From Trinickia caryophylli (GTDB lineage Bacteria; Pseudomonadota; Gammaproteobacteria; Burkholderiales; Burkholderiaceae): a DNA stretch of 64,000 bases. Location of the stretch: the NCBI RefSeq assembly GCF_034424545.1, contig NZ_CP139970.1, positions 248,001 to 312,000 of the forward strand, written 5' to 3'. The notes beneath the pieces are model-generated. The model was not told the origin of the DNA and did not search any database. It saw only the letters and a list, made by a program, of their open reading frames with translations. How positions within the stretch are numbered: position 1 is the stretch's first letter; every line of letters starts with the position of its first letter. Shown here piece by piece: positions 1 to 64,000 of the stretch. The position numbers were made by a program, and so were the translations under genes.

Positions 1-344
1 TGACGTGCCTGCCAGCCGATCATGCCGAGGACCACCGTCATCGATCCGGAGCGCTTGCCGCCGCGCCAGCAGTAGACGAGCGGGCGCCAGCCGCGCGGCC
101 GATCGGCGAAGAGCGTGTCGAGATGCGTGGCGATATTGCGCGCGACCATTGCCGCACCCACCCGCGAGGCTTCGAACGGCGACGCCTTGTACAGCGTGCC
201 GACGATCACGCGCTCCTCGTTGCTGAGCACGGGCGCATTGATTGCGCCGGGGATATGGTCTTCGGCGAACTCGAGCGGCGTACGCACGTCGATGATCTCG
301 TCGAACGACGCGAGCGCATCGATTGGGACGACTAGGTTCTTCAC
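1..344 (-). CDS. mnmH: tRNA 2-selenouridine synthase, N-terminal part (runs off the window)
   Basis: This is the first 114 codons of a protein that continues beyond base 1. The visible part is a rhodanese domain: it opens VKNLVVPIDAL, has DVRTPLEFAEDHIPGAIN, and carries the active-site loop YCWRGGKRSGSM with the catalytic Cys. This YCWRGG form is typical of MnmH/SelU (YbbB), which replaces sulfur by selenium in 2-thiouridine at the tRNA wobble base through a geranylated intermediate. The P-loop domain that normally follows is outside the window. The start chosen is GTG at 344; the ATG at 357 is out of frame. The call is firm at family level. A stand-alone rhodanese is less likely because of the loop sequence. 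Confidence 0.85.
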   Translation of the reverse strand, partial: MKNLVVPIDALASFDEIIDVRTPLEFAEDHIPGAINAPVLSNEERVIVGTLYKASPFEASRVGAAMVARNIATHLDTLFADRPRGWRPLVYCWRGGKRSGSMTVVLGMIGWQAR

Positions 345-478
345 GGATTGCTTGCATCGGGGCGCGCCAGAAGGCCTGCGCCGCCGAGAATGCGAAAGGA
401 ATGATCCGCCATTATCGCATGCGGATACCTGTGAGCACTCCTGCGCCGCGGCCGGGCGGGATGCGGCCTGCGCGCGCG

Positions 479-1381
479 TTACCTGCCCAGGGCACGCGCA
501 AAACGCTGACGCAGGAATTGTGTAAACGCACGCACCGTGATTGCACTTTCCCGGTGTCGCGGATAAACGGCGTAAAGCGCAAGCGGAGGCGCAGCATACT
601 CGGGCAGCACTTCCAGCAACGCGCCGTTGCCCAGCGCCGAAGAAACAATGAATTCGGGCAACAGCGCGATGCCGAGGCCCGCGATGGCGGCGTCACGGAT
701 GACTTCGCCGTTGTCGGCCCGCAGCGGCCCGTGGACTTCGAACGCGCGCTTGGCGCCGTCCACGAAGAACTCCCAGCCGGTTCGTCCTTCCCGCCCATAC
801 AGCAGGCACGGATGGCGCGCAAGGTCGTCCGGTGTGGCGGGCAGCCGACGCGCCGAGCCGTAGCCGGGCGAGCAGCAGGCCACCATCCGGATGTCCGTGA
901 GTTTTTGCGCGATCAACGTGGAATCGGCCAGTGTTCCGATGCGCAGCGCCATATCGAATCCATCGCCGATAAGGTCCACGAGACGGTCGCTCAGCTCGAT
1001 GTCGATACGCACCTGCGGGTTGGCGCACATGAAGTCGGCAACGAGCGGGGACAGATGCGCGGTGCCGAACGAGAGCGGCGCACTGAGGCGCAAGAGCCCC
1101 CGCGGCTCGGAGCGCCCGAGCGACAGCGCCTGCTCGGCGTCGGCCACCTCGGCCAGAATCCGCTTCGCCCGCTCGTAAAGGTCCTGCCCGAGATCGGTGA
1201 CGGCCAGCTTGCGCGTATTTCGCACGAGCAGGCGCACGCCCAGCGTCTGCTCCAGTGCCATTACGCGGCGGCTCACGAACTGCTTGGAAAGCGCCAGCCG
1301 GTTCGCCGCGGCCGTCAGGCTGCGTGCGTCCACCGTCGCCACGAATACGCGCAAATCATCGAGATGCATCGTCATCGCCAT
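479..1381 (-). CDS. LysR-family transcriptional regulator
   Basis: A protein of about 300 residues with the standard LysR layout. An N-terminal winged helix-turn-helix (about residues 5-63, HLDDLRVFVATVDARSLTAA) is followed by a periplasmic-binding-like effector domain from about residue 90. It belongs to the CrgA/AaeR-like group (GLLRLSAPLSFG, then GDGFDMALRIGTL). Three in-frame ATGs lie close together (1381, 1375, 1369); 1381 is chosen because GGTGG sits a few bases upstream. The gene is divergent from the pirin gene, with a 127-bp shared promoter region. LysR proteins often control the divergent neighbour, so the pirin is the likely target. The inducer cannot be told from sequence. Confidence 0.85.
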   Translation of the reverse strand: MAMTMHLDDLRVFVATVDARSLTAAANRLALSKQFVSRRVMALEQTLGVRLLVRNTRKLAVTDLGQDLYERAKRILAEVADAEQALSLGRSEPRGLLRLSAPLSFGTAHLSPLVADFMCANPQVRIDIELSDRLVDLIGDGFDMALRIGTLADSTLIAQKLTDIRMVACCSPGYGSARRLPATPDDLARHPCLLYGREGRTGWEFFVDGAKRAFEVHGPLRADNGEVIRDAAIAGLGIALLPEFIVSSALGNGALLEVLPEYAAPPLALYAVYPRHRESAITVRAFTQFLRQRFARALGR

Positions 1382-1508
1382 CGTCCACCAATTTGAGACA
1401 GTGATTCGCATTCTGACACAATTCGCATCACCCAAGGCGACATACACTGTCGTCACGGTGAACGGCAGCGAACGGTCGCTGCCCCGAACGATGAATCCGG
1501 AGATCGAT
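1382..1508. promoter_or_regulatory. Divergent promoter region, LysR gene / pirin
   Basis: The region between the two divergent genes holds an 8-bp direct repeat ATTCGCAT at 1404-1411 and 1421-1428. The 17-bp spacing is compatible with LysR-type half-site arrangements. GGAG at 1499-1502 is the ribosome binding site for the pirin ATG at 1509. No convincing -10/-35 pair was identified by eye. Confidence 0.4.
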
Positions 1509-2234
1509 ATGCTCGAAATCAGACACGCCGACGAACGTGGCCGCGCGGAACACGGATGGCTCAGCTCGCGCCACACCTTCTCGTTTGCGAGCTACTACGA
1601 CGCAAAGCAAATGGGTTTTTCGGACCTGCTCGTAATCAACGACGACCGGGTGATGCCGGGCCGCGGTTTCGGCAAGCACCCGCATCGCGACGTCGAGATT
1701 TTTTCCTACGTGCTGGAAGGCGCGCTCGAGCACAAGGATTCGATGGGCAACGGCTCGGTGATCACGCCGGGGGACGTGCAACTGATGAGCGCCGGCACGG
1801 GCGTGCTGCACAGCGAGTTCAACCCGTCCGCCGCCGAGCCCGTGCATTTCCTGCAGATCTGGCTGGCAACGGCCACGGCCGGCGCGACCCCGCGCTATCA
1901 GCAGCAACGATTCGAGGCGTCGGAAAAGCGCGGCAGGCTGCGGCTCATTCTGTCGCCCGACGGCGACGGGCAGTCGCTGCAGCTGCGGCAGGACGCGCGA
2001 ATCCATGCGGGCCTCTTCGATGGCGACGAAACGGCGGCGCTCGCGCTCGACGCCGATCGCTACGCGTACGTGCATGTGGCGCGCGGCAGCATCGAGGTCA
2101 ACGGCCAGAAGCTCGGTGCCGGCGACGGCGTGCGCATTCGCGGCGAGCGCAATCTGACGTTCGCCAACGGCAAGGATGCGGAAGTGCTCGTCTTCGACCT
2201 GCGCAACATCGAAGTTTCGGACTTCTGGTCGTAG
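1509..2234 (+). CDS. Pirin family bicupin protein (YhhW type)
   Basis: A 241-residue protein opening MLEIRHADERGRAEHGW, the hallmark of the YhhW branch of pirins. The N-terminal cupin carries the metal ligands in GFGKHPHRDVEIFSYVLEG and in GVLHSEFNPS. The C-terminal cupin (about residues 150-235) has diverged and lacks an obvious metal site. Some bacterial members have quercetin 2,3-dioxygenase activity and others act as redox-linked regulators, so the substrate is left open. The ATG at 1509 is preferred over 1491 because GGAG lies 6 bases upstream of it. The gene is divergent from a LysR regulator and convergent with the FadR-type gene. Confidence 0.88.
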   Translation: MLEIRHADERGRAEHGWLSSRHTFSFASYYDAKQMGFSDLLVINDDRVMPGRGFGKHPHRDVEIFSYVLEGALEHKDSMGNGSVITPGDVQLMSAGTGVLHSEFNPSAAEPVHFLQIWLATATAGATPRYQQQRFEASEKRGRLRLILSPDGDGQSLQLRQDARIHAGLFDGDETAALALDADRYAYVHVARGSIEVNGQKLGAGDGVRIRGERNLTFANGKDAEVLVFDLRNIEVSDFWS

Positions 2235-2338
2235 GCTGACAAGCCATCGGGGCGGTGCCGGGCGGTGCCGTTCCGATGGCCCGATCGGCGCCCGCCCCGT
2301 GCGCCCCGCCCGCAGCGCCACCGTGGTTGCCGGTGGCG

Positions 2339-3046
2339 TCAGCTCTGTTTGCGCAGCGCCATGACCCGTTCCAACGATGCCTTCAGGTGGCGCTGCATCG
2401 CCGCCTGCGCCTGCACGGCGTCGTGCGCCTCGAGCGCATCGAGGATTTCCGCGTGCTCCGCCAGCGCCGCGCGCCATGTGCTTTCGCTTTCGAAGTGCCC
2501 GCGCAGCTTCGTCGAAAGCGGGCTATGCCGCTCGTCGAACAGCGAGCCGATCATACGCACGACGACCTCGTTGCCCGACATCTGCGCAATGGCCATGTGA
2601 AACGCCCGGTCCATCGCAATCGGCACCGCTCCCGCGTCCACCTCCTGCGCCATCTTCTCGAAGATCGACCGCAGCGCCTTCAACGCCTTCGGCTTCGCGA
2701 ACGGCGCGACGCTCGCCGCCACGGCCCCTTCGATGAGCGAGCGAGCGCCCATGATGTCGACGAGGCTGTCGCCGAGTTCGCTCTCGCCCGGCGCACTGGC
2801 GCCCGCGGCTTGCGACGCCGCGCACACGTATACGCCCGAACCCCCGCGAATCTCGACGCGGCCCTCCAGCTCCAGCGCCACGAGCGCCTCGCGCACGGAC
2901 GGCCGCGAGACGCCGAGCCGTTCGGCCAGTTCGCGCTCGGGCGGCAGGCGGCCGTTGCGTGCGAAGTCGGGCTGGGCCATCAGCGCGCGCAGTTTGTCGG
3001 CGATTTGCAGGTAAAGGCGGCGGGTCTCGGCGGGTTTGGCTGCCAC
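2339..3046 (-). CDS. FadR-subfamily GntR regulator, probable repressor of the adjacent sugar-acid operon
   Basis: A 235-residue GntR-family protein. The winged helix at about residues 8-75 contains NGRLPPERELAERLGVSRPS and VREALVALELEGRVEIRGGSGVYV. The rest is an all-helical FCD effector domain, with metal-binding type His residues in AFHMAIAQMSGN and in the ALEAHDAVQAQAAMQRHL helix. It starts with GTG at 3046, with AGGAACC about 8 bases upstream. The gene is divergent from a hexuronate-type operon; UxuR/ExuR/LgoR regulators of such pathways belong to this subfamily. The paired operators at 3236-3289 fit its expected TGG...CCA recognition. It is probably a repressor released by a sugar acid (inference). 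Confidence 0.85.
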   Translation of the reverse strand: MAAKPAETRRLYLQIADKLRALMAQPDFARNGRLPPERELAERLGVSRPSVREALVALELEGRVEIRGGSGVYVCAASQAAGASAPGESELGDSLVDIMGARSLIEGAVAASVAPFAKPKALKALRSIFEKMAQEVDAGAVPIAMDRAFHMAIAQMSGNEVVVRMIGSLFDERHSPLSTKLRGHFESESTWRAALAEHAEILDALEAHDAVQAQAAMQRHLKASLERVMALRKQS

Positions 3047-3385
3047 GTAACGGTTCCTGTCGATGAGCGGGGCGAGCGCTCGAAGCGCGGCGCCGATTTA
3101 TCCGCCGATTTGTCCGATTTGTGCAACTCGCTCGGCTTGCCGGTTTTCGGCAGGCACTTGCGGCTGTTGCCGAATCGGCGGTCCATGGGGCGGCGATTTT
3201 AAATCGAACCAGCGAGCGTGCAAACGCCGCCAATGTGGCCTGACCAGTGAGCAATAGGTACTACCCCCAATCAAATTGGCTTGACCAGTTCCCAGGGATT
3301 TTATATTTTGCTAACCGGTAAGGCCAAACGAATATTTCCGGACGCCAGTTGGCGGCCGGCACTCGCCTCCGTCACCCGAGTCCCC
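3047..3385. promoter_or_regulatory. Control region of the sugar-acid operon with twin putative operators
   Basis: A gene-free 339 bp between the divergent regulator and the operon. Two 13-bp near-identical elements TGGCCTGACCAGT (3236-3248) and TGGCTTGACCAGT (3277-3289) start 41 bp apart, close to four helical turns. Each is an imperfect TGG/CCA palindrome of the FadR-family kind. The downstream copy overlaps the -35 element of the promoter at 3281-3309. Both are therefore well placed for cooperative repression by the regulator encoded at 2339-3046. Confidence 0.65.
3281..3309 (+). promoter_or_regulatory. Probable sigma-70 promoter of the sugar-acid operon
   Basis: TTGACC (3281-3286), a 17-bp spacer, then TATTTT (3304-3309). 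The -35 box lies inside the second putative operator. The start codon of the first operon gene is at 3386, leaving a leader of about 70 nt. Confidence 0.6.
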
Positions 3386-4408
3386 ATGAAAACCGTCATT
3401 TGCGAACAACCGGGCAAGCTTGCCCTTGCCGAACGGCCCATTCCCGAAACCGGTCCCGACGATGTGCTTTTGCGGATCAAACGTGTGGGCGTCTGCGGCA
3501 CCGATCTGCACATCTTCACAGGCAATCAGCCCTACCTTGCGTATCCGCGCGTAATGGGCCACGAACTCGCCGGCATCGTCGAGTCGGCCCCGGCCGGTGC
3601 CCGTGTCGCCGCTGGCGATCAGGTCTACGTCATGCCGTACATCTCCTGTGGCCACTGCGTCGCATGCCGCGCAGGCAAGACGAACTGCTGCGTCAACATC
3701 CAGGTGCTGGGCGTGCACGCGGACGGCGGCATGACCGAGTATCTGGCCGTACCGCAGGCCTTCGTGTTCAAGGCCGATGGCGTGACCCTCGATCAGGCTG
3801 CGATGCTCGAGTTTCTCGCCATTGGCGCTCATGCGGTCGCACGCGCCGACGTCGCTGCGGCTCAACGCGCGCTCGTGGTCGGGGCGGGCCCGATCGGCAT
3901 GGCGGCCGCGCTGTTCGCGAAGCTGCGCGGCGCGCAGGTGTGCGTGCTCGACTCGCGCGCCGACCGGCTCGCCGTCTGCGCGCAGGCGCTCGGGGCCGAT
4001 CACACGGTCGTGCTCGATACGAGCGGTGCGGCAGCCGACGCCAGGCGTCTCGCCGAGCTGACCGGCAACGAGTTCTTCGACGTGGTCTTCGATGCGACGG
4101 GCAATATCAAGGCGATGGAACGCGGGCTCGATTTCGTCGCGCACGGCGGCAAGTACGTACTGATCTCGATCGTGCGCGACCGCCTATCGTTCTCGGATCC
4201 GGAGTTCCACAAGCGCGAGACCACGCTGCTGGCGAGCCGCAACGCGACACCGGCCGACTTCGAAACCGTACTCGAAGCAATGCGCGCGGGGCGCGTGCCC
4301 ACCGATGCGCTCAATACGCACCGGCTCGCGCTCGCGGAGCTGCCCGACGAGTTTCCGAAGCTGCTCGATCCGAACGCGGGCGTGATCAAAGCGCTCGTCG
4401 CCTGCTGA
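3386..4408 (+). CDS. Zinc-dependent sugar-acid/polyol dehydrogenase (MDR family)
   Basis: A 340-residue medium-chain dehydrogenase. The catalytic zinc ligands are in GVCGTDLHIF and the following GHE. The four-Cys structural zinc loop is CGHCVACRAGKTNCC, and the NAD(P)-binding turn is VVGAGPIGMAAAL. Close relatives include RspB/LgoD-type enzymes that oxidise L-gulonate or L-galactonate at C5 to fructuronate or tagaturonate. The company it keeps (reductase, transporter, two sugar-acid dehydratases) supports such a role, but the substrate is inferred. It is the first gene of the operon, with 22 bp to the next. The ATG at 3386 is chosen because the Rossmann-family N-terminus MKTVICEQPGKLAL begins there. 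Confidence 0.8.
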   Translation: MKTVICEQPGKLALAERPIPETGPDDVLLRIKRVGVCGTDLHIFTGNQPYLAYPRVMGHELAGIVESAPAGARVAAGDQVYVMPYISCGHCVACRAGKTNCCVNIQVLGVHADGGMTEYLAVPQAFVFKADGVTLDQAAMLEFLAIGAHAVARADVAAAQRALVVGAGPIGMAAALFAKLRGAQVCVLDSRADRLAVCAQALGADHTVVLDTSGAAADARRLAELTGNEFFDVVFDATGNIKAMERGLDFVAHGGKYVLISIVRDRLSFSDPEFHKRETTLLASRNATPADFETVLEAMRAGRVPTDALNTHRLALAELPDEFPKLLDPNAGVIKALVAC

Positions 4409-4430
4409 TCCGCCACCGAAACGAACCGTC

Positions 4431-5561
4431 ATGGGCAATCCGATACTTCAATTCGGCACAAGCCGCTTCCTGCAGGCACACGCCGATCTTTTCATCGCCG
4501 AAGCGCTCGAAGCCGGGCGCGCGCTCGGGCAAGTCACGGTCGTACAGACGACGAGCAACCCCGAGAGCCGCGCGCGCATCGAGGCGCTGCGCACGCGCGG
4601 CAGCTATCCCGTGCGCATCCGCGGGCTGCGCCGCGAAGCCGTCGTCGATACGACCGTCGAATCGCGCGCGGTCAGCGAGGCACTCGACGCGAACGCTGAT
4701 TGGCCGCTTGTGGTCGAGCGCTTCGTTCACGATGCCCGCGTCGTCATCTCGAATACGAGCGACAGCGGCTATGCATGCTTCCCGGAAGACACGGCGCAAT
4801 TGCTCGCGCCCGGCGCCGGCGTGCCGCGCGGGTTCGCCGCCAAACTGGTCGTCTTGCTCCGCGCGCGGTATGCGGCAAACGCCGCCCCGCTCACGTTGCT
4901 GCCGTGCGAACTCGTCTCGAACAATGGCGACACGCTGCGCGCGCTCGTCGCCGGGCTCGCGCACGAGTGGACCGGCGACGAGGCATTCGAGCGCTACGTC
5001 GAACACACCTGCGTCTGGGTCAACTCGCTCGTCGACCGCATCGTGTCCGAGCCGATCCGCCCCGTCGGTGCCGTTGCCGAGCCGTACGCGTTGTGGGCCA
5101 TCGAACGGCGCCCCGGGATGGTGCTGCCCTGCGAGCACGACGCGATGATCGTGACCGACGATCTCGCGCATTACGAACGGCTCAAGCTGCTGCTGCTCAA
5201 CCTCGGGCATACCTTTCTTGCCGAGCGCTGGCTCACCGATGGTCGCCCCGCCGACGAAAACACGCTGCAGGCGATGCGCGACCCAGCGTTGCGCGGCGAG
5301 CTGGAAGGTCTCTGGCAGGAGGAAGTGCTGCCGGTGTTCGACGCGCTCGGGCAAGGCGAAACGGCCCGCCGCTATCTAGCCGACGTGCGCGAGCGCTTCG
5401 AGAACCCATTTCTCGATCACAAGCTCGCCGATATCGCGCGCAACCACCAGGAAAAAAAGCTGCGCCGGCTGCGGCCCGTGGTCGAGCTCGCCGCCTCCCT
5501 CGGCCTGAAGCTTGCTCAACCGCGGCTGAACGAAGCGCTGCGAACGAACGCCTTGGCCTGA
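4431..5561 (+). CDS. Mannitol-dehydrogenase family reductase, UxaB/UxuB type (tagaturonate or fructuronate reductase)
   Basis: A 376-residue long-chain polyol dehydrogenase. It opens MGNPILQFGTSRFLQAHADL, the tagaturonate-reductase-like N-terminus. It has an NSLVDRIVS motif and C-terminal helices with the family's conserved Lys (LDHKLADIARNHQEKKLRRL). UxaB reduces D-tagaturonate to D-altronate; UxuB reduces D-fructuronate to D-mannonate. Dehydratases for both products are encoded just downstream, so one enzyme may serve both branches; sequence alone does not decide. At 376 residues it is shorter than E. coli UxaB/UxuB (about 480). It is the second gene of the operon, in phase with the others. 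Confidence 0.75.
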   Translation: MGNPILQFGTSRFLQAHADLFIAEALEAGRALGQVTVVQTTSNPESRARIEALRTRGSYPVRIRGLRREAVVDTTVESRAVSEALDANADWPLVVERFVHDARVVISNTSDSGYACFPEDTAQLLAPGAGVPRGFAAKLVVLLRARYAANAAPLTLLPCELVSNNGDTLRALVAGLAHEWTGDEAFERYVEHTCVWVNSLVDRIVSEPIRPVGAVAEPYALWAIERRPGMVLPCEHDAMIVTDDLAHYERLKLLLLNLGHTFLAERWLTDGRPADENTLQAMRDPALRGELEGLWQEEVLPVFDALGQGETARRYLADVRERFENPFLDHKLADIARNHQEKKLRRLRPVVELAASLGLKLAQPRLNEALRTNALA

Positions 5562-5698
5562 AACCGATGCGATGTGCCGACGCGCATCGCATCGAACAGG
5601 ACAATGCCGACACGCGCGGCGCGGCGCGGCGATTGCCGACGCCGGCTGCCGGAAAAAACGAAGCCCCCTATATCAACGAAATCGAAGGAGACAAAGTC

Positions 5699-6979
5699 AT
5701 GCGGAAAATGCGCTGGGTCGTGATCTTCCTATGCTTCATCGCGATCGCCGTGAACTACATCGATCGCGCCAATCTGGCCGTAGCCGCGCCCGAGATCGAA
5801 AAAGCGCTCGGCATCGGCCCGGCGCAGATGGGGCTCATCCTGAGCGGCTTTTTCTGGACCTACGCCCTCATGCAGATTCCGTTCGGATGGTTCGTCGATC
5901 GCGTCGGCGCGCGTATCGCCCTGCCGCTCGCCGTAGGCTGGTGGTCGCTTTTCACGGCGGCCACGGCGGGCGTCACGAGTGTCGCCGGCATGTTCGGCTG
6001 CCGGCTCTTGCTCGGCATAGGCGAAGCCGGCGCCTATCCGTCGTGCGCAAAGCTCGTGAGCCAATGGTTCCGTCCCAGCGAACGCGCGCTCGCAACGAGC
6101 ATCTTCGATAGCGGCTCGCGCGTCGGCTCGGCGCTCTCGATTCCCGTCGTCGCGCTCATCATCGGCACGCTCGGCTGGAAAGCGGCCTTCGTCATCACGG
6201 GCGCGCTCGGCGCCGTCTGGATCGTCGGCTGGTTCATCATCTACCGCAGCCCCGCGCATGGCGACATGACGGGCGAACGCGACGTGGTGCCGCCCTCCGC
6301 CCAGGCCGACGACGGCATCACCTGGAGCTCGCTTTTCCGGCACCGCACGCTCTGGGGCATGATGCTCGGCTTCTTCTGCCTGAACTTCGTCATCTACTTC
6401 TTCATCACCTGGTTTCCGAGCTATCTCGTGCAAACGCGCGGCTTCTCGCTCAAGTCGCTCGGCACGCTCGGCATGATTCCCGCGCTGATGGCGATTCCCG
6501 GCGGCTGGATCGGCGGGCTCGTGTCCGACGCACTGTATCGGCGCGGCTGGAGCCTCACGGCTGCCCGCAAGACCTGCATGGTCGGCGGCATGCTGATGTC
6601 GTCGGTGATCACGCTTTCGACGCTCACCTCGAACGTCTACCTCATGCTCGCGTTCTTCGGCATCGCCTACGGCAGCCTCGCGTTCGCGGCGGCGAGCATC
6701 TGGTCGTTGCCCGCCGACGTCGCGCCAACGCCACGCCACGTGGCCTCGATCGGCGGCATCCAGAACTTTGCGTCGAACCTCGCAGGCATCGTCATCACGA
6801 CGTTCACCGGCGCGATGGTCGCGATGACCAAGGGCTCGTTCACGATTCCGCTCGTCGTGGCCGGCGGATTTTGCGTGCTCGGCGCGTTCAGCTATCTCTT
6901 CATCGTGGGCAGGATCGAACCGCTTCCCATCGAGCCCAACCGGGACCGCGCAGCGGCGGCCGCGCGCTCGCCGGTGTGA
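5699..6979 (+). CDS. MFS sugar-acid/H+ symporter (anion:cation symporter family, ExuT/GudP-like)
   Basis: A 426-residue protein with about 12 predicted membrane helices. It opens with WVVIFLCFIAIAVNYIDRAN, the signature of the anion:cation symporter group that imports hexuronates, glucarate and galactonate. The second signature GWFVDRVGARIALPLAVGWW follows helix 2, and a hydrophilic central loop follows helix 6 (about residues 185-205). GAAGGAGA at 5683-5690 sets the ATG at 5699. A 137-bp untranslated stretch (5562-5698) separates it from the reductase gene. It presumably brings the operon's substrate across the inner membrane. Confidence 0.85.
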   Translation: MRKMRWVVIFLCFIAIAVNYIDRANLAVAAPEIEKALGIGPAQMGLILSGFFWTYALMQIPFGWFVDRVGARIALPLAVGWWSLFTAATAGVTSVAGMFGCRLLLGIGEAGAYPSCAKLVSQWFRPSERALATSIFDSGSRVGSALSIPVVALIIGTLGWKAAFVITGALGAVWIVGWFIIYRSPAHGDMTGERDVVPPSAQADDGITWSSLFRHRTLWGMMLGFFCLNFVIYFFITWFPSYLVQTRGFSLKSLGTLGMIPALMAIPGGWIGGLVSDALYRRGWSLTAARKTCMVGGMLMSSVITLSTLTSNVYLMLAFFGIAYGSLAFAAASIWSLPADVAPTPRHVASIGGIQNFASNLAGIVITTFTGAMVAMTKGSFTIPLVVAGGFCVLGAFSYLFIVGRIEPLPIEPNRDRAAAAARSPV

Positions 6980-7033
6980 GCACATTCGCTGCCTGTTTCA
7001 GCGCTTTCAGATTCAGATTCGAGAGGCACACTC

Positions 7034-8581
7034 ATGTCCATCGCCCCAGCCGCCGCGCATGCGGTCATCCGCCTGCACCCGAACGACGACGTCGTCATCG
7101 CCACGCGCCAGCTCATACCGGGCACGCGCCTCGAGGCGGAGGACCTCGTCGTTGCCGGGCTCGTGCCTCCCGGCCATAAAGTCGCGACCCGCGCCATCGC
7201 GCAGGGAGAGCCCGTCAAACGCTACAACCAGATCATCGGCGTGGCGCGCGAGCCGATCGCCCGCGGACAGCACGTTCACGTGCACAACCTGGGCATGGCC
7301 GAGTTCGCCCGCGAGCACGCGTTCGGGGCGGACGTCCATCCCACGCGCCACGTGTCCGACCCGGCGCAGTTCATGGGCATCAGGCGGGCCGACGGGCGCG
7401 TGGCCACACGCAATTTCGTGGGCATCCTGACGAGCGTCAATTGCTCCGCTACCGTTGCGCGCGCCATCGCCGATCACTTCCGACGAGACGTCCATCCCGA
7501 GGCGCTGGCGGAGTTCCCGAACGTCGACGGCGTGGTGGCGCTCACGCACGGCCTGGGCTGCGGCATCGACTCGCAAGGCGAAGGGATCGCCATCCTGCGG
7601 CGTACGCTCGCCGGCTATGCCGTTCACCCGAACTTCGCCTCGGTGCTCTTCGTCGGACTCGGCTGCGAGACGAACCAGATCGGCAGTGTGCTCGAAGCGG
7701 GCGGGCTGCGGGAAGACCCGGCTCGCCTGCGCGCATTCACGATCCAGGAGAGCGGCGGCACGCGCAAGACGGTCGAGCGCGGCATCGCGATGGTGCGCGA
7801 GCTGCTGGCCGATGCCAACCGCGTCACGCGCGAGCCCGTGCCGGCCTCGCACCTGAGCGTCGGGCTCCAATGCGGCGGTTCTGACGGCTATTCGGGCATT
7901 TCGGCGAACCCGGCGCTCGGCGCGGCCGTCGACCGGCTCGTCGCGCACGGCGGCACCGCCATTCTGTCCGAGACACCGGAGATCTACGGCGCCGAACATC
8001 TGCTCACTCGCCGCGCGGTGAGCCGCGAAGTTGGCGAGAAACTGCTTGCGCGGATCGCCTGGTGGCAGGACTACTGCGCGCGCAATCATGCGGCGCTCGA
8101 CAACAACCCTTCGGCCGGCAACAAGGCCGGCGGCCTCACCACCATCCTCGAAAAGTCGCTCGGTGCCGTGGCCAAGGGCGGTACGACGAACCTCGTGCAG
8201 GTGTACGAGTATGCCGAACCCATCGACGCAAGGGGGTTCGTGTTCATGGATTCGCCCGGCTACGATCCCGTTTCGGCCACAGGCCAGGTGGCGTCGGGCG
8301 CAAACCTGATCTGCTTCACGACAGGCCGTGGCTCCGCCTACGGATGCGCCCCCGCGCCGTCGCTGAAGCTCGCGACGAACAGCGCACTCTGGGAGCGGCA
8401 GGAGGGCGACATGGACATCAACTGCGGCGGTGTGATCGACGGGACTGCGTCGATCGACGCGCTCGGCGAAGCAATCTTCCGCATGATGCTCGATTGCGCG
8501 TCGGGCGTGCGCTCGAAAAGCGAGTTGCTCGGCTATGGGCAAAACGAATTCGTCCCCTGGCAGGTTGGCGTCATCGCCTGA
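7034..8581 (+). CDS. uxaA: Altronate dehydratase (UxaA family)
   Basis: A 515-residue protein close to the usual UxaA length (about 495). The N-terminal SAF domain (about residues 10-100, HPNDDVVIATRQLIPGTRLE) is followed by the large GarD/UxaA domain. Conserved Cys-containing stretches include LTHGLGCG, VGLGCETNQIG, GLQCGGSDGYSGI and FTTGRGSAYGCAPAPSLKLA, expected to hold the iron needed for dehydration. The enzyme converts D-altronate to 2-keto-3-deoxygluconate in the cytoplasm. Galactarate dehydratase shares the fold, but the flanking uxaB/uxuB-type and uxuA genes favour altronate. The ATG at 7034 follows GAGAGGCA. Confidence 0.85.
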   Translation: MSIAPAAAHAVIRLHPNDDVVIATRQLIPGTRLEAEDLVVAGLVPPGHKVATRAIAQGEPVKRYNQIIGVAREPIARGQHVHVHNLGMAEFAREHAFGADVHPTRHVSDPAQFMGIRRADGRVATRNFVGILTSVNCSATVARAIADHFRRDVHPEALAEFPNVDGVVALTHGLGCGIDSQGEGIAILRRTLAGYAVHPNFASVLFVGLGCETNQIGSVLEAGGLREDPARLRAFTIQESGGTRKTVERGIAMVRELLADANRVTREPVPASHLSVGLQCGGSDGYSGISANPALGAAVDRLVAHGGTAILSETPEIYGAEHLLTRRAVSREVGEKLLARIAWWQDYCARNHAALDNNPSAGNKAGGLTTILEKSLGAVAKGGTTNLVQVYEYAEPIDARGFVFMDSPGYDPVSATGQVASGANLICFTTGRGSAYGCAPAPSLKLATNSALWERQEGDMDINCGGVIDGTASIDALGEAIFRMMLDCASGVRSKSELLGYGQNEFVPWQVGVIA

Positions 8582-8620
8582 CGCGCGTTCGCATCCCCAT
8601 TCGAAAAGGAACCGCCGATC

Positions 8621-9664
8621 ATGAAAATGACGTTTCGCTGGTACGGCGACACCGATCCCGTGCCGCTCGCCTACATCAGGCAGATACCGGGCATGCAGGG
8701 CATCGTGTCCGCAATCTACGACGTACCCGTCGGCGAAGTCTGGCCGATCGAGAAGATTCGCGCGCTCAAGGAAAAGATCGAGGCGCACGGCCTCGCGCTC
8801 GAAGTGATCGAGAGCGTGCCCGTGCACGAGGACGTCAAGCTCGGCAAGCCGAGCCGCGACCGGTTCATCGCGAACTATGCCGAGACGCTCGCGAACCTCG
8901 GCGCCTGCGGCGTGAAAGTGGTTTGCTACAACTTCATGCCCGTGTTCGACTGGACACGCACCTCGCTGGAAATGAAACTGCCCGACGGTTCCTCGACGCT
9001 CGCATTCGACGCGAAAGCGGTGGACGCGCTCGATATCGACAACGGCATCGCCCTGCCCGGCTGGGACACGAGCTACCGACCCGAAGCGCTCAAGGCGCTG
9101 CTCGCCGAGTACGCCACCCTCGACGAGGAAGGCTTGTGGTCCAATCTCGCTTACTTCCTGCGCGCCATCGTGCCCGCGGCCAAGGAAGCCGGAATCCGGA
9201 TGGCCATTCATCCCGACGATCCGCCGCGCCCCATTTTCGGGTTGCCCCGCATCGTCAAGAATCGCGACGATCTCGCGCGGCTGCTTGCCATCGTCGACGA
9301 TCCGGCAAACGGGCTCACCCTCTGTTCCGGCTCGCTCGGCGCCGACGAACGCAACGACATCGCCGCACTCGTGCGCGAGTTCGGCGGCCGCGGCCGGATC
9401 CATTTCGCGCATCTGCGCAACGTCAAGACGACGCCGGACGGCGACTTCCACGAGACGGCGCATCGCTCGGCCGACGGCTCGCTCGACATGGCCGAAATCC
9501 TGAAAGCGTATTTCGAAATCGGCTTCGACGGTTATGCCCGGCCCGACCATGGACGAATGATCTGGGGAGAAACCGGTCGCCCGGGCTACGGCCTCTATGA
9601 TCGCGCGCTCGGCGCCGTTTATCTCAACGGAATCTGGGAAGGACTGCACAAAACCGGAACGTGA
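8621..9664 (+). CDS. uxuA: D-mannonate dehydratase
   Basis: A 347-residue UxuA-type TIM-barrel enzyme. It begins [12 protein letters not shown] after a second in-frame ATG at 8627. Visible family motifs are [30 protein letters not shown], the metal-binding [22 protein letters not shown] and HFAHLRNV. It removes water from D-mannonate to give 2-keto-3-deoxygluconate using Mn2+/Fe2+. The length matches the shorter Gram-positive type (about 350) rather than the 394 residues of E. coli UxuA. AAAAGGA lies about 10 bases before the ATG at 8621. It is the last gene of the operon; no KDG kinase, KDPG aldolase or uronate isomerase is nearby. Confidence 0.9.
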
Positions 9665-9665
9665 C

Positions 9666-9691
9666 GGTGGGTAGGTAGGTGGGTAGGTAGG
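9666..9691 (+). repeat. Tandem 12-bp G-rich repeat (possible two-tier G-quadruplex)
   Basis: GGTGGGTAGGTA occurs twice in a row, followed by GG, giving nine runs of two or three G within 26 bases. It lies immediately after the uxuA stop codon and about 30 bp before the LexA box of the next operon. It could fold as a two-tier G-quadruplex on the coding strand, but no function is shown. Confidence 0.6.
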
Positions 9692-9722
9692 AACGACCGG
9701 CTGGCACTGTCTGCTATCATAC

Positions 9723-9738
9723 CTGTACAGATATACAG
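9723..9738. promoter_or_regulatory. LexA (SOS) box
   Basis: CTGTACAGATATACAG is CTGT-N8-ACAG, the canonical 16-bp LexA operator. It is part of the longer inverted repeat ACCTGTA/TACAGGT. It ends 11 bp before the GTG start of the nuclease gene, so LexA binding here would cover the promoter/start region. A -10-like TATCAT is at 9715-9720. DNA damage should therefore induce the 9750-13741 operon. Confidence 0.85.
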
Positions 9739-9749
9739 GTTCTTCTCCC

Positions 9750-11492
9750 GTGCAGCCCGATGCCCGTTCCTTCTACTATCTGCTGAATTTCGAGCGCGCG
9801 CTCGCATGGCTCTCGGCGCGCTACGCGGATCTGCTGGCCGCCGAGGAGCGGGATTTCATCGCCGGATTCGCCGCGCTGCCGCTGCCCTCGCGCGCGTTGC
9901 TCGTGCGCATGCTGATGCGCAAGGGCAACCTCTTTCGCGCAAGCCGGCTCGTCTATCCCGAGATCGGCAGCAGCCTGGACGCCGCCGCGCCGCTCGTCGG
10001 CCTCGGCTGGCTCGAGCGCGACCCCACCGTCGACGCAGACGAACTGGGCGCGTTGCTCACCCGCACGGAACTGCTCTCGCTGGTGGGCAACGCCCAGGCA
10101 CAGCGAACCAGCCGCAAGACGGCGCTCGTTGATGCGGTGCGCGCCGCCTTTCCCGAAGCGGCGCAGCCGTACAGCGCCTGGGGCGCGCCCGATATCGCGC
10201 TGAGCGTCACGATCGCCGCGCTCTGCGAACGGCTGCGGCTGCTCTTTTTCGGCAATCTGCATCAAACGTGGTCCGAGTTCGTGCTGGCGGATCTGGGCGT
10301 CTATCAGTACGAGGCCGTTTCGTTCGAGCCGTCTGCGCGCGCGTTCCAGCAACGCGCCGACGTCGACGCTTACCTCGCGCTCGCGGCGTGCCGCGACGCC
10401 CTCGAACTGCTGGCCGCGCAGGATCCGCATCGCGAGCCCGAAGCCGCAGCGGCGCTCTTCGTGGAGGTGATGTCGATCGAGATCGCCGGCGACTGGCTCG
10501 AGATGCGCCGCGCGAAGCTGCTGTACCGGCTCGGCTATCGCGCCGAACAAATCGGAGCGTGGAGTCTCGCGCTCGACGCCTATGCAGCCAGCCGGTGGCC
10601 CGATGCGCGGTATCGGCGCGCCCGGGTGCTCGAGCGTCGCGGCTGCTTCAGCGAAGCGTTCGACATGGCGAGCCGCGCTGCGTGTGCGCCCGAGAGCGAA
10701 GCGGAACAGCAGCGGCTTGCGCGCATGCTCCCGCGGCTGAGGCGCCGACTGGGCCTGCCGGTGCAGCGCCCGGCCGCCGCGCCGCGCATCGAACGAAGTA
10801 CGCTCGTGCTCGATCGGCCCGAGGACGCGGCATCGGTCGAAGAGGTCGTGCGCAATCACCTGCATGTGCCCGACGCCCCCACTTTCTACGTCGAAAACGC
10901 GCTCATCAATTCCCTCTTTGGCCTGCTTTGCTGGGAAGCCGTCTTCGCGCCGCTGCCGGGCGCCTTTTTTCACCCGTTTCAGCGCGGCCCCGCCGACTTG
11001 CACGCGCCCGATTTCCGCACACGCCGCGCCGAGCGCTTCGCGCAGTGCTTCTCGCAGTTGGAGAGCGGTGCCTATCGCACAACGATCACACGGCACATGC
11101 AAACGAAAGCGGGTATCCAGTCCCCGTTCGTGTTTTGGGGCGTGCTTACACCGGAATTGGTTTCGCTTGCGCTCGACTGCCTGCCGGCCGAGCATCTGAA
11201 GCACTGCTTCGCCCGCCTCTCCGACGATATCCGTGCCAACCGTTCGGGCCTGCCCGATCTGATCCGCTTCTGGCCGGCCGAAAAGCGCTACGAGCTGATC
11301 GAAGTAAAAGGCCCCGGTGATCGTCTGCAGGACAATCAAATCCGTTGGCTCGCCTATTGCGCACGCGTGGGCATACCCGTGAGCGTGGTCGACGTACGTT
11401 GGCGCGAAGCAGCCGCGGCCGCTGAAGCCGCTGAAGCCGCCGAAGCCGCCACTGCAATCGAGCCGGCGCCAGCGGGCGGAGCCGCGGCATGA
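9750..11492 (+). CDS. FAN1-like structure-specific nuclease with VRR-NUC domain
   Basis: A 580-residue protein. Its C-terminus (about residues 490-550) is a VRR-NUC PD-(D/E)XK nuclease with catalytic D503 (GLPDLIRFWP) and E518-x-K520 (ELIEVKGPGDRLQDNQ). The preceding region (FYVENALINSLFGLLCWEAV, HPFQRGPADL, TPELVSLALDCL) matches bacterial FAN1, and the N-terminal half is helical, as in the SAP/TPR part of FAN1. FAN1 enzymes cut near 5' flaps and unhook interstrand crosslinks. The start is GTG at 9750, next to the LexA box. The C-terminus has a low-complexity Ala/Glu tail. Its stop overlaps the helicase start by 4 bp (ATGA), indicating translational coupling. Confidence 0.88.
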   Translation: MQPDARSFYYLLNFERALAWLSARYADLLAAEERDFIAGFAALPLPSRALLVRMLMRKGNLFRASRLVYPEIGSSLDAAAPLVGLGWLERDPTVDADELGALLTRTELLSLVGNAQAQRTSRKTALVDAVRAAFPEAAQPYSAWGAPDIALSVTIAALCERLRLLFFGNLHQTWSEFVLADLGVYQYEAVSFEPSARAFQQRADVDAYLALAACRDALELLAAQDPHREPEAAAALFVEVMSIEIAGDWLEMRRAKLLYRLGYRAEQIGAWSLALDAYAASRWPDARYRRARVLERRGCFSEAFDMASRAACAPESEAEQQRLARMLPRLRRRLGLPVQRPAAAPRIERSTLVLDRPEDAASVEEVVRNHLHVPDAPTFYVENALINSLFGLLCWEAVFAPLPGAFFHPFQRGPADLHAPDFRTRRAERFAQCFSQLESGAYRTTITRHMQTKAGIQSPFVFWGVLTPELVSLALDCLPAEHLKHCFARLSDDIRANRSGLPDLIRFWPAEKRYELIEVKGPGDRLQDNQIRWLAYCARVGIPVSVVDVRWREAAAAAEAAEAAEAATAIEPAPAGGAAA

Positions 11493-13741
11493 GCTATGTC
11501 GTCGCCGTGCGAACGCTTTGCGAGTTCACGGCCAAATGCGGCGATCTCGACCTGCGCTTCACGCCTGCCCCGACCGCGCTCGAGGGCATGGCCGGACACG
11601 CCAAGGCGGCGGCGAGACGAGGCAGCGAGTACGAGGCCGAGATCGCGTTGTCGGGCGAATACGGCGTGCTGACCGTCCGGGGCCGGGCCGATGGGTACGA
11701 CGCGCGCGAGAACCGGCTCGACGAAGTGAAGACCTACCGCGGCGAGCTCGACGCGATGCCGGCAAACCACCGGGCGCTGCACTGGGCTCAGGCGCGCATC
11801 TACGGGCACTTGCTCTGCCACATGCGCGGCCTTGTCTCGATTTCGATCGCCCTCGTCTACTTCGATATCGCCAGCGAACGCGAAACCGTGCTCAGCGAAG
11901 CGTGGGAGGCAACGGCGCTCGAAGCGTTTTTCAAGCAGCAGTGCGAACGGTTCGTCGAATGGGCCGAACAAGAGGATGCGCACCGGCACGCACGCGACGC
12001 GGCGCTGCGCGCCCTCGCATTCCCGTTTCCCCGGTTCCGCAGCGGCCAGCGCGAGTTGGCCGTCTCCGTCTACCGCACCGCTCGCGATGCGGGCGTACTC
12101 ATGGCGCAGGCACCGACGGGCATCGGCAAGACACTTGCGACCCTCTTTCCGGCGCTCAAAGCCTGCGGCGAGGGGCACATCGAGCGCATCTTCTTCCTGA
12201 CGGCGAAAACGTCCGGTCGAGCGCTCGCGCTCGACGCCGTCGACGCGCTTCATGCAAGCACCCCCGCGTTGCCACTGCGCACACTCGAGCTCGTCGCGCG
12301 CGACAAGGCCTGCGTACATCCGGACAAGGCCTGCCACGGCGAATCATGTCCGCTCGCTCGCGGTTTTTACGACCGTCTTGCGGCCGCGCGGCGCGACGCG
12401 CTCGGCGAGGCACGCCTCGATCGGGCGACGCTTGCCCGCGTGGCGCAGGCTCACGACGTCTGCCCCTACTATCTCGGGCAGGAACTCGCGCGCTGGTGCG
12501 ACATCGTGGTCGGCGACTACAACTACTACTACGATGGCAGTGCGCTGCTCTACGCCCTGACGCGACTCAACCAATGGCGCGTGGCAGTACTCGTCGACGA
12601 GGCCCACAACCTGCTCGAGCGGGGCCGCAGGATGTATACGGCCGCGCTCGAGCAAACTGCCTTGCGTGCGGCGACGAAATCGGCGCCACCGCCCCTGAAA
12701 AAGCCCCTGCAACGCGTCGCACGCGCGTGGCGAGCGGCCGTTCGGGAGCAAGCGGCACGCTACGCCGTGCTCGAGGCCGTTCCGCCGCGGTTGGTCGACG
12801 CCGCGCAGCGGTTCGCGAGCGCCGTGAGCGATCACCTCGCTCAGCAGCCTGGGGCGATCGAAGCGACACTGCTGGACTTCTTCTTCGATGTGCTGCGGTT
12901 CGTCTCGCTCGCCGAACAGTTCGGCGATCACTCGATCGTCGACAGCATCGTCGATGCGCGCGGTGGCAACCGCCATGCGACGCTCAGCATCCGCAACGTG
13001 ATTCCAGGCGCCTTTCTCGCCACGCGGCACGCTGCCGCGCAGGCGACAGTCCTGTTCTCGGGCACGTTGAGCCCCGCGCCGTTTTACCGCGACACGCTCG
13101 GCCTGCCGGACACCACGTGCACCCTCGACGTCGAGGGCCCGTTCAGGCCCGAGCAGCTCAGCGTGCGCGTGGCGGCCCATGTTTCCACGCGCTGGCGCGA
13201 CCGCGACAAGTCGCTCGCACCGATCGCGGATCTGGTCGCGCAACAGTACGCCGGGCGCCCCGGCAACTATCTGGCGTTTCTGAGCAGCTTCGACTATCTC
13301 GAGCGCGTGGCCGCGCTAATCCGCGAGCGGCATCCGGCGCTGCCGCTGTGGACGCAGGCACCGCGCATGGACGAAGCGCAACGCGACGCGTTTATCGCCC
13401 GATTTCGCGAAGGCGGGCGCGGCGTAGGCCTCGCCGTACTCGGCGGCGCCTTCTCCGAAGGGGTCGATCTCGTCGGCGAGCGCTTGATCGGTGCGTTCAT
13501 CGCCACGCTCGGGATGCCGCAGGTCAACGAGATCAACGAACAGATGCGCCGCGCGATGGACGCCCGCTTCGGCAACGGCTACGACTACACCTACCTGTTC
13601 CCGGGACTGCAGAAAGTCGTGCAGGCGGCGGGACGCGTCGTGCGAACCGAAAGCGACACCGGTGTGCTGCATCTGATCGACGACCGCTACCTGCGCGCCG
13701 ACGTACGCCGTCTCTTGCCGCGCTGGTGGGCGTTTGCTTGA
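11489..13741 (+). CDS. XPD/DinG-type DNA helicase with N-terminal RecB-like nuclease domain
   Basis: A 750-residue superfamily-2 helicase. Walker A is APTGIGKT (K214). An iron-sulfur type four-Cys set follows (DKACVHPDKACHGESC, then HDVCPYY). The DEAH box is VLVDEAHNL, LFSGTLSP is motif III-like, and motif VI is QAAGRVVRTE. Ahead of it, residues 1-160 carry a PD-(D/E)XK pattern: GRADGYD (D68), DEVKTY (E79, K81) and QARIY (Q101), as in Cas4/RecB nucleases. The protein probably unwinds DNA 5' to 3' and may also cut it. It is coupled to the FAN1-like gene under one LexA box. It is the last gene of the operon, convergent with the iron-exporter gene. Confidence 0.88.
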   Translation: MSYVVAVRTLCEFTAKCGDLDLRFTPAPTALEGMAGHAKAAARRGSEYEAEIALSGEYGVLTVRGRADGYDARENRLDEVKTYRGELDAMPANHRALHWAQARIYGHLLCHMRGLVSISIALVYFDIASERETVLSEAWEATALEAFFKQQCERFVEWAEQEDAHRHARDAALRALAFPFPRFRSGQRELAVSVYRTARDAGVLMAQAPTGIGKTLATLFPALKACGEGHIERIFFLTAKTSGRALALDAVDALHASTPALPLRTLELVARDKACVHPDKACHGESCPLARGFYDRLAAARRDALGEARLDRATLARVAQAHDVCPYYLGQELARWCDIVVGDYNYYYDGSALLYALTRLNQWRVAVLVDEAHNLLERGRRMYTAALEQTALRAATKSAPPPLKKPLQRVARAWRAAVREQAARYAVLEAVPPRLVDAAQRFASAVSDHLAQQPGAIEATLLDFFFDVLRFVSLAEQFGDHSIVDSIVDARGGNRHATLSIRNVIPGAFLATRHAAAQATVLFSGTLSPAPFYRDTLGLPDTTCTLDVEGPFRPEQLSVRVAAHVSTRWRDRDKSLAPIADLVAQQYAGRPGNYLAFLSSFDYLERVAALIRERHPALPLWTQAPRMDEAQRDAFIARFREGGRGVGLAVLGGAFSEGVDLVGERLIGAFIATLGMPQVNEINEQMRRAMDARFGNGYDYTYLFPGLQKVVQAAGRVVRTESDTGVLHLIDDRYLRADVRRLLPRWWAFA

Positions 13742-13783
13742 TACGCGTCCGGCACGCCCGCATTGCACCGCCGTGCCCGAACG

Positions 13784-14911
13784 TCAGGAGACCGAGACGC
13801 CGAGCAGTCTTCCCACGCCGAATGTGAACGCGGCGGCGACGAGCCCGATCGCAACCTGACGCAGCGCGGAGAACGCCGCACCGCGCCCGTTGAACAGCGA
13901 CGTGAACACGCCGATAGCCGCAAGCGCTGCCGCGCTGAACGCCGTGCACTGCGCAATGGCATTGACGCCGTGCGCCCAGACGAAGGGCAGCGCAGGAAAG
14001 ATTGCGCCGACGGAAAAAAGCCCGAACGAAACAGCCGCGGCGGACCAGGGGTTGCCGCCGAGTTCGGCCGGGTCGAGGCCCAGTTCCTCGCGCGTAAGCG
14101 TATCGAGGGCCTTGTCCTTGTCGCGCATGAGTTGCGAAGCGACGCGGTGCGCACTCGCACGGTCGAGGCCTTTCGCGCGGTAGATCAAATAGAGTTCCCG
14201 TTGCTCCGATGCGGGGGCCATCGTCAGTTCGTCCGCTTCCTTGGCGATCTGCGTGCGCGCAAGTTCGCGCGCGTTCGTCACGGACAGCCATTCGCCGAGC
14301 GCCATCGACGACGCACCCGCTATCAGCCCGGCAAAGCCCGTGAGCAGGATGGACGGGTTCGCCGCGCCGGCCCCGGCCACGCCCATGATCAGGCAGAAGT
14401 TCGAGACGAGACCGTCGTTGGCGCCGAGCACCGCCGCGCGCAGGTCGTTGCCCGACGACACGCCCCGGTGCCACGATTCCGCTGCCGCGATGCGCGCACC
14501 CTGCGTCATGCCCGGCGACTCGGTATGCGCGAGCTCCTGCACGATGCCGGCGTGATAGCGTTCTTCGGCGGAAAGGCCCCCTGCGTCGGGCTGGCCCGCA
14601 TACTTGTTGCGATCGGCATACTCGGCGGCGGCGAGCGCGGGCAGCACGAAACGCGGGCCGAACAGGCGCACGAGCCCTTGCATGAGAACGGTCTTGATCG
14701 CTGGGCCAGGATGGGGCCGCGCGGCACCACACGCTTCGAGCTTGCTCGCCCACACGCGTGCATGCTCGCGTTCCGACTTCGCCAGTTCCCGGAAAACGTC
14801 CTTGCGCACGGAATCGCGCTCGACACGAGCGAGCGTGTCGTAGAGCGCCGCACTGTGCAGTTCGTCCGTCAGGTTAGCCCGATACCGCTTGATTTCCTGC
14901 TTCGAAGCCAT
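13784..14911 (-). CDS. mbfA: Ferritin-like/VIT iron exporter (MbfA type)
   Basis: A 375-residue two-domain protein. Residues 1-145 form a rubrerythrin/ferritin-like helical bundle with Glu and His ligands (LTDELHSAALYDTLARVE, KSEREHARVWASKLEACG, EERYHAGIVQELAHTE). Residues 150-375 are a VIT1/CCC1-type membrane domain starting GNDLRAAVLGANDGLVSNF, with about five hydrophobic helices. This is the architecture of MbfA, an inner-membrane iron (or manganese) exporter that limits iron toxicity and peroxide damage. The internal ATG at 14911 is chosen because the conserved MASKQEIKRYRANL begins there, after AAAGGCGGCGAG. No Irr or Fur box was recognised upstream. Confidence 0.85.
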   Translation of the reverse strand: MASKQEIKRYRANLTDELHSAALYDTLARVERDSVRKDVFRELAKSEREHARVWASKLEACGAARPHPGPAIKTVLMQGLVRLFGPRFVLPALAAAEYADRNKYAGQPDAGGLSAEERYHAGIVQELAHTESPGMTQGARIAAAESWHRGVSSGNDLRAAVLGANDGLVSNFCLIMGVAGAGAANPSILLTGFAGLIAGASSMALGEWLSVTNARELARTQIAKEADELTMAPASEQRELYLIYRAKGLDRASAHRVASQLMRDKDKALDTLTREELGLDPAELGGNPWSAAAVSFGLFSVGAIFPALPFVWAHGVNAIAQCTAFSAAALAAIGVFTSLFNGRGAAFSALRQVAIGLVAAAFTFGVGRLLGVSVS

Positions 14912-14994
14912 CTCGCCGCCTTTGCGCGTGCCGCCACGACGTCGATGGTATATCGAATCGGCTGCGGACCGGCGGCCACGCCGCCGCCGGCGAA

Positions 14995-15639
14995 TCAACG
15001 GCTGAGCGTCTCCGTCGCCAGCATAGGTTCGGGCTGGACGGTCGCGCCACCCGACGAGCTTCGGCACTCGTGTCCGCGAGCAAGATGACGCGGTGCCGCC
15101 CAGTGTGCGAGCGTGTCGACGAGATACTTCGCGCGTGGCCACGGCCCGAAGCCCGATGCCGGGTTGACGTGTCCCGCCTCGCCCAGATTGAGGAAAGCGG
15201 CCCCCCACGATTCCGCGAGGGCGCGCGCCCCGGCCGCCGGCAACCAGGGATCCGTTTCGCTGCCGACGACGATGGAGGCAATGGGCAACCGTTCGCGCCA
15301 CAGCGCGAGCCCGACGCCGAAACGCACCGGGCTCGCGGGTGCCACCAAGAGCGCGCCCGCCACATTGCGCAGGCCATGCCCGAGCGCATGAGCGGCAACG
15401 AGGCAGCCGAAGCTGTGCGCAGCAATCACGAACGGCCCGCGCTCATGCTCGAGCCGCCGTTCGAGGGCCTCGCGCCAGCGCTCGAGATCGGGCTCGTCCC
15501 ACATCGCCTGTTCGATGCGAATCGAATACGCGAACTGACGTTCCAGCCATGTCTGCCAGTGCGCCGGCCCGCTGCCGTGCAGTCCGGGAACCGTGACCAG
15601 CCTGGGTGGCCAATCGCATCTGTTTGCACGGATCGACAT
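14995..15639 (-). CDS. RBBP9/YdeN-family serine hydrolase
   Basis: A 214-residue alpha/beta hydrolase of the small RBBP9/YdeN family. It opens RLVTVPGLHGSGPAHWQTWL, has the nucleophile elbow AAHSFGCLVAAHAL (Ser in SFG), an Asp in GSETDPWLP, and the catalytic His in GEAGHVNPASGFG. Bacterial members are cytoplasmic esterase-like proteins of mostly unknown substrate. AGGAGAACGAA precedes the ATG at 15639. The last 25 residues are polar and poorly structured. It lies 83 bp upstream of mbfA on the same strand and may share its transcript. Confidence 0.85.
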   Translation of the reverse strand: MSIRANRCDWPPRLVTVPGLHGSGPAHWQTWLERQFAYSIRIEQAMWDEPDLERWREALERRLEHERGPFVIAAHSFGCLVAAHALGHGLRNVAGALLVAPASPVRFGVGLALWRERLPIASIVVGSETDPWLPAAGARALAESWGAAFLNLGEAGHVNPASGFGPWPRAKYLVDTLAHWAAPRHLARGHECRSSSGGATVQPEPMLATETLSR

Positions 15640-16123
15640 TTCGTTCTCCTAACCTTGCCGGAAAGCACTGCGTCATCGCGTCGTCTGACTCGAAGGCGAC
15701 GCCGCACGTGCGGCCGTGCGGCGTTTTCGACGATTCTGAGCCGCGCGGAACGTGGCGCAAACGAATTTATCGCGCTATCGATCGCATGAAATGTTCTTTT
15801 GGGCGGCGCGGCACGAAGAGAATCATGCGTGCCAGTCGAGATACAGGCGCAGCCGCGCCACGCCGGCGTCGATGCGGGCACCGTCGCAGGCATGACACCA
15901 GCATGAGTGCATTCACGCCCGCACTCGTCACGGCCACGTGATCGACTTCTGTCCGGCCGTACTCCTCGGACGGACGGGGCATGGCTTACCGTCCTTCCGG
16001 GGCCGCTGCCCGCTTGATTTGGCTGCGGCCGCCCTCAAATGGGCGGACATAGGGCTGGCGCAACGGACGGGCGTCCGACTGCCGCGCCCGCCAACACGTG
16101 ACCGCGGTAAAACCGCTGACGAA
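15640..16123. other. Gene-poor region before the sigma factor gene
   Basis: No supported coding sequence. It contains a terminator-like hairpin on the + strand, CGCCGCAC / GTGCGGCG (15700-15707 and 15716-15723) followed by TTTT, although no + strand gene precedes it. A 5-bp hairpin GCGGT-AAA-ACCGC at 16104-16116 lies 7 bases before the sigma factor ATG and may limit ribosome access. Open frames here have atypical composition and are treated as spurious. Confidence 0.4.
15700..15727 (+). terminator. Orphan intrinsic-terminator-like hairpin
   Basis: An 8-bp stem CGCCGCAC/GTGCGGCG with an 8-nt loop, then TTTT at 15724-15727, read on the + strand. The nearest gene upstream on that strand is the helicase, 2 kb away and blocked by two minus-strand genes. 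The hairpin would therefore end a short unannotated transcript, or is simply a palindrome. Confidence 0.35.
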
Positions 16124-17344
16124 ATGAATTCGACCGAGCGCGCATCGCGCGCGAACCTTGACACGCAAGCCATCGGCCCGTTGCTCGCGCTCGCCGGCCG
16201 GCAAGGCTACCTCTTGCGCGACGACATCGTCGACGCGCTGCCGCCCGACGTCTGCTCGCCGGAAACACTGGACGCGATGCTGGCGACGCTCACACAAGCC
16301 GGTATCGAGGTGCTCGACGAGCGGCCGGACAGAGAAGCGTCGGCACACACGTCGCAGTCCCTCGTCGAGCGCGAGGCGCTAGAGGAAGCGGGCGTGGCGC
16401 TCGCGGAAATTGCCGGCAGCGGCGGCGCCTCGCTCGATACGCTCGCAGTCTTCACGCGCCGCATGCAAGCGGTGCCGCTGCTCACGCATCAGGAGGAGAT
16501 CGCGCTCGCGCAGGAAATCGAGGCGGGACGTGCTGCCTTGAACCGTCTTGCCGCCCCCCCGCAAGGGACGGAAGCAGCCTTGGCGTCCGATGCGCGGCAT
16601 GCCGAGCGGCGTATCGAGCGGGCAACATCGAAGATGGTGGAGGCGAACCTGCGGCTCGTGCTATCGATCGCCAAGCGGTATCAAAACCGCGGGCTCGATC
16701 TGGCGGACCTCGTGCAGGAAGGAACGATCGGGCTCATGCGCGCCGTAGAGAAATTCGAGTACCGGCGAGGCTTCAAGTTCTCGACCTACGCCACCTGGTG
16801 GATTCGTCAAGCCGTGGCGCGCGCCGTGGCGGACCGCGGCCGAACCATCCGCATTCCGGTTCACGTGAACGACGAACTGGCACGCGTGCGGCGTACGCGC
16901 GAGCGGATGCGGCGGGCGGCGGGGCACCGGCCCGCGCTCGACGAACTCGCCGCCGAATGCGGCTTGTCGCAGCAGCGGGTCCGCGCGTTGCTGGATTTGC
17001 CGAGCGAGCCCGCGTCGCTCAATGCACCGTTGCCCGACGGCGAAGCCGAGTTCGGCGATCTCATCGAGGATCCGGCCGGCCCCTCGCCGCTCGACACGGT
17101 CGTCGAGCGACGCATGCGCGAGTGCATGGCGGCGCTTTTGGCGAACGCCGCCCCGGCGGATGCCGATGTGCTGCGGCGGCGTTTCGGCCTTAGTGATCAG
17201 GCGCCGCGCACGTACGAGCAGATCTCGCACGACACGGGATTTTCACGCGAGCATGTCCGCCGCATCGAACGGCGCGCACTGAAAGCGCTGCGCGAATCGG
17301 CCGACGCACTCGCCGCGCACAGCTTTCTCGACGTGGACGCCTGA
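16124..17344 (+). CDS. Sigma-70 family factor, RpoD paralogue
   Basis: A 406-residue group 1/2 sigma factor. It has an N-terminal region 1.1-like segment (about residues 10-60, LLALAGRQGYLLRDDIVDAL) and region 1.2 (VPLLTHQEEIALAQEIEAG). Region 2 is intact (NLRLVLSIAKRYQNRGLDLA, DLVQEGTIGLMRAVEKFEY, KFSTYATWWIRQAVARAVAD). Region 3 precedes a region 4.2 helix-turn-helix TYEQISHDTGFSREHVRRIE. It lacks the long acidic non-conserved insert of the housekeeping RpoD (over 600 residues), and its region 4.2 differs from both RpoD and RpoS. It is probably an alternative sigma factor for a stress regulon. The ATG at 16124 is used because the upstream frame is low-quality. Confidence 0.85.
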   Translation: MNSTERASRANLDTQAIGPLLALAGRQGYLLRDDIVDALPPDVCSPETLDAMLATLTQAGIEVLDERPDREASAHTSQSLVEREALEEAGVALAEIAGSGGASLDTLAVFTRRMQAVPLLTHQEEIALAQEIEAGRAALNRLAAPPQGTEAALASDARHAERRIERATSKMVEANLRLVLSIAKRYQNRGLDLADLVQEGTIGLMRAVEKFEYRRGFKFSTYATWWIRQAVARAVADRGRTIRIPVHVNDELARVRRTRERMRRAAGHRPALDELAAECGLSQQRVRALLDLPSEPASLNAPLPDGEAEFGDLIEDPAGPSPLDTVVERRMRECMAALLANAAPADADVLRRRFGLSDQAPRTYEQISHDTGFSREHVRRIERRALKALRESADALAAHSFLDVDA

Positions 17345-17389
17345 GCGCTCGCGGTTTCGACGCCGCGCGGCGCGTCCGCCGCGGGCAAA

Positions 17390-19018
17390 CTACGCGGCGA
17401 GGTGCCGCGCGGGCGCCGCCGGCACGGCACCCGCTTCGCCGTCGTGAAGATGAAACACGCTGACGGCCGAGTCGAGCGACTCGGTCTGCTGCCGCAGGCC
17501 GACCGACGCGGCGGCCGATTGCTCGACGAGCGCCGCGTTGCGCTGGGTAAGCTCAGCCACCTGGCTCACGGCCTCGTTGATCTGCGCGATCTGTGCGCTC
17601 TGATTGCGGCTGGCTGTCGCGATCTCACGCAAGGTTTCGGTGAGCCGCGTAATGAACTGCTCGACCGTGCCCATCGTCTCGCCCGCCCGGCTAGCCGCCT
17701 GCGCGGCCGTGCCGACGGTATCGAGAGAACTGTCGACCAGCCCCTTGATTTCCTTGGCCGCCTGAGCGGCGCGCTGCGCGAGGCTGCGCACCTCGGTCGC
17801 CACGACGGAGAAGCCGCGCCCGTACTGCCCGGCCCGCGCCGCCTCCACCGAGGCGTTCAGCGCGATGATGTTGGTCTGGAACGCGATGCCGTCGATGAGC
17901 GACGTGATTTCGGCGATCCTGTGCGCATGATCGCGCACCTGCGCCATCACATCGACCGTGCGTTGGACTTCGCGCGCGGCCGCCTCCGCCGATTCGGCGG
18001 TTTCGTGCCCCGTCGCATTGGCGCGCTCGGCACCCGCCGCGTTGCGCTGCGCGGTTTCGGTGATTTCGGCCAGGCTCGCCGTGGTCTGCTCGATGGCGCT
18101 TGCCTGCTCGTCGGTGCGATTGGCCAGATCGGCCGTACCGTTTGCAAACTCCTGCGCCGCATTCTGAATCACGTCGATCGACAGCTTCGCGTCGATGAGG
18201 ATGCCGACGAGCTTCGCGTTCATCTGATTGAGCATTCGCCCGAGCTTGCGAACCTGGGCATCGCCGCGTTCGGCGAACCGCTCCTCGATATGTCCGCACA
18301 GCACGCCGAGCGCTGTCGCGTTGAGCGCCTTCAACGGCGCGAGGACTTCGCGTGTGAGATAGATGCCGGCCGCGAGCGCGGACAATGCGCCAAGCACGCC
18401 GAAGAGCCACACCTGTGCATCGCGTGCGAGGCCGGGAATGAGCGTGTAGCGCATCCCGAGCGCCTGCGCCGCAAACATCGCGATCAGAAAAACCATGACG
18501 GCCCACAAACGCAAATCGACGGGCAGCCGCAGCACGCGCTCGACGGCGGCCCCGGCGCCGGTACGCAACACTTCGCCGCCGGCGAGCCGCACGGCCGAGC
18601 CACGCGGGCCGTTCAGCACGGCGTAGAGCGCGTCGGCTTCGGCGATCAGTTCCGGCGCAGGACGGGTGCACACGGACATGTAGCCGACCTTGACGCCGTC
18701 CTCGAACACGGGTGTGACGTTCGCCACGACGCGATAGAACTGCCCGTTCTTGCGGCGGTTCTTCAGGACGCCGGTCCAGGGTTGATCGCACGCGATCGTC
18801 TCCCACAGATCGCGGAATATCTCCCGCGGCGTATCCGGATGGCGCACGAGGCTTTGCGGCCGCCCGATTGCCTCTTCGCGCGTGTAGCCGCTCGTTCTCA
18901 GGAAAGTTTCGTTGGCGTAGACGATACGCCCTTGGACATCGGTGCGCGTAATGACGACATCGTGCTCGGAGAGCACGAGTTCTTCGTCCGCGCGCGTCGG
19001 GAGGATCTGCTCTTGCAT
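17390..19018 (-). CDS. Aer-like PAS chemoreceptor (probable aerotaxis receptor)
   Basis: A 542-residue methyl-accepting protein. The N-terminal PAS domain (residues 10-120) has the Aer pattern VNETF-like YANETFLRTSGYTREEAI, then LVRHPDTPREIF, PWTGVLKNRRKNGQFY and VGYMSVCTRP, which binds FAD in E. coli Aer. Two hydrophobic segments (about residues 170-220) anchor it. The signalling domain contains the highly conserved tip AFQTNIIALNASVEAARAGQ. Its ATG lies 2 bp after the stop of the c-di-GMP gene, so the two form an operon. The FNR-type site at 21674 probably serves both, fitting an oxygen- or redox-tactic role. Confidence 0.88.
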   Translation of the reverse strand: MQEQILPTRADEELVLSEHDVVITRTDVQGRIVYANETFLRTSGYTREEAIGRPQSLVRHPDTPREIFRDLWETIACDQPWTGVLKNRRKNGQFYRVVANVTPVFEDGVKVGYMSVCTRPAPELIAEADALYAVLNGPRGSAVRLAGGEVLRTGAGAAVERVLRLPVDLRLWAVMVFLIAMFAAQALGMRYTLIPGLARDAQVWLFGVLGALSALAAGIYLTREVLAPLKALNATALGVLCGHIEERFAERGDAQVRKLGRMLNQMNAKLVGILIDAKLSIDVIQNAAQEFANGTADLANRTDEQASAIEQTTASLAEITETAQRNAAGAERANATGHETAESAEAAAREVQRTVDVMAQVRDHAHRIAEITSLIDGIAFQTNIIALNASVEAARAGQYGRGFSVVATEVRSLAQRAAQAAKEIKGLVDSSLDTVGTAAQAASRAGETMGTVEQFITRLTETLREIATASRNQSAQIAQINEAVSQVAELTQRNAALVEQSAAASVGLRQQTESLDSAVSVFHLHDGEAGAVPAAPARHLAA

Positions 19019-19020
19019 TC

Positions 19021-21600
19021 TCAGGTCGGCTCGGTAGCGGTGTTCACATGACGGACATTGTCGTAACCGGCACCTTCCCTGTCCGTGAAAAGAGGTGCCT
19101 TGTTGCGTGAGAGCGTCCGGGCAGCACCGGGGCGCGCGAGCCAGTAGCCCTGCGCGCGATCGCAGCCGATCTCGCGCAAGAACCTCAGTTGCGCGGGCTG
19201 CTCGACACCCTGCGCGACGACAGGCAGACCCAGCGTTTTCGCCATGGCGACCATCGCCTTGACGATCGCTGCCTGCTTGCCTTCTATATCGATTCTGCCG
19301 AGAAACGAACGGTCGATCTTCAACGTGTCTACCGGCAGCGCGTGCAGATACTCGAATGCCGAATAGCCGGTACCGAAGTCGTCCACGGCGAGGCTCACGC
19401 CGCGCCGCGAGAGGTCGTTAAGAACGGCTTTCGTTTGCTCGCGCCCGGTCATCGTGGCGGTCTGCACGAGTTCGAGCTGCAGGCGTGCGGGCGGCAGCCC
19501 GGCTTCGGCGAGCACGTCGGCAAGCAGGTGCAAAAAACCCTCGTCGCGGCATTGCACGCCGGACAGGTTCACCGCGATGCGGCCGAAGTCGAAGCCCTCG
19601 TCGAGCCAGGTCCGTGCCTGACGGCAAGCTTCGTTGAGCACCCAGGCTCCGATGGGGACGATCAGGCCGCACTCCTCGGCCAGCGGAACGAATTGCGCGG
19701 GCAACAGCATGCCGCGCTGCGGATGGTTCCAGCGGATCAGCGCTTCCACGCCGACGATCGCACCGCTCGCCAGATCGTACTGCGGCTGATAGTGCAGGCA
19801 GAACTGTCCGGCGGCGAGCGCGTCATGCAAAGCCGCTTCGAGCGTCATGCGCTCGAGCGCTGCCGCATGCATCTGCCCGCTGAAGAATCGGAAGCCATTC
19901 TTGCCCGCGTCCTTCGCGTCGTACATGGCACGGTCCGCTTGCATCAGCAGTTGTCGCGTCGTGCCCCCGTCATCCGGAAAAAGGCTGATGCCGATACTGG
20001 GCGTGACGAACACGTTCGTCCCCGCCGCGCGAATCGGCTGACCGACGGCAGACAGCACCGTCTGCGCGATCTGGCCGGCATCGCGCACGCTATCGATATC
20101 CTCCACGACGATCGTGAATTCGTCGCCTCCGAGCCGCGCCACGGTGTCGGTCGCACGCACCGCGCGCTTCAGACGCTGCGCGACGACCTTCAGCGTTTCG
20201 TCGCCCACGGCATGCCCCAGCGTATCGTTGATGAGCTTGAACCGGTCCAGGTCCACGAACATGACGGCCACGCGCCGTAGCGAGCGGCGCGCACGCGCGA
20301 GTGCCTGTTCGAGCCGCTCGTTGAAAAGCGTGCGGTTGGGCAGGTCGGTCAGCACATCGTGCGTGGCGAGATAGCTGAGCCGTTCTTCGGCAACCCTGCG
20401 CTTCGTGATGTCGGAGAAGATGGCGGCAAAATGCGAAGGCTGCCCCTGCGCATCGCTGATCGAGGACACCGAGAGATGCGCGAGAAACAGTTCGCCGTCC
20501 TTGCGGCGATTCCATATCTCGCCCTGCCAATAGCCGCACTCCGCGAGCGCCGCCCAGAAAGCGCGATGAAATGCCGCCGATTCCCGGCCCGACGACAACA
20601 GACGCGCGTCCCGGCCAACGACTTCCGCCTGCTCGTAGCCCGTCAGCTCGACGAAGGCCGGGTTCACGCGCTCGATCGTCCCGTCGAGGCCCGTGATCAT
20701 CACGCCGTCGCGCGTCGATTCGAACACGCGGTCCGCAAGCCTCAGGTGTCGCTGCGACGCGAGGAGCGCCCCGTCGCGCTCGCGCAGCGCGGCCTGCAGT
20801 TCGTGGATGAACTCCGATTCGACGTTGTTGAGGATGTCGGAAAGGCTCAGCAGCCCCACGAGCGCTCCCTTGTCGTCGAGCACACCGACATGCCGCATCT
20901 GGTGCTCGATCAGAAACTGCCGCGCCGTATAGAGCGTCTGCGATTGCCGCAACGAACGCAACATGCGCGTCGCATACGGCGCGATTGCGCCGGCAGCGTC
21001 ACCCTGCGCATCGCCCGCGGCGAGCACGCGCACGACGTCGCGTTCGGTGAGAATGCCGTAGTCGTCGGTGCCGTAGCGAACGACGACCGCGCTCGCCCGG
21101 CACTCGCGCATCCGGTGCGCAACCGCGGCGAGCGGCGTCATCGCATCGACGACGAGCGGCGCCGGTGGACACGCCGATTCGATCGAGCGCATTTGCAGGT
21201 AGAACTCGGTTCCCTGGCTCATGACGAGATCGGTCTCGCTCAGCACGCCGAGCGGCTGCCCCGCGTCACCGACAACAAGGCCATGGCGGATTCCCTTGTC
21301 GCGAAACGCGCTCGCCGCGTCGCACAAGCGCGTGCGCGCGGCGAGCGAGAGCACCGGGCGGCTCATCACGGCGTCGATCCGCTGGGCACCGAGCGCGGGA
21401 TATTCGGCGAGCGCCAGCGCGTCGCGCTCGGTCCAGATGCCGACCGCAACCGCGTCGTGCATGACGATGATCGAACTGCAGGAGGCGGCGGCCATTCTTC
21501 GAGCCGCGTCGACCACCGCCGTATGCGCTTCGCACGTCAGAATCCGCTCCGATACCAGTTCCCCGATTTCGATATCCAACGTGTTACGGCTGTTCGGCAT
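19021..21600 (-). CDS. CBS-CBS-PAS-GGDEF-EAL cyclic-di-GMP protein
   Basis: An 859-residue soluble protein. Four CBS motifs in two pairs fill residues 1-270, followed by a PAS domain (about 300-420). The GGDEF domain has an intact LGGDEF active site (491-495) and an RxxD inhibitory site (482-485). The C-terminal EAL domain has EAL at 619-621, DDFGTG, KIDR and QGYWLARP. Two conserved acidic positions are Gln: ELVQ (Q713, normally ELTE) and AQGVE (Q797, normally AEGVE). Diguanylate cyclase activity is therefore likely and phosphodiesterase activity doubtful. CBS pairs often bind adenine nucleotides. The ATG at 21600 is chosen for the conserved DIEIGELVSER start; its Shine-Dalgarno is weak. It forms an operon with the Aer-like gene. 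Confidence 0.88.
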   Translation of the reverse strand: MPNSRNTLDIEIGELVSERILTCEAHTAVVDAARRMAAASCSSIIVMHDAVAVGIWTERDALALAEYPALGAQRIDAVMSRPVLSLAARTRLCDAASAFRDKGIRHGLVVGDAGQPLGVLSETDLVMSQGTEFYLQMRSIESACPPAPLVVDAMTPLAAVAHRMRECRASAVVVRYGTDDYGILTERDVVRVLAAGDAQGDAAGAIAPYATRMLRSLRQSQTLYTARQFLIEHQMRHVGVLDDKGALVGLLSLSDILNNVESEFIHELQAALRERDGALLASQRHLRLADRVFESTRDGVMITGLDGTIERVNPAFVELTGYEQAEVVGRDARLLSSGRESAAFHRAFWAALAECGYWQGEIWNRRKDGELFLAHLSVSSISDAQGQPSHFAAIFSDITKRRVAEERLSYLATHDVLTDLPNRTLFNERLEQALARARRSLRRVAVMFVDLDRFKLINDTLGHAVGDETLKVVAQRLKRAVRATDTVARLGGDEFTIVVEDIDSVRDAGQIAQTVLSAVGQPIRAAGTNVFVTPSIGISLFPDDGGTTRQLLMQADRAMYDAKDAGKNGFRFFSGQMHAAALERMTLEAALHDALAAGQFCLHYQPQYDLASGAIVGVEALIRWNHPQRGMLLPAQFVPLAEECGLIVPIGAWVLNEACRQARTWLDEGFDFGRIAVNLSGVQCRDEGFLHLLADVLAEAGLPPARLQLELVQTATMTGREQTKAVLNDLSRRGVSLAVDDFGTGYSAFEYLHALPVDTLKIDRSFLGRIDIEGKQAAIVKAMVAMAKTLGLPVVAQGVEQPAQLRFLREIGCDRAQGYWLARPGAARTLSRNKAPLFTDREGAGYDNVRHVNTATEPT

Positions 21601-21673
21601 AGGTCGGCGTGAGCGAGGCTCACAGCTACTTTTCTGATCTCCGTAACATATCGGACAACCCCGTATGCGGGTC

Positions 21674-21687
21674 TTGATCCATGTCAA
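21674..21687 (-). promoter_or_regulatory. FNR/ANR-type site for the c-di-GMP/Aer operon
   Basis: TTGATCCATGTCAA matches TTGAT-N4-GTCAA. On the minus strand a -10-like TATGTT is at 21650-21645. This would place the transcription start near 21638 and the site centre at about -42, the class II activator position. Confidence 0.65.
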
Positions 21688-21781
21688 GGGAAGCATTGCC
21701 GCAGCGCGCGGGCGCGCATTGGCGCCGGGCATCGTCTTGCCGGCCCGGGCACGAGCGTTCGCCGCTCCAGGGCTTGCCTGC

Positions 21782-21795
21782 TTGATCCGCGTCAA
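21782..21795 (+). promoter_or_regulatory. FNR/ANR-type site for hpf
   Basis: TTGATCCGCGTCAA matches TTGAT-N4-GTCAA. A -10-like GACAAT at 21817-21822 gives a start near 21829, with the site centred at about -41. The hpf ATG is at 21879. Confidence 0.7.
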
Positions 21796-21878
21796 GCCGC
21801 CTCGCAGCCGACGCAAGACAATGAAGACTCAGTCTCACACCCCGATTCGGGCATCTTCTCTTTCGACAGGTATAGCGA

Positions 21879-22202
21879 ATGAAACTCCCGCTGGAGATCT
21901 CCTTTCAAGGCATGGCGCACTCCGAAGCGCTCGAAGCATCGGTGCAACGTCATGCGGCCAAGCTCGAACGTTTTTGCGCCGACATCGTCCGCTGCCGCGT
22001 GAGCCTCGTGCTCGACGAAAAGCACAAGCAGCAAGGCAAGCCGTTTACGGTCGCCATCGATGTGACCGTGCCCGGGCAGGAACTCGTCGCGAATCGCAAC
22101 GCGCATGAAGACCTTTACGTCGCGCTCGGCGACGCGTTCAAGGACATGACGCGCATGCTCGAAGACGCCGCGAGCAAGCGGCGCGATCTGCGGCGCGCCT
22201 GA
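21879..22202 (+). CDS. hpf: Ribosome hibernation promoting factor (HPF/RaiA family, short form)
   Basis: A 107-residue protein with the HPF beta-alpha-beta-beta-beta-alpha pattern (LEISFQGMAHSEALEASVQR, VLDEKHKQQGKPFTVAIDVT, ANRNAHEDLYVALGDAFKDM). It has no C-terminal dimerisation domain, so it is the short type. HPF binds the 30S decoding region and helps form inactive 100S ribosomes in stationary or starved cells. It stands alone on its strand behind an FNR-type site, which suggests induction when oxygen is limiting. It is probably a paralogue of the hpf normally found near rpoN; the low-oxygen promoter would set it apart. Confidence 0.88.
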   Translation: MKLPLEISFQGMAHSEALEASVQRHAAKLERFCADIVRCRVSLVLDEKHKQQGKPFTVAIDVTVPGQELVANRNAHEDLYVALGDAFKDMTRMLEDAASKRRDLRRA

Positions 22203-22267
22203 CGCGAACGCCCGCATCCTGTCGAGGCACGCATCTCGAGCGCCGTCGCGGGACGCGTCCCACGCCC

Positions 22268-22281
22268 TTGATCTGCCTCAA
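22268..22281 (+). promoter_or_regulatory. FNR/ANR-type site for adhP
   Basis: TTGATCTGCCTCAA has the full TTGAT half and TCAA of the second half. A -10-like GATACT at 22303-22308 gives a start near 22315 and a site centre at about -40. The adhP ATG is at 22347. Confidence 0.6.
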
Positions 22282-22346
22282 TGCGGCACCGCACGCACTG
22301 CGGATACTGGCAAGGTTTGCAACCGCACTCGGATAAGGAGTATCTG

Positions 22347-23372
22347 ATGGCAAAGTTCATGAAAGCCGCAGTCGTGCACGCCTTCGGCGAGCCGCTTCGT
22401 ATCGAGGAAGTCCCCGTACCGACGCCGGGACCGGGCCAGATCCTCGTCAACATCAAGGCATCGGGCGTATGCCACACCGACCTCCACGCCGCCGACGGCG
22501 ACTGGCCGGTAAAGCCAACGCTGCCGTTCATCCCCGGCCATGAAGGTGTCGGCATCGTTGCCGCCGTCGGCGCGGGCGTAAACCACGTGAAGGAAGGCGA
22601 CCGCGTCGGGGTACCCTGGCTCTATACGGCCTGCGGACACTGCGAATACTGCCAGACGGGCTGGGAAACGCTCTGCCACGATCAGCAGAACACTGGCTAT
22701 TCGGTCAATGGCAGCTACGCCGAATATGTCGTCGCCGATCCGAACTACATCGGCCACCTGCCTGACAATGTGGAATTCGACGAAATCGCGCCGATCCTGT
22801 GCGCCGGCGTCACGGTCTACAAGGGCATCCGCATGACCGATACGCGCCCCGGCCAGTGGATCGCCATTTCCGGCGTCGGCGGGCTCGGACACGTTGCCGT
22901 CCAGTATGCCGTGGCCATGGGCCTGCACGTGGCCGCGATCGACGTCTCGCCCGAAAAGCTCGCGCTCGCGCGCAAACTCGGTGCGCAGCTCGCCATCGAC
23001 GCATCGAAGACCGATCCGGCAGCCGTGATTCAGAAGGAAATCGGCGGCGCACACGGCGTGCTCGTCACGGCCGTATCGCGCAGCGCCTTCGCGCAGGCAC
23101 TCGGCATGGTCCGCCGCGGCGGTACCGTTTCGCTCAACGGCCTGCCCCCGGGTGACTTCCCGCTGCCGATCTTCTCGACGGTGCTCAACGGCATCACAGT
23201 GCGCGGCTCGATCGTCGGCACGCGCCGCGATCTGCAGGAGTCGCTCGACTTCGCCGCAGAGGGCAAGGTGCGCGCGCACATCCACCGCGACAAGCTCGAA
23301 AACATCAACGAGATCTTTGCTGCATTGAAGGCCGGCAAGGTCGACGGCCGGATCGTGCTGACTGGCCACTGA
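22347..23372 (+). CDS. adhP: Zinc-dependent alcohol dehydrogenase
   Basis: A 341-residue AdhP/AdhA-type enzyme. The catalytic zinc site is [15 protein letters not shown] plus GHEGVG. The structural zinc loop is [15 protein letters not shown], the NAD-binding turn is [13 protein letters not shown], and the family-specific [20 protein letters not shown] is present. It interconverts ethanol (and related alcohols) and aldehydes with NAD(H). In this setting its likely job is NADH reoxidation under low oxygen. ATAAGGAG precedes the ATG at 22347. An 11-bp hairpin after the stop separates it from the convergent ACT gene. Confidence 0.92.
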
Positions 23373-23383
23373 GCCGGACTCCG

Positions 23384-23412
23384 CGACGGCGCGCTCGTTC
23401 AGCGCGCCGTCG
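23384..23412. terminator. Hairpin between convergent adhP and ACT-domain genes
   Basis: A perfect 11-bp stem CGACGGCGCGC / GCGCGCCGTCG with a 7-nt loop that includes the stop codon of the minus-strand gene. It lacks a U-run on either strand, so it may act as a transcription or RNA-stability barrier rather than a classic intrinsic terminator. Confidence 0.5.
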
Positions 23413-23833
23413 GCCGCTCCTCCCGCTTTTCCCGTTCCCGCTCCTCCCGCTCCCTCTCCCAAGCCTGCGAAACAGCCCGCCCCCTGGCGTGATCGTCGAC
23501 CACGAGCACCAGCCGGTGGTCATGGTCGCTGTACATCACTTCGAGGTTCACGCCGGCATCGGCCATGCGTCGCGCGATCGCGCCGAGCTGGCCGGGAAGC
23601 GCCTGATCGAGACGTTGGACGAGCACGTCGCGCACCGCCCGCACGACAATGCCGGCGTCCTCGAGCACGCGCCTCGCAGCCTCGCCGTGCTCGAACAGAA
23701 AGTGCGCGACGGCACGGCCGTCGACGGCCCAAACGCCGCCGCCTTCCACGCTGAGTCCAGCGGCGCCCAGTACTTCGCCCATGCGGGCCAGCGCGCCCGG
23801 TTCGTGATCGAGTTCGATCGACAAGTCTTGCAT
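23399..23833 (-). CDS. ACT-domain protein
   Basis: A 144-residue protein with two ACT-like halves (residues 1-65, MQDLSIELDHEPGALARMGE, and 70-122, DQALPGQLGAIARRMADAGV). It ends in a very charged helix (about residues 125-144) rich in Glu/Arg. Stand-alone ACT proteins usually sense amino acids or related small ligands; no enzyme domain is present. GGAG lies 6 bases before the ATG at 23833, which is preferred over an upstream start at 23863. It lies 88 bp downstream of nnrS on the same strand and may be cotranscribed with it. The function is unknown. Confidence 0.75.
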   Translation of the reverse strand: MQDLSIELDHEPGALARMGEVLGAAGLSVEGGGVWAVDGRAVAHFLFEHGEAARRVLEDAGIVVRAVRDVLVQRLDQALPGQLGAIARRMADAGVNLEVMYSDHDHRLVLVVDDHARGRAVSQAWEREREEREREKREERPTAR

Positions 23834-23921
23834 CGTCTGCTCCGGTTCGGATTGGAGCTGCAAGACTAGCGGCGAAAGGCCGCGCGATGCTTCACGCTGC
23901 CGCGAACTGTCGATGCACGAC

Positions 23922-25124
23922 TCAGCCCGGTTTGCCGTCGATACGCGGCGACATCAGGAACGGTCCGTACCTGAAGAGATAGACGACGAGCGCCGCGCAC
24001 CACGCAGCGCCGGCGGCATCGATCCAAAGCGCGGTTGCCGCCGGCACTGCAAGCGGTCCGACGACGCGCAGCAGCGCGGCCGCGATCATGAGCCAGTAGC
24101 TCGTCACCTCGACGCGCCCCGCAACGAGCATGCGCCCGGTGTGGCCAAGTGCCGTACGCGTGATCATCGCAATGATCGCGCCCCCCATCGCGCCGACAGT
24201 CAACGCGTGGATCGCGAGCGAATGCGCCACGAAACCCAGCGACGAACATGCCAGCATGGCGAATCCGACCGGAATCCAGAAGCACGCCGCATGCAGTATC
24301 CAGAGGATCGGCCTGGCACCGACGCGCCACGAGCGCCACCCCGCCATTCGCACGAGATGAACGAGCGCGGCCGCAAGCGCGCAGACGAACACGATCGGTG
24401 CGGGTGCGCCTGCCGCATCGAGCACGAGTGCCAGGAGCGGCACCGGATACGCGAGCGCATCGATCCACTTCCAGCGGCGCACGGTGAAGCCGGGAATCGC
24501 GTTCATCGTGAACATGGGCACGACGCGGCCCGTGATCACGGCGATGAACATGACGATGAGGCCCGTTGCCGCATAGGCGGAGCGCAGCGCGAGATCGAAG
24601 CGCCCCTCCCAGGCCCACCAGTGATAGAGCACGTTCAGGATGCCGAGCAAGCCGAGCGCAATCGGCAGGAACACGTTATGGCGGTTTTTCGCCGAAATGA
24701 GCACGCGCGCGAGCACGAACGCCATCAGCGGCAAAAACGCGCAGTCGACGATCGCCGCGAGCCATGCCGGCCCCGTGAAGACGAAGAGCCGCCCGGCCGC
24801 CCAGACGAGCCAAAGCCAGCCGAGCGAAGCGCCGTGCGGCGTTTCGCGCGAGGTCCAGGCGCGCACGGCCGTGAGCAGAAACCCCACGACGATCGCGGCA
24901 ACGAACCCGAAGATCATCTCGTGCACGTGCCAGATCACGCCGTTCATCGTAGCCGTGCGTCCCGCGACGGGGTAGCCGTGCAAGCCGAAGAGCCAAAGCG
25001 CCACGGCAATCGCGCCGAATGCGGCGCCCCCGAGGTAAAACGGCCTGAAACCGAGCCGCAATACCGGCAGCCCCCGCACCTGATTCGGCGCGACGCGCGG
25101 CGCGGGTTCGTTGATCTTCATCAT
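23922..25124 (-). CDS. nnrS: NnrS family membrane protein (nitric oxide tolerance)
   Basis: A 400-residue polytopic protein with about 12 hydrophobic helices. Family motifs are LRLGFRPFYLGGAAFGAIAV, NGVIWHVHEMIFGFVAAIVV, GRVVPMFTMNAIPGF and HALTVGAMGGAIIAMITRTA. The last two stretches and WHVHEM hold conserved His residues expected to ligate haem and copper. NnrS proteins reside in the inner membrane, protect against nitric oxide and nitrosative stress, and are usually under FNR/DNR/NorR/NsrR-type control. AGGAAAGAGAAG precedes the tandem ATGs at 25124/25121. A partial FNR-like site and a palindrome lie 110-160 bp upstream. Confidence 0.9.
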   Translation of the reverse strand: MMKINEPAPRVAPNQVRGLPVLRLGFRPFYLGGAAFGAIAVALWLFGLHGYPVAGRTATMNGVIWHVHEMIFGFVAAIVVGFLLTAVRAWTSRETPHGASLGWLWLVWAAGRLFVFTGPAWLAAIVDCAFLPLMAFVLARVLISAKNRHNVFLPIALGLLGILNVLYHWWAWEGRFDLALRSAYAATGLIVMFIAVITGRVVPMFTMNAIPGFTVRRWKWIDALAYPVPLLALVLDAAGAPAPIVFVCALAAALVHLVRMAGWRSWRVGARPILWILHAACFWIPVGFAMLACSSLGFVAHSLAIHALTVGAMGGAIIAMITRTALGHTGRMLVAGRVEVTSYWLMIAAALLRVVGPLAVPAATALWIDAAGAAWCAALVVYLFRYGPFLMSPRIDGKPG

Positions 25125-25470
25125 CTTCTCTTTCCTGTCATGAAACTGCGTCATGCTGACGATCTTAGTGCTGCGTGCACTCCCGGCCCAAGATTCCCTG
25201 CCGACAGCGATGGCATGCGCATCCACATTCCTCATGTCGTGATATAAACACGAACAGCGGCGGGAGGTCTGAGCAGGATCAAGGTTTCGAGACATGCGGC
25301 AAAATGCGCCGCGTTGGTGCACGTGAAGCATCTATCCTTGAAACACTCCCTAGCGAATCAGGTGGCGGCGCATCGCGGCGGCTCGCGTACTGCTTTTCGC
25401 ATCGTGCAGTTCGCGCATCGAGTCATGTGCCGGTCGTCACCCCATTCGCATCCGATTGCAGGAGATCACC
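25125..25470. promoter_or_regulatory. Control region between nnrS and a small hypothetical gene
   Basis: It holds a perfect 5-bp inverted repeat TCGTG-N7-CACGA at 25237-25253 with an AT-rich centre. A partial FNR-like site lies at 25269-25282 (minus strand TTGATCCTGCTCAG, last base off consensus). AGGAGA at 25460-25465 is the ribosome binding site of the small + strand gene. Otherwise no gene is supported. Confidence 0.45.
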
Positions 25471-25671
25471 ATGCTCAGCCCGCACGAATTCGCCACGTTG
25501 CTACTCGTCGATAGCGACCTGGATCCCACCGATCTCAATCGCGAGGATCTGGCCGCGCTCGTCGAGCGACAACTTGTCGCGCTCGAGCGCCCGGCGTCGG
25601 GGCACGCGCAACCCAAGCTCACCGCCGACGGCCAACTCCTTCTCAAAGCCGTCGCGACGACACGGCACTGA
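25471..25671 (+). CDS. Small conserved hypothetical protein
   Basis: A 66-residue acidic protein, MLSPHEFATLLLVDSDLDPT onward, with a predicted helix ALVERQLVALERPASGH and a short C-terminal segment LTADGQLLLKAVA. AGGAGA 6 bases upstream of the ATG at 25471 supports translation. The layout resembles small proteins I recall as common in Burkholderia genomes with no known role. The second half has a MarR/wHTH-wing-like pattern, but at this size no function can be given. It has no signal peptide or membrane segment. Confidence 0.6.
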   Translation: MLSPHEFATLLLVDSDLDPTDLNREDLAALVERQLVALERPASGHAQPKLTADGQLLLKAVATTRH

Positions 25672-26171
25672 AATGCGCCGAGGGCCCTCGCGGCGCCCCG
25701 GCCTCTCCGGTCACCTATTTGGGCACCTGTCGCCGCTCGTGACGCGAACCGGTTCCGATGGAATGCTCCGCGGCATGCATCCCTTGCCCTGGCCATAGCA
25801 GGCCGCCAATCGTCCTCGCCCACTGCCTCGCCAGAGCGCTATTAGTTTCGCGCCGTTAGTTTCGTGCCGTTATATGGAGCCGAGCGCGGCACACACGGCA
25901 GGCCCGTCGCGCGCACGAGAGAACAATCTGTCTATCCGTATCCGCTCGACCCAACCGCCGGTGCCACATTGAGCGAGTACTTGCACGGCAAGCCGCGCGT
26001 ACGCGATCATCTGGCAGGTTACGGTCGCGCGCGTAACCGATGATCACGCCCGGGCCCGACGATACGGCACCCGGCGCTGAACGGCCCTCCGACACGCTCG
26101 TCGCACAAACGGGCGAACGGGCTCGCGTCGTCGAGGTTCGGTTTCGCGCTCGACTTGCTCGAGGAGACGAC
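25672..26171. other. 500-bp gene-free stretch with short repeats
   Basis: No supported gene. Two consecutive 14-bp copies TAGTTTCGCGCCGT / TAGTTTCGTGCCGT lie at 25843-25870, followed by an AT-rich TTATAT. An inverted repeat GGTTACG-N8-CGTAACC is at 26017-26038. An open frame runs upstream of the hydrolase start but has no ribosome binding site. GAGGAGA at 26161-26167 marks the start of the next gene. Confidence 0.45.
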
Positions 26172-27002
26172 ATGAAGCCCTCGGTCCGCATCGCCTTGCT
26201 CTCGGTCGCGGGGGCGGCTGTGGCCGGCTATGGTTCGGCGCTCGCCACGCTGCTCTGGCTGCAAGGCCGCCTCATCTATCCGCTCGAGCGCATCCGCGAC
26301 GTCCCGCCGAATCCGGCTGCCGACCGGCTCGAACGCGTGACCGTCACGACGCGCGACGGCCTCGCGCTGGCCGTTCGCTACCGGCCGCCGACCGCGCCCG
26401 ACAAGCCGGCAGTCGTGCTCTTTCACGGCAATGGCGAAGATCTTTCGCAGCGCGCGCACATCGCCCACGACCTGATCGCGGGCGGCTACGGCGTATTGCT
26501 CGCCGAATACCGCGGCTATGGCGGCAATCCCGGCAAGCCGCACGAAGCCGGCTTGTACGCCGACGGGCGCGCGGCGCTCGAATTCGTACTGCAACGCACG
26601 CCGCGCGTCGTCGTGCACGGCTACTCGCTGGGCTCGGGCATCGCCGTGCAACTGGCCACCGAGTTTCCGATCGACGCTTTGATCCTCGAGGCGCCGTTCA
26701 CTTCGATGGTCGATGTCGCCTGCGCACGCTATCCTTACATGCCGGTACGCTGGCTGCTGCGCGACCGCTACGACAACCGCGCGAAGATCGGCGCGGTCAG
26801 CGCGCCCGTGCTCATATACGGCGGCGATACCGATGGCGTCATTCCTCCGCGCCACTTCGCCCAGCTCTTCGCCGCAGTACGCTCGCCGCGGCGGCTCGTG
26901 ATCGTCGAGGGCGCCGATCACGTCGATGTCTGGACGCGGGGCGGCCGCGCGCACGTACTGGCTTTTCTCGACGGGCTCGGCGGGCGGCTCGCGTCCGGAT
27001 GA
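26172..27002 (+). CDS. Membrane-anchored alpha/beta hydrolase (ABHD13/BEM46-like)
   Basis: A 276-residue protein. An N-terminal hydrophobic segment (residues 6-30, uncleaved anchor or signal) precedes the hydrolase core. The oxyanion-side motif is VVLFHGNGEDLSQRAH, then LLAEYRGYGGNPGKPHE, and the nucleophile elbow is VHGYSLGSGIAVQLA (Ser in YSLGS). The catalytic Asp is in YGGDTDGVIPP and the His in EGADHVDVW. The active site would face the periplasm. Substrates of this family are mostly unknown. GAGGAGA precedes the ATG at 26172. It lies 92 bp before the synthase-like gene and could be cotranscribed with it. Confidence 0.83.
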   Translation: MKPSVRIALLSVAGAAVAGYGSALATLLWLQGRLIYPLERIRDVPPNPAADRLERVTVTTRDGLALAVRYRPPTAPDKPAVVLFHGNGEDLSQRAHIAHDLIAGGYGVLLAEYRGYGGNPGKPHEAGLYADGRAALEFVLQRTPRVVVHGYSLGSGIAVQLATEFPIDALILEAPFTSMVDVACARYPYMPVRWLLRDRYDNRAKIGAVSAPVLIYGGDTDGVIPPRHFAQLFAAVRSPRRLVIVEGADHVDVWTRGGRAHVLAFLDGLGGRLASG

Positions 27003-27094
27003 ACCCCTTGCCGGACGCCGCGGGAGCGCCGCATCGCCAGCGGATGAGGTAGTATCCGCACTCCATCGTTTGCGTCGCTTCAGGCTTTTCCGAC

Positions 27095-27955
27095 GTGTCA
27101 CAAGAATCGAACCCCACCTCCGATAACTTCGACGAGTACTGCGCGCAAAAAGCGGCGCCGCCTGGCTCGAGCGTCTATTACGCGCTGCGTCAGGCACCGC
27201 TCGCCCGTCAGCCGCTGTTGACGGCGCTTTTCGCGCTGCGGCGAGAACTCGAGCAGACTGCCAAGGAAACGAGCGACCCCGCCATCGGCAGGACGAAGCT
27301 CGCCTGGTGGCAGCAGGAGCTTGCCGCACTGGCGCAAGGGCGTCCGTCACACCCGGTTTCGATCGCACTGGCCACGCATCGCCCGGACATCGGCGACGAA
27401 GCCGAGACGCTGCAAGCGCTCGTGGCCGGCTATGAGATGGATCTCAATCAGGCGCGCTATCTGGACTTCGCCAACCTGCGCGGCTATATCGACAAGGTGG
27501 GCGGCGCCTTCGCCAGCGCGGTCGCGCGTGCCACCGCTCGCGACCCTTCTGCTGCGGCTTCATGGGCGCGCCCGATCGGCAACGCGCTGATGCTGGCGGA
27601 GCTCGTGCAGGAACTCGGCAACGATGCGCGGCATGGCCGCGTCTATGTGCCGATCGACGAGTTGCAGCGGTTCCAGGTGACCGCGGCGGAGTTGATCAAT
27701 CGCCGCTACAGCCCCGCATTCACCGAACTGATGCGATTCCAGACGGAGCGCGCGAGAGACGCGATACGCGCCGGGCTCGAAGGCATCCCGGCTGCCGAGC
27801 GCCGAACGCAGCGAACGCTGCGCGCGCAATCGGCGATGGCGATCTCGTTGCTCGACGAGATCGAGCGCGACGGCTATCAGGTGCTGCACCAGCGCATCGC
27901 GCTCACGCCGATCCGCAAGCTCTGGATTGCCTGGCGCGCGGCTCGCGCGCGCTAG
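27095..27955 (+). CDS. Squalene/phytoene synthase-like protein, probably non-catalytic
   Basis: A 286-residue all-helical isoprenoid-synthase fold, recognisable from SVYYALRQAPLARQPLLTAL, ALRRELEQ, RTKLAWWQQEL and the LGNDARHGRVYVP region. The first catalytic Asp-rich motif (DDxxDE in active enzymes) reads EQTAKE at residues 53-58. The second (DxxxD) reads E173-x3-D177, and the substrate-tunnel motif is also changed (GYIDKVGGAF). Prenyl diphosphate condensation is therefore unlikely. Catalytically dead homologues include NDUFAF6, a respiratory complex I assembly factor; a comparable role is inference only. It starts with GTG at 27095. No hopanoid or carotenoid genes are nearby. Confidence 0.75.
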   Translation: MSQESNPTSDNFDEYCAQKAAPPGSSVYYALRQAPLARQPLLTALFALRRELEQTAKETSDPAIGRTKLAWWQQELAALAQGRPSHPVSIALATHRPDIGDEAETLQALVAGYEMDLNQARYLDFANLRGYIDKVGGAFASAVARATARDPSAAASWARPIGNALMLAELVQELGNDARHGRVYVPIDELQRFQVTAAELINRRYSPAFTELMRFQTERARDAIRAGLEGIPAAERRTQRTLRAQSAMAISLLDEIERDGYQVLHQRIALTPIRKLWIAWRAARAR

Positions 27956-27987
27956 TAAGTGGCTGAAGAACCGATGAAGCGCCGCGT

Positions 27988-28317
27988 TCAGCGCTTGTAG
28001 ATTTCGCGCACGGCGTCTTCGATGTGCTGACGCAGCAGCCGCCGCTCCTCGGGTGTCAGGTGCCCGTCGCGCTGCTGGCTGTCGAAGTCCAGCAGCGTGT
28101 TGGTGCGTACGATCGGGGCAGAGGCGGCGCTTGCGCCGTGCTGACGCTGCGCGGCGGCGTTGCGCCGGGCGGGAACGGACGGGTGCGGCTCGGGCGCGCC
28201 GCGCCGTTGCGGCGTTTGCGCTTCGACATCGAGCGACCCGACGGTGCCAACGAGCGCGCCGGCGATCGCGATCGCGAAGACCTGCGCCCGCATGCGCGGC
28301 CACGCTACCACCGTCAT
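27988..28317 (-). CDS. Small exported hypothetical protein
   Basis: A 109-residue protein with a signal peptide (VVAWPRMRAQVFAIAIAGAL, cleavage probably after VEAQ near residue 33). A low-complexity linker follows (Pro/Arg/Ala-rich, PQRRGAPEPHPSVPARRNAA). The C-terminal helix LTPEERRLLRQHIEDAVREI resembles the short helix found in other small exported Burkholderiaceae proteins. AAGGGAACAAG sets the ATG at 28317 rather than 28341. It is convergent with the synthase-like gene, whose stop is 33 bp away. The function is unknown; it is likely periplasmic. Confidence 0.65.
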   Translation of the reverse strand: MTVVAWPRMRAQVFAIAIAGALVGTVGSLDVEAQTPQRRGAPEPHPSVPARRNAAAQRQHGASAASAPIVRTNTLLDFDSQQRDGHLTPEERRLLRQHIEDAVREIYKR

Positions 28318-28492
28318 CTTGTTCCCTTCGTCATGCGGCAAACGGCTACCTCGAATTACGTGTGCTGGCGCCCGTCAGAACGCGGAGCGCATAAAAAGTG
28401 TTTATCTGTCGAAGTATCCACCGAAGAGGCGCCATCCGTGAAGCAGTTTATGTGCGCCCTGTTTACGGCACCCCTCCGAGCGGGGTAAATTT

Positions 28493-28516
28493 TGTAACGG
28501 ACTGTTACTCCATAAT
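28493..28516 (+). promoter_or_regulatory. ompR promoter with OmpR-like direct repeat
   Basis: TGTAAC-N4-TGTTAC (28493-28508) is a 10-bp-spaced direct repeat of the form bound by OmpR/PhoP-family regulators. CATAAT (28511-28516), a 5/6 match to the -10 box, follows at once, and no good -35 is present. This fits activator-dependent, possibly autoregulated, expression of ompR-envZ. Confidence 0.5.
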
Positions 28517-28561
28517 TCGGACTTTCCCGTCCCTCTTTGCAATCGCGCTAAGATGCCGCCC

Positions 28562-29287
28562 ATGGAAACGAAAAACCCCTCGAAGATTCTCGTCGTCGAC
28601 GACGACCCGCGCTTGCGCGACCTGCTGCGCCGCTACCTGGGCGAGCAGGGCTTCAACGTCTACGTGGCGGAAAACGCCCCCGCGATGAACAAGCTCTGGG
28701 TACGCGAGCGGTTCGACCTTCTCGTGCTCGACCTGATGCTGCCCGGCGAAGACGGCCTTTCGATCTGCCGGCGCCTGCGCGGCAGCAACGACCGCACGCC
28801 GATCATCATGCTCACGGCCAAGGGCGAGGACGTCGATCGTATCGTCGGCCTGGAGATGGGTGCGGACGACTACCTGCCCAAGCCGTTCAACCCGCGCGAG
28901 CTTGTCGCGCGGATTCACGCCGTATTGCGGCGGCAGGCGCCGTCCGAGCTGCCCGGCGCGCCCTCGGAAACCACCGAAGTGTTCGAGTTCGGCGACTTTG
29001 CGCTCAACCTCGCCACGCGTACGCTGACGAAGGCGGGCCAGGAAATTCCGCTCACTACCGGCGAGTTCTCGGTGCTCAAGGTGTTCGCGCGCCATCCGCG
29101 CCAGCCGCTGTCGCGCGAAAAACTGATGGAGCTCGCGCGTGGGCGCGAATACGAAGTGTTCGATCGCAGCCTCGACGTGCAGATATCCCGCCTGCGCAAA
29201 CTGATCGAAGTCGATCCGAGCAGCCCACGCTTCATCCAGACCGTCTGGGGTCTCGGCTACGTCTTCATCCCCGACGGCTCGGCGTGA
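28562..29287 (+). CDS. ompR: OmpR response regulator
   Basis: A 241-residue response regulator. The receiver domain (residues 8-120) has the acidic pocket VVDDDPRL, the phospho-acceptor Asp in LLVLDLMLPGEDG, Thr in MLTAKGED and Lys in DDYLPKPFNP. The C-terminal OmpR/PhoB winged helix (about 145-238) contains LTTGEFSVLKVFARHPRQPL and VWGLGYVFIP. It answers osmotic or envelope signals from EnvZ and controls porins and other genes. The ATG at 28562 (METKNPSKILVVDD) is preferred over 28553 by similarity to other Burkholderia OmpR. The sensor gene follows after 49 bp. Confidence 0.9.
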   Translation: METKNPSKILVVDDDPRLRDLLRRYLGEQGFNVYVAENAPAMNKLWVRERFDLLVLDLMLPGEDGLSICRRLRGSNDRTPIIMLTAKGEDVDRIVGLEMGADDYLPKPFNPRELVARIHAVLRRQAPSELPGAPSETTEVFEFGDFALNLATRTLTKAGQEIPLTTGEFSVLKVFARHPRQPLSREKLMELARGREYEVFDRSLDVQISRLRKLIEVDPSSPRFIQTVWGLGYVFIPDGSA

Positions 29288-29336
29288 CGCGCGCCGTGCC
29301 CAATTTGCCGTCTCGCCCTTGCTTCCAGTAGGCCCC

Positions 29337-30686
29337 ATGCGGATCGACCGGCGTTTTCTCGCCAACGTCTTCGGGGGCCTTTTCTGGCGCACGTTCCTGC
29401 TGATCGCCCTGCTCATCGCGGTGAGCCTGGCTGCATGGTTTCAGAGCTTTCGGGTGATCGAGCGCGAACCGCGCGCCCAGCGCGTCGCCCTGCAACTCGT
29501 GGCGATCGTCAAGCTCACGCGTACGGCGCTGCTCTATTCCGATCCCGACTTGCGCAGGGCGTTGCTGCAAGACCTCGAAAGCAATGAAGGGGTGCGCGTC
29601 TACCCGCGCGAAACCACTGACAAATTCACGCTGCAGCCCGACGAATCGTTGAACCGGCTCATCGAGCACGACATCCGCGGCCGGCTCGGAGACGACACGA
29701 TCATCGCTCAGTCGGTCAACGACATCGCCGGCGTGTGGATCAGCTTCAAGATCGACGATGACGATTACTGGGTCGCGCTCGATCGGGAGCAACTCGACAG
29801 TGTGACGGGGCTGCAATGGGCCGGCTGGGGTGTCTTCGCGCTCGCGCTGTCGCTCTTCGGCGCAGCCTTCATCACGAGCCTCGTCAACCGGCCCTTTGCA
29901 CGGCTCGCGGCGGCTGCCCGCAAGGTGGGCTCGGGCCAGTCACCGGAGCCGTTGCCGGAGCGCGGCCTGGGCGTGGCGGCGGAAACCAACCGCAGCTTCA
30001 ACCAGATGGTGCAGGACCTCGAACAGCTCGAGGCCGATCGTGCGCTGATGCTGGCCGGCATCTCGCACGACCTGCGCACCCCGCTGGCTCGCCTGCGCCT
30101 CGAAACCGAAATGAGCCCCTCCGACCAGACAACGAAGGATGCGATGATCGACGACATCGAACAGATGGACATGATCATCGGGCGCTTCCTCGATTACGCG
30201 CGGCCAGTGCAGCGAACGTCCGAATCCGTCGATCTGTCGCATATCGTCGCCGAGATGAGTGCGCGCATGGCCAGCGAGGACGGCGTGCGCATCATCACCC
30301 GGCTCGCGCCGTCGGCTGTCATCGAAGCCGATCCTACCGACGTGCGCCGCGTGGTCGGCAACTTGCTGGAAAACGCCAGGAAGTACGGGCATAGCGAGGC
30401 GGATGGCATTCCTCACATCATGCTCGAGACACGCGTGTCGCATTCGCGCGTCGAGTTGTCGGTCCTCGACGAAGGTCCCGGCATTCCGGAAGACCAGCTC
30501 GGGCTCGTCACGCGACCGTTTTACCGGGTCGACTCGGCGCGCAGCCAGGCGAACGGCACGGGCCTCGGCATGGCCATCGTGCAAAGGCTCGTCAGCCGCT
30601 ACCGTGGCACGCTGCGGCTGCGCAACCGCACGCCAGGGCCGGGACTCGAGGTCACCATCGAGTTTCCGCTGGCGAAAAACGGCTAG
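29337..30686 (+). CDS. envZ: EnvZ-type sensor histidine kinase
   Basis: A 449-residue inner-membrane kinase. TM1 is at about residues 13-35 (GLFWRTFLLIALLIAVSLAA), then a periplasmic domain of about 130 residues, TM2 at about 160-183 (WAGWGVFALALSLFGAAFIT) and HAMP. The HisKA H-box is AGISHDLRTPLARLRLETEM. ATPase boxes are the N box (VVGNLLENARKYG), G1 (VLDEGPGIPE) and G2 (ANGTGLGMAIV). It phosphorylates and dephosphorylates OmpR. ATG 29337 is preferred over a TTG 18 bases upstream. The gene ends 197 bp before ahpC. Confidence 0.9.
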   Translation: MRIDRRFLANVFGGLFWRTFLLIALLIAVSLAAWFQSFRVIEREPRAQRVALQLVAIVKLTRTALLYSDPDLRRALLQDLESNEGVRVYPRETTDKFTLQPDESLNRLIEHDIRGRLGDDTIIAQSVNDIAGVWISFKIDDDDYWVALDREQLDSVTGLQWAGWGVFALALSLFGAAFITSLVNRPFARLAAAARKVGSGQSPEPLPERGLGVAAETNRSFNQMVQDLEQLEADRALMLAGISHDLRTPLARLRLETEMSPSDQTTKDAMIDDIEQMDMIIGRFLDYARPVQRTSESVDLSHIVAEMSARMASEDGVRIITRLAPSAVIEADPTDVRRVVGNLLENARKYGHSEADGIPHIMLETRVSHSRVELSVLDEGPGIPEDQLGLVTRPFYRVDSARSQANGTGLGMAIVQRLVSRYRGTLRLRNRTPGPGLEVTIEFPLAKNG

Positions 30687-30768
30687 GAACGGCCACGCGG
30701 GCGCCGCGGATGCGAGATCGGGCCTTGCGAATCGCAACGGCAAGGCGACCCGCCACGGTAGACAAAGC

Positions 30769-30800
30769 CTATTGATAACAAAATCCAATAGCAGTATAGT
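30769..30800 (+). promoter_or_regulatory. ahpC promoter inside a 23-bp palindrome (probable OxyR site)
   Basis: TTGATA (30772-30777), a 17-bp spacer and TATAGT (30795-30800) make a near-consensus sigma-70 promoter. The -35 side lies within CTATTG-N11-CAATAG (30769-30791), a LysR-type palindrome of the kind OxyR binds (ATAG/CTAT half-sites). Peroxide control of ahpC-ahpD by OxyR is the simplest reading. Overlap with the -35 box would let the reduced form repress. Confidence 0.65.
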
Positions 30801-30808
30801 GTCGCCCC

Positions 30809-30826
30809 TGTAACGCGTTCGTTACA
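30809..30826. promoter_or_regulatory. Second palindrome at the ahpC transcription start
   Basis: TGTAACG-CGTT-CGTTACA is a perfect 7-bp inverted repeat lying 8-26 bp after the -10 box, where a repressor would block initiation or early elongation. The protein that binds is not identified. Confidence 0.45.
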
Positions 30827-30883
30827 GCGACCGAGTAACTTTGAAGAGCGCAGTTTTTTCAACCCCTACACAGGAGTCACTGC

Positions 30884-31432
30884 ATGAAAACCGTGGGCGA
30901 TAAACTGGAAGCGTTCACCGTCACCGCCGCCAAGCCGGGCTTCAACAATCATGAAGAAAACGGCCAGTCGGCGTTTGAAGAAATCACCGAACAGTCGTTC
31001 CCGGGCAAGTGGAAAATCATCTATTTCTACCCGAAGGACTTCACGTTCGTGTGCCCGACCGAAATCGTCGAATTCGCGAAGCTGCAAAAGGACTTCGAAG
31101 AGCGCGACGCCGTTCTGCTCGGCGGCAGCTCGGACAACGAATTCGTCAAGCTCGCATGGCGCCGCGAACACAAGGACCTCGACAAACTGAACCACTACGG
31201 CTTCGGCGACGTGCGCGGCGAGCTCATCGATCAACTCGGCGTGCGTGACAAGGAAGCGGGCGTTGCCCTGCGCGCCACGTTCATCGTCGATCCCGACAAC
31301 ACGATCCAGCACGTATCGGTGAACAACCTCAACGTCGGCCGCAGCCCGCAGGAAATCCTGCGTATTCTCGACGGCCTCCAGACCGACGAGCTCTGCCCTT
31401 GCAACCGCGCTGTCGGCGGCGCCACGCTGTAA
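30884..31432 (+). CDS. ahpC: Alkyl hydroperoxide reductase AhpC (2-Cys peroxiredoxin)
   Basis: A 182-residue peroxiredoxin. The peroxidatic Cys is C57 in KDFTFVCPTEIVEF. The resolving Cys lies in ELCPCNRAVGG (C171/C173), with the extra Cys of the AhpC/AhpD subgroup. It reduces H2O2, organic peroxides and peroxynitrite in the cytoplasm. The partner is AhpD, encoded 73 bp downstream; no ahpF flavoprotein gene is present. Electrons thus come through AhpD, probably from a lipoylated protein, as in Mycobacterium. ACAGGAG precedes the ATG at 30884. The promoter carries two palindromes. Confidence 0.95.
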   Translation: MKTVGDKLEAFTVTAAKPGFNNHEENGQSAFEEITEQSFPGKWKIIYFYPKDFTFVCPTEIVEFAKLQKDFEERDAVLLGGSSDNEFVKLAWRREHKDLDKLNHYGFGDVRGELIDQLGVRDKEAGVALRATFIVDPDNTIQHVSVNNLNVGRSPQEILRILDGLQTDELCPCNRAVGGATL

Positions 31433-31447
31433 GCCGCTCAGGCACCG

Positions 31448-31480
31448 AGCCCGCTATGCTTGCAGCCGGCGGGCTTTTTT
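31448..31480 (+). terminator. Intrinsic terminator between ahpC and ahpD
   Basis: The stem GCCCGC (31449-31454) / GCGGGC (31469-31474) is followed by TTTTTT at 31475-31480. It probably ends most ahpC transcripts while letting some read through into ahpD, giving more peroxidase than reductase. Confidence 0.75.
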
Positions 31481-31505
31481 ATCGAATCACCGATAGGAGT
31501 TATCA

Positions 31506-32033
31506 ATGGAATTCTTGTCTGCGATTAAGGCGCGTATCCCCGATTACGCCAAGGACATCCGACTGAACCTCGACGGCACCATTGCACGCTCGTCGCTCGA
31601 GGGCAACGACGCGGTGGGGGTGGCACTGGCCGCCGCTTTCGCCGCCAGGTGCACCGTGATCGTGGATGCCATCAAGGCCGCGGGCGTGTTGTCGCCCGAA
31701 GAACTCAACGGCGCGCTGACCGCCGCGGCGCTGATGGGCATGAACACCGTCTGGTATCCGTACGTGGAGATGGCGGGCGACGCGGATCTGAAGACGCAGC
31801 GCGCCGAACTTCGCATGACGGCCTACGCCAGCCATGGCGGTGTCGACAAGCGCCGCTTCGAGATGTATGCCCTCGCCGCATCGATCATCGGCAAGTGCCA
31901 CTTTTGCGTCAGCTCGCACTATGCGTTGCTGAAAAACGAGCAGGGCATGTCGGCGCAGCAGTTGCGCGACGTCGGGCGCATCGCGGCCGTCGTCAACGCG
32001 GCGGCGCAGGTCATCCAAATGGAAGCGAAATAA
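31506..32033 (+). CDS. ahpD: AhpD alkylhydroperoxidase-type reductant of AhpC
   Basis: A 175-residue all-helical protein of full AhpD length. The catalytic set is visible: E119 (RRFEMYALAAS), C131-H-F-C134 and H138 (GKCHFCVSSHY). AhpD reduces AhpC through this CXXC pair and itself has weak peroxidase activity. GATAGGAG lies upstream of the ATG at 31506. It has no separate promoter that I can see, so its expression should depend on read-through of the ahpC terminator. Its stop is followed directly by a terminator shared with convergent ispF. Confidence 0.93.
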   Translation: MEFLSAIKARIPDYAKDIRLNLDGTIARSSLEGNDAVGVALAAAFAARCTVIVDAIKAAGVLSPEELNGALTAAALMGMNTVWYPYVEMAGDADLKTQRAELRMTAYASHGGVDKRRFEMYALAASIIGKCHFCVSSHYALLKNEQGMSAQQLRDVGRIAAVVNAAAQVIQMEAK

Positions 32034-32069
32034 AAGGCACGGGCTGACGCGCGCGCGCCAGCCCGTGCC
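32032..32069 (-). terminator. Terminator between convergent ahpD and ispF
   Basis: An 11-bp stem GGCACGGGCTG (32036-32046) / CAGCCCGTGCC (32059-32069). Read on the minus strand it is followed by TTTTA, so it is an intrinsic terminator for ispD-ispF. It may also stop ahpD transcripts on the + strand, where the U-run is missing. Confidence 0.75.
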
Positions 32070-32102
32070 GCTTCGACGCGCAGCGCCCCCCTTTGCAGGC
32101 CG

Positions 32103-32588
32103 TTATGCCTCGACGTGCTCCAGCAACACGACCGCCTGCGCCTCGATGCCCTCGCCTCGCCCCAGGTAGCCGAGCTTCTCGTTGGTCTTCGCTTTGACGT
32201 TCACGCGCGAAGGCGCGAGCCCGAGATCCTCGGCGATGTTCGCGCGCATGGCTTCGATGTGCGGCGCGAGCTTGGGCGCCTGCGCGATCACGGTGCTGTC
32301 GACGTTGCGGATCGAAAAGCCCGCCTGCGCGAGTCTTGCCGCGCACTCGCGCAGCAGCACGCGGCTGTTGGCGCCGGCGAAGCGCGCGTCCGTATCTGGA
32401 AAATGACGACCGATGTCCCCAAGCCCCGCTGCGCCGAAGAGCGCATCGGTGATGGCATGCAAGAGCACGTCCGCATCCGAGTGGCCTAGCAGGCCGCGCT
32501 CGTAAGGTACCGTCACGCCGCCGATGATGAGCGGGCGCCCCGGCACCAACGCGTGTACGTCGTAGCCTTGTCCGATCCTGTAGTCCAT
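32103..32588 (-). CDS. ispF: 2-C-methyl-D-erythritol 2,4-cyclodiphosphate synthase
   Basis: A 161-residue IspF of standard length. It opens [20 protein letters not shown] (zinc ligands in YDVH). It has [29 protein letters not shown], and the C-terminal [20 protein letters not shown]. It cyclises CDP-ME 2-phosphate with release of CMP in the MEP isoprenoid pathway, as a trimer with zinc and Mg/Mn. The ATG at 32588 is chosen because the conserved protein begins there; upstream ATG 32600 and TTG 32606 would add a few residues. It follows ispD after 78 bp, in the usual order. Confidence 0.95.
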
Positions 32589-32619
32589 CCGTGATCCCAT
32601 TCTCAATTGTGTGAATTCG

Positions 32620-32655
32620 GTGCGGCCGGCGAGGTGCGGCCGGCGAGGTGCGGCC
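32620..32655 (+). repeat. 14-bp tandem repeat between ispD and ispF
   Basis: GTGCGGCCGGCGAG occurs at 32620-32633 and 32634-32647, followed by a third partial copy GTGCGGCC. It fills most of the ispD-ispF gap and is probably a slippage product. Confidence 0.75.
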
Positions 32656-32666
32656 CGCTGGCCGCC

Positions 32667-33377
32667 TCAGGCGCTGGCGTCCCGCCGCAGGAACGCATCC
32701 GCCAGATCGAAATCCTCGGGATACGTCACCTTGAAATTGCGCAAGCTGCCCTGCACCAGCCGCGGCGCATGGCCGAGCCATTCGATCGCGCTGGCCTCGT
32801 CGGTGAGGTCGTGGCCATCGCGCTGCGCACGCTCGATCGCCTCGCGCAGCATGCCGATGCGAAACATCTGCGGCGTTTGCGCCTGCCACAGGCCGTTGCG
32901 CGACTCGGTGCGCGCGATCCGATCGCCGTTGTCGACATCGACCCGCTTGAGCGTATCGGCGACCGGCAGCGCCATGATGCCGCCCACCGCGTCGTCCTTG
33001 AGCGCGGCGACAAGCGTGCGAATCAGCCCGGGCGTGATGCCTGGGCGAGCCGCGTCGTGCACGAGAACCCAGTCGTCGGCCGCCGCGCCGAATTCGGCCA
33101 GCGCCGCAAGCCCGTTCATGACCGACGCCTGACGCGATGCGCCGCCGCAGCGCCGCACGGCGAAGCGCAGCCCCGCGAAGCGGCGCGCATCGAAATGCGT
33201 GTCGTCCGGCGCAAGCACGACAAGCGTCTGCGCGAACTCGTTGCAGGCGTCGAACGCAGCCAGCGTAAAATGCAGCAGCGGGCGGCCGGCGACGGTGCGG
33301 TACTGCTTCGGCATCGGCGCGCCCGAGCGGCTGCCGGTGCCGGCACAGGGAATCAGGGCAAAGAGGCGGGAAGTCAC
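32667..33377 (-). CDS. ispD: 2-C-methyl-D-erythritol 4-phosphate cytidylyltransferase
   Basis: A 236-residue IspD. The nucleotide-binding loop is [20 protein letters not shown], then [46 protein letters not shown] and [11 protein letters not shown]. It transfers CMP from CTP onto MEP in the cytoplasm, step 3 of the MEP pathway. The GTG at 33377 gives the conserved start (M)[10 protein letters not shown]; an upstream TTG at 33395 is less likely. It is divergent from mfd; a TATAAT-type box lies between. Confidence 0.93.
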
Positions 33378-33411
33378 GAACGAATCGCGCGTCAAAATAA
33401 AGGACGGATTT

Positions 33412-33417
33412 TATAAT
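33412..33417 (+). promoter_or_regulatory. -10 box TATAAT between ispD and mfd
   Basis: A perfect TATAAT on the + strand, oriented towards mfd with a leader of about 145 nt. Its complement also offers a TATAAA-like box towards ispD. The -35 match (GCGTCA with 17-bp spacing) is poor. Confidence 0.45.
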
Positions 33418-33569
33418 AGGTTCTTTGCGCGCAGCGCCCCCGTTCCAGGGTGATGCCCGCGCATCGTCCACGGCGGCGTGTCGAAGCCGGTGTGTGCGCC
33501 GTCCGCGCGCATGTCGTGCCTGTTTCTTGCGCACCCGCCGTCTATTGCAAAGGCCGCTTTTTCTTCGTC

Positions 33570-36500
33570 ATGCCTCAAACTGCCGCATCGCCCGCCGCCC
33601 TCCCCCTGCCGTTTCCGGTCGTCAAGGCCGGTCAGCGCCACGTGTTCGATGGAACGCACGGCTCCTCCGATGCGCTCGCCATCGCACGCTATCTGCAGGC
33701 TGGGCGCGAAGCCGTGCCGCTCCTCGCCGTCGTCTGCGCCAGCGCGGTGGACGCGCAGCGGTTGTCGCAGGAGATCGGCTGGTTCGCGCCGAACGCGCGC
33801 GTGCGGCTGCTGCCCGACTGGGAAACGCTGCCCTACGATACTTTTTCGCCGCACCAGGATCTCGTCTCCGAGCGGCTGGCCACGCTGCACGATCTCGGCG
33901 AAGGGCGTTGCGACGTGCTCATCGTGCCCGCCACGACCGCGCTTTACCGCATGCCGCCTGCCTCGTTCCTCGCGGCCTACACGTTCTCGTTCGCGCAGGG
34001 CGAGCGGCTCGACGAGGCGAAACTGAAGGCGCAGCTGACACTGGCCGGCTACGAGCACGTGAGCCAGGTGGTACGGCCCGGCGAGTACTGCGTGCGCGGC
34101 TCGCTCATCGATCTTTATCCGATGGGCTCGCCCCTGCCTTATCGGATCGACCTTTTCGACGATCAGGTCGATTCGATCCGTGCGTTCGATCCCGATTCGC
34201 AGCGCAGCCTCTACCCGGTGCGTGACGTACGGCTGCTGCCGGGACGAGAGTTTCCGTTCGACGAAGCCGCGCGCACTGCGTTTCGCAGCCGTTGGCGTGA
34301 AGTATTCGAGGGCGACCCGAGCCGCTCGTCGATCTACAAGGACATCGGCAACGGCGTGCCGTCGGCCGGCATCGAGTATTACCTCCCGCTCTTTTTCGAC
34401 GAGACGGCTACGCTCTTTCACTACTTGCCGGCCGCCGCGCATCTCGCCTTCATCGGCGATCTCGACAGCGCGATCCGCCGCTTCACAGCCGATACGAAGC
34501 AGCGCCATGCCTTCCTCTCGCACGATCGCGAGCGGCCCATCCTCGAGCCGCAGCGCCTCTTTCTGAGCGACGAAGACTTCTACGCGCTCGCCAAACCGTT
34601 CGCTCGCCTCTCGCTGCCGATCGACGCGGGCGGCGGGTGGGCCACGGCGCTGCCGTCGCTGGCGCTCGACCGTCATGCGGAAGACCCCGTTGCCGCGCTG
34701 CGTGCCTATCTGGCCACGAGCGGGCGCCGCGTGCTGATCGCCGCCGAGTCGGCCGGCCGCCGCGAGACCATCGCGCAGCTTCTGGCCGAGCACGGACTTC
34801 GCCCCGACTCGAGCGACAGTTTCGAGAGCTGGCTCGAAAGCGACGCGCCGTTTGCGCTCGGGGTGGCGCCGCTCGCGCGGGGCTTCGCGTTGCCCGGCGA
34901 GGGTTTCGCCATCGTGACGGAAACCGAGCTCTATGGCGGGCTCGTGCGGCGCGCGGGCCGCCGACGTCAGGAGCAGGCGAGCAGCGTCGACGCCATGGTG
35001 CGCGACCTGTCCGAGCTGAAGATCGGCGACCCGGTCGTGCATGCCCAGCACGGCATCGGGCGTTACATGGGGCTCGTTGCGATGGATCTCGGCGAGGGCG
35101 AGACGGAGTTCCTGCACCTCGAGTACGCAGGCGACAGCAAGCTCTATGTGCCCGTGTCGCAACTGCATGTTATTTCGCGTTACAGCGGCGCCGATCCCGA
35201 AAGCGCCCCGTTGCACGCGCTCGGCTCGGGCCAGTGGGAAAAGGCGAAACGCCGCGCGGCGCAACAGATCCGGGATACGGCGGCCGAGCTGCTGAACCTC
35301 TATGCGCGGCGCGCGGTACGCGAAGGTCATGCGTTCAAGCTCGAGCCGCGCGACTACGTCAAGTTCGCGGAGAGCTTCGGTTTCGAGGAAACGCCCGATC
35401 AGGCAGCGGCCATCGCTGCCGTGATCGGCGACATGACGGCGGGCCGCCCGATGGACCGGCTCGTCTGCGGCGACGTCGGCTTCGGCAAGACCGAGGTCGC
35501 CTTGCGCGCGGCCTTCATCGCCGTGATGGCGGGCAAACAGGTCGCGTTGCTGGCCCCCACGACGCTGCTCGCCGAGCAGCATACGCAGACCTTCACCGAC
35601 CGCTTCGCCGACTGGCCCGTGCGCATTGCCGAGCTCTCGCGCTTCAAGTCGACGAAGGAAGTCAACACGGCCATCTCGCAGATCAACGACGGCTCCGTCG
35701 ACATCGTGATCGGCACGCACAAGCTGCTTTCGTCGGACGTGAAGTTCAAGCGCCTCGGGCTCGTCATCATCGACGAGGAGCACCGTTTCGGCGTACGGCA
35801 AAAGGAGGCGCTCAAGGCCCTGCGCGCCGAGGTGGACGTGCTCACGCTGACCGCCACCCCGATCCCCCGCACGCTCGGCATGGCACTCGAGGGGCTGCGC
35901 GACTTCTCCGTCATCGCCACCGCGCCGCAAAAGCGGCTCGCGATCAAGACGTTCGTGCGGCGCGAGGAAGACAGCGTCATCCGCGAAGCGATGCTGCGCG
36001 AGCTCAAGCGCGGGGGGCAGGTGTACTTCCTGCACAACGAGGTCGAGACGATCGAAAACCGCCGCGCCATGCTGGAAGCACTCGTACCCGAAGCCCGCAT
36101 CGCGGTCGCGCACGGGCAGATGCACGAGCGCGAACTCGAGCGTGTGATGCGCGAGTTCGTCGCGCAGCGGGCGAACGTGCTGCTTTGCACGACCATCATC
36201 GAAACGGGCATCGACGTACCCAGTTCCAATACGATCATCATCCATCGCGCCGACAAGTTCGGCCTTGCCCAGTTGCACCAGTTGCGCGGGCGCGTCGGCC
36301 GCTCGCACCATCAGGCCTACGCCTACCTGCTCGTGCACGATCCGCAGGGCCTCACGAAGCAGGCGCAGCGGCGGCTCGAGGCAATTCAGCAGATGGAAGA
36401 GCTCGGCTCGGGCTTCTACCTCGCCATGCACGACCTCGAAATCCGCGGAACGGGCGAAGTGCTCGGCGACAAGCAGTCGGGCGAGATTCACGAGATCGGC

Positions 36501-37049
36501 TTCCAGCTCTACTCGGAAATGCTCAACGACGCCGTGAAGGCGCTGAAGAATGGCAAGGAGCCCGACCTCACGGCGCCGCTCGCCGCCACGACCGAGATCA
36601 ATCTGCATACGCCGGCCATCCTGCCCGCCGACTATTGCGGCGACGTGCAGGAGCGTCTGTCGATCTACAAGCGTCTTGCCAACTGCGAAAGCGACGATGC
36701 GATCGACGATATCCAGGAGGAACTGATCGACCGGTTCGGCAAGCTGCCGCAGCAAGCCCACGCGCTCGTCGAAACGCATCGCCTGCGGCTGGCGGCGAAG
36801 CCGCTCGGCATCTCGAAGATCGATGCGAGCGAAACGGCAATCAGCCTGCAGTTCGTTCCCAACCCGCCGATCGACGGCATGCGCATCATCGAGATGGTCC
36901 AGAAGCACCGACACATCAAGCTGGCCGGCCAGGACAAGCTGCGCATCGAAACACGCAGCCCCGATCTCGTCGTGCGTGTGGGCACCACGAAGGAGACGCT
37001 TCGCGCCCTCGGGGCGCCCGCCCGGCAAAGCGCCGCCGTCGCGAAGTAG
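33570..37049 (+). CDS. mfd: Transcription-repair coupling factor Mfd
   Basis: A 1159-residue protein, close to the usual 1150. The N-terminal UvrB-like modules run from residue 1 to about 340, with the UvrA-binding homology module. The CarD-like RNA-polymerase-interacting domain is at about 485-555 (LKIGDPVVHAQHGIGRYMGL). The translocase motor has Walker A GDVGFGKTEVALRAAF (K640), DEEHRFGVRQKEAL (D735), TATPIPRTLG and a Q-x-x-GR motif HQLRGRVGRS. The C-terminal TRCF domain occupies about the last 130 residues. It removes RNA polymerase stalled at lesions and recruits UvrA. The ATG at 33570 starts the conserved part. It is divergent from ispD. Confidence 0.97.
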   Translation: MPQTAASPAALPLPFPVVKAGQRHVFDGTHGSSDALAIARYLQAGREAVPLLAVVCASAVDAQRLSQEIGWFAPNARVRLLPDWETLPYDTFSPHQDLVSERLATLHDLGEGRCDVLIVPATTALYRMPPASFLAAYTFSFAQGERLDEAKLKAQLTLAGYEHVSQVVRPGEYCVRGSLIDLYPMGSPLPYRIDLFDDQVDSIRAFDPDSQRSLYPVRDVRLLPGREFPFDEAARTAFRSRWREVFEGDPSRSSIYKDIGNGVPSAGIEYYLPLFFDETATLFHYLPAAAHLAFIGDLDSAIRRFTADTKQRHAFLSHDRERPILEPQRLFLSDEDFYALAKPFARLSLPIDAGGGWATALPSLALDRHAEDPVAALRAYLATSGRRVLIAAESAGRRETIAQLLAEHGLRPDSSDSFESWLESDAPFALGVAPLARGFALPGEGFAIVTETELYGGLVRRAGRRRQEQASSVDAMVRDLSELKIGDPVVHAQHGIGRYMGLVAMDLGEGETEFLHLEYAGDSKLYVPVSQLHVISRYSGADPESAPLHALGSGQWEKAKRRAAQQIRDTAAELLNLYARRAVREGHAFKLEPRDYVKFAESFGFEETPDQAAAIAAVIGDMTAGRPMDRLVCGDVGFGKTEVALRAAFIAVMAGKQVALLAPTTLLAEQHTQTFTDRFADWPVRIAELSRFKSTKEVNTAISQINDGSVDIVIGTHKLLSSDVKFKRLGLVIIDEEHRFGVRQKEALKALRAEVDVLTLTATPIPRTLGMALEGLRDFSVIATAPQKRLAIKTFVRREEDSVIREAMLRELKRGGQVYFLHNEVETIENRRAMLEALVPEARIAVAHGQMHERELERVMREFVAQRANVLLCTTIIETGIDVPSSNTIIIHRADKFGLAQLHQLRGRVGRSHHQAYAYLLVHDPQGLTKQAQRRLEAIQQMEELGSGFYLAMHDLEIRGTGEVLGDKQSGEIHEIGFQLYSEMLNDAVKALKNGKEPDLTAPLAATTEINLHTPAILPADYCGDVQERLSIYKRLANCESDDAIDDIQEELIDRFGKLPQQAHALVETHRLRLAAKPLGISKIDASETAISLQFVPNPPIDGMRIIEMVQKHRHIKLAGQDKLRIETRSPDLVVRVGTTKETLRALGAPARQSAAVAK

Positions 37050-37170
37050 ACCGTGTCCTGCGCGGGGACGGGCGGGCTCGCGACCTGGCCCCGCACAGGG
37101 TCCGCTTGGCCCGCTCGCCGCCATGCGCTCCATTGCGGCGGTGCAGCATCGCATTCCCCGCGTGCGGCAT

Positions 37171-37206
37171 TTGGGTTGTAGAGGTTTTTTTCGGTATTAT
37201 CGAAAA
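37171..37206 (+). promoter_or_regulatory. argE promoter with palindrome around the -10 box
   Basis: TTGGGT (37171-37176), an 18-bp spacer, TATTAT (37195-37200). The -10 box sits in the loop of TTTTCG-GTATTAT-CGAAAA (37188-37206), an inverted repeat that could be an operator. It does not match the ARG box. Confidence 0.45.
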
Positions 37207-37230
37207 CACCTACGCGAAGGAGCCCTAGCC

Positions 37231-38493
37231 ATGCCGCAAGACGCTGAAACGGCGCACCGATTCCCCTCTTCCTCGCAGTCGCCGGCACCGGCTCCCTTCC
37301 CCGCTTCGCCCCTTCCTCTCAGCCTGCAATGGGTGGAACGGCTGGTATCGATCGATACGACAAGCCGCCGGCCCAACATCGAACTGATCGAGATCGTGCG
37401 CGAAGCGCTGAGCGCGCATGGCATCGTCTCGACGCTCACGCGCGACGAGCGGGGCGAGCGCGGCGAATGGGCCAATCTCTTTGCGACGATCCCCGCGCAC
37501 GACGGCGCGACGACAGGCGGGGTCGTTCTGTCGGGTCACACCGATGTGGTGCCCGTGGATGGCCAGCAGTGGGACAGCGACCCGTTCCGCGCCGAAATCC
37601 GCGAGCAGCGCCTCTACGGCCGCGGCACTTGCGACATGAAAGGGTTCATCGGTGCGGTGATGGCGCTGGTACCCGAGATGCAGGCAGTCAAGCTCGCCAA
37701 GCCGATTCACCTCGCTTTCTCGTTCGACGAAGAAATCGGCTGCGCCGGGGCGCCGCTCATGATCGCCGAGTTGCAAAGGCGCGGCGTCAATCCCGACGGG
37801 TGCATCGTCGGGGAGCCCACGAGCATGCGCCCGATCGTTGCCCACAAAGGCATCAATGTTTATCGCTGTTGTGTGCGCGGCCACGCGGCCCATTCGTCGC
37901 TGACGCCAAAGGGCCTCAACGCGATCGAGTATGCGGCGCGGCTCATCTGCCATATCCGCGACGTGGCGGACGAAATGCGCCGCGACGGTCCCTTCGACGA
38001 ATTCTACGATGTGCCATTCACGACGGCGCAAACGAGCACGATCGAAGGCGGCAACGCCGTCAACACCGTGCCGGCCGAATGCCGGTTCGCTTTCGAATTC
38101 CGCAATCTGCCGACGCTCGATCCGGCCACGGTGTTCGAGCGCATCGAGCACTACGCGCAGCAAACGCTGCTGCCGCAGATGCGGCGCGAGCATCCGGATG
38201 CGGCGATCGAGTTCACGCGCATCGCATCGGCGCCGGGCCTCGATGCCACGGAGCAAGCCGCGATCACCGAACTCGTACGCGCGCTGACGGGCGATCGCCA
38301 GACGCGCAAAGTGGCCTATGGGACCGAAGCCGGACTCTTCGCGCGCGCGGGCGTACCGAGCATCGTCTGCGGGCCCGGTGACATCGAACAGGCACACAAG
38401 CCGAACGAATACGTCGAGCTTTCCCAGTTGGCCGCGTGCGAAAGCTTCCTGCGCAAGTTCATGCGCAGCATGTCCGTCGACGCGCGCGCATGA
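37231..38493 (+). CDS. argE: Acetylornithine deacetylase
   Basis: A 420-residue M20 metallopeptidase-family enzyme. Zinc-site motifs are VVLSGHTDVVPVDGQQW, GRGTCDMKGFIGA and FSFDEEIGCAGAP, with the substrate-specific region GEPTSMRPIVAHKGINVY and VRGHAAHSSLTPKGLNAIEY. The C-terminal His is in GDIEQAHKPNEYV. It hydrolyses N-acetylornithine to ornithine and acetate in arginine biosynthesis. About 30 Ser/Pro-rich residues precede the fold, more than in E. coli ArgE. GAAGGAG supports the ATG at 37231. Its stop overlaps a possible ATG (38490) of the next gene. Confidence 0.9.
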   Translation: MPQDAETAHRFPSSSQSPAPAPFPASPLPLSLQWVERLVSIDTTSRRPNIELIEIVREALSAHGIVSTLTRDERGERGEWANLFATIPAHDGATTGGVVLSGHTDVVPVDGQQWDSDPFRAEIREQRLYGRGTCDMKGFIGAVMALVPEMQAVKLAKPIHLAFSFDEEIGCAGAPLMIAELQRRGVNPDGCIVGEPTSMRPIVAHKGINVYRCCVRGHAAHSSLTPKGLNAIEYAARLICHIRDVADEMRRDGPFDEFYDVPFTTAQTSTIEGGNAVNTVPAECRFAFEFRNLPTLDPATVFERIEHYAQQTLLPQMRREHPDAAIEFTRIASAPGLDATEQAAITELVRALTGDRQTRKVAYGTEAGLFARAGVPSIVCGPGDIEQAHKPNEYVELSQLAACESFLRKFMRSMSVDARA

Positions 38494-38534
38494 CGCGTCA
38501 CCCTTCCCCGCTTTCGATAATCCCTTCCCCGCAC

Positions 38535-39548
38535 ATGTCCACCGCCTCGCCGCAACACACCGACCATACGATCGACGCGGAACCCATCCCGACGCTCGAC
38601 GCCATCGCCAGTCAGCATTTCGCACTCGCGCCGTGGGTCATGCGCACGCCCGTCTTCGAGCGCCACGACTTCCCCTCCCTCGAAGGCACGAGCGTCAACT
38701 TCAAGTTCGAATTACTGCAGGCGAGCGGCAGCTTCAAGGTGAGAGGCGCTTTCACGAACCTGCTCGCACTCGATGCATCGCAGCGCGGCGTCGGCGTGAC
38801 GTGCGTGTCGGGCGGCAATCATGCGGCAGCGGTCGCGTATGCGGCCATGCGGCTCGGCACGAGCGCCAAGGTCGTGATGTTTCGGACCGCAAGCCCGGCG
38901 CGCGTCGCGCTATGCCGGCAATATCGCGCGGAAGTGGTCCTGGCCGACACGCCGGCCGAGGCGTTCGAGCTCGTTCGACACATCGAGGCCGAGGAAGGCC
39001 GCTTCTTCGTGCATCCGTTCAACGGCTATCGCACGGTGCTCGGCACGGCCACGCTCGGCTACGAATGGGCTACGCAGACGCCCGACCTCGACGCCGTGAT
39101 CGTGCCGATCGGCGGCGGTGGGCTTGCAGCCGGCGTTTCCACGGCGCTGCGCCTCGCCAACCCGCGCGTGCATGTCTACGGCGTGGAGCCCGAAGGCGCC
39201 GACGCCATGTCACGGAGCTTCGCGGCCAACCACACGGTGAAAATGGGTACGATGCACACCATCGCCGATTCGCTGATGGCGCCGCATACCGAGCAATACA
39301 GCTATGAGCTCTGCCGGCGGCACGTCGACCGGATCGTCACGGTATCGGACGATGCCCTGCGCGCCGCGATGCTCAAGCTCTTCACGCAGTTGAAACTCGC
39401 GGTCGAGCCCGCCTGCGCAGCGGCAACGGCCGCCCTGCTCGGCCCGCTGCGAGAAACGCTGCAAGGCAAGCGCGTTGGCGTGCTGCTGTGCGGAACCAAC
39501 ACCGACCCCGCCACGCTCGCGAATCACCTCGGTCAGGCCAAGGGCTGA
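38535..39548 (+). CDS. Threonine/serine dehydratase-like PLP enzyme
   Basis: A 337-residue fold-type II PLP enzyme. The Schiff-base Lys is in ASGSFKVRGAFTNL; CVSGGNHAAAVAYAA and the phosphate-binding PIGGGGLAAGVSTAL loop follow, and GVLLCGTNTDP lies near the end. It lacks the C-terminal ACT regulatory domain of biosynthetic IlvA, so it is of the catabolic or promiscuous type; serine racemase or hydroxyaspartate dehydratase are alternatives. The ATG at 38535 is taken; an upstream ATG at 38490 overlapping the argE stop (ATGA) would add 15 residues and imply coupling. Neither has a clear Shine-Dalgarno. Confidence 0.83.
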   Translation: MSTASPQHTDHTIDAEPIPTLDAIASQHFALAPWVMRTPVFERHDFPSLEGTSVNFKFELLQASGSFKVRGAFTNLLALDASQRGVGVTCVSGGNHAAAVAYAAMRLGTSAKVVMFRTASPARVALCRQYRAEVVLADTPAEAFELVRHIEAEEGRFFVHPFNGYRTVLGTATLGYEWATQTPDLDAVIVPIGGGGLAAGVSTALRLANPRVHVYGVEPEGADAMSRSFAANHTVKMGTMHTIADSLMAPHTEQYSYELCRRHVDRIVTVSDDALRAAMLKLFTQLKLAVEPACAAATAALLGPLRETLQGKRVGVLLCGTNTDPATLANHLGQAKG

Positions 39549-39602
39549 CGGCGCCGCGGGAGCCGCCTCGCCGCGAGCGCTGCGCGCCGGGCGGGCGCGC
39601 GG

Positions 39603-42077
39603 TCAGTGATGGTCGAACATGTTGAGGATCTGCGTTCGCTCTTGTGACGAGACGTTGGGCGGCGGCGCAGCGGGCGCCGCAAGCCCCGTCGGCCCGATAC
39701 TGCCCACGGCGTCGCTCGCTGCCGGCGCACCCGCGAGCGCCGTGCCCGAATCCACGCCGATGCTGGCGACAAAGCCATTGCCGGGCGTCATATCCGCGTA
39801 ATAAAGCTCGCCGTTGAGCGTGACCACGCTGTCGGGCATCGGCATTTGCACCTGCGGCACACCGCGCAGTGCACGCGACATGTACTCCACCCAGATCGGC
39901 AATGCGAGTTGCGCACCGAACTCGCGGCTGCCCAGGCTTCGCGGCTGATCGTAGCCCATCCATGCCACAGCGACGAGCGTCGGCTGATAGCCCGCGAACC
40001 AACCGTCCTTCGCCTCGTTCGTCGTACCCGTCTTGCCGGCGAGGTCCGAGCGATGCAGCACGTTCGTGCCCGCGCCCGTGCCGGCGGTGGCCACCGAATG
40101 CAGGAGGCTGTTCATCACGAAGGCATTGGCCGCGCTGATCGTGCGCGGTGCGTCGCGTCCGGCGACGATCGGTTGCGCCTTCGAGATCGGCTGGCCGCGC
40201 GCATCGTCCACTTCCGCGATCAGGTAGGGGTTGACGCGATAACCGCCATTGGCGAATACCGAGTAGGCAGCGGCCGACTGCAGCGGCGTGACGAGGCCCG
40301 CGCCGAGCGCCATCGGCAGATACGGCGGGGTCTTGTCGGCATCGAAGCCGAAGCGCTGCGTCACGTAGTCCTGCGCGTACTTGGTGCCGATGTACGAAAG
40401 GATGCGGATCGACACGAGGTTCTTGGACTTCTCGAGCGCGAGGCGCATCGGCATGGGCCCGTCGGGCTGATCGTCGTCCTTCGGCTCCCAGGCCTCGCCG
40501 CCGGGTGCGCTCGGCGGGAAATAAAGCGGCGCGTCGTTGATGATCGTTGCCGGCCCCAGGCCTTTTTCGAGCGACGCCGAGTAGATGAACGGCTTGAAGC
40601 TCGAACCCGGCTGACGCCACGCCTGGGTCACGTGATTGAACTTGTTCTTGTTGAAGTCGAACCCGCCGACGAGCGCGCGAATCCCGCCATCTTGCGGCGC
40701 GAGGGAAACGAGCGCGCCCTCGACCTGCGGAAGCTGCGTGATCTGCCAGTTGCCCTTTGCATCGGGCATCAGCCGCACGATGGAGCCCGGCTTGATCCGC
40801 AACGTCGCCGAGGCGCGCTGCGAAAGCGCGGAGGCAACGAAGCGCAAGCCCTCGCCCGTCACGTTGGCGGTATTGCCGTTGACGAACTGTACCGTCACCT
40901 GCTTGGGGGCGGCCGCTGTCACCACGGCCGAAACGATCTCGCCATCGTCGGGGTGGTCGGCAAGCGCATCGTCGATCGCTTCGTCGCGCTCGTCGCGCTC
41001 GGCCGGCAGTTCGACGAAACCCTCCGGGCCGCGATAGCCGTGGCGGCGCTCGTAGTCCATCACGCCCTTGCGCACCGCGCGGTAGGCCGCGTCCTGATCG
41101 GCCGAATCGATCGTGGTCACGACGGACAAGCCGCGCGTGTAGGTCTCGTCCTTGTATTGCGCGTACATCATCTGCCGCACCATCTCGGCGACGTACTCGG
41201 CGTGCACGCTGTATTCGTTGCCCGACAGCCTGGTGTGGATGTCCTCCTTCACGGCCTGATCGTACTGCGCCTGCGTGATATAGCGCAGATCGAGCATGCG
41301 CTTGAGGATGTATTCCTGGCGGATCTTCGCACGCTTGGGATTGACGACCGGGTTGTAGGCCGAGGGCGCCTTCGGCAAGCCGGCGAGCATGGCGGCCTGC
41401 GCGAGCGTGATGTCCTTCAGGTCCTTGCCGAAGTAGACACGCGCCGCGGCCGCAAAGCCATAGGCGCGCTCGCCCAGATAAATCTGGTTCATGTAGAGCT
41501 CGAGGATCTGATCCTTCGTGAGCGCGCGCTCGATCTTGTAGGCGAGCATCATCTCGTAGATCTTGCGCGTGTAGGTCTTCTCGCTCGACAGGAAGAAGTT
41601 GCGCGCCACCTGCATCGTGATCGTGCTCGCGCCCTGCGACGCGCCGCCGTGCAGCAGGTCGGTCGTCCCCGCGCGCAGAATGCCGATGAAATCGACGCCG
41701 CCGTGCTCGTAGAACCGGTAGTCCTCGATCGCGAGCACGGCTTTTTTCATGACGTCGGGAATATCGGCAAAGCGCACGAGACTGCGGCGCTCCTCGCCGA
41801 ACTCGCCGATCAGGACGTGGTCGGCGGTATAGACGCGCAGCGGCACCTTGGGCCGATAATCGGTCAGCACGTCGAGCGACGGCAGTTGCGGCGCCATGAC
41901 GATCAGCGCGTAGCCGACAACGAGGGCGCCGACGACGGCAACACCGCCGGCGAGCGCGCCGAAGGTCAATGCGAGCCGGGCCGCGATCGAGCCTTGCTGA
42001 CGTTCGGAACTGCGTTTGGACGGTTGCCGGCGCTCGGCGGGAGACTCGGAAGTGGGGGGACGTTTGATAATTGGCAT
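39603..42077 (-). CDS. mrcA: Penicillin-binding protein 1A (class A, bifunctional)
   Basis: An 824-residue protein. It has a short cytoplasmic tail, one membrane anchor (about residues 33-60) and a GT51 glycosyltransferase domain (about 75-250, VLAIEDYRFYEHGGVDFIGI, GASTITMQVARNFFLSSEKT). The transpeptidase domain has SxxK at S492 (QPGSSFKPF), SxN in LEKSKNL and KTG in LAGKTGTTNEAKDGW. It polymerises and crosslinks peptidoglycan in the periplasm. An OB-like insertion domain separates the two catalytic domains, as in other PBP1A. The C-terminus ends in a disordered Ala/Pro tail. It stands alone, divergent from the RHH gene over a 386-bp gap. Confidence 0.95.
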   Translation of the reverse strand: MPIIKRPPTSESPAERRQPSKRSSERQQGSIAARLALTFGALAGGVAVVGALVVGYALIVMAPQLPSLDVLTDYRPKVPLRVYTADHVLIGEFGEERRSLVRFADIPDVMKKAVLAIEDYRFYEHGGVDFIGILRAGTTDLLHGGASQGASTITMQVARNFFLSSEKTYTRKIYEMMLAYKIERALTKDQILELYMNQIYLGERAYGFAAAARVYFGKDLKDITLAQAAMLAGLPKAPSAYNPVVNPKRAKIRQEYILKRMLDLRYITQAQYDQAVKEDIHTRLSGNEYSVHAEYVAEMVRQMMYAQYKDETYTRGLSVVTTIDSADQDAAYRAVRKGVMDYERRHGYRGPEGFVELPAERDERDEAIDDALADHPDDGEIVSAVVTAAAPKQVTVQFVNGNTANVTGEGLRFVASALSQRASATLRIKPGSIVRLMPDAKGNWQITQLPQVEGALVSLAPQDGGIRALVGGFDFNKNKFNHVTQAWRQPGSSFKPFIYSASLEKGLGPATIINDAPLYFPPSAPGGEAWEPKDDDQPDGPMPMRLALEKSKNLVSIRILSYIGTKYAQDYVTQRFGFDADKTPPYLPMALGAGLVTPLQSAAAYSVFANGGYRVNPYLIAEVDDARGQPISKAQPIVAGRDAPRTISAANAFVMNSLLHSVATAGTGAGTNVLHRSDLAGKTGTTNEAKDGWFAGYQPTLVAVAWMGYDQPRSLGSREFGAQLALPIWVEYMSRALRGVPQVQMPMPDSVVTLNGELYYADMTPGNGFVASIGVDSGTALAGAPAASDAVGSIGPTGLAAPAAPPPNVSSQERTQILNMFDHH

Positions 42078-42463
42078 GACGGCAGGATCGGCGCGGCTGG
42101 CGGCGCCGCTTCGCGCGCACTCCGAGGTGGCGCCTTCAGGTCGTAATCATAATGGCGCGGCGCCCGCCACACTATCGGACGCGCCGGCGTAACAGCGCAT
42201 TTTAATGAAATCGCGCTGGCGGAATCCAATTTTTTTGTAAAAATTCCCGACAGTTCGTCTACGCACGGCGCATTGGCGGTTATCAACAGAATATGTTGAA
42301 AGGCTTGTGGAAAACGTGCCGAAAAGCGCGCCAAGCCTTTGATCGCGCGCCGATTCCATGAAAAGCCCGTATTTTGCGCCGGCCCGCGGCATCCTATGAT
42401 GGAAGGCGCTCCGTCGCAACGAGCGAACCCACACTGGCCTACATTCCGCTTGCGGAGCCGACC
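42078..42463. promoter_or_regulatory. AT-rich control region between mrcA and the RHH gene
   Basis: A gene-free 386 bp, with a stretch at about 42200-42330 that is much richer in A and T than its surroundings. An imperfect palindrome CAGCGCATTT / AAATCGCGCTG spans 42193-42218. TTATCAACA and TTGTGGAAAA near 42280-42315 resemble DnaA boxes in opposite orientation, and CAACA-GAATA-TGTTG forms a small inverted repeat. A TATGAT-like -10 facing mrcA lies near 42147. Confidence 0.45.
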
Positions 42464-43033
42464 ATGAACCAGAGCAGCGAACGCCTCGTCGTCTTCGTTA
42501 CCGCCGCGCAAAAGCGGGCCATTGCCACGAAGGCTGCGAGCCTGGGGATCAGCGTGAGCGAATTGTTGCGCCGAGCCGTACTGGCCTACGGCGAGACGGC
42601 CGAAGAGGTGCGCGCCGCGCGCATCGTCGACAGCTGGCGCGCGCCCGCCCCGCCGGACGGGCTGAGCGACACGCTGCGGCGCATCGCGGCCGCGGCCGGA
42701 GCACCGGTTGCCGCGCCTGTCGAATCGCACGACCGGGCCGATGCGCCCGACGCGGCCAGCCGCCCTGCGGGACAGCCTGGGCAGGACGCGGAGCAAAGCG
42801 CGCCCGGTTCGGTTGCCGCCGCGGTCGCACAAGCGCTCGCCGAGCTTCCGCCAAATGGCGAATCTGATGAAGGTGAGGATGGCAACCCGGACGTCGACGT
42901 GCAAACGGTGGCCCGCGTCACGGCGAACTGGTGGCACGGTGCCACGGCGGCCGAGCCGGACGAGCCTGCGGGCGACGGCAAAGAGCGCGACACCCGCGTG
43001 CGCCGGCGCCGGCGCGGGCACGACGAGCCCTGA
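42464..43033 (+). CDS. Ribbon-helix-helix domain protein
   Basis: A 189-residue protein. The first 45 residues (ERLVVFVTAAQKRAIATKAA, then SLGISVSELLRRAVLAY) have the beta-strand/helix/helix pattern of MetJ/Arc (ribbon-helix-helix) DNA-binding domains. The rest (about 60-189) is disordered and rich in Ala, Pro, Asp and Glu, ending in the basic stretch VRRRRRGHDE. No toxin partner follows, so an antitoxin role is not supported; a small DNA-binding or nucleoid protein is possible. The gene ends within a heptanucleotide repeat, so repeat number affects its C-terminus. Function unknown. Confidence 0.65.
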   Translation: MNQSSERLVVFVTAAQKRAIATKAASLGISVSELLRRAVLAYGETAEEVRAARIVDSWRAPAPPDGLSDTLRRIAAAAGAPVAAPVESHDRADAPDAASRPAGQPGQDAEQSAPGSVAAAVAQALAELPPNGESDEGEDGNPDVDVQTVARVTANWWHGATAAEPDEPAGDGKERDTRVRRRRRGHDEP

Positions 43034-43045
43034 GCCCTGAGCCCT
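43025..43045 (+). repeat. GAGCCCT heptamer repeated three times
   Basis: Three perfect consecutive copies at 43025-43045. The first copy contains the last sense codons and part of the stop of the RHH gene. Gain or loss of a 7-bp unit would shift the frame at the end of that protein only if it happened in the first unit. Confidence 0.8.
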
Positions 43046-43342
43046 GCAGAGCGCCTGCGCCTCCGTGCACGGCGCACCGTCGATTCGCTTAAGCGTGCTT
43101 TAACGATCCGCTGTTGTAATATCCGCGACGGATCGCTCGGCTGCGCAATCTTTCGCCGGCTCGACCGTTGGAATCGGCGTGCGCACCCCGATATATCCGC
43201 CGAGCATGTTGGCTGCGCGGTGCCCCGCTCCCGCGTCATACATGCACTTCGAAACGCCGCCGGGACCATCGGCGGCGTAGTATCGGCGATTCAACGGCCA
43301 GGCGCTGCACGTTCGGCGCCGTAGTCAACCCAGGAGGATTTC
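43034..43342. other. Gene-free region before the pspA-like gene
   Basis: 309 bp with no supported gene. CTTAAGCGTGCTTTAACG (43088-43105) contains two related CTTaAg/CTTTAA elements, and a -10-like TAATAT is at 43117-43122, a plausible promoter for the PspA/TPR pair. CAGGAGGA (about 43331-43338) is a strong ribosome binding site for the ATG at 43343. Confidence 0.4.
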
Positions 43343-44023
43343 ATGTCGCTATTCGACACCATTTCGCGCACCGTCAAGGGTCTCTTGAACGACGCCGCCG
43401 AATCCGTGCAGGATCCGTCGCGCGACGCGCGGCAGATCGTGCGCGAACTCGACGACAGTATTGGCCGCGCCGAAAACGCGCTGATCGAGATCGAAGCGCA
43501 GGTGGCCACGCAACAGAGCAAACGCGATGCGGCCGCCGAAAAAGCGCGCAAATACGAGGACGGCGCCAAGCGCGCGCTGCAATCGGGCGACGAAGCGCTC
43601 GCGCGCGAAGCGCTTGCGGCCCAGGCAAACGCCGAAACCGAACGCGATGCGCTCGAACGCGAGTTGGCCACGCTGCAGCCGTCGGTCGACCAGTTGAAGA
43701 GCCAGATCGCCGATATGCGCCAGCGCCGCAACGATCTCAATGCGCGCTCCAACATTCTGCAGGCGAAGCAGCAGATCGCAGAGGCGAAGGACGTGGCGGC
43801 CACCGCGCTCGGCGGTATCGGCGGCAAGAATCTGTCGGAGGATTTCCGCAAGCTCGAGGACAAGGTCGCGCTCTCGAACGCGCGCTCCGACGCCCGGCTC
43901 AATTCGGCGGACGTATCGAGCGGCAAGGCGCTCGACGACAAACTTGCGGCACTCGACAGCGGCCCGTCCGTCGACGAACGGCTTGCGGCGCTGAAAAAGC
44001 AGCTCAATCCGCCGGCGCAATGA
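43343..44023 (+). CDS. PspA/IM30 family coiled-coil protein
   Basis: A 226-residue, almost wholly helical protein. It opens MSLFDTISRTVKGLLNDAAE, an amphipathic membrane-binding helix as in PspA/VIPP1. Long coiled coils follow (about residues 30-150, DDSIGRAENALIEIEAQVAT and onward), then a short helical C-terminus DERLAALKKQLNPPAQ. ESCRT-III-like PspA proteins bind damaged inner membrane. No pspBC or pspF genes are near, so this is not the enterobacterial phage-shock operon. The next gene, encoding a membrane TPR protein, is 119 bp away on the same strand and is likely its partner. Confidence 0.85.
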   Translation: MSLFDTISRTVKGLLNDAAESVQDPSRDARQIVRELDDSIGRAENALIEIEAQVATQQSKRDAAAEKARKYEDGAKRALQSGDEALAREALAAQANAETERDALERELATLQPSVDQLKSQIADMRQRRNDLNARSNILQAKQQIAEAKDVAATALGGIGGKNLSEDFRKLEDKVALSNARSDARLNSADVSSGKALDDKLAALDSGPSVDERLAALKKQLNPPAQ

Positions 44024-44142
44024 ACGGCTGACGGCAAGGCAGCAGCAGTAACGACGGCCCGCATGCACGAAACTCGCTGCAGGCCGGTCGTACCCGAATG
44101 GGGATTGGCACGGAGACGGGCGCATGGCGCCCGGTTCAGCAG

Positions 44143-45324
44143 ATGAAAACACTTTTCGCAGCGGCAGCCGTTTCGCTCGCTTTGCTGGCGGGGCCGGCAT
44201 TCGCCGTGCCGAGCGCGCAACAAGTCGAACGGTCGATGGCGCAAGGCAACTGGCAGCAGGCCGATGCCGAGCTGACGCAGGTGCTCCAGGCACATCCGAA
44301 CAACGCGCACGCGCATTACCTCTACGGCCAGGTTCTCGCACGCGAGGGCCGCTATGCCGAGGGCCTTGCGCAAATCGAGCAGGCGAAGCAGCTCGATCCG
44401 CAGATCCGCTTCACCGACGCGTCCCGATTCTCGCAGGTCGAGGCACGCATCCGCGGGCAAGCCGAGCGCGGTGCCCGCGCCATGGCACCATCGGCGCCGG
44501 CACAGCACGCGGCCAATCCATTCGTACAGCAGCAGGCGCAGGCAGTGCCCGCCGCGCCGGTTCGGCACGGGCCCTCGATGGCCGCATGGATCGGCATTGC
44601 CGTCCTGCTCGTCGCGATCGCCCTCGTCTTGCGCTGGACGCTGCGCCGCGCGCGTTCGAATGAAGAAGGACAAGCCGGCGAGCCCCGGCGCGCGCAGTTG
44701 AAACGCGCGACCGAGTTGCTCAACGCGGCGCGTGCGCTGAAGCTCGACGCCCGCCTGTCGAGCGCGCCGGGACATGAAGCGCTGCTCGCCGAAATCGAGG
44801 GCGCCGAGACCGAGCTGCGAGAACTTGTCGAGGGGCTGTCGAACGGCAATAACCCGGTGCCGCCCTATCAGCTCGACGATCTCGACCGCCGGCTCGATAG
44901 CCTGAAGGCACGCGCCGAGGGGCGCCCCGATCCGAATGCGGCGCCTGCACCGGTCGCGGGCGGCACGGGCGGCACGTCTGCGTACGCGCAGGAAGCCGAG
45001 CGTCTGCAGCAGCAAAGCGGGCAAGCGCCCTATCAACAGCAACCACCGCAGCAGCCGCCTGTCATCGTGCAGCAAGGCGGCGGGTTCGGCGGCGGAATGG
45101 GCGGCTTGCTGACGGGCGTGCTGCTCGGCGAAGCGCTTTCGCATGGGCGCGATCGCGTGGTCGAGCGCGAGGTGATCGTCGACGACGAAACGCGCCGCCG
45201 TGGCGACGCAGGCGGCGGCATCGACCTCGGCCAGGGCTCGAACGACTGGAACGATGGTGGCGCAGGCGGCGGCGTCGATTACGGCAGCAACGACTCCGGC
45301 AGCGACTGGAGCGACAATAGCTGA
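44143..45324 (+). CDS. Signal-peptide TPR membrane protein paired with the PspA-like gene
   Basis: A 393-residue protein with a signal peptide (KTLFAAAAVSLALLAGPAFA). A TPR-like pair is at about residues 25-95 (MAQGNWQQADAELTQVLQAH, HAHYLYGQVLAREGRYAEGL). One membrane helix lies at about 145-167 (MAAWIGIAVLLVAIALVLRW), then a cytoplasmic helical part (AQLKRATELLNAARALKLDA). A Gln/Gly-rich tail with GGGFGGGMGGLLTGVLLGEA resembles TPM-domain proteins, and the end is Gly/Asp/Ser-rich. I recognise no catalytic motif. The topology suggests it links the periplasm to the PspA-like protein. A strong terminator follows at 45394. Confidence 0.7.
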   Translation: MKTLFAAAAVSLALLAGPAFAVPSAQQVERSMAQGNWQQADAELTQVLQAHPNNAHAHYLYGQVLAREGRYAEGLAQIEQAKQLDPQIRFTDASRFSQVEARIRGQAERGARAMAPSAPAQHAANPFVQQQAQAVPAAPVRHGPSMAAWIGIAVLLVAIALVLRWTLRRARSNEEGQAGEPRRAQLKRATELLNAARALKLDARLSSAPGHEALLAEIEGAETELRELVEGLSNGNNPVPPYQLDDLDRRLDSLKARAEGRPDPNAAPAPVAGGTGGTSAYAQEAERLQQQSGQAPYQQQPPQQPPVIVQQGGGFGGGMGGLLTGVLLGEALSHGRDRVVEREVIVDDETRRRGDAGGGIDLGQGSNDWNDGGAGGGVDYGSNDSGSDWSDNS

Positions 45325-45393
45325 GCGCGTGCCGAGCCCGGGCCGAATCCTCACGCGTTCGTCTGCCGGGCCGGCTTCGAAACCTGAATCGCC

Positions 45394-45418
45394 GAGGCTC
45401 CCTTGCGGGAGCCTCTTT
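45394..45418 (+). terminator. Intrinsic terminator after the PspA/TPR gene pair
   Basis: A 9-bp perfect stem GAGGCTCCC / GGGAGCCTC with loop TTGC, followed by TTTCGTTT. It is a strong + strand terminator 70 bp after the TPR gene stop. Confidence 0.85.
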
Positions 45419-45482
45419 CGTTTCGCGGCGGCTGGTGCCGACCGCGCTGCCGCACGGCTGGAATTTCACCGAACACCGACCG

Positions 45483-46985
45483 ATGACGTCTGCCCCCCCT
45501 CGCACCACCCCTCGCACCACCCCTCGCATTGCGATCATCGGCAGCGGCTTTGCCGGCATCGGCATGGCCATCCGGCTCAAGCAGATGGGCCTGACGTCGT
45601 TCACGATCTACGAAGCCGCAAGCGATATCGGCGGCACCTGGCGCGACAATCGCTACCCGGGCGCCGCCTGCGACATTCCATCGCATCTCTACTCGTTCTC
45701 GTTCGAGCCGAACCCGCACTGGTCGCGTACATTCGCGCCGCAGCAGGAAATTCTGGCCTACCTCGAACGGTGCGCGCAAAAGCACGGGCTGGCCTCGTTC
45801 GTGCGCCTTGCCACACGCGTGAGCGCCGTTCGCTTCGACGACGCGCTGCGCGTCTGGCGGCTCGAACTCCAGTGCGGTGACGCGCGCGAGCCGGCCGAAG
45901 CGCAAGCGGATATCGTCATCGCCGCGAACGGGCCGCTATCGCGCCCGTCGCTGCCGGCTATCGCGGGCATCGACCGGTTCGCGGGCAAGCTGTTTCACTC
46001 GGCTGCCTGGGACCACGACTACGTGTTCGAAGGCAAGCGCGTGGCGGTCATAGGCACGGGTGCGAGCGCCGTGCAGTTCGTGCCGCGCATCGCGCCACAG
46101 GTGTCGCAGCTCTTCGTTTTTCAGCGTACGCCTCCGTGGATCATGCCGCGCCGGGACCGCGAGATCGAAGCACGCGCGCAACGTCTTTTCCAACGATTCC
46201 CACTCGCGCAGCGCGCCGCGCGCTGGGCACTCTATTGGCAGCACGAAGCACGCGCACTCGCCTTCGTACTCGCGCCCGGCCTCATGAAGCGGCCGATGGC
46301 ATTCGCGCGCGCCTATCTCTCCCGCCGCGTCCCCGATGCCGCGCTGCGTGCGAAGCTGACGCCCGACTACCGGCTCGGCTGCAAGCGCGTGCTGCTGTCG
46401 AGCGACTATTACCCGGCGCTTTGCCAACCGAACGTCGAACTCGTGACGACGCGCATTCGCGAAATCGTCGACGAAGGTGTCATGACCGACGACGGCCGCC
46501 TGCATCGGGTCGATGCGATCGTCTGCGGTACCGGCTTTCAGGCGGGCGATGCGGGAGCACCGTTCACGGTCATCGGCGAACAGGGCGCCGACCTCGACGC
46601 GCGTTGGCAGCGCGACGGCGCGCAAGCCTACCTCGGAACCGCGATCTCGGGCTTTCCGAATTTCTTCATGATGCTCGGCCCGAATACGGGGCTCGGCCAT
46701 AACTCGATGATCTACATGATCGAGTCGCACATCGCCTATATCGCAGAGTGTCTGCGCACACTCGCGCGTCGCGGTGCGCGAACGATGACGGTCACGCCCG
46801 CCGCTCAGCATGCCTTCAACGGCCGCGTGCAACGCGCCTCCGCGCGCTCGGTGTGGCTGACCGGCTGCCGCAGCTGGTACCTCTCGAAAAGCGGCCGAAA
46901 CACGCAGCTCTGGCCCGGCTTTACGTTTTGCTTTCGATGGCTGACGCGGCGCGTTCGCACGCGGGACTACCGATTCGAGAATTAG
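45483..46985 (+). CDS. Flavin monooxygenase of the Baeyer-Villiger type
   Basis: A 500-residue FAD/NADPH enzyme. The N-terminal Rossmann turn is IAIIGSGFAGIGMA (about residues 16-29). The BVMO fingerprint reads FAGKLFHSAAWDHDY (FxGxxxHxxxW). The second Rossmann turn is VAVIGTGASAVQFVPRIA, and GPNTGLGHNSMIYMIESH is typical of 4-hydroxyacetophenone-monooxygenase-like members. Such enzymes insert oxygen beside a ketone to form an ester or lactone. A threefold 12-bp repeat encodes RTTPRTTPR just after the ATG at 45483; the upstream in-frame ATG at 45435 is not used. The hydrolase 117 bp downstream may cleave the product. Confidence 0.85.
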   Translation: MTSAPPRTTPRTTPRIAIIGSGFAGIGMAIRLKQMGLTSFTIYEAASDIGGTWRDNRYPGAACDIPSHLYSFSFEPNPHWSRTFAPQQEILAYLERCAQKHGLASFVRLATRVSAVRFDDALRVWRLELQCGDAREPAEAQADIVIAANGPLSRPSLPAIAGIDRFAGKLFHSAAWDHDYVFEGKRVAVIGTGASAVQFVPRIAPQVSQLFVFQRTPPWIMPRRDREIEARAQRLFQRFPLAQRAARWALYWQHEARALAFVLAPGLMKRPMAFARAYLSRRVPDAALRAKLTPDYRLGCKRVLLSSDYYPALCQPNVELVTTRIREIVDEGVMTDDGRLHRVDAIVCGTGFQAGDAGAPFTVIGEQGADLDARWQRDGAQAYLGTAISGFPNFFMMLGPNTGLGHNSMIYMIESHIAYIAECLRTLARRGARTMTVTPAAQHAFNGRVQRASARSVWLTGCRSWYLSKSGRNTQLWPGFTFCFRWLTRRVRTRDYRFEN

Positions 46986-47102
46986 AAGACGTTTACGGGC
47001 TTTAACCCGGCAAAAACAGACTGAGGACCACGACAATAGCGACTGCTCCAAAGTGAAGCACGGTTGACTAGACCGGCAAAAGCCGGCTACAGGGAGAGAA
47101 CC

Positions 47103-48065
47103 ATGCATTTGAAGCTGTCCGCCGGCGCCGCCCCGTGGCGGCGCTCGCTCGTCGCGCGTCTGGGCATGACGAGCATCGACCGGCAAGCACTGGCACGCCG
47201 CCACGCATTGCCGAGCTCGCGTTTCGTGAACCTCCTGGGCACGCGGATCCACTACGCCGACGAAGGACGCGGCGATACGATCCTCATGCTCCACGGCTTC
47301 GGCGCGTCCTTGCATACATGGGACGCGCTTGCAGCCGACCTTGCGCGCGAGCGGCGCGTCGTTCGCGTCGACCTTCCGCCATTCGGCGTCACCGGGCCAT
47401 TGCGCTCGCCCACCGGCGCCGTGGAGACTATGGATCTGCCGGCCTATCGCCGCTTCATCGACGCGTTCACCGCCGCGCTCGGAATCGGGCGCGTCACGCT
47501 GGTCGGCAACTCGCTCGGCGGTCTCATTGCCTGGGACTACGCGCTCAGACATCGCGGGGCCGTCGACAAACTCGTGCTCGTCGATTCAGCCGGCTTTCCG
47601 ATGAAGCTGCCGATCTATATCGCGCTCTTCAACCATCCCCTCGTGCGCCTGAGCGTATCGCGGCTCATGCCCGACACGATCGTCAAGCGCGCCGTGCGCG
47701 ACGTCTACGGCGACAAGCGCAAGCCCGATGCCGCCACGCTGCGCCGCTACATCGATTTTTTCCACGGCGAAGGGACACGCGAAGCGGTAGTCAAGATGGT
47801 GCCCGCGATCGACTTTGCGACGATCGACACCGGCGCCCTCGCCTCGCTCGACGTGCCGACCCTCGTGCTGTGGGGCGGAAAGGATCGCTGGATTCCTCCT
47901 GCCCATGTGCATGAGTTCGCCAAGCGCATTCCGAACGCACGCGCCATCGTGTACCCGGAGCTCGGTCACGTGCCGATGGAAGAAGCGCCGGCGCGCCTGG
48001 CACCCGACGTGCGTGCGTTCCTCGGCATGCGGGCCGCCGCCGAACCAGCGCGCTCGGCCGCCTGA
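47103..48065 (+). CDS. Alpha/beta hydrolase, partner of the monooxygenase
   Basis: A 320-residue protein. HGFGASLHTWDALAADLARE is the oxyanion region, then the nucleophile elbow VGNSLGGLIAWDYAL (Ser in NSLGG), the Asp in LWGGKDRWIPPAH and the His in ELGHVPMEEAP. The fold matches esterase/lipase or epoxide-hydrolase-like enzymes. Its position after a Baeyer-Villiger-type gene fits ester or lactone hydrolysis (inference). AGGGAGAG precedes the ATG at 47103. A small perfect hairpin CCGGC-AAAA-GCCGG (47073-47086) lies in the leader just before the ribosome site. Basic N-terminal residues but no clear signal peptide. Confidence 0.8.
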   Translation: MHLKLSAGAAPWRRSLVARLGMTSIDRQALARRHALPSSRFVNLLGTRIHYADEGRGDTILMLHGFGASLHTWDALAADLARERRVVRVDLPPFGVTGPLRSPTGAVETMDLPAYRRFIDAFTAALGIGRVTLVGNSLGGLIAWDYALRHRGAVDKLVLVDSAGFPMKLPIYIALFNHPLVRLSVSRLMPDTIVKRAVRDVYGDKRKPDAATLRRYIDFFHGEGTREAVVKMVPAIDFATIDTGALASLDVPTLVLWGGKDRWIPPAHVHEFAKRIPNARAIVYPELGHVPMEEAPARLAPDVRAFLGMRAAAEPARSAA

Positions 48066-48106
48066 AGCCGCAGCCCAAGCCGGCCGCGACCGCGACCCGC
48101 GCGCGA

Positions 48107-49747
48107 TCAGGCGGCGAGCGCCGGCAGCGACGCGCCCGGCGCCGACCCAGCCACGGCCGGGTCCACACGCGGCACCGTTGCACCTTGTGCGCGCGCGTGC
48201 AGTTCGACGCGGAACGCCGCCACCGCTTCGTCGAGCCGTGCGGCCTGCTCCTCGAGCGACGCGGCCGCGGCAGCCGCCTCCTCGACGAGCGCGGCGTTTT
48301 GCTGCGTCACGGTGTCCATCTGCATGACGGCGCGCCCGATCTGCTCGATCCCGTTCGATTGCTCGTCCGAGGCCGTGCTGATCTTTGCAATGATGTCGGT
48401 CACGCGACGTACGGCGGACACCACGTCGTCCATCGTCGAGCCGGCCCGCGCGACGAGCGTCGTGCCTGCCTGCACCTTGTCGGCCGACTCCGCGATGAGC
48501 GCCTTGATCTCCTTGGCCGCGCTCGCGCTGCGTTGCGCCAGCGACCGGACTTCGGAAGCCACGACGGCAAAACCGCGCCCCTGCTCCCCCGCGCGCGCCG
48601 CCTCCACGGCTGCGTTGAGCGCGAGGATGTTGGTCTGGAACGCGATGCCTTCGATCACGCCGCTGATGTCGCCGATCTGGTTCGAGCTGGTGGCGATATC
48701 CTCCATCGTCCGCACGACATCGCCGACGACTTCGCCGCCTACCGTCGCCGTGCGGGACGCCTCGTGAGCCAGCTGGCTGGCTTCGCGCGCGTGGTCGGCG
48801 TTCTGCTTCACGGTGGAGGTCAGCTCTTCCATGCTCGAGGCGGTCTGCGCGAGCGAGGCGGCCTGCTGCTCCGTACGCTGCGAGAGATCCGCGTTGCCCG
48901 ACGCGATCTCGCGCGCGCCATGCATGATCGCCTCCGAGCCCGTGCGCACGCGCGCCACGGTGGCGCCCAAGGCCGCCTGCATGCGCTGGAGCGCGACCAT
49001 CAGCCGGCCCATCTCGTTGTTGCTGGACGCATCGATCGTCCCCGTCAGATCGCCGGCGGCGATCCGCTCGAAATGGCGGATCGCGCTGTCGATCGGTTTG
49101 ACGACGGCCGCCACGATCGCAGTGCGCGCGATCACGCCGATCACGAGCGCGACGAACGCCATGATCGCCGCCGCGAACGCAAGCGTGCGAAAGTTCTGCT
49201 GCGAGCGGTCATAGCGCGCTTGCTGATGGCGCATCTGCAACGCTTCGAGCGCCCCGATCGCCGCGTCGTAGCGCGCATAGAGCTGGTTCGCCGTGCGGCC
49301 CTGGACGGTGCGAAACGCATTGAAATCGTTGTCCTGGAGCGCCTTGAACTCGGGCTCCACGGCTTGGGCGATGAGCGCGGAGCGGGCGTTGCCCACCGCA
49401 TCGGCAAGCTTGGATTCCTCGTCGTCGCGCGGCTTGCGCAAGTACTCGGCCCAAGCCTTGTCGCTCTCCTTGAGCACGCCATGGGCCTTCGGCAGCATGT
49501 CGTCCGAAGCCTCGCCCATGGCAAAGAGCGTTTCGTAGCTGCTGAGCGCAAGTCGCACCTGCAGCATGCGTTCGGAACTCAGCTTCAGGTGCGTGAGCGC
49601 CGCCGTGTCGGTTTCGTACATCTGCCGCAGAGCATCGTTGCTCCGACCGAGGCCCAGCATGGCGATGGCCATCGTGGCCATCAGCGCAAGCGTATACCCC
49701 GCGATCGTGAGCGTAAGCCCGCCGCGTATCGTCAAGCGATTGAGCAT
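48107..49747 (-). CDS. Transmembrane methyl-accepting chemotaxis protein
   Basis: A 546-residue Tar/Tsr-type receptor. TM1 is at about residues 10-32 ([20 protein letters not shown]). A four-helix-bundle periplasmic sensor (about 33-188) is followed by TM2 (about 190-215, [20 protein letters not shown]) and HAMP. The signalling domain has the tip [20 protein letters not shown] and methylation-helix patterns. The ligand is unknown. It is divergent from a second chemoreceptor gene. The ATG at 49747 starts the typical [12 protein letters not shown]; no good Shine-Dalgarno is seen. The C-terminus lacks the NWETF-type CheR-docking pentapeptide. Confidence 0.9.
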
Positions 49748-50134
49748 GGTGTTGGCGCGTGCGTCGTCAGCGAGACGCGCACATCTCCCGTTGTAGTGTG
49801 AAGCACGCACGGATGGCTCTTCTTGCGGAGCGTTCTCGGACTGACCCGGCCTGCTGCGAGCGGTCTAATCGGGCGCGTCGTGCGTGCAAACCCTGAGCCA
49901 ATCTAAGCGTTTCGCGGCCGGCACGCAACGGCGGGAAATTCACTACCCGCGCGGCCTCAAGTTGTGGGGCCCCGGCGCCGATAAAGCAAGGGTGAAACAT
50001 GCACGAGCGCTCCGCTCGCCGCTCCGGGCCGCGTAAGTCTGGCGTAAGCGAACTTGGATAGAACTGGCCGCACCGGGCGACAGCCATATCGACAAAAATG
50101 CGGGGCTCGCGCACCCGCCTTCCAGGAGACCTGC
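49748..50134. promoter_or_regulatory. Region between two divergent chemoreceptor genes
   Basis: 387 bp without a supported gene. The clearest element is the FliA-type promoter at 49957-49984 directed at the + strand receptor. AGGAGAC at 50124-50130 is its ribosome binding site. No equally good flagellar promoter was found for the minus-strand receptor. Confidence 0.5.
49957..49984 (+). promoter_or_regulatory. Sigma-28 (FliA) promoter for the soluble chemoreceptor
   Basis: TCAAGTTG (49957-49964) matches 6/8 of the FliA -35 TAAAGTTT. GCCGATAA (49977-49984) is a perfect FliA -10. The spacer is 12 bp, against the usual 11. Expression would then follow flagellar gene activation. Confidence 0.65.
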
Positions 50135-51541
50135 ATGAAGCGCTTCGCCTTGCGCCGCGCCCGTCCGTCGTCCACGCTCGTCGGCGACATCGCCGAACAG
50201 GCTGGCCGGCTCGGTATCGAAATCTGCGACATCTCGGGCCATGTCGAGGAAGTGGCCGAGCGCGTGGCCGAGCAGGCACATGTATGCCGCCGGCTGCGCG
50301 AATCCGCCGCCGTCACGATGGCGGGAAACCACCGGATCGCCGAGGCCGCGCGCGAGGTCAGCGCCGTCAGCGCACAAGCCTCGGAAGCGGTCGACACCTC
50401 CCGTCAGACGCTCGACGCCTCGCTTGCCGACATCCACGGCCTCGTCGAGGGGGTGACCGGGATCGCCTCCCAGATCGAGGCGCTGCGCGAAGCGCTGGCC
50501 CACGTGAGCAGCGTCTCCGAGGAGATCTCGCTGATCGCGCGCCAAACCCATCTGCTCGCCATCAATGCGGCAATCGAGGCGGCGCGTGCGGGCGAGTCGG
50601 GCAAGAGCTTCGCCGTCGTCGCTTCGGAAGTGAAGAACCTCGCCAACAAGACCGCGCAGGCCACCGCGCAGATCGAAACGACGCTTTCCCGACTGACCAG
50701 CCAGACCGAACAGCTCATCGCGGACGGCACGGAGAATACGGCGCGCGCACACCGCGTGAACGACGGCACGCGTGCCATCGGCGACATCGTGCAATCGACG
50801 GGCCATGCGATCACGCAACTGCATGGCCAGGCGCAGGAGATCGCGTCGCTCACGAGCGACATCGAAACGCAATGCCATTCGCTCGAGGCGGAAGTGCATA
50901 CGATGGCCACCGGCGTGGAACAGTCGAGCGACAACTTTCTTCAAGCGAAGAATAGGCTCACGACGCTGCTCGGTGTTTCGGAGACGCTGATCGAGCTCAC
51001 CGCTGCCACCGGGGCGGAAACGTCCGACACGCGTTTCGTCGAGGCCGCACAACGAACGGCGGCCGCGATCGGCAAGCTTTTCGAGCAGGCGGTCGCGCGC
51101 GGCGACATTTCGATCGCCGATCTCTTCGATGCGAACTACGTACCGATCCCGGGCACCGATCCTCAGCAGGTCATGACGCACTTCACGGCGTTCACCGACC
51201 GTGTATTGCCCGCACTGCAGGAGCCGATTCTCAAGTTCGATGCGCGCGTGGCATTTTGCGCGGCCGTCGATACCCGCGGCTATCTGCCCACGCACAACCT
51301 CAAGTTCTCCGAACCGCAACGGCCCGGCGACGCCGTCTGGAATGCCGCGCATTGCCGCAATCGTCGGATTTTCAACGATCGCACAGGGCTCGCGGCGGCC
51401 ACGAACACGAAGCCTTTCCTCCTGCAGACCTACCGCCGTGACATGGGCGGAGGCCAGTTCGTGATGATGAAAGACGCTTCCGCACCGATCATCGTAGCCG
51501 GCCGGCACTGGGGCGGATTGCGGCTCGCGTACAAAATTTGA
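50135..51541 (+). CDS. Cytoplasmic methyl-accepting protein with C-terminal sensor domain
   Basis: A 468-residue receptor without a membrane segment. The N-terminal two thirds are helical with the conserved tip [20 protein letters not shown] (about residues 142-163) and [20 protein letters not shown]. The C-terminal 150 residues form a separate domain with [40 protein letters not shown] and [20 protein letters not shown]. That is the pattern of cache/PAS-like domains found behind soluble MCP tips. The order (signal domain first, sensor last) is unusual but known. AGGAGAC supports the ATG at 50135, and a FliA-type promoter lies upstream. Confidence 0.87.
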
Positions 51542-51545
51542 GCCC

Positions 51546-51584
51546 GGGCGCGCGCCGGCATCGCAAAAAAAGCCGCGCGCGCCC
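51546..51584. terminator. Long GC-rich hairpin after the soluble receptor gene
   Basis: A 10-bp stem GGGCGCGCGC / GCGCGCGCCC with a 19-nt loop that contains a run of seven A. No U-run follows on the + strand, so it is at best a non-canonical terminator between the receptor gene and mscL. Confidence 0.4.
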
Positions 51585-51666
51585 TACGTCCCTTCGCTAT
51601 CATGCCCGATTGCGCATGCCGCGCGCCGCGGCATGCGCATGCACGTCTGCAAGGAGGGAATAACGC

Positions 51667-52128
51667 ATGAGCATCGTGAAGGAATTCAAGGAGTTCGCAC
51701 TCAAGGGCAACGTCATGGATCTCGCCATCGGCGTGATCATCGGCGGCGCATTTTCCACGATCGTCAATTCCATCGTGAAGGACCTCATCATGCCGATCGT
51801 CGGCGTGGCCACGGGTGGGCTAGACTTCTCCAACAAGTTCATCCGGCTCGGCGAGATCCCTCCGTCGTTCAAAGGCAATCCCGATTCGTTCAAGGATCTT
51901 CAAACAGCCGGCGTGGCGGTGTTCGGCTACGGCTCGTTCGTTACCGTGCTGATCAACTTCCTGATCCTCGCCATCATCGTCTTCGGCATGGTCAAATTCA
52001 TCAACGCGCTTCGCCGCCTCGAAGAAAAGCCCGCCGAGCCGGAAAAGGCAGCCGAGCCGCCTCCCCCGCCGGAAGATATCGTGCTGTTGCGCGAAATCCG
52101 CGATTCGCTCAAGCGCGAGCCGCGCTAA
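51667..52128 (+). CDS. mscL: Large-conductance mechanosensitive channel
   Basis: A 153-residue MscL. N-terminal helix [22 protein letters not shown]1 with the gate region ([20 protein letters not shown]), a periplasmic loop ([20 protein letters not shown]), TM2 ([20 protein letters not shown]), and a C-terminal bundle [14 protein letters not shown] after a Pro/Glu linker. It forms a pentameric pore that opens on hypo-osmotic shock. AAGGAGGG lies about 10 bases before the ATG at 51667. Its last 20 bp overlap tail-to-tail with the convergent hybrid kinase gene. Confidence 0.96.
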
Positions 52129-54100
52129 ACGCCGCGCCGCCCGTCTTGCCCGCGGCGGCCCGCTGAATGAGCTCTTCGAGCTGGATGAAGTTGACCGGCT
52201 TCGTCAGATGCGACGTGAAACCTGCCGCCAGGCAGCGCCTCACATCTTCGTCGGTGCCGAAACCGGTGAGCGCCACGGCCGGTACCTGGGAGCGCTGGCG
52301 AAATGCGCCGATGAAATCGATTCCCGTTCCATCGGGCAAACCGATGTCGCTGACGATGAGATCGAACGGCGCGGCCTGCGTGGCTGCAAGCGCGTCGGCC
52401 ACCGACGATGCAACCGTCACATCGTGCCCGAGCCCGCGCATCAGTTGCGCCATGACCTCCGCCGTATCGGCATGATCTTCCACGAGCAGGATCGCCAGCC
52501 GCTCGTCGGCAGCAGCCGCGGCAGGCGCCGCCGCCGTTGGTTCCTCGGCAGGTGCGGCCACGGTGGGCAGTGCGATCGTAAACGTCGCACCGCAATGCGG
52601 GCCGGGGCTCTGCGCGTTGACCGTGCCGCCGTGCGCGTCGGTCAGCGCCTTCGTGATCGCAAGGCCCAACCCCAGCCCGCCGAATTGCTGCGTCATCCGC
52701 TGGCTGCCCTGCTCGAATGCATTGAAAAGCTTCGGAATCTGCTCGGGCGCGATGCCGATGCCGGTATCCTCGATCGAAATCTCGATCTGCATGCGCGCGT
52801 CGCGCGTGCGCACGTAGATGTGGCCGCCGTCAGGCGTGAATTTGGCCGCGTTGCGCACGAGGTTCCACAACATTTGCTGCAAGCGCGCACGATCGGCCAG
52901 CACGTAATGGTTCTCGGCCATTTTCTCGACGTGCACGTCCTGCTGCTTGACCTGAATCTCGCTGCGAAACAGCTCCAGCACGCTGTCGATGACCTCATGG
53001 ACGTCGACGGTCTCGAGCGTCAGACGCAGCTTGCCGTTGGCCACACGCGTGAGGTCGAGCAGATCGTCGATGAGGCGCGCCTCGAGTTCGATGTTGCGCC
53101 GGATCATCTTGACGCTGCCCTGCGCGGCGTCGGGAAGCCCGGGCATCACTTCGAGCACGCGCGTGCCGGCCAGCACCGGGGTGAGCGGCGTGCGCAGCTC
53201 GTGGGAGAGCATCGCCAGGAATCGGTCCTTGGCCCGATTGGCCTCCTCGGCCGTCTGCCGCGCGCTCTGCTCGGCGGCGAGCAGCCGCTCGCGCTCGTCG
53301 ATGGCCTCGCGTTGCGACTGAATGTCGGTGCAGCTCGCAAACCACTTGCCTATGCCACCGTTCGCGTCGCGCACGGGCGCAATGCGCATATCGAACCAGC
53401 GGTAGGCACCGTCGTGCGAGCGGAAGCGCAACTCGTGGCGATGGTCGCCCGCCTCGCCATGCACGGCGTCGAGCCACTTGCGGCGTAGCGTCTCGCGATC
53501 GTCGGGATGCACCGCCTCGAGCCAGCCAAGGCCTCGCGAGACCTGTTCGTCGAGGCCCGTATAGGCATACCACTGCTTCGAGAAAAAATCGCACTCGCCT
53601 TCTGCGTTGCTCGTGAACACGAGGTGCGGCAACGCCTCCGACAGGCTGCGGTAATGCGCTTCGCGGTCACGCAGCAGCAAGGCTTCGGCCGAGGCGCGCT
53701 GCAGCCGGAGCTGAGCCAGGACCCGCTCGACGGCCTCCGGCAAGTAATCGAGATAGCCTTCCGACTTGGGCACGACATCCGACACGCCTGCGCGCAACGC
53801 CTCGATCACGCGCGACTCGTCGGTAAAGCCCGTGACGAGGATCGCCGGCAACGCAACGCCCTCGCGTCTGAGCCGGCGAAAGAAATCGAGCCCTGTTTCG
53901 GCACTCTCGAGCTGATAGTCGAGCACCAGCAGATCGGGCCGGTCCCGCCCGATCGTTTCGCGTGCGGCGGCAACGCTCGAGCGCGCGAACACCAGGCAGC
54001 CCGCGCGCTCGAGCGACTTGCGAGCCAGCCGCAGGATGCCCTCGTCATCGTCGACGACTAGCACGCGGGCAGGTTCGGCGGGAAGCGCAGCGTCCGTCAT
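52109..54100 (-). CDS. Hybrid histidine kinase REC-PAS-HisKA-HATPase-REC
   Basis: A 663-residue cytoplasmic kinase. The N-terminal receiver (Asp in [14 protein letters not shown]) is followed by PAS/PAC (about residues 150-275, [20 protein letters not shown] and [20 protein letters not shown]). The H-box is [20 protein letters not shown], the ATPase boxes are [21 protein letters not shown] and GGLGLGLAI, and a C-terminal receiver holds Asp in [12 protein letters not shown]. No DNA-binding output is present. The ATG at 54100 is preferred over a GTG at 54142 that would lie 3 nt after the upstream kinase stop. It forms a signalling pair with the kinase at 54146, and its 3' end overlaps mscL. Confidence 0.88.
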
Positions 54101-54145
54101 GCTGTTTTTCGATCGTCCGATCGTTCTGTCGTTGTATTGCACAGA

Positions 54146-55756
54146 TTAGGTCACGCGCAGCGGTTGTTCAGGCAGCGTCACAAAAAAAGTCGACCCTGCG
54201 CCTTCCGTCGACTCTACCCATACCCGGCCGCCGTGCCGCTCGGTCACGCGGCGCACGAGCGCGAGCCCGATGCCGTCGCCCTTGGCGCGCTCGCCGTGCA
54301 GGCGCTGAAAGGCGCTGAACATCTTCGACATATAGGCGCCCGGGATCCCGAGCCCATTGTCGCGCACATAATAGGTGCGCATGCGCGGCGCCCGTGCGCC
54401 CGGCTCGGCCGGCGGCGGCGGCTCGAGCGCCCCCACCTCGATGCGCCCGTTGCGGCTGGGATCGAGATAGTTGACGGCGTTGCCGATCAGGTTGCTGAAA
54501 ATCTGCTCGATCGCGGTCGGGTCTCCCCAGACCGGCGGCAGCTCGCCGACCGAGACGGCCACGCCGCGCTCGCCGATCTGCGCATGCAGCGACTCGATCA
54601 CGCGCGCAACGGCACGCGCGACGCTCACGCGCTGCCACTGGTATTCGAGCCGCCCCGCCCTGGATATCCGCAAAAGCGCGTCGATGATCGACGCCGAGCG
54701 GGAAACCGCCGTGCGCAAAAAGTGCAACGCCTCGTTCAGATTGCCGTCGAGCACGTGCGCGATGCGCTCGCGCTCGGCCCCAGGCAGCCGCGAGCCATCG
54801 AGCATCGTGCGCAATTCGTCGCACGATACTTGCAGCTCGCGCGAGAACCCCTGCAGATTGACGAGCGGCGAACGCAGGTCGTGCGAGACGCTGTAGATGA
54901 ACATGTCGTTGTCCTGCTTCTGCTGGCGCAAGGTTTCGTTCACCTGCGTCAACTCGCGCGCACGCGCCTCGAGCGTCGTCTGCAGCGCCGCCTGTTCCTG
55001 CTCGGCCTGCGTGAGTCGTGCGCTTGTTTGGTGCAAGACGGTATCGAGCTGGGCGAGCTCGTCGTTGCCCGCGAGCGTCGCGCCGAGCGGTTGGCCGCCA
55101 GCCAGGCGCTGTGCGTTGGCCCGCAGCGTGGCGAGGCGCCGCCCGATGTCGCCGGCGAATCCGAGCGCCGCCACGGCCCAGATCAGCATGGAACCGGCGA
55201 TCGCAGCGATGAGCGCATGGCGCTGCTCCTCCCGCGTGGCGGCCAAGCCGGCGCTCCGCTCGGCATCGAGCCGCGACTCGGCGGCGACGAACGCATCGAG
55301 TTCGTCGCGAAACGCCCGGATCGGCCGCGGCAGCGACTCCTCGTCGAACGCGGGCGGTTGCGCTCGCTGGCCGTCGCGCAGCGAAGCGTACATCGCCTCT
55401 ACCTGGGCACGGTAGGCATTGACGGCTTCGCGCATACGGCGCACACGCTCGACTTGCAGCGGATCGTCGGCCACGAACCGTTCGAGCTGGTCGAGCCGAT
55501 CGCCGAGATCGACCCATACCGCGCGGCGGTCGATGAAAGAAGGATCGCCGACGATCAGGCCTGCGCGCGAGCGCGCGGCCTCCCGCAGAAGCGGATCCAC
55601 GATGATAGACGCCTGATACAGCACTTGCTTGCTGTGCGTGGCCCATTGGGCGGCCTTCGTCGTCTGCTCTTGTGTTTTCGACAGCATACCGACGAGCGCC
55701 AGCTCGACGACGCTCGGCACCGCGATCAGCAGCAGCCCCTTCGTGAACAGTTTCAT
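54146..55756 (-). CDS. Membrane histidine kinase with CHASE3-like sensor
   Basis: A 536-residue kinase. TM1 is at about residues 7-25 (LLLIAVPSVVELALVGML). The periplasmic helical domain (about 26-190) looks CHASE3-like (KQVLYQASIIVDPLLREAAR). TM2 is at about 196-218, then HAMP and coiled coil. The H-box is FIYSVSHDLRSPLVNLQGFS, of the phytochrome-kinase type. ATPase boxes are FSNLIGNAVNYLDPSRNG, DNGLGIPGAYM and GDGIGLALVRRV. It is the upstream partner of the REC-PAS-kinase-REC gene; its phosphoryl group could pass to that protein's first receiver. The ATG at 55756 follows AAGGACAC. Confidence 0.87.
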   Translation of the reverse strand: MKLFTKGLLLIAVPSVVELALVGMLSKTQEQTTKAAQWATHSKQVLYQASIIVDPLLREAARSRAGLIVGDPSFIDRRAVWVDLGDRLDQLERFVADDPLQVERVRRMREAVNAYRAQVEAMYASLRDGQRAQPPAFDEESLPRPIRAFRDELDAFVAAESRLDAERSAGLAATREEQRHALIAAIAGSMLIWAVAALGFAGDIGRRLATLRANAQRLAGGQPLGATLAGNDELAQLDTVLHQTSARLTQAEQEQAALQTTLEARARELTQVNETLRQQKQDNDMFIYSVSHDLRSPLVNLQGFSRELQVSCDELRTMLDGSRLPGAERERIAHVLDGNLNEALHFLRTAVSRSASIIDALLRISRAGRLEYQWQRVSVARAVARVIESLHAQIGERGVAVSVGELPPVWGDPTAIEQIFSNLIGNAVNYLDPSRNGRIEVGALEPPPPAEPGARAPRMRTYYVRDNGLGIPGAYMSKMFSAFQRLHGERAKGDGIGLALVRRVTERHGGRVWVESTEGAGSTFFVTLPEQPLRVT

Positions 55757-56148
55757 GTGTCCTTGGCAGCCCTCCTGCGTCGTGAGTCGCCGCCGCCAGC
55801 CACCCGCCTCGGCACGACCCTTGCGCCGCACCGACGTGCGGGACGTGAAACCGACCCATTATCCGTGCACTCGGCAGATATTTCAACGAACCGCGGCCGG
55901 GCGGAAAGCGACCGGAGCGTGCGGTAGCCCCACGATTCGGGCATTTTTCTGCGCTCGATCAGCACGCCGACGGTTCTCGGGCCTATTATTGGCATAGACG
56001 GTGGACGAATCCTTCGACGCGAGCCGGAGGCTGACCGTCGGTGAAAGCGGATGGGACGCGATGGGGTTCGGCGTGCTTATCGTGAACACGCCGTATCGGT
56101 ATGCTATAAAAGATCGACGTGCGGCGCGCGAGAGCCGGGAGTGGTCGC
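55757..56148. other. Region between the divergent kinase operon and a hypothetical gene
   Basis: 392 bp with no supported gene. TATAAA at 56105-56110 with GTGAAC 17 bp upstream is a weak promoter candidate for the + strand gene. GGGAG at 56136 region is its ribosome binding site. A TATTAT lies at 55984-55989. One open frame starting near 56001 overlaps the next gene out of frame and is treated as spurious. Confidence 0.4.
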
Positions 56149-56631
56149 ATGAGGACGCTGTGTTTCTTGCAATTCTTTTTCAGGCGAATGTTTATGTCCT
56201 TCCCGAAAAAGCGCAGGCGCGCGAGCGCGCAGTGCGAGGAGTCGTTTCTTGCCGTCTTGCGCCAATTCAAGCCTTTTGGCCAACTCGACACCAAGATCGC
56301 CCGAGCGCGCGCGCAGGATGAGCCGGTGCTCTATGCGCACGTGCTGCCAGGGCTCGACGTCCTGCTTTGCAGCGTGCGCGGCGCACAGCCGCCCTACCCG
56401 GCTGTCGACGAACTGCGGCGGCGCTGCATCGAGTCGATCGCCAACGCACTCGAGCAGCCGCTGGACGGGCTCGAAAACGGCGGCTACTGGTATGAGGCGA
56501 ACGGCTTCGGCTTTCTCGTCTTTGCAAGCCGCGCGCGTTCGCGCATCCTGCCGGAGTTCGGTGCCGGCGGCGCCGCGCCCGGCACGCGCCCCCAGAGCAC
56601 CGGCGACGCCACCCCGCGCTCGCTGCGCTGA
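56149..56631 (+). CDS. Conserved-looking hypothetical protein
   Basis: A 160-residue protein. The core from residue 16 on (MSFPKKRRRASAQCEESFLA, QFKPFGQLDTKIARARAQDE, LYAHVLPGLDVLLCSVRGAQ) looks like a compact alpha/beta domain. It ends with a variable Gly/Ala/Pro tail. No membrane segment or known motif was recognised. The ATG at 56149 is supported by GGGAG seven bases upstream; ATGs at 56188 and 56194 (beginning the better-conserved-looking part) are alternatives. It is convergent with the dehydrogenase gene. Function unknown. Confidence 0.55.
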   Translation: MRTLCFLQFFFRRMFMSFPKKRRRASAQCEESFLAVLRQFKPFGQLDTKIARARAQDEPVLYAHVLPGLDVLLCSVRGAQPPYPAVDELRRRCIESIANALEQPLDGLENGGYWYEANGFGFLVFASRARSRILPEFGAGGAAPGTRPQSTGDATPRSLR

Positions 56632-56710
56632 GCGCCCTGGCGTGGGTGGCCGGTTTTGGTTCCGCCCGACGCGCGCGCGGGTTCGTGTTCCATGGCCGCT
56701 CAGTTGCCGC

Positions 56711-57601
56711 TCAGTTGCCGCGCGGGTGCACGACGTCGATGAACGCGGCCAGATCCGCATTGCCGAGTCCCATGGCGGCGCCGAGTCTAAGCACCTGCTG
56801 CACGGTGCTCGCCACCGGCATGACCGCACCCGATTCGCGTGCCGCGTCGGCCACCGCGTCGATATCCTTCTGAAAGGTTTTCAGTGAGCCGATGGCCGGA
56901 TGACCGGCCTCTGTCATGCGCGGCACGAACGTACGCAGCAGCACCGAATCGGCCCAGCCGCCCGCAAGCGCCTCGGGCAACCTCGCCGCATCGATGCCGG
57001 CACGCTCGGCGAGCCCCACGGCTTCGGCGATCGCCGCAACCGTCGCACAGACGATCGCCTGATTGCACAGCTTCGTCGTCTGCCCGGCGCCCACTTCGCC
57101 CATGCGTGTCACGCGGGCCGCATAGGCGGCCATCACGGGCGCGAGCTGCGCCAGGTCTTGCTCGCCGCCGCCCGCCATCACAGCAAGCGTGCCGGCCTCG
57201 GCGCCCGGCACACCGCCCGAGACGGGCGCATCGATCCATGCCACGCCCGCGCGCTCGGCCCGCTGCGCGAGTACCCGGGTGGCCGACGGCGCGATCGTCG
57301 AATGATCGACGATCGTGTGCAGCCTGCGCGCCGCCGCGGCGGCACCGCCAGCCTCGCCGAGCACGCCGCCCGTGCCGAAGAGGACTTCTTCGACCGCTCG
57401 CGCATCGGTAACGCAAAGAAACAAGGCTTCGACGCGCGCAGCAAGCCCTGCTCTCTCCTCGACGGCGCGCGCCCCGTCCTTCACGAGCGCATCCACCTTC
57501 GCGCGCGTGCGATTCCAGACCCAGACCGTGTGCCCGGCGCGCAGCAGATGCCGCACCATCGGTGCACCCATGAGGCCTGGCCCGCAAAATCCGATATCCA
57601 T
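56711..57601 (-). CDS. Beta-hydroxyacid dehydrogenase (GarR/HIBADH family)
   Basis: A 296-residue NAD(P)-dependent enzyme. It opens MDIGFCGPGLMGAPMVRHLL (Rossmann loop, with FCGPGLMG in place of FIGLGxMG). The substrate-binding DAPVSGGVPGAEAGTLAVMA and the catalytic Lys in GAGQTTKLCNQAIV follow, then LKTFQKDIDAVADAARE. Relatives reduce tartronate semialdehyde or oxidise 3-hydroxyisobutyrate; the substrate is not decided by sequence. AAGGACAAGAG precedes the ATG at 57601. It is divergent from the dodecin gene, which starts 143 bp away. Confidence 0.85.
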   Translation of the reverse strand: MDIGFCGPGLMGAPMVRHLLRAGHTVWVWNRTRAKVDALVKDGARAVEERAGLAARVEALFLCVTDARAVEEVLFGTGGVLGEAGGAAAAARRLHTIVDHSTIAPSATRVLAQRAERAGVAWIDAPVSGGVPGAEAGTLAVMAGGGEQDLAQLAPVMAAYAARVTRMGEVGAGQTTKLCNQAIVCATVAAIAEAVGLAERAGIDAARLPEALAGGWADSVLLRTFVPRMTEAGHPAIGSLKTFQKDIDAVADAARESGAVMPVASTVQQVLRLGAAMGLGNADLAAFIDVVHPRGN

Positions 57602-57743
57602 CTCTTGTCCTTGCTCCTTGCGCCCAAGGCGGGAACGATCCCTGCGCGGCGCTTCGATGGCGGCGCGCGGCTCATTCAAAGCGGGAAACGAGGATCGCAC
57701 GCCGCCTATACTTTTTTTCCCGGCCCAACAACGGAGCGCCATC

Positions 57744-57953
57744 ATGAACGATCACGTCTACAAGCAGATCGAGCTGACCGGCTCGTCTACGACCTCGAGC
57801 GACGAGGCGATCCGCACCGCGATCCAGCGTGCCTCGAAGACCCTGCGCAATCTGCATTGGTTCCAGGTCACCGACGTGCGCGGGCACATCGAGAACGGCA
57901 ATATCGTACATTGGCAGGTTTCGCTCAAGGTCGGCATGCGCATCGAAGACTAG
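57744..57953 (+). CDS. Dodecin (flavin storage protein)
   Basis: A 69-residue dodecin, MNDHVYKQIELTGSSTTSSD onward, with the central RTAIQRASKTLRNLHWFQVT (the Trp stacks on flavin) and GNIVHWQVSLKVGMRIED. Twelve copies form a hollow sphere that binds FMN, FAD or riboflavin and protects against reactive flavin chemistry. The length is typical (65-75). ACGGAGCGCC is a modest ribosome site before the ATG at 57744. It is monocistronic, ending at the minus-strand terminator region. Confidence 0.9.
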   Translation: MNDHVYKQIELTGSSTTSSDEAIRTAIQRASKTLRNLHWFQVTDVRGHIENGNIVHWQVSLKVGMRIED

Positions 57954-57992
57954 CGCGATGCGGCGTCGCGCGTGGTCCGCGCCCACCCGAAC

Positions 57993-58021
57993 AAAAAAGG
58001 CCGCGGCGAATGCGCGGCCTT
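57993..58021 (-). terminator. Intrinsic terminator of the BMP transporter operon
   Basis: A perfect 9-bp stem AAGGCCGCG / CGCGGCCTT with a 7-nt loop; on the minus strand the stem runs into TTTTTT. It lies 85 bp after the last transporter gene and also separates the operon from dodecin. Confidence 0.85.
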
Positions 58022-58105
58022 CCGGCGCACTGCCGCTCGCATCGGGGCCGACCATGTCGGCAACGGCTGCGAGCCGGCGGATTTCGGCTTCGTCAAGCCC
58101 AGCCG

Positions 58106-59194
58106 TTACTTCGGCAGCGAGCCGTCCACACCCTCGACGTACCAGTTGAGCCGCTGCAACTCGGCGTCCGACAGCGCCTTGCCCGCCGGCACCTTGACGG
58201 CACCGCCCTGGTCCTTGATCGGGCCCGTGAATACGTCCCATTTGCCGCTCGCGATCTGCGCACGCATCGTCTCCACCTTTTTCTGGCTATCGGCCGAGAT
58301 CGCGGACGTATTCAAATCTTCGAGGTTGACGGCCTTTTGCGGAATGCCCCACCAGATCGGGTCGTTCTTCCACTTGCCGTCGAGCACCTGCTGTATCACG
58401 GCCGAATAGTAGACGCCCCAATGGCCGACGACCGAGCCGAGGTGCGCGTCAGGCCCGAACTTCTTCATGTCGGAGTCCCAGCCGAACGCGTGCACCTTCT
58501 TCGCGGCGGCCGTCGCGAGCGTCGCGCTCGAATCCGTGTTTTGCAGCAGCACATCGGCGCCCTGGCCGATCAGCGTTTCGGCAGCCTGCTTTTCCTTGCC
58601 CGGGTCGAACCAGCTGTTGATCCAGACGACCTTCGTATGGATCTTCGGATTGACCGAGCGCGCGCCAAGCGTATACGCATTGATGTTGCGCACCACCTCG
58701 GGGATGGGCACCGAGGCCACGAAGCCGAGCGTGTTCGTCTTCGTCACCGAGCCGGCGACGATGCCGGCCAGGTAGGCGCCCTGATACATGCGAACGTCGT
58801 AGGTACCGAAATTCGGCGCCTTCTTGAAGCCCGTCGCGTGCAGGAACACCGTATCGGGAAAGTCCTTCGCCACCTTGAGCTCGAAATCCTGGTAGCCGAA
58901 GCTCGTGCCGACGATCACCTTGTTGCCCTTGTTCGCGAGATCGCGGAACACGCGCTCGGAATCGGCCGATTCGGGCACGTTCTCGACGCGCGTCACCTTG
59001 ATCTTGCCACCGTACCTGGTCTCGGCCTCCTTCGAACCCTGGTCGTGCGCATAAGTCCAGCCGGCATCCCCCGGGTTGCCGATATAGACGAACGCCACGC
59101 CGGGTGCGTCGGCCGCGCGCGCGGCCGGGCCGAACCCGCAAGCAAGGGCCATGGCCGCGGCTCCGGCGAGCGAGGTCAACGTTTTTCTTTTCAT
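58106..59194 (-). CDS. BMP/PnrA-family substrate-binding protein of an ABC importer
   Basis: A 362-residue exported protein. A signal peptide is followed by the binding fold (KRKTLTSLAGAAAMALACGF, cleavage near ARAADAP). Family motifs are VAFVYIGNPGDAGWTYAHDQ, VIVGTSFGYQD, MYQGAYLAGIVAGSVTKTNT and GHWGVYYSAVIQQVLDGKWK. BMP/PnrA proteins bind purine nucleosides or related compounds in the periplasm. The mature protein lacks the lipobox Cys of the Treponema/Gram-positive lipoprotein forms. It is the last gene of a four-gene operon (ATPase, permease, permease, binding protein). ATG at 59194. Confidence 0.9.
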   Translation of the reverse strand: MKRKTLTSLAGAAAMALACGFGPAARAADAPGVAFVYIGNPGDAGWTYAHDQGSKEAETRYGGKIKVTRVENVPESADSERVFRDLANKGNKVIVGTSFGYQDFELKVAKDFPDTVFLHATGFKKAPNFGTYDVRMYQGAYLAGIVAGSVTKTNTLGFVASVPIPEVVRNINAYTLGARSVNPKIHTKVVWINSWFDPGKEKQAAETLIGQGADVLLQNTDSSATLATAAAKKVHAFGWDSDMKKFGPDAHLGSVVGHWGVYYSAVIQQVLDGKWKNDPIWWGIPQKAVNLEDLNTSAISADSQKKVETMRAQIASGKWDVFTGPIKDQGGAVKVPAGKALSDAELQRLNWYVEGVDGSLPK

Positions 59195-59257
59195 CGAACT
59201 TCTCCAGTGGTGTGGGTTGATCGGTAGGTCTTTTCGATTCGACGGGCGGCGCACGCG

Positions 59258-60187
59258 TCAGCTCGCCGCAAAGAACGGCTTGCCCAACGACGCGGGCGCA
59301 TTGAGCTTGATCGTATTCGGGTTGCGGGAAATCACGGCCAGCACGACGATCGTCGCGACGTACGGCAACATCGCGAGAAACTGCGTGGGTACGGCGACTC
59401 CGGCAGCTTGCGCATAGAACTGCAGGCTCATGACGGCGCCGAAGAGCAGCGCGCCGACCAGCAGCCGCCATGGCCGCCACGTCGCGAAAACGACGAGCGC
59501 GAGTGCGATCCATCCGCGGCCCGAGGTCAGTTGCTCCTGCCAGAGTTGCAGATAGACGATCGAGTAGTATCCGCCCGCCAGACCGGCCATGCCGCCGCCG
59601 AAAAGCGTCGCGCCGTAACGCACGCCCACGACCGAAAAGCCGACCGCGTGCGCGACGTCCGGCGACTCGCCCACCGAGCGCAGCACGAGCCCGGCACGCG
59701 TGCGATAAAGAAACCATGCCACGAGGGCGAACATGACGAAGGCCAGATAGCCGAGCGGCGTGAGCGAGAAGAACGCCGGCCCGAGCACCGGCAGGTGCGC
59801 CACGCCCGGTATCGGCCACGCGCCGATCGTCGCCGGAACCGCGGCCGATGTGTACGGCTTGCCGACATAGGCGGACAGGCCGATACCGAAGATCGTGAGC
59901 GAAAGGCCCGTGGCCACCTGGTTGGCGAGCATCGTCAACGTGAGAAAGCCGAAGAGCAACGCCATTGCGACGCCCGCGCCCACCGCGGCGGCCGCGCCGA
60001 GCCACGGGTTGCCCGTGGCCGACGTCACCGCGTAGCCGGTCACCGCGCCCATCAGCATCATGCCTTCCACGCCGAGATTGAGTACGCCGGATTTCTCCGT
60101 CACGAGTTCGCCGAGCCCCGCGTACATCAGCGGGATGGCGGCGACGACGGCGCTCGAGGCGAGTGTGCTGGCTTGTTCAACGTTCAT
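59258..60187 (-). CDS. ABC importer permease, second subunit (YufQ/NupC-like)
   Basis: A 309-residue membrane protein with about 8-9 hydrophobic helices. It opens SSAVVAAIPLMYAGLGELVT, then GVLNLGVEGMMLMGAVTGYA, a branched-chain-permease-type motif. The EAA-like cytoplasmic loop is VLRSVGESPDVAHAVGFSVV, followed by LFGGGMAGLAGGYYSIVYLQ. It pairs with the permease at 60255 to form the channel. ATG at 60187; 67 bp separate it from the preceding permease gene. Substrate inferred from the BMP protein: a nucleoside or purine base. Confidence 0.9.
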   Translation of the reverse strand: MNVEQASTLASSAVVAAIPLMYAGLGELVTEKSGVLNLGVEGMMLMGAVTGYAVTSATGNPWLGAAAAVGAGVAMALLFGFLTLTMLANQVATGLSLTIFGIGLSAYVGKPYTSAAVPATIGAWPIPGVAHLPVLGPAFFSLTPLGYLAFVMFALVAWFLYRTRAGLVLRSVGESPDVAHAVGFSVVGVRYGATLFGGGMAGLAGGYYSIVYLQLWQEQLTSGRGWIALALVVFATWRPWRLLVGALLFGAVMSLQFYAQAAGVAVPTQFLAMLPYVATIVVLAVISRNPNTIKLNAPASLGKPFFAAS

Positions 60188-60254
60188 CGGTCGGTCTTTA
60201 CGAGTTATTCATCGTGGGGGCGCGAAGCGCCGCGCGTTCGGTGCCTCGCCGCGT

Positions 60255-61358
60255 TCAACGGTGCACGGCAGCCGCGACACGCCGCACGCGGTAGTTGACG
60301 AACAGATCGGCACCGAGCAGGCAAAAGAGCAGCAGCCCCTGGAACACGCCGCTCAACGCCTGAGGCAGCTGCAGCGACGTCTGTACCGCCTCCCCGCCGA
60401 GATAGAGCAACGCCATCAGCAGGCTCGCGAGCACGATGCCGATCGGATGAAGCCGGCCGACGAACACGACGATGATCGCGGTGAAGCCATAGCCCGGCGA
60501 CCACGTGGCCTGCAACTGTCCGATCGGGCCGGCGATCTCGCCCATGCCGGCGAGCCCGGCGAGCGCACCGCTCAAGAGCAGCGACGTCCAGATGGTCCGT
60601 TTGTCGGAAAAACCGGCGTAGCGCGCGGCAAGCGGTGCAAGCCCGCCCACGTTCATACGGAATCCGGCAAAGCTCTTGCGCATGAAGAGCCACATCACGG
60701 GAATCGACGCGAGCGTAACGAAAAGAGACGCATTCAGACGCGTGCCGCGCAACAGCTTCCAGCGCCAGTCGCCGCCGAAAGTCGGATAGAGCGCATCGCC
60801 CGAGAACATCTCGGAAATCGGAAAGTTCATGCCTTGCGGGTCGCGCCACGGACCGCTCACGAGATAGATCAGCAGTTGCGTGGCCACATAGGTGAGCATC
60901 AGACTTGTAAGGATCTCGCTCGTATTGAAACGGCTTCGCAGGAATGCCGGAATGGCCGCCCAAGCCATCCCGCCTGCGACCCCGGCCGCCATCATGAGCG
61001 GCAGGATCCACCCGCCGCTCGATTGATCGAACGCGATCGCGATACCGCTCGCGGCAATCCCACCCGCAAGCATCTGCCCTTCCGCGCCGATGTTCCAGAC
61101 GTTGGCGCGATAGCCGACAGCCAGCCCGAGCCCGATCAGGCAGAGCGGCGACGCCTTGAGCAGCAGCTCCGACCAGCCGTTCACCGTGGACAGCGGCTCG
61201 ATGAAGAACGCCCACATCGCCTCGGCCGGATCCCGGCCGACGAGCCCGAAGATGGCGAAGCCGATGACGAGCGTAAGCACCGCCGCGATCAGCGGAACAG
61301 AGAAGCGCATCATGCGGGAAGGCGTCGATCGCGCCTCGAGTCGATAGGGGAATTGCAT
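60255..61358 (-). CDS. ABC importer permease, first subunit (YufP-like)
   Basis: A 367-residue membrane protein with about 9-10 helices. It contains RMMRFSVPLIAAVLTLVIGF, ASPLCLIGLGLAVGYRANVW, NIGAEGQMLAGGIAASGIAI and the cytoplasmic EAA-like loop NVGGLAPLAARYAGFSDKRT. GVFQGLLLFCLLGADLFVNY is at the end. It forms a heterodimer with the 59258 permease. The internal ATG at 61358 (MQFPYRLEARSTPSRMMRF) is chosen over longer starts because the upstream frame overlaps the ATPase 3' region and has no ribosome site. Confidence 0.9.
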   Translation of the reverse strand: MQFPYRLEARSTPSRMMRFSVPLIAAVLTLVIGFAIFGLVGRDPAEAMWAFFIEPLSTVNGWSELLLKASPLCLIGLGLAVGYRANVWNIGAEGQMLAGGIAASGIAIAFDQSSGGWILPLMMAAGVAGGMAWAAIPAFLRSRFNTSEILTSLMLTYVATQLLIYLVSGPWRDPQGMNFPISEMFSGDALYPTFGGDWRWKLLRGTRLNASLFVTLASIPVMWLFMRKSFAGFRMNVGGLAPLAARYAGFSDKRTIWTSLLLSGALAGLAGMGEIAGPIGQLQATWSPGYGFTAIIVVFVGRLHPIGIVLASLLMALLYLGGEAVQTSLQLPQALSGVFQGLLLFCLLGADLFVNYRVRRVAAAVHR

Positions 61359-61446
61359 GGTCTGATTCAAACGTTGGCGGCAATCGTTTTGTGGTCGTAT
61401 GCGTACTCGCGCGCGCGGCATCGAGCTCGTTGTGCGGCAGGCTCGC

Positions 61447-63036
61447 TCATGCGTGCAGCGGGTCCTCGGCGGCCGCAACGGCACCGCGCTCGCCGAAGAG
61501 GCCCGCCATCCAGCGGCCGATCTCCTCGGCGTTCGTTTCGCCCGTTTTCCGTGCCGGCGAAAGGCGGCCGCCGGCCAGTACCGCAATGCGGTCGCAGATA
61601 TCGAAGAGTTCGTCGAGCTCCTCGGACACGACGAGCACTGCCACACCGCTGGCCGACAGATCGAGCAGTTGCTGGCGGATGAAGGCCGATGCGCCTACGT
61701 CCACGCCCCAGGTGGGCTGCGCGACGACGAGCACCTTCGGCGCTTGAAGGATCTCGCGCCCGACGATGAACTTCTGCAGGTTGCCGCCCGACAGCGATTG
61801 CGCGAGCGCCTCGGTGCCGCCGCAGCGCACGTCGAAACGTTCGATGCAACGCGCGGCAAATGCATGCATCGCGCGTGCGCCAATCCAGCCATGGCGCACC
61901 ATGCGCGCCTGACGGTGCGCGGTCAGCAGGCCATTTTCGGCCAGCGTCATCGCGGGCACCGCGCCGCGGCCAAGACGCTCCTCCGGCACGAACGCGAAGC
62001 CGAGCCGGCGCCGCGCGTCGGGCGCAAGGTGCGCCGCCGGCTCGCCGCAGATCGAGACCGACTCGCGCGCCGCGTTGCCGCGCCGCTCGCCCGAGAGCGC
62101 CGCCAGCAGTTCGGCCTGCCCATTGCCCGAGACACCCGCAATACCGAAGATTTCGCCCGCGTGCACGTCGAAGGAAACATCGGCGAGCGAGGTGCCGAAC
62201 GGATCGTCGCTCGCCACCGTCAGGTGCTGGACCGAAAGCAGGACCTCGCCGGGTGTATGCGGCCGGCGCGTGTAGTCCGGCAGCGAGTGCCCGACCATCA
62301 GTTGCGCGAGCGACGCGTGCGTCTCGTTGCGCGGTGTCACGCTGCCCGTGACGCGGCCCGCGCGCATGACGGTGGCCGTATCGCAAAGCGCCTGAATCTC
62401 ATCGAGCTTGTGACTGATGTAGAGAATGCTGCATCCTTGCGCGGCGAGCCGCCGCAGTGTCTCGAAGAGCTTGCGCACGGCTTGCGGCGTGAGCACGGAA
62501 GTGGGTTCGTCCATGATCAAGAGGCGCGGGTGCTGCAGCAGGCACCGAACGATCTCGACGCGCTGCCTCTCGCCCACGGTCAGGCTGTGCACGTGCCGCA
62601 GGGGATCGATCTCGAGCCCGTATTCGGCCGATACTTCGCCGATGCGGCGCGCCAGCGCCCCGAGATCGAACGGTTCGTCGAGCGCGAGGGCGATATTCTC
62701 GGCCACCGTCAGCGTCTCGAATAACGAAAAGTGCTGAAACACCATGCCGATGCCGAGCTTGCGCGCGGCGGCCGGGCTGGTGATCTCGACGGCGTGCCCT
62801 TCCCAGCTGATCTCCCCCGCATCCGGCCGCACCGCGCCGTAGATGATCTTCATCAGCGTGCTTTTTCCGGCGCCGTTTTCACCCAGCACCGCATGAATCT
62901 CTCCGGGCGCGACGGTCAGATCCACCGCGTCGTTGGCGAGCACGCTCGGATACCGTTTCGTGATGCCGGCCAGCGCAAGACGCGGCACGCGCGCCGCGCG
63001 AGTCTCGGGACCGCCCTTCAATGGAATGTCGCTCAT
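61447..63036 (-). CDS. ABC importer ATPase with two nucleotide-binding domains (YufO-like)
   Basis: A 529-residue duplicated ATPase. The first domain has Walker A AVLGENGAGKSTLMKIIYGA, signature LTVGERQRVEIVRCL, Walker B LLIMDEPTSVLTPQAV and the H-loop in ISHKLDEI. The second domain has a degenerate Walker A GVSGNGQAELL, signature LSGGNLQKFIVGREI and LVVAQPTWGVDVGAS in the Walker B region. The loss in the second half is usual for this class (RbsA/YufO). It is the first gene of the operon, 226 bp from the divergent LysR gene. It energises uptake with the two permeases. Confidence 0.92.
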   Translation of the reverse strand: MSDIPLKGGPETRAARVPRLALAGITKRYPSVLANDAVDLTVAPGEIHAVLGENGAGKSTLMKIIYGAVRPDAGEISWEGHAVEITSPAAARKLGIGMVFQHFSLFETLTVAENIALALDEPFDLGALARRIGEVSAEYGLEIDPLRHVHSLTVGERQRVEIVRCLLQHPRLLIMDEPTSVLTPQAVRKLFETLRRLAAQGCSILYISHKLDEIQALCDTATVMRAGRVTGSVTPRNETHASLAQLMVGHSLPDYTRRPHTPGEVLLSVQHLTVASDDPFGTSLADVSFDVHAGEIFGIAGVSGNGQAELLAALSGERRGNAARESVSICGEPAAHLAPDARRRLGFAFVPEERLGRGAVPAMTLAENGLLTAHRQARMVRHGWIGARAMHAFAARCIERFDVRCGGTEALAQSLSGGNLQKFIVGREILQAPKVLVVAQPTWGVDVGASAFIRQQLLDLSASGVAVLVVSEELDELFDICDRIAVLAGGRLSPARKTGETNAEEIGRWMAGLFGERGAVAAAEDPLHA

Positions 63037-63262
63037 AACAATCAGTTGTCTGCTCTTGCTCGAAACGGGCGCATGCCGCCCCGCCGTGGCCCGACGATAC
63101 CCAAATCACGACGCACCGTCGAGCCAACAAAATCGGCCGCCGAAACACTGTTCCGTTCGCGCGTCACCGGCTCGCCCCTTCTTGACGTCGATTTATGCAC
63201 ATATTAAAAGCCTGATATCCCCACCCGTGCTCGATCAGCGGTTCCATATATTCGGAGAGACC
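63037..63262. promoter_or_regulatory. Divergent promoter region, transporter operon / LysR gene
   Basis: 226 bp without a gene. The part nearest the LysR gene is AT-rich (about 63189-63215) and contains ATAT-N10-ATAT, a possible LysR-type site, and a TATTAA-like -10. GGAGAG at 63254-63259 is the ribosome site of the LysR gene. This arrangement suggests the regulator controls the transporter. Confidence 0.4.
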
Positions 63263-64000
63263 ATGAGCCAGCAACGCGAAGCAATCGATACCTACCTGCT
63301 GCGCGTGTTGCACACGTTGCTGATGGAGCGCAGCGTGACGCGCGCGGCCGTCAAGCTCAACCAGTCGCAGCCCGCCATCAGCGCGGCCTTGCGGCGCCTG
63401 CGGGACATCACGGGTGACCCCCTGCTCGTGCGCGGCAAAGCAGGCATGGTGCCGACCGAATACGGGCTGCGGCTGCTCGAGCCCGTGCAAAACGCCTTGC
63501 GAGAGATCGAGCGGATCCGCTTCCAGCAGCACAACTTCAACCCCGCGACGTCGATCCGCTGCTACCGGATCGGCTGCCCCGATTATCTGAACGTCCTGTT
63601 CGTGCCCACGGTTGTCGAGCGCTTCCGGCAGGCCGCGCCGAATGCGCAGCTCGAGTTCCATTCGCTCGGGCCCGCTTTCGACTACGAGCTCGCGCTCGAG
63701 GACGGCAAGCTCGATATCGTCATCGGCAACTGGCCGGAGCCGCCCGAGCAATTGCATCTGTCGAATCTCTTCGTCGACGAGATCGTCTGCGTGATGAGCA
63801 ATACGCATCCGTTCGCCAAACGCGGCAGCCTCACGCTCGATCAATATCTCAACGCACCTCACCTCGCGCCGACGCCCTACTCCGTCGGCCAGCGCGGCGC
63901 CATCGACGTCCATCTCGCGCGCGAGCGGCTGAAGCGGCATGTCGTCGTCACATTGCCCTACTTCAACCTCGCCCCCTACGTACTCGTCAAGTCCGATCTG
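63263..64000 (+). CDS. LysR-family regulator, N-terminal 246 residues (runs off the window)
   Basis: The open frame continues to the window end. The helix-turn-helix is at about residues 8-65 (YLLRVLHTLLMERSVTRAAV, KLNQSQPAISAALRRLRDIT). The effector domain starts near 95 (IRCYRIGCPDYLNVLFVPTV) and includes LDIVIGNWPEPPEQLHLSNL. The HTH is of the NodD/LeuO-like group, with long loop GDPLLVRGKAGMVPTEYGLR. It is divergent from the BMP transporter operon and probably controls it; in Burkholderia such regulators sit near purine catabolic genes, which may lie beyond the window. About 50-70 residues are missing. Confidence 0.88.
   Translation, partial: MSQQREAIDTYLLRVLHTLLMERSVTRAAVKLNQSQPAISAALRRLRDITGDPLLVRGKAGMVPTEYGLRLLEPVQNALREIERIRFQQHNFNPATSIRCYRIGCPDYLNVLFVPTVVERFRQAAPNAQLEFHSLGPAFDYELALEDGKLDIVIGNWPEPPEQLHLSNLFVDEIVCVMSNTHPFAKRGSLTLDQYLNAPHLAPTPYSVGQRGAIDVHLARERLKRHVVVTLPYFNLAPYVLVKSDL

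Follow-up and report, generated by a model that had tools for sequence, protein, structure and literature searches.

A predicted LexA-controlled operon pairing a FAN1-family nuclease with an EndoDinG-type helicase-nuclease in Trinickia caryophylli

Two overlapping genes and a short upstream control region make up the locus described here, which lies within a 64-kb stretch of Trinickia caryophylli DNA (hereafter the window). The features assigned to it are as follows:

9715..9720, + strand: TATCAT, a probable -10 element, ending 2 nt 5′ of the LexA box
9723-9738, + strand: predicted LexA operator CTGTACAGATATACAG, a perfect CTGT-N8-ACAG
9750..11492, + strand: FAN1-family nuclease gene, 580 aa, GTG start
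11064..11402, + strand: VRR-NUC catalytic domain of FAN1, aa 439-551, with D503, E518 and K520
11489..11492, + strand: ATGA stop/start overlap of the FAN1 and helicase genes, read from the sequence
11489..13741, + strand: EndoDinG gene, a nuclease-fused XPD/DinG-type Fe-S helicase, 750 aa
11489..12022, + strand: N-terminal PD-(D/E)XK nuclease domain of the helicase, Cas4/EXO5/MGME1-like, with H37, E51, D68, E79, K81, Q101 and Y105
12311..12463, + strand: Fe-S cluster cysteines C275, C282, C287 and C325 of the helicase, each found in 99/99 aligned sequences

The first protein contains the Pfam domains FAN1_HTH (residues 8-89; PF21315, 117.9 bits), FANC_SAP (95-144; PF18081, 40.6 bits) and VRR_NUC (439-551; PF08774, 115.3 bits), all of which exceed the cut-off. 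It also resembles Pseudomonas aeruginosa FAN1 (PDB 4r89; 5y7g) in a full-length alignment (E=4.8e-168 to 4r89, query residues 7-552) and in the catalytic D...E-x-K, with D503, E518 and K520 present in 85/85 aligned sequences and identical residues in 4r89. With both the domain set and the catalytic motif in place, the protein is assigned to the FAN1 nuclease family. To our knowledge, bacterial FAN1 is known mainly from structures. The gene neighbourhoods of VRR-NUC proteins were reportedly treated by Iyer and colleagues in 2006, and members of several VRR-Nuc subfamilies, FAN1 included, are described in a further study as adjoining DNA-metabolism genes (PMC9635880).

The second protein carries the Pfam domains DEAD_2 and Helicase_C_2, and its Walker A lysine (K214) and D370-E-A-H motif are conserved in ≥98% of the 99 sequences aligned and invariant in 34. 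In a model of the full helicase, residues 271-281 and 283-286, which fall in the Fe-S cysteine region, have pLDDT values <50. Within the N-terminal nuclease domain, D68, E79 and K81 are each present in 99/99 sequences, H37 in 98/99 and E51 in 34/34. Among the matches listed by VIA for the full model, only that to 9kqh reached the start of this domain, which was therefore folded alone; the isolated AlphaFold2 model (pLDDT 90.7) gave fold matches to the 9kqh, SSO0001, MGME1, Cas4 and EXO5 structures.

This combination of a PD-(D/E)XK nuclease, a four-Cys Fe-S set and an XPD/DinG motor places the helicase in the published EndoDinG subgroup, and the same H/E/D/E/K nuclease, CCCC Fe-S set and XPD motor are seen in Bdellovibrio bacteriovorus DinG and Finegoldia magna DinG (PDB 9kqh). 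Placing 9kqh in EndoDinG is our own reading, as the subgroup review does not name that structure (PMC11981726). In our alignment 9kqh has an Ala at the position of D68, which suggests that the nuclease may be unused in some members. The same review cites EndoDinG endonuclease activity as unpublished data, and its EndoDinG section mentions neither an operon partner nor LexA control and only suggests a role in repair or replication. The E. coli DinG and YoaA proteins, which it describes as LexA-controlled Fe-S helicases of the XPD type, share these properties with the window helicase, whose LexA control is predicted, but differ from it in that the window protein scores far below the NCBIfam cut-offs for both canonical DinG (63.4 of 598 bits) and canonical YoaA (89.1 of 680 bits). 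A separate YoaA is encoded elsewhere in the host genome (contig C1, at about 25 kb, 840 bits); the genome-wide list of perfect boxes has none in its vicinity, and the closest entry on C1 lies at 167,823.

The initial annotation had described a FAN1-like VRR-NUC protein with D503, E518 and K520, followed with an ATGA overlap by an XPD/DinG helicase bearing K214, four cysteines, a DEAH motif and a fused nuclease. Each of these descriptions was borne out by the domains, residues and fold matches above and by open reading frames at 9750-11492 and 11489-13741. It had also noted a perfect CTGT-N8-ACAG ending 11 bp before the GTG, which is indeed the spacing between the operator and the FAN1 start at 9750. 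The pattern occurs once in the 64-kb window, versus 0.18 occurrences expected from shuffling. A TATNAT hexamer stands no more than 16 nt upstream of the box at 88/91 FAN1 loci, versus 12 of 9600 random 16-nt stretches from the same loci; a generic sigma-70 scan of 9600-14000 returned no site, and no Rfam element reached the gathering threshold at 9400-14200. The same motif precedes the host genome's own lexA and imuA, and this match between the operator at the promoter and that of lexA places the gene pair in the predicted LexA (SOS) regulon.

Conservation of the operator in relatives is consistent with this placement. A perfect box is found <100 bp from FAN1 in 91/96 family genomes, whereas only 3 perfect boxes occur elsewhere in 1,035,192 bp. 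The conserved sites comprise 22 distinct sequences, and positions left free by the pattern are also LexA-like: all 22 have A as the fifth base and 20 have T as the twelfth. Retention at the same place in so many genomes argues that the box is more than a chance occurrence, and within the family the operator can be regarded as a conserved element of the predicted regulon. Loci that lack an adjacent FAN1 have the box directly 5′ of the helicase in 38/40 cases fetched, and in one further such locus (L236) it precedes a FAN1 remnant. Where the two genes have become separated, each carries its own box in 3/4 genomes. Taken together, these observations support very well, at the level of sequence, a two-gene SOS operon.

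Several observations point against this explanation, namely three genomes of a single genus (g12; L088, L089, L091) that keep both genes without a box, a separate helicase without a box in genome G045, and the scarcity of boxes outside the family, where a perfect box is present at 5/37 loci. The remaining 2 of the 96 genomes without a scored box are a contig edge and a partial FAN1 match. In family f2, none of five helicases without FAN1 has a box, and in the class sample a perfect box is found at 3/17 other FAN1 loci. The LexA control proposed at the outset is thus supported, by a box kept in 91/96 genomes and a motif shared with lexA and imuA, while the expectation that relatives keeping the genes would also keep the box held for the family at large and failed in the three g12 genomes. 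As a whole, the initial interpretation is partly supported.

Family f162, where 15/16 loci carry a box with at most one mismatch, mostly exactly one, is probably Pseudomonadaceae; this is a guess prompted by a similar box at the Halopseudomonas locus L023. Two studies report induction of the P. aeruginosa FAN1 gene, PA1865, upon exposure to ciprofloxacin and UV-C (PMC8526614, PMC12796719). One of them also reports its repression by hydrogen peroxide and counts PA1865 and PA1866 among genes for which no LexA-like repressor is known, in contrast to the perfect LexA box that precedes FAN1 in the window (PMC12796719).

The component parts of this picture are already known. A 2012 study predicted LexA sites in the promoter regions of ‘Helicase c2’ genes in beta-proteobacteria, among them Burkholderia, Ralstonia and Cupriavidus, and that gene is likely the same helicase as the EndoDinG described here. 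FAN1 seems not to be discussed in the 2012 paper, since neither ‘nuclease’ nor ‘dinG’ appears there as the start of a word. The literature searched, with subscription papers mostly outside it, yielded no account of a joint FAN1–EndoDinG SOS unit.

With respect to mechanism, LexA bound to 9723-9738 would block the start of transcription, which is probably covered by the repressor given that the box lies just behind the -10 element. Upon DNA damage, RecA filaments would trigger LexA self-cleavage, and FAN1 and EndoDinG would be made together, their translation probably coupled through the ATGA overlap. EndoDinG would probably load onto single-stranded DNA at a blocked fork or lesion, move 5′→3′ by means of its Fe-S XPD motor and clear a strand, RNA or protein in its path, and it may also cut with its Cas4/EXO5-like domain. 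FAN1 would then cut near a 5′ flap, unhooking an interstrand crosslink or opening a blocked fork, with the product passing to recombination or translesion synthesis. The LexA mechanism, strand polarity, substrate and order of steps are taken from family knowledge, and the protein families make it reasonable to suppose a role in processing crosslinks or stalled forks. We consider this explanation as a whole, an SOS operon whose co-produced FAN1 and EndoDinG act in a crosslink and fork processing sequence, to be probable.

More tentatively, and with rather less than even confidence, the two enzymes may constitute an SOS-induced crosslink/fork route parallel to UvrABC, in which the helicase-nuclease prepares a flap for FAN1. 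In such a route EndoDinG would be the conserved core, joined by FAN1 as a specialist, and the pair would be the functional counterpart of FANCJ/XPD-type helicases and FAN1 in eukaryotes. A functional parallel may be drawn, by analogy, with the part that XPD and FAN1 play in human crosslink repair. A shared operator across most of the family, kept in most of the split genomes, puts both genes in the SOS response, and from this placement a phenotype under crosslinkers and fork stalling would be expected. A common, testable job would thereby fall to two bacterial repair enzymes about which little is understood.

The strongest competing explanation, though still an unlikely one, is that the genes have only the SOS switch in common, EndoDinG acting broadly as a helicase-nuclease on R-loops, stalled forks or DNA ends while FAN1 deals with crosslinks alone, the two co-timed and uncoupled. 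FAN1 by itself unhooks crosslinks, and DinG and YoaA are helicases for structures of the kind envisaged. At the thresholds applied, 68/203 family genomes encode the helicase but lack FAN1, which indicates that the helicase does not need its neighbour, and the LexA box sits on the helicase in 35/35 fetched loci that lack any trace of FAN1. Beyond the family, the class sample has an adjacent helicase match at 10/17 other FAN1 loci and none at 7/17 (1.5-kb flank). Set against this, the helicase is present in all 96 family genomes with FAN1 (FAN1 without helicase, 0/96), the gene order is retained in eight families, and the split genomes mostly keep both genes under LexA boxes.

A stable association of the two proteins in a single repair complex, as first proposed, with the helicase driving the unhooking, appears improbable. 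The operon is tight, a 4-nt overlap being the commonest arrangement in relatives (72/99 measured loci) and the pair adjoining at 92/96 family loci and 32/37 loci in other families; FAN1 consistently co-occurs with the helicase, and pairwise identities of the two proteins are correlated (r=0.97, 80 sequence sets), a figure that mostly reflects shared ancestry. However, precomputed Pfam domains reveal no FAN1–helicase fusion among 120 listed of 7997 helicase homologues, the genes lie apart in 4/96 family genomes, and the helicase often occurs without FAN1.

A role for the operon in defence against phages or plasmids, as a nuclease-helicase induced by SOS that degrades incoming DNA in the manner of CasDinG, is very improbable. 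The helicase does match the PADLOC type IV DinG profile (370 bits), but FAN1 has no PADLOC match and is unmatched in 50,697 phage records, and the seven flanking genes examined are unrelated (sugar metabolism, VIT1, hydrolase, sigma factor, chemotaxis). Identification as CasDinG of a type IV CRISPR system was rejected, with no csf among these seven genes and no array-like repeats in window positions 1-30000. Among 72,556 plasmid records FAN1 occurs in 14 and the helicase in 17, multi-megabase replicons among them, which gives no sign of a plasmid-borne module.

Finally, a chance palindrome before a constitutive operon can practically be dismissed: the genome holds 36 perfect sites versus 20 for a reversed control pattern, which implies that many single sites are indeed chance, but this one shows position-specific conservation through its many distinct sequences.

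The proposed SOS operon begins with a 580-aa protein carrying the Pfam domains FAN1_HTH, FANC_SAP and VRR_NUC in that order. Residues 7-552 align with the Pseudomonas aeruginosa FAN1 structure (4r89, E = 4.8e-168), and judging from its sequence the protein is a FAN1 nuclease. The relevant features of the window are as follows.

9723-9738, perfect LexA-type palindrome (CTGT-N8-ACAG), CTGTACAGATATACAG
9750-11492, FAN1 gene, 580 aa, GTG start
11489-13741, gene for the nuclease-fused helicase (EndoDinG), 750 aa, ATG start
11519-11521, 11816-11818 and 11942-11944, almost invariant nuclease-domain cysteines C11, C110 and C152 of the helicase

The layout described in the initial annotation was confirmed: the box ends 11 bp before the GTG (9738 and 9750), the FAN1 stop overlaps the helicase ATG as ATGA, and the VRR-NUC residues D503, E518 and K520 recur in all 85 aligned sequences. 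CTGTACAGATATACAG is the sole perfect LexA-type site in the 64-kb window (0.18 expected); elsewhere in this genome, boxes of like form directly precede lexA (TIGR00498) and imuA (NF033429). The flanking genes examined include no functional kin of the pair, all being unrelated: mannitol dehydrogenase-type, altronate/galactarate- and mannonate-dehydratase genes on the 5′ side, and genes for a VIT1 protein, a serine hydrolase, a sigma factor and a chemotaxis receptor on the 3′ side. A G-rich GGTAGGTGGGTAGG-type repeat (9666-9691) sits directly 5′ of the promoter.

Conservation of the box among family relatives, a check suggested in the initial annotation, was strong. FAN1 is present in 96 of 299 sampled genomes of the window's family, Burkholderiaceae to go by its named relatives. 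In 91 of the 96 (95 fetched loci plus the window), the start of a perfect box falls no more than 100 bp 5′ of the FAN1 homology start, compared with three perfect boxes in the remainder of the same 1,035,192 bp. These 91 sites comprise 22 distinct sequences, in which positions left free by the pattern are also LexA-like (A5 in 22/22, T12 in 20/22). A TATNAT element lies within 16 nt 5′ of the box at 88 of the 91 loci, versus 12 of 9600 random stretches, and the box therefore most likely covers the transcription start. The five misses are a contig edge (L092), a partial FAN1 match (L117) and three loci of one genus, g12 (L088, L089 and L091), with the two genes and a TATCAT element present but no LexA box; the operon may be constitutive in these three.

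The helicase is the broader gene of the two in the family, occurring in all 96 FAN1 genomes and in 68 of the remaining 203 (E <= 1e-40, with a few weak matches down to 1.5e-41). We considered 40 loci with FAN1 non-adjacent, from 36 of the 68 FAN1-less genomes and from four genomes in which the two genes lie apart. A perfect box stands 24 to 187 nt 5′ of the helicase in 38 of the 40, and one locus (L218) has no box before the helicase. TATNAT was found at only 1 of 39 FAN1-less helicase loci, which thus have a different promoter layout. Each gene has its own box in three of the four split genomes, and this is the best indication that both genes, and not just the operon, are under SOS control. 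The remaining locus of the 40 (L236 in G060, reverse complement 2576-5201) has its perfect box in front of a FAN1 remnant, the N-terminal HTH part (match to residues 3-96), with a full-length helicase match behind it, an apparent loss of the nuclease with retention of the box.

The helicase was found in 43 of 398 phylum-sample genomes, 37 of them outside the family; in these 37 loci FAN1 adjoins it in 32, with a perfect box in 5. The five FAN1-less helicases among these, all of family f2, have no perfect box upstream. In family f162, a box with at most one mismatch occurs in 15 of 16 loci (ACAG to CCAG in 12), for which chance would give roughly 0.1 per 280-nt stretch by arithmetic assuming even base composition. 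FAN1 was present in 18 of 369 class-sample genomes, the window's included; the 17 other loci show an adjacent helicase match in 10 and a perfect box in 3. At six of eight f173 loci (L285, L287, L290, L297, L299 and L304), ATGGATAAATGAACAG or ATGGATGCATGAACAG occupies the place of the LexA box before FAN1, possibly as another regulator's site. Three f145 loci (L196-L198) encode a distant FAN1 (~25% identity) with no adjacent match to the window helicase; upstream boxes are perfect in one and have one mismatch in two, and SOS control of FAN1 may thus recur.

With respect to mechanism, LexA cleavage would open the promoter, and FAN1 and EndoDinG would be made together. From family knowledge, EndoDinG would translocate 5′ to 3′ on single-stranded DNA, opening forks or R-loops, with cutting by its N-terminal domain, and FAN1 would cut 5′ flaps and unhook crosslinks. 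We infer the order in which they act and any contact between them; the single complex envisaged in the initial annotation is possible but unsupported.

FAN1 and EndoDinG have been described before, as has regulation of DinG and YoaA by LexA, and a 2012 comparative study predicts LexA sites at beta-proteobacterial 'Helicase c2' genes, probably this helicase. The literature searched, with subscription papers mostly outside it, held no account of a joint FAN1–EndoDinG SOS operon, of its family-wide operator or of the split genomes with two boxes. In P. aeruginosa, published reports describe FAN1 (PA1865) as raised by ciprofloxacin and UV-C (PMC8526614, PMC12796719) and lowered by hydrogen peroxide (PMC12796719); PA1866, which we would guess to be the helicase, is also UV-C-responsive in published data, and PMC12796719 counts neither gene among the known LexA targets.

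A second VRR_NUC match above the Pfam cut-off lies elsewhere in the window's genome (G000:C1:2340958-2341113). In the helicase nuclease domain, C11 (99/99), C110 (98/99) and C152 (99/99) have no cysteine counterpart in the alignment with Finegoldia magna DinG (9kqh), and possibly form a structural or second metal site. The same alignment places an Ala of this solved relative at the position of nuclease residue D68, reflecting either natural loss or a crystallised mutant.
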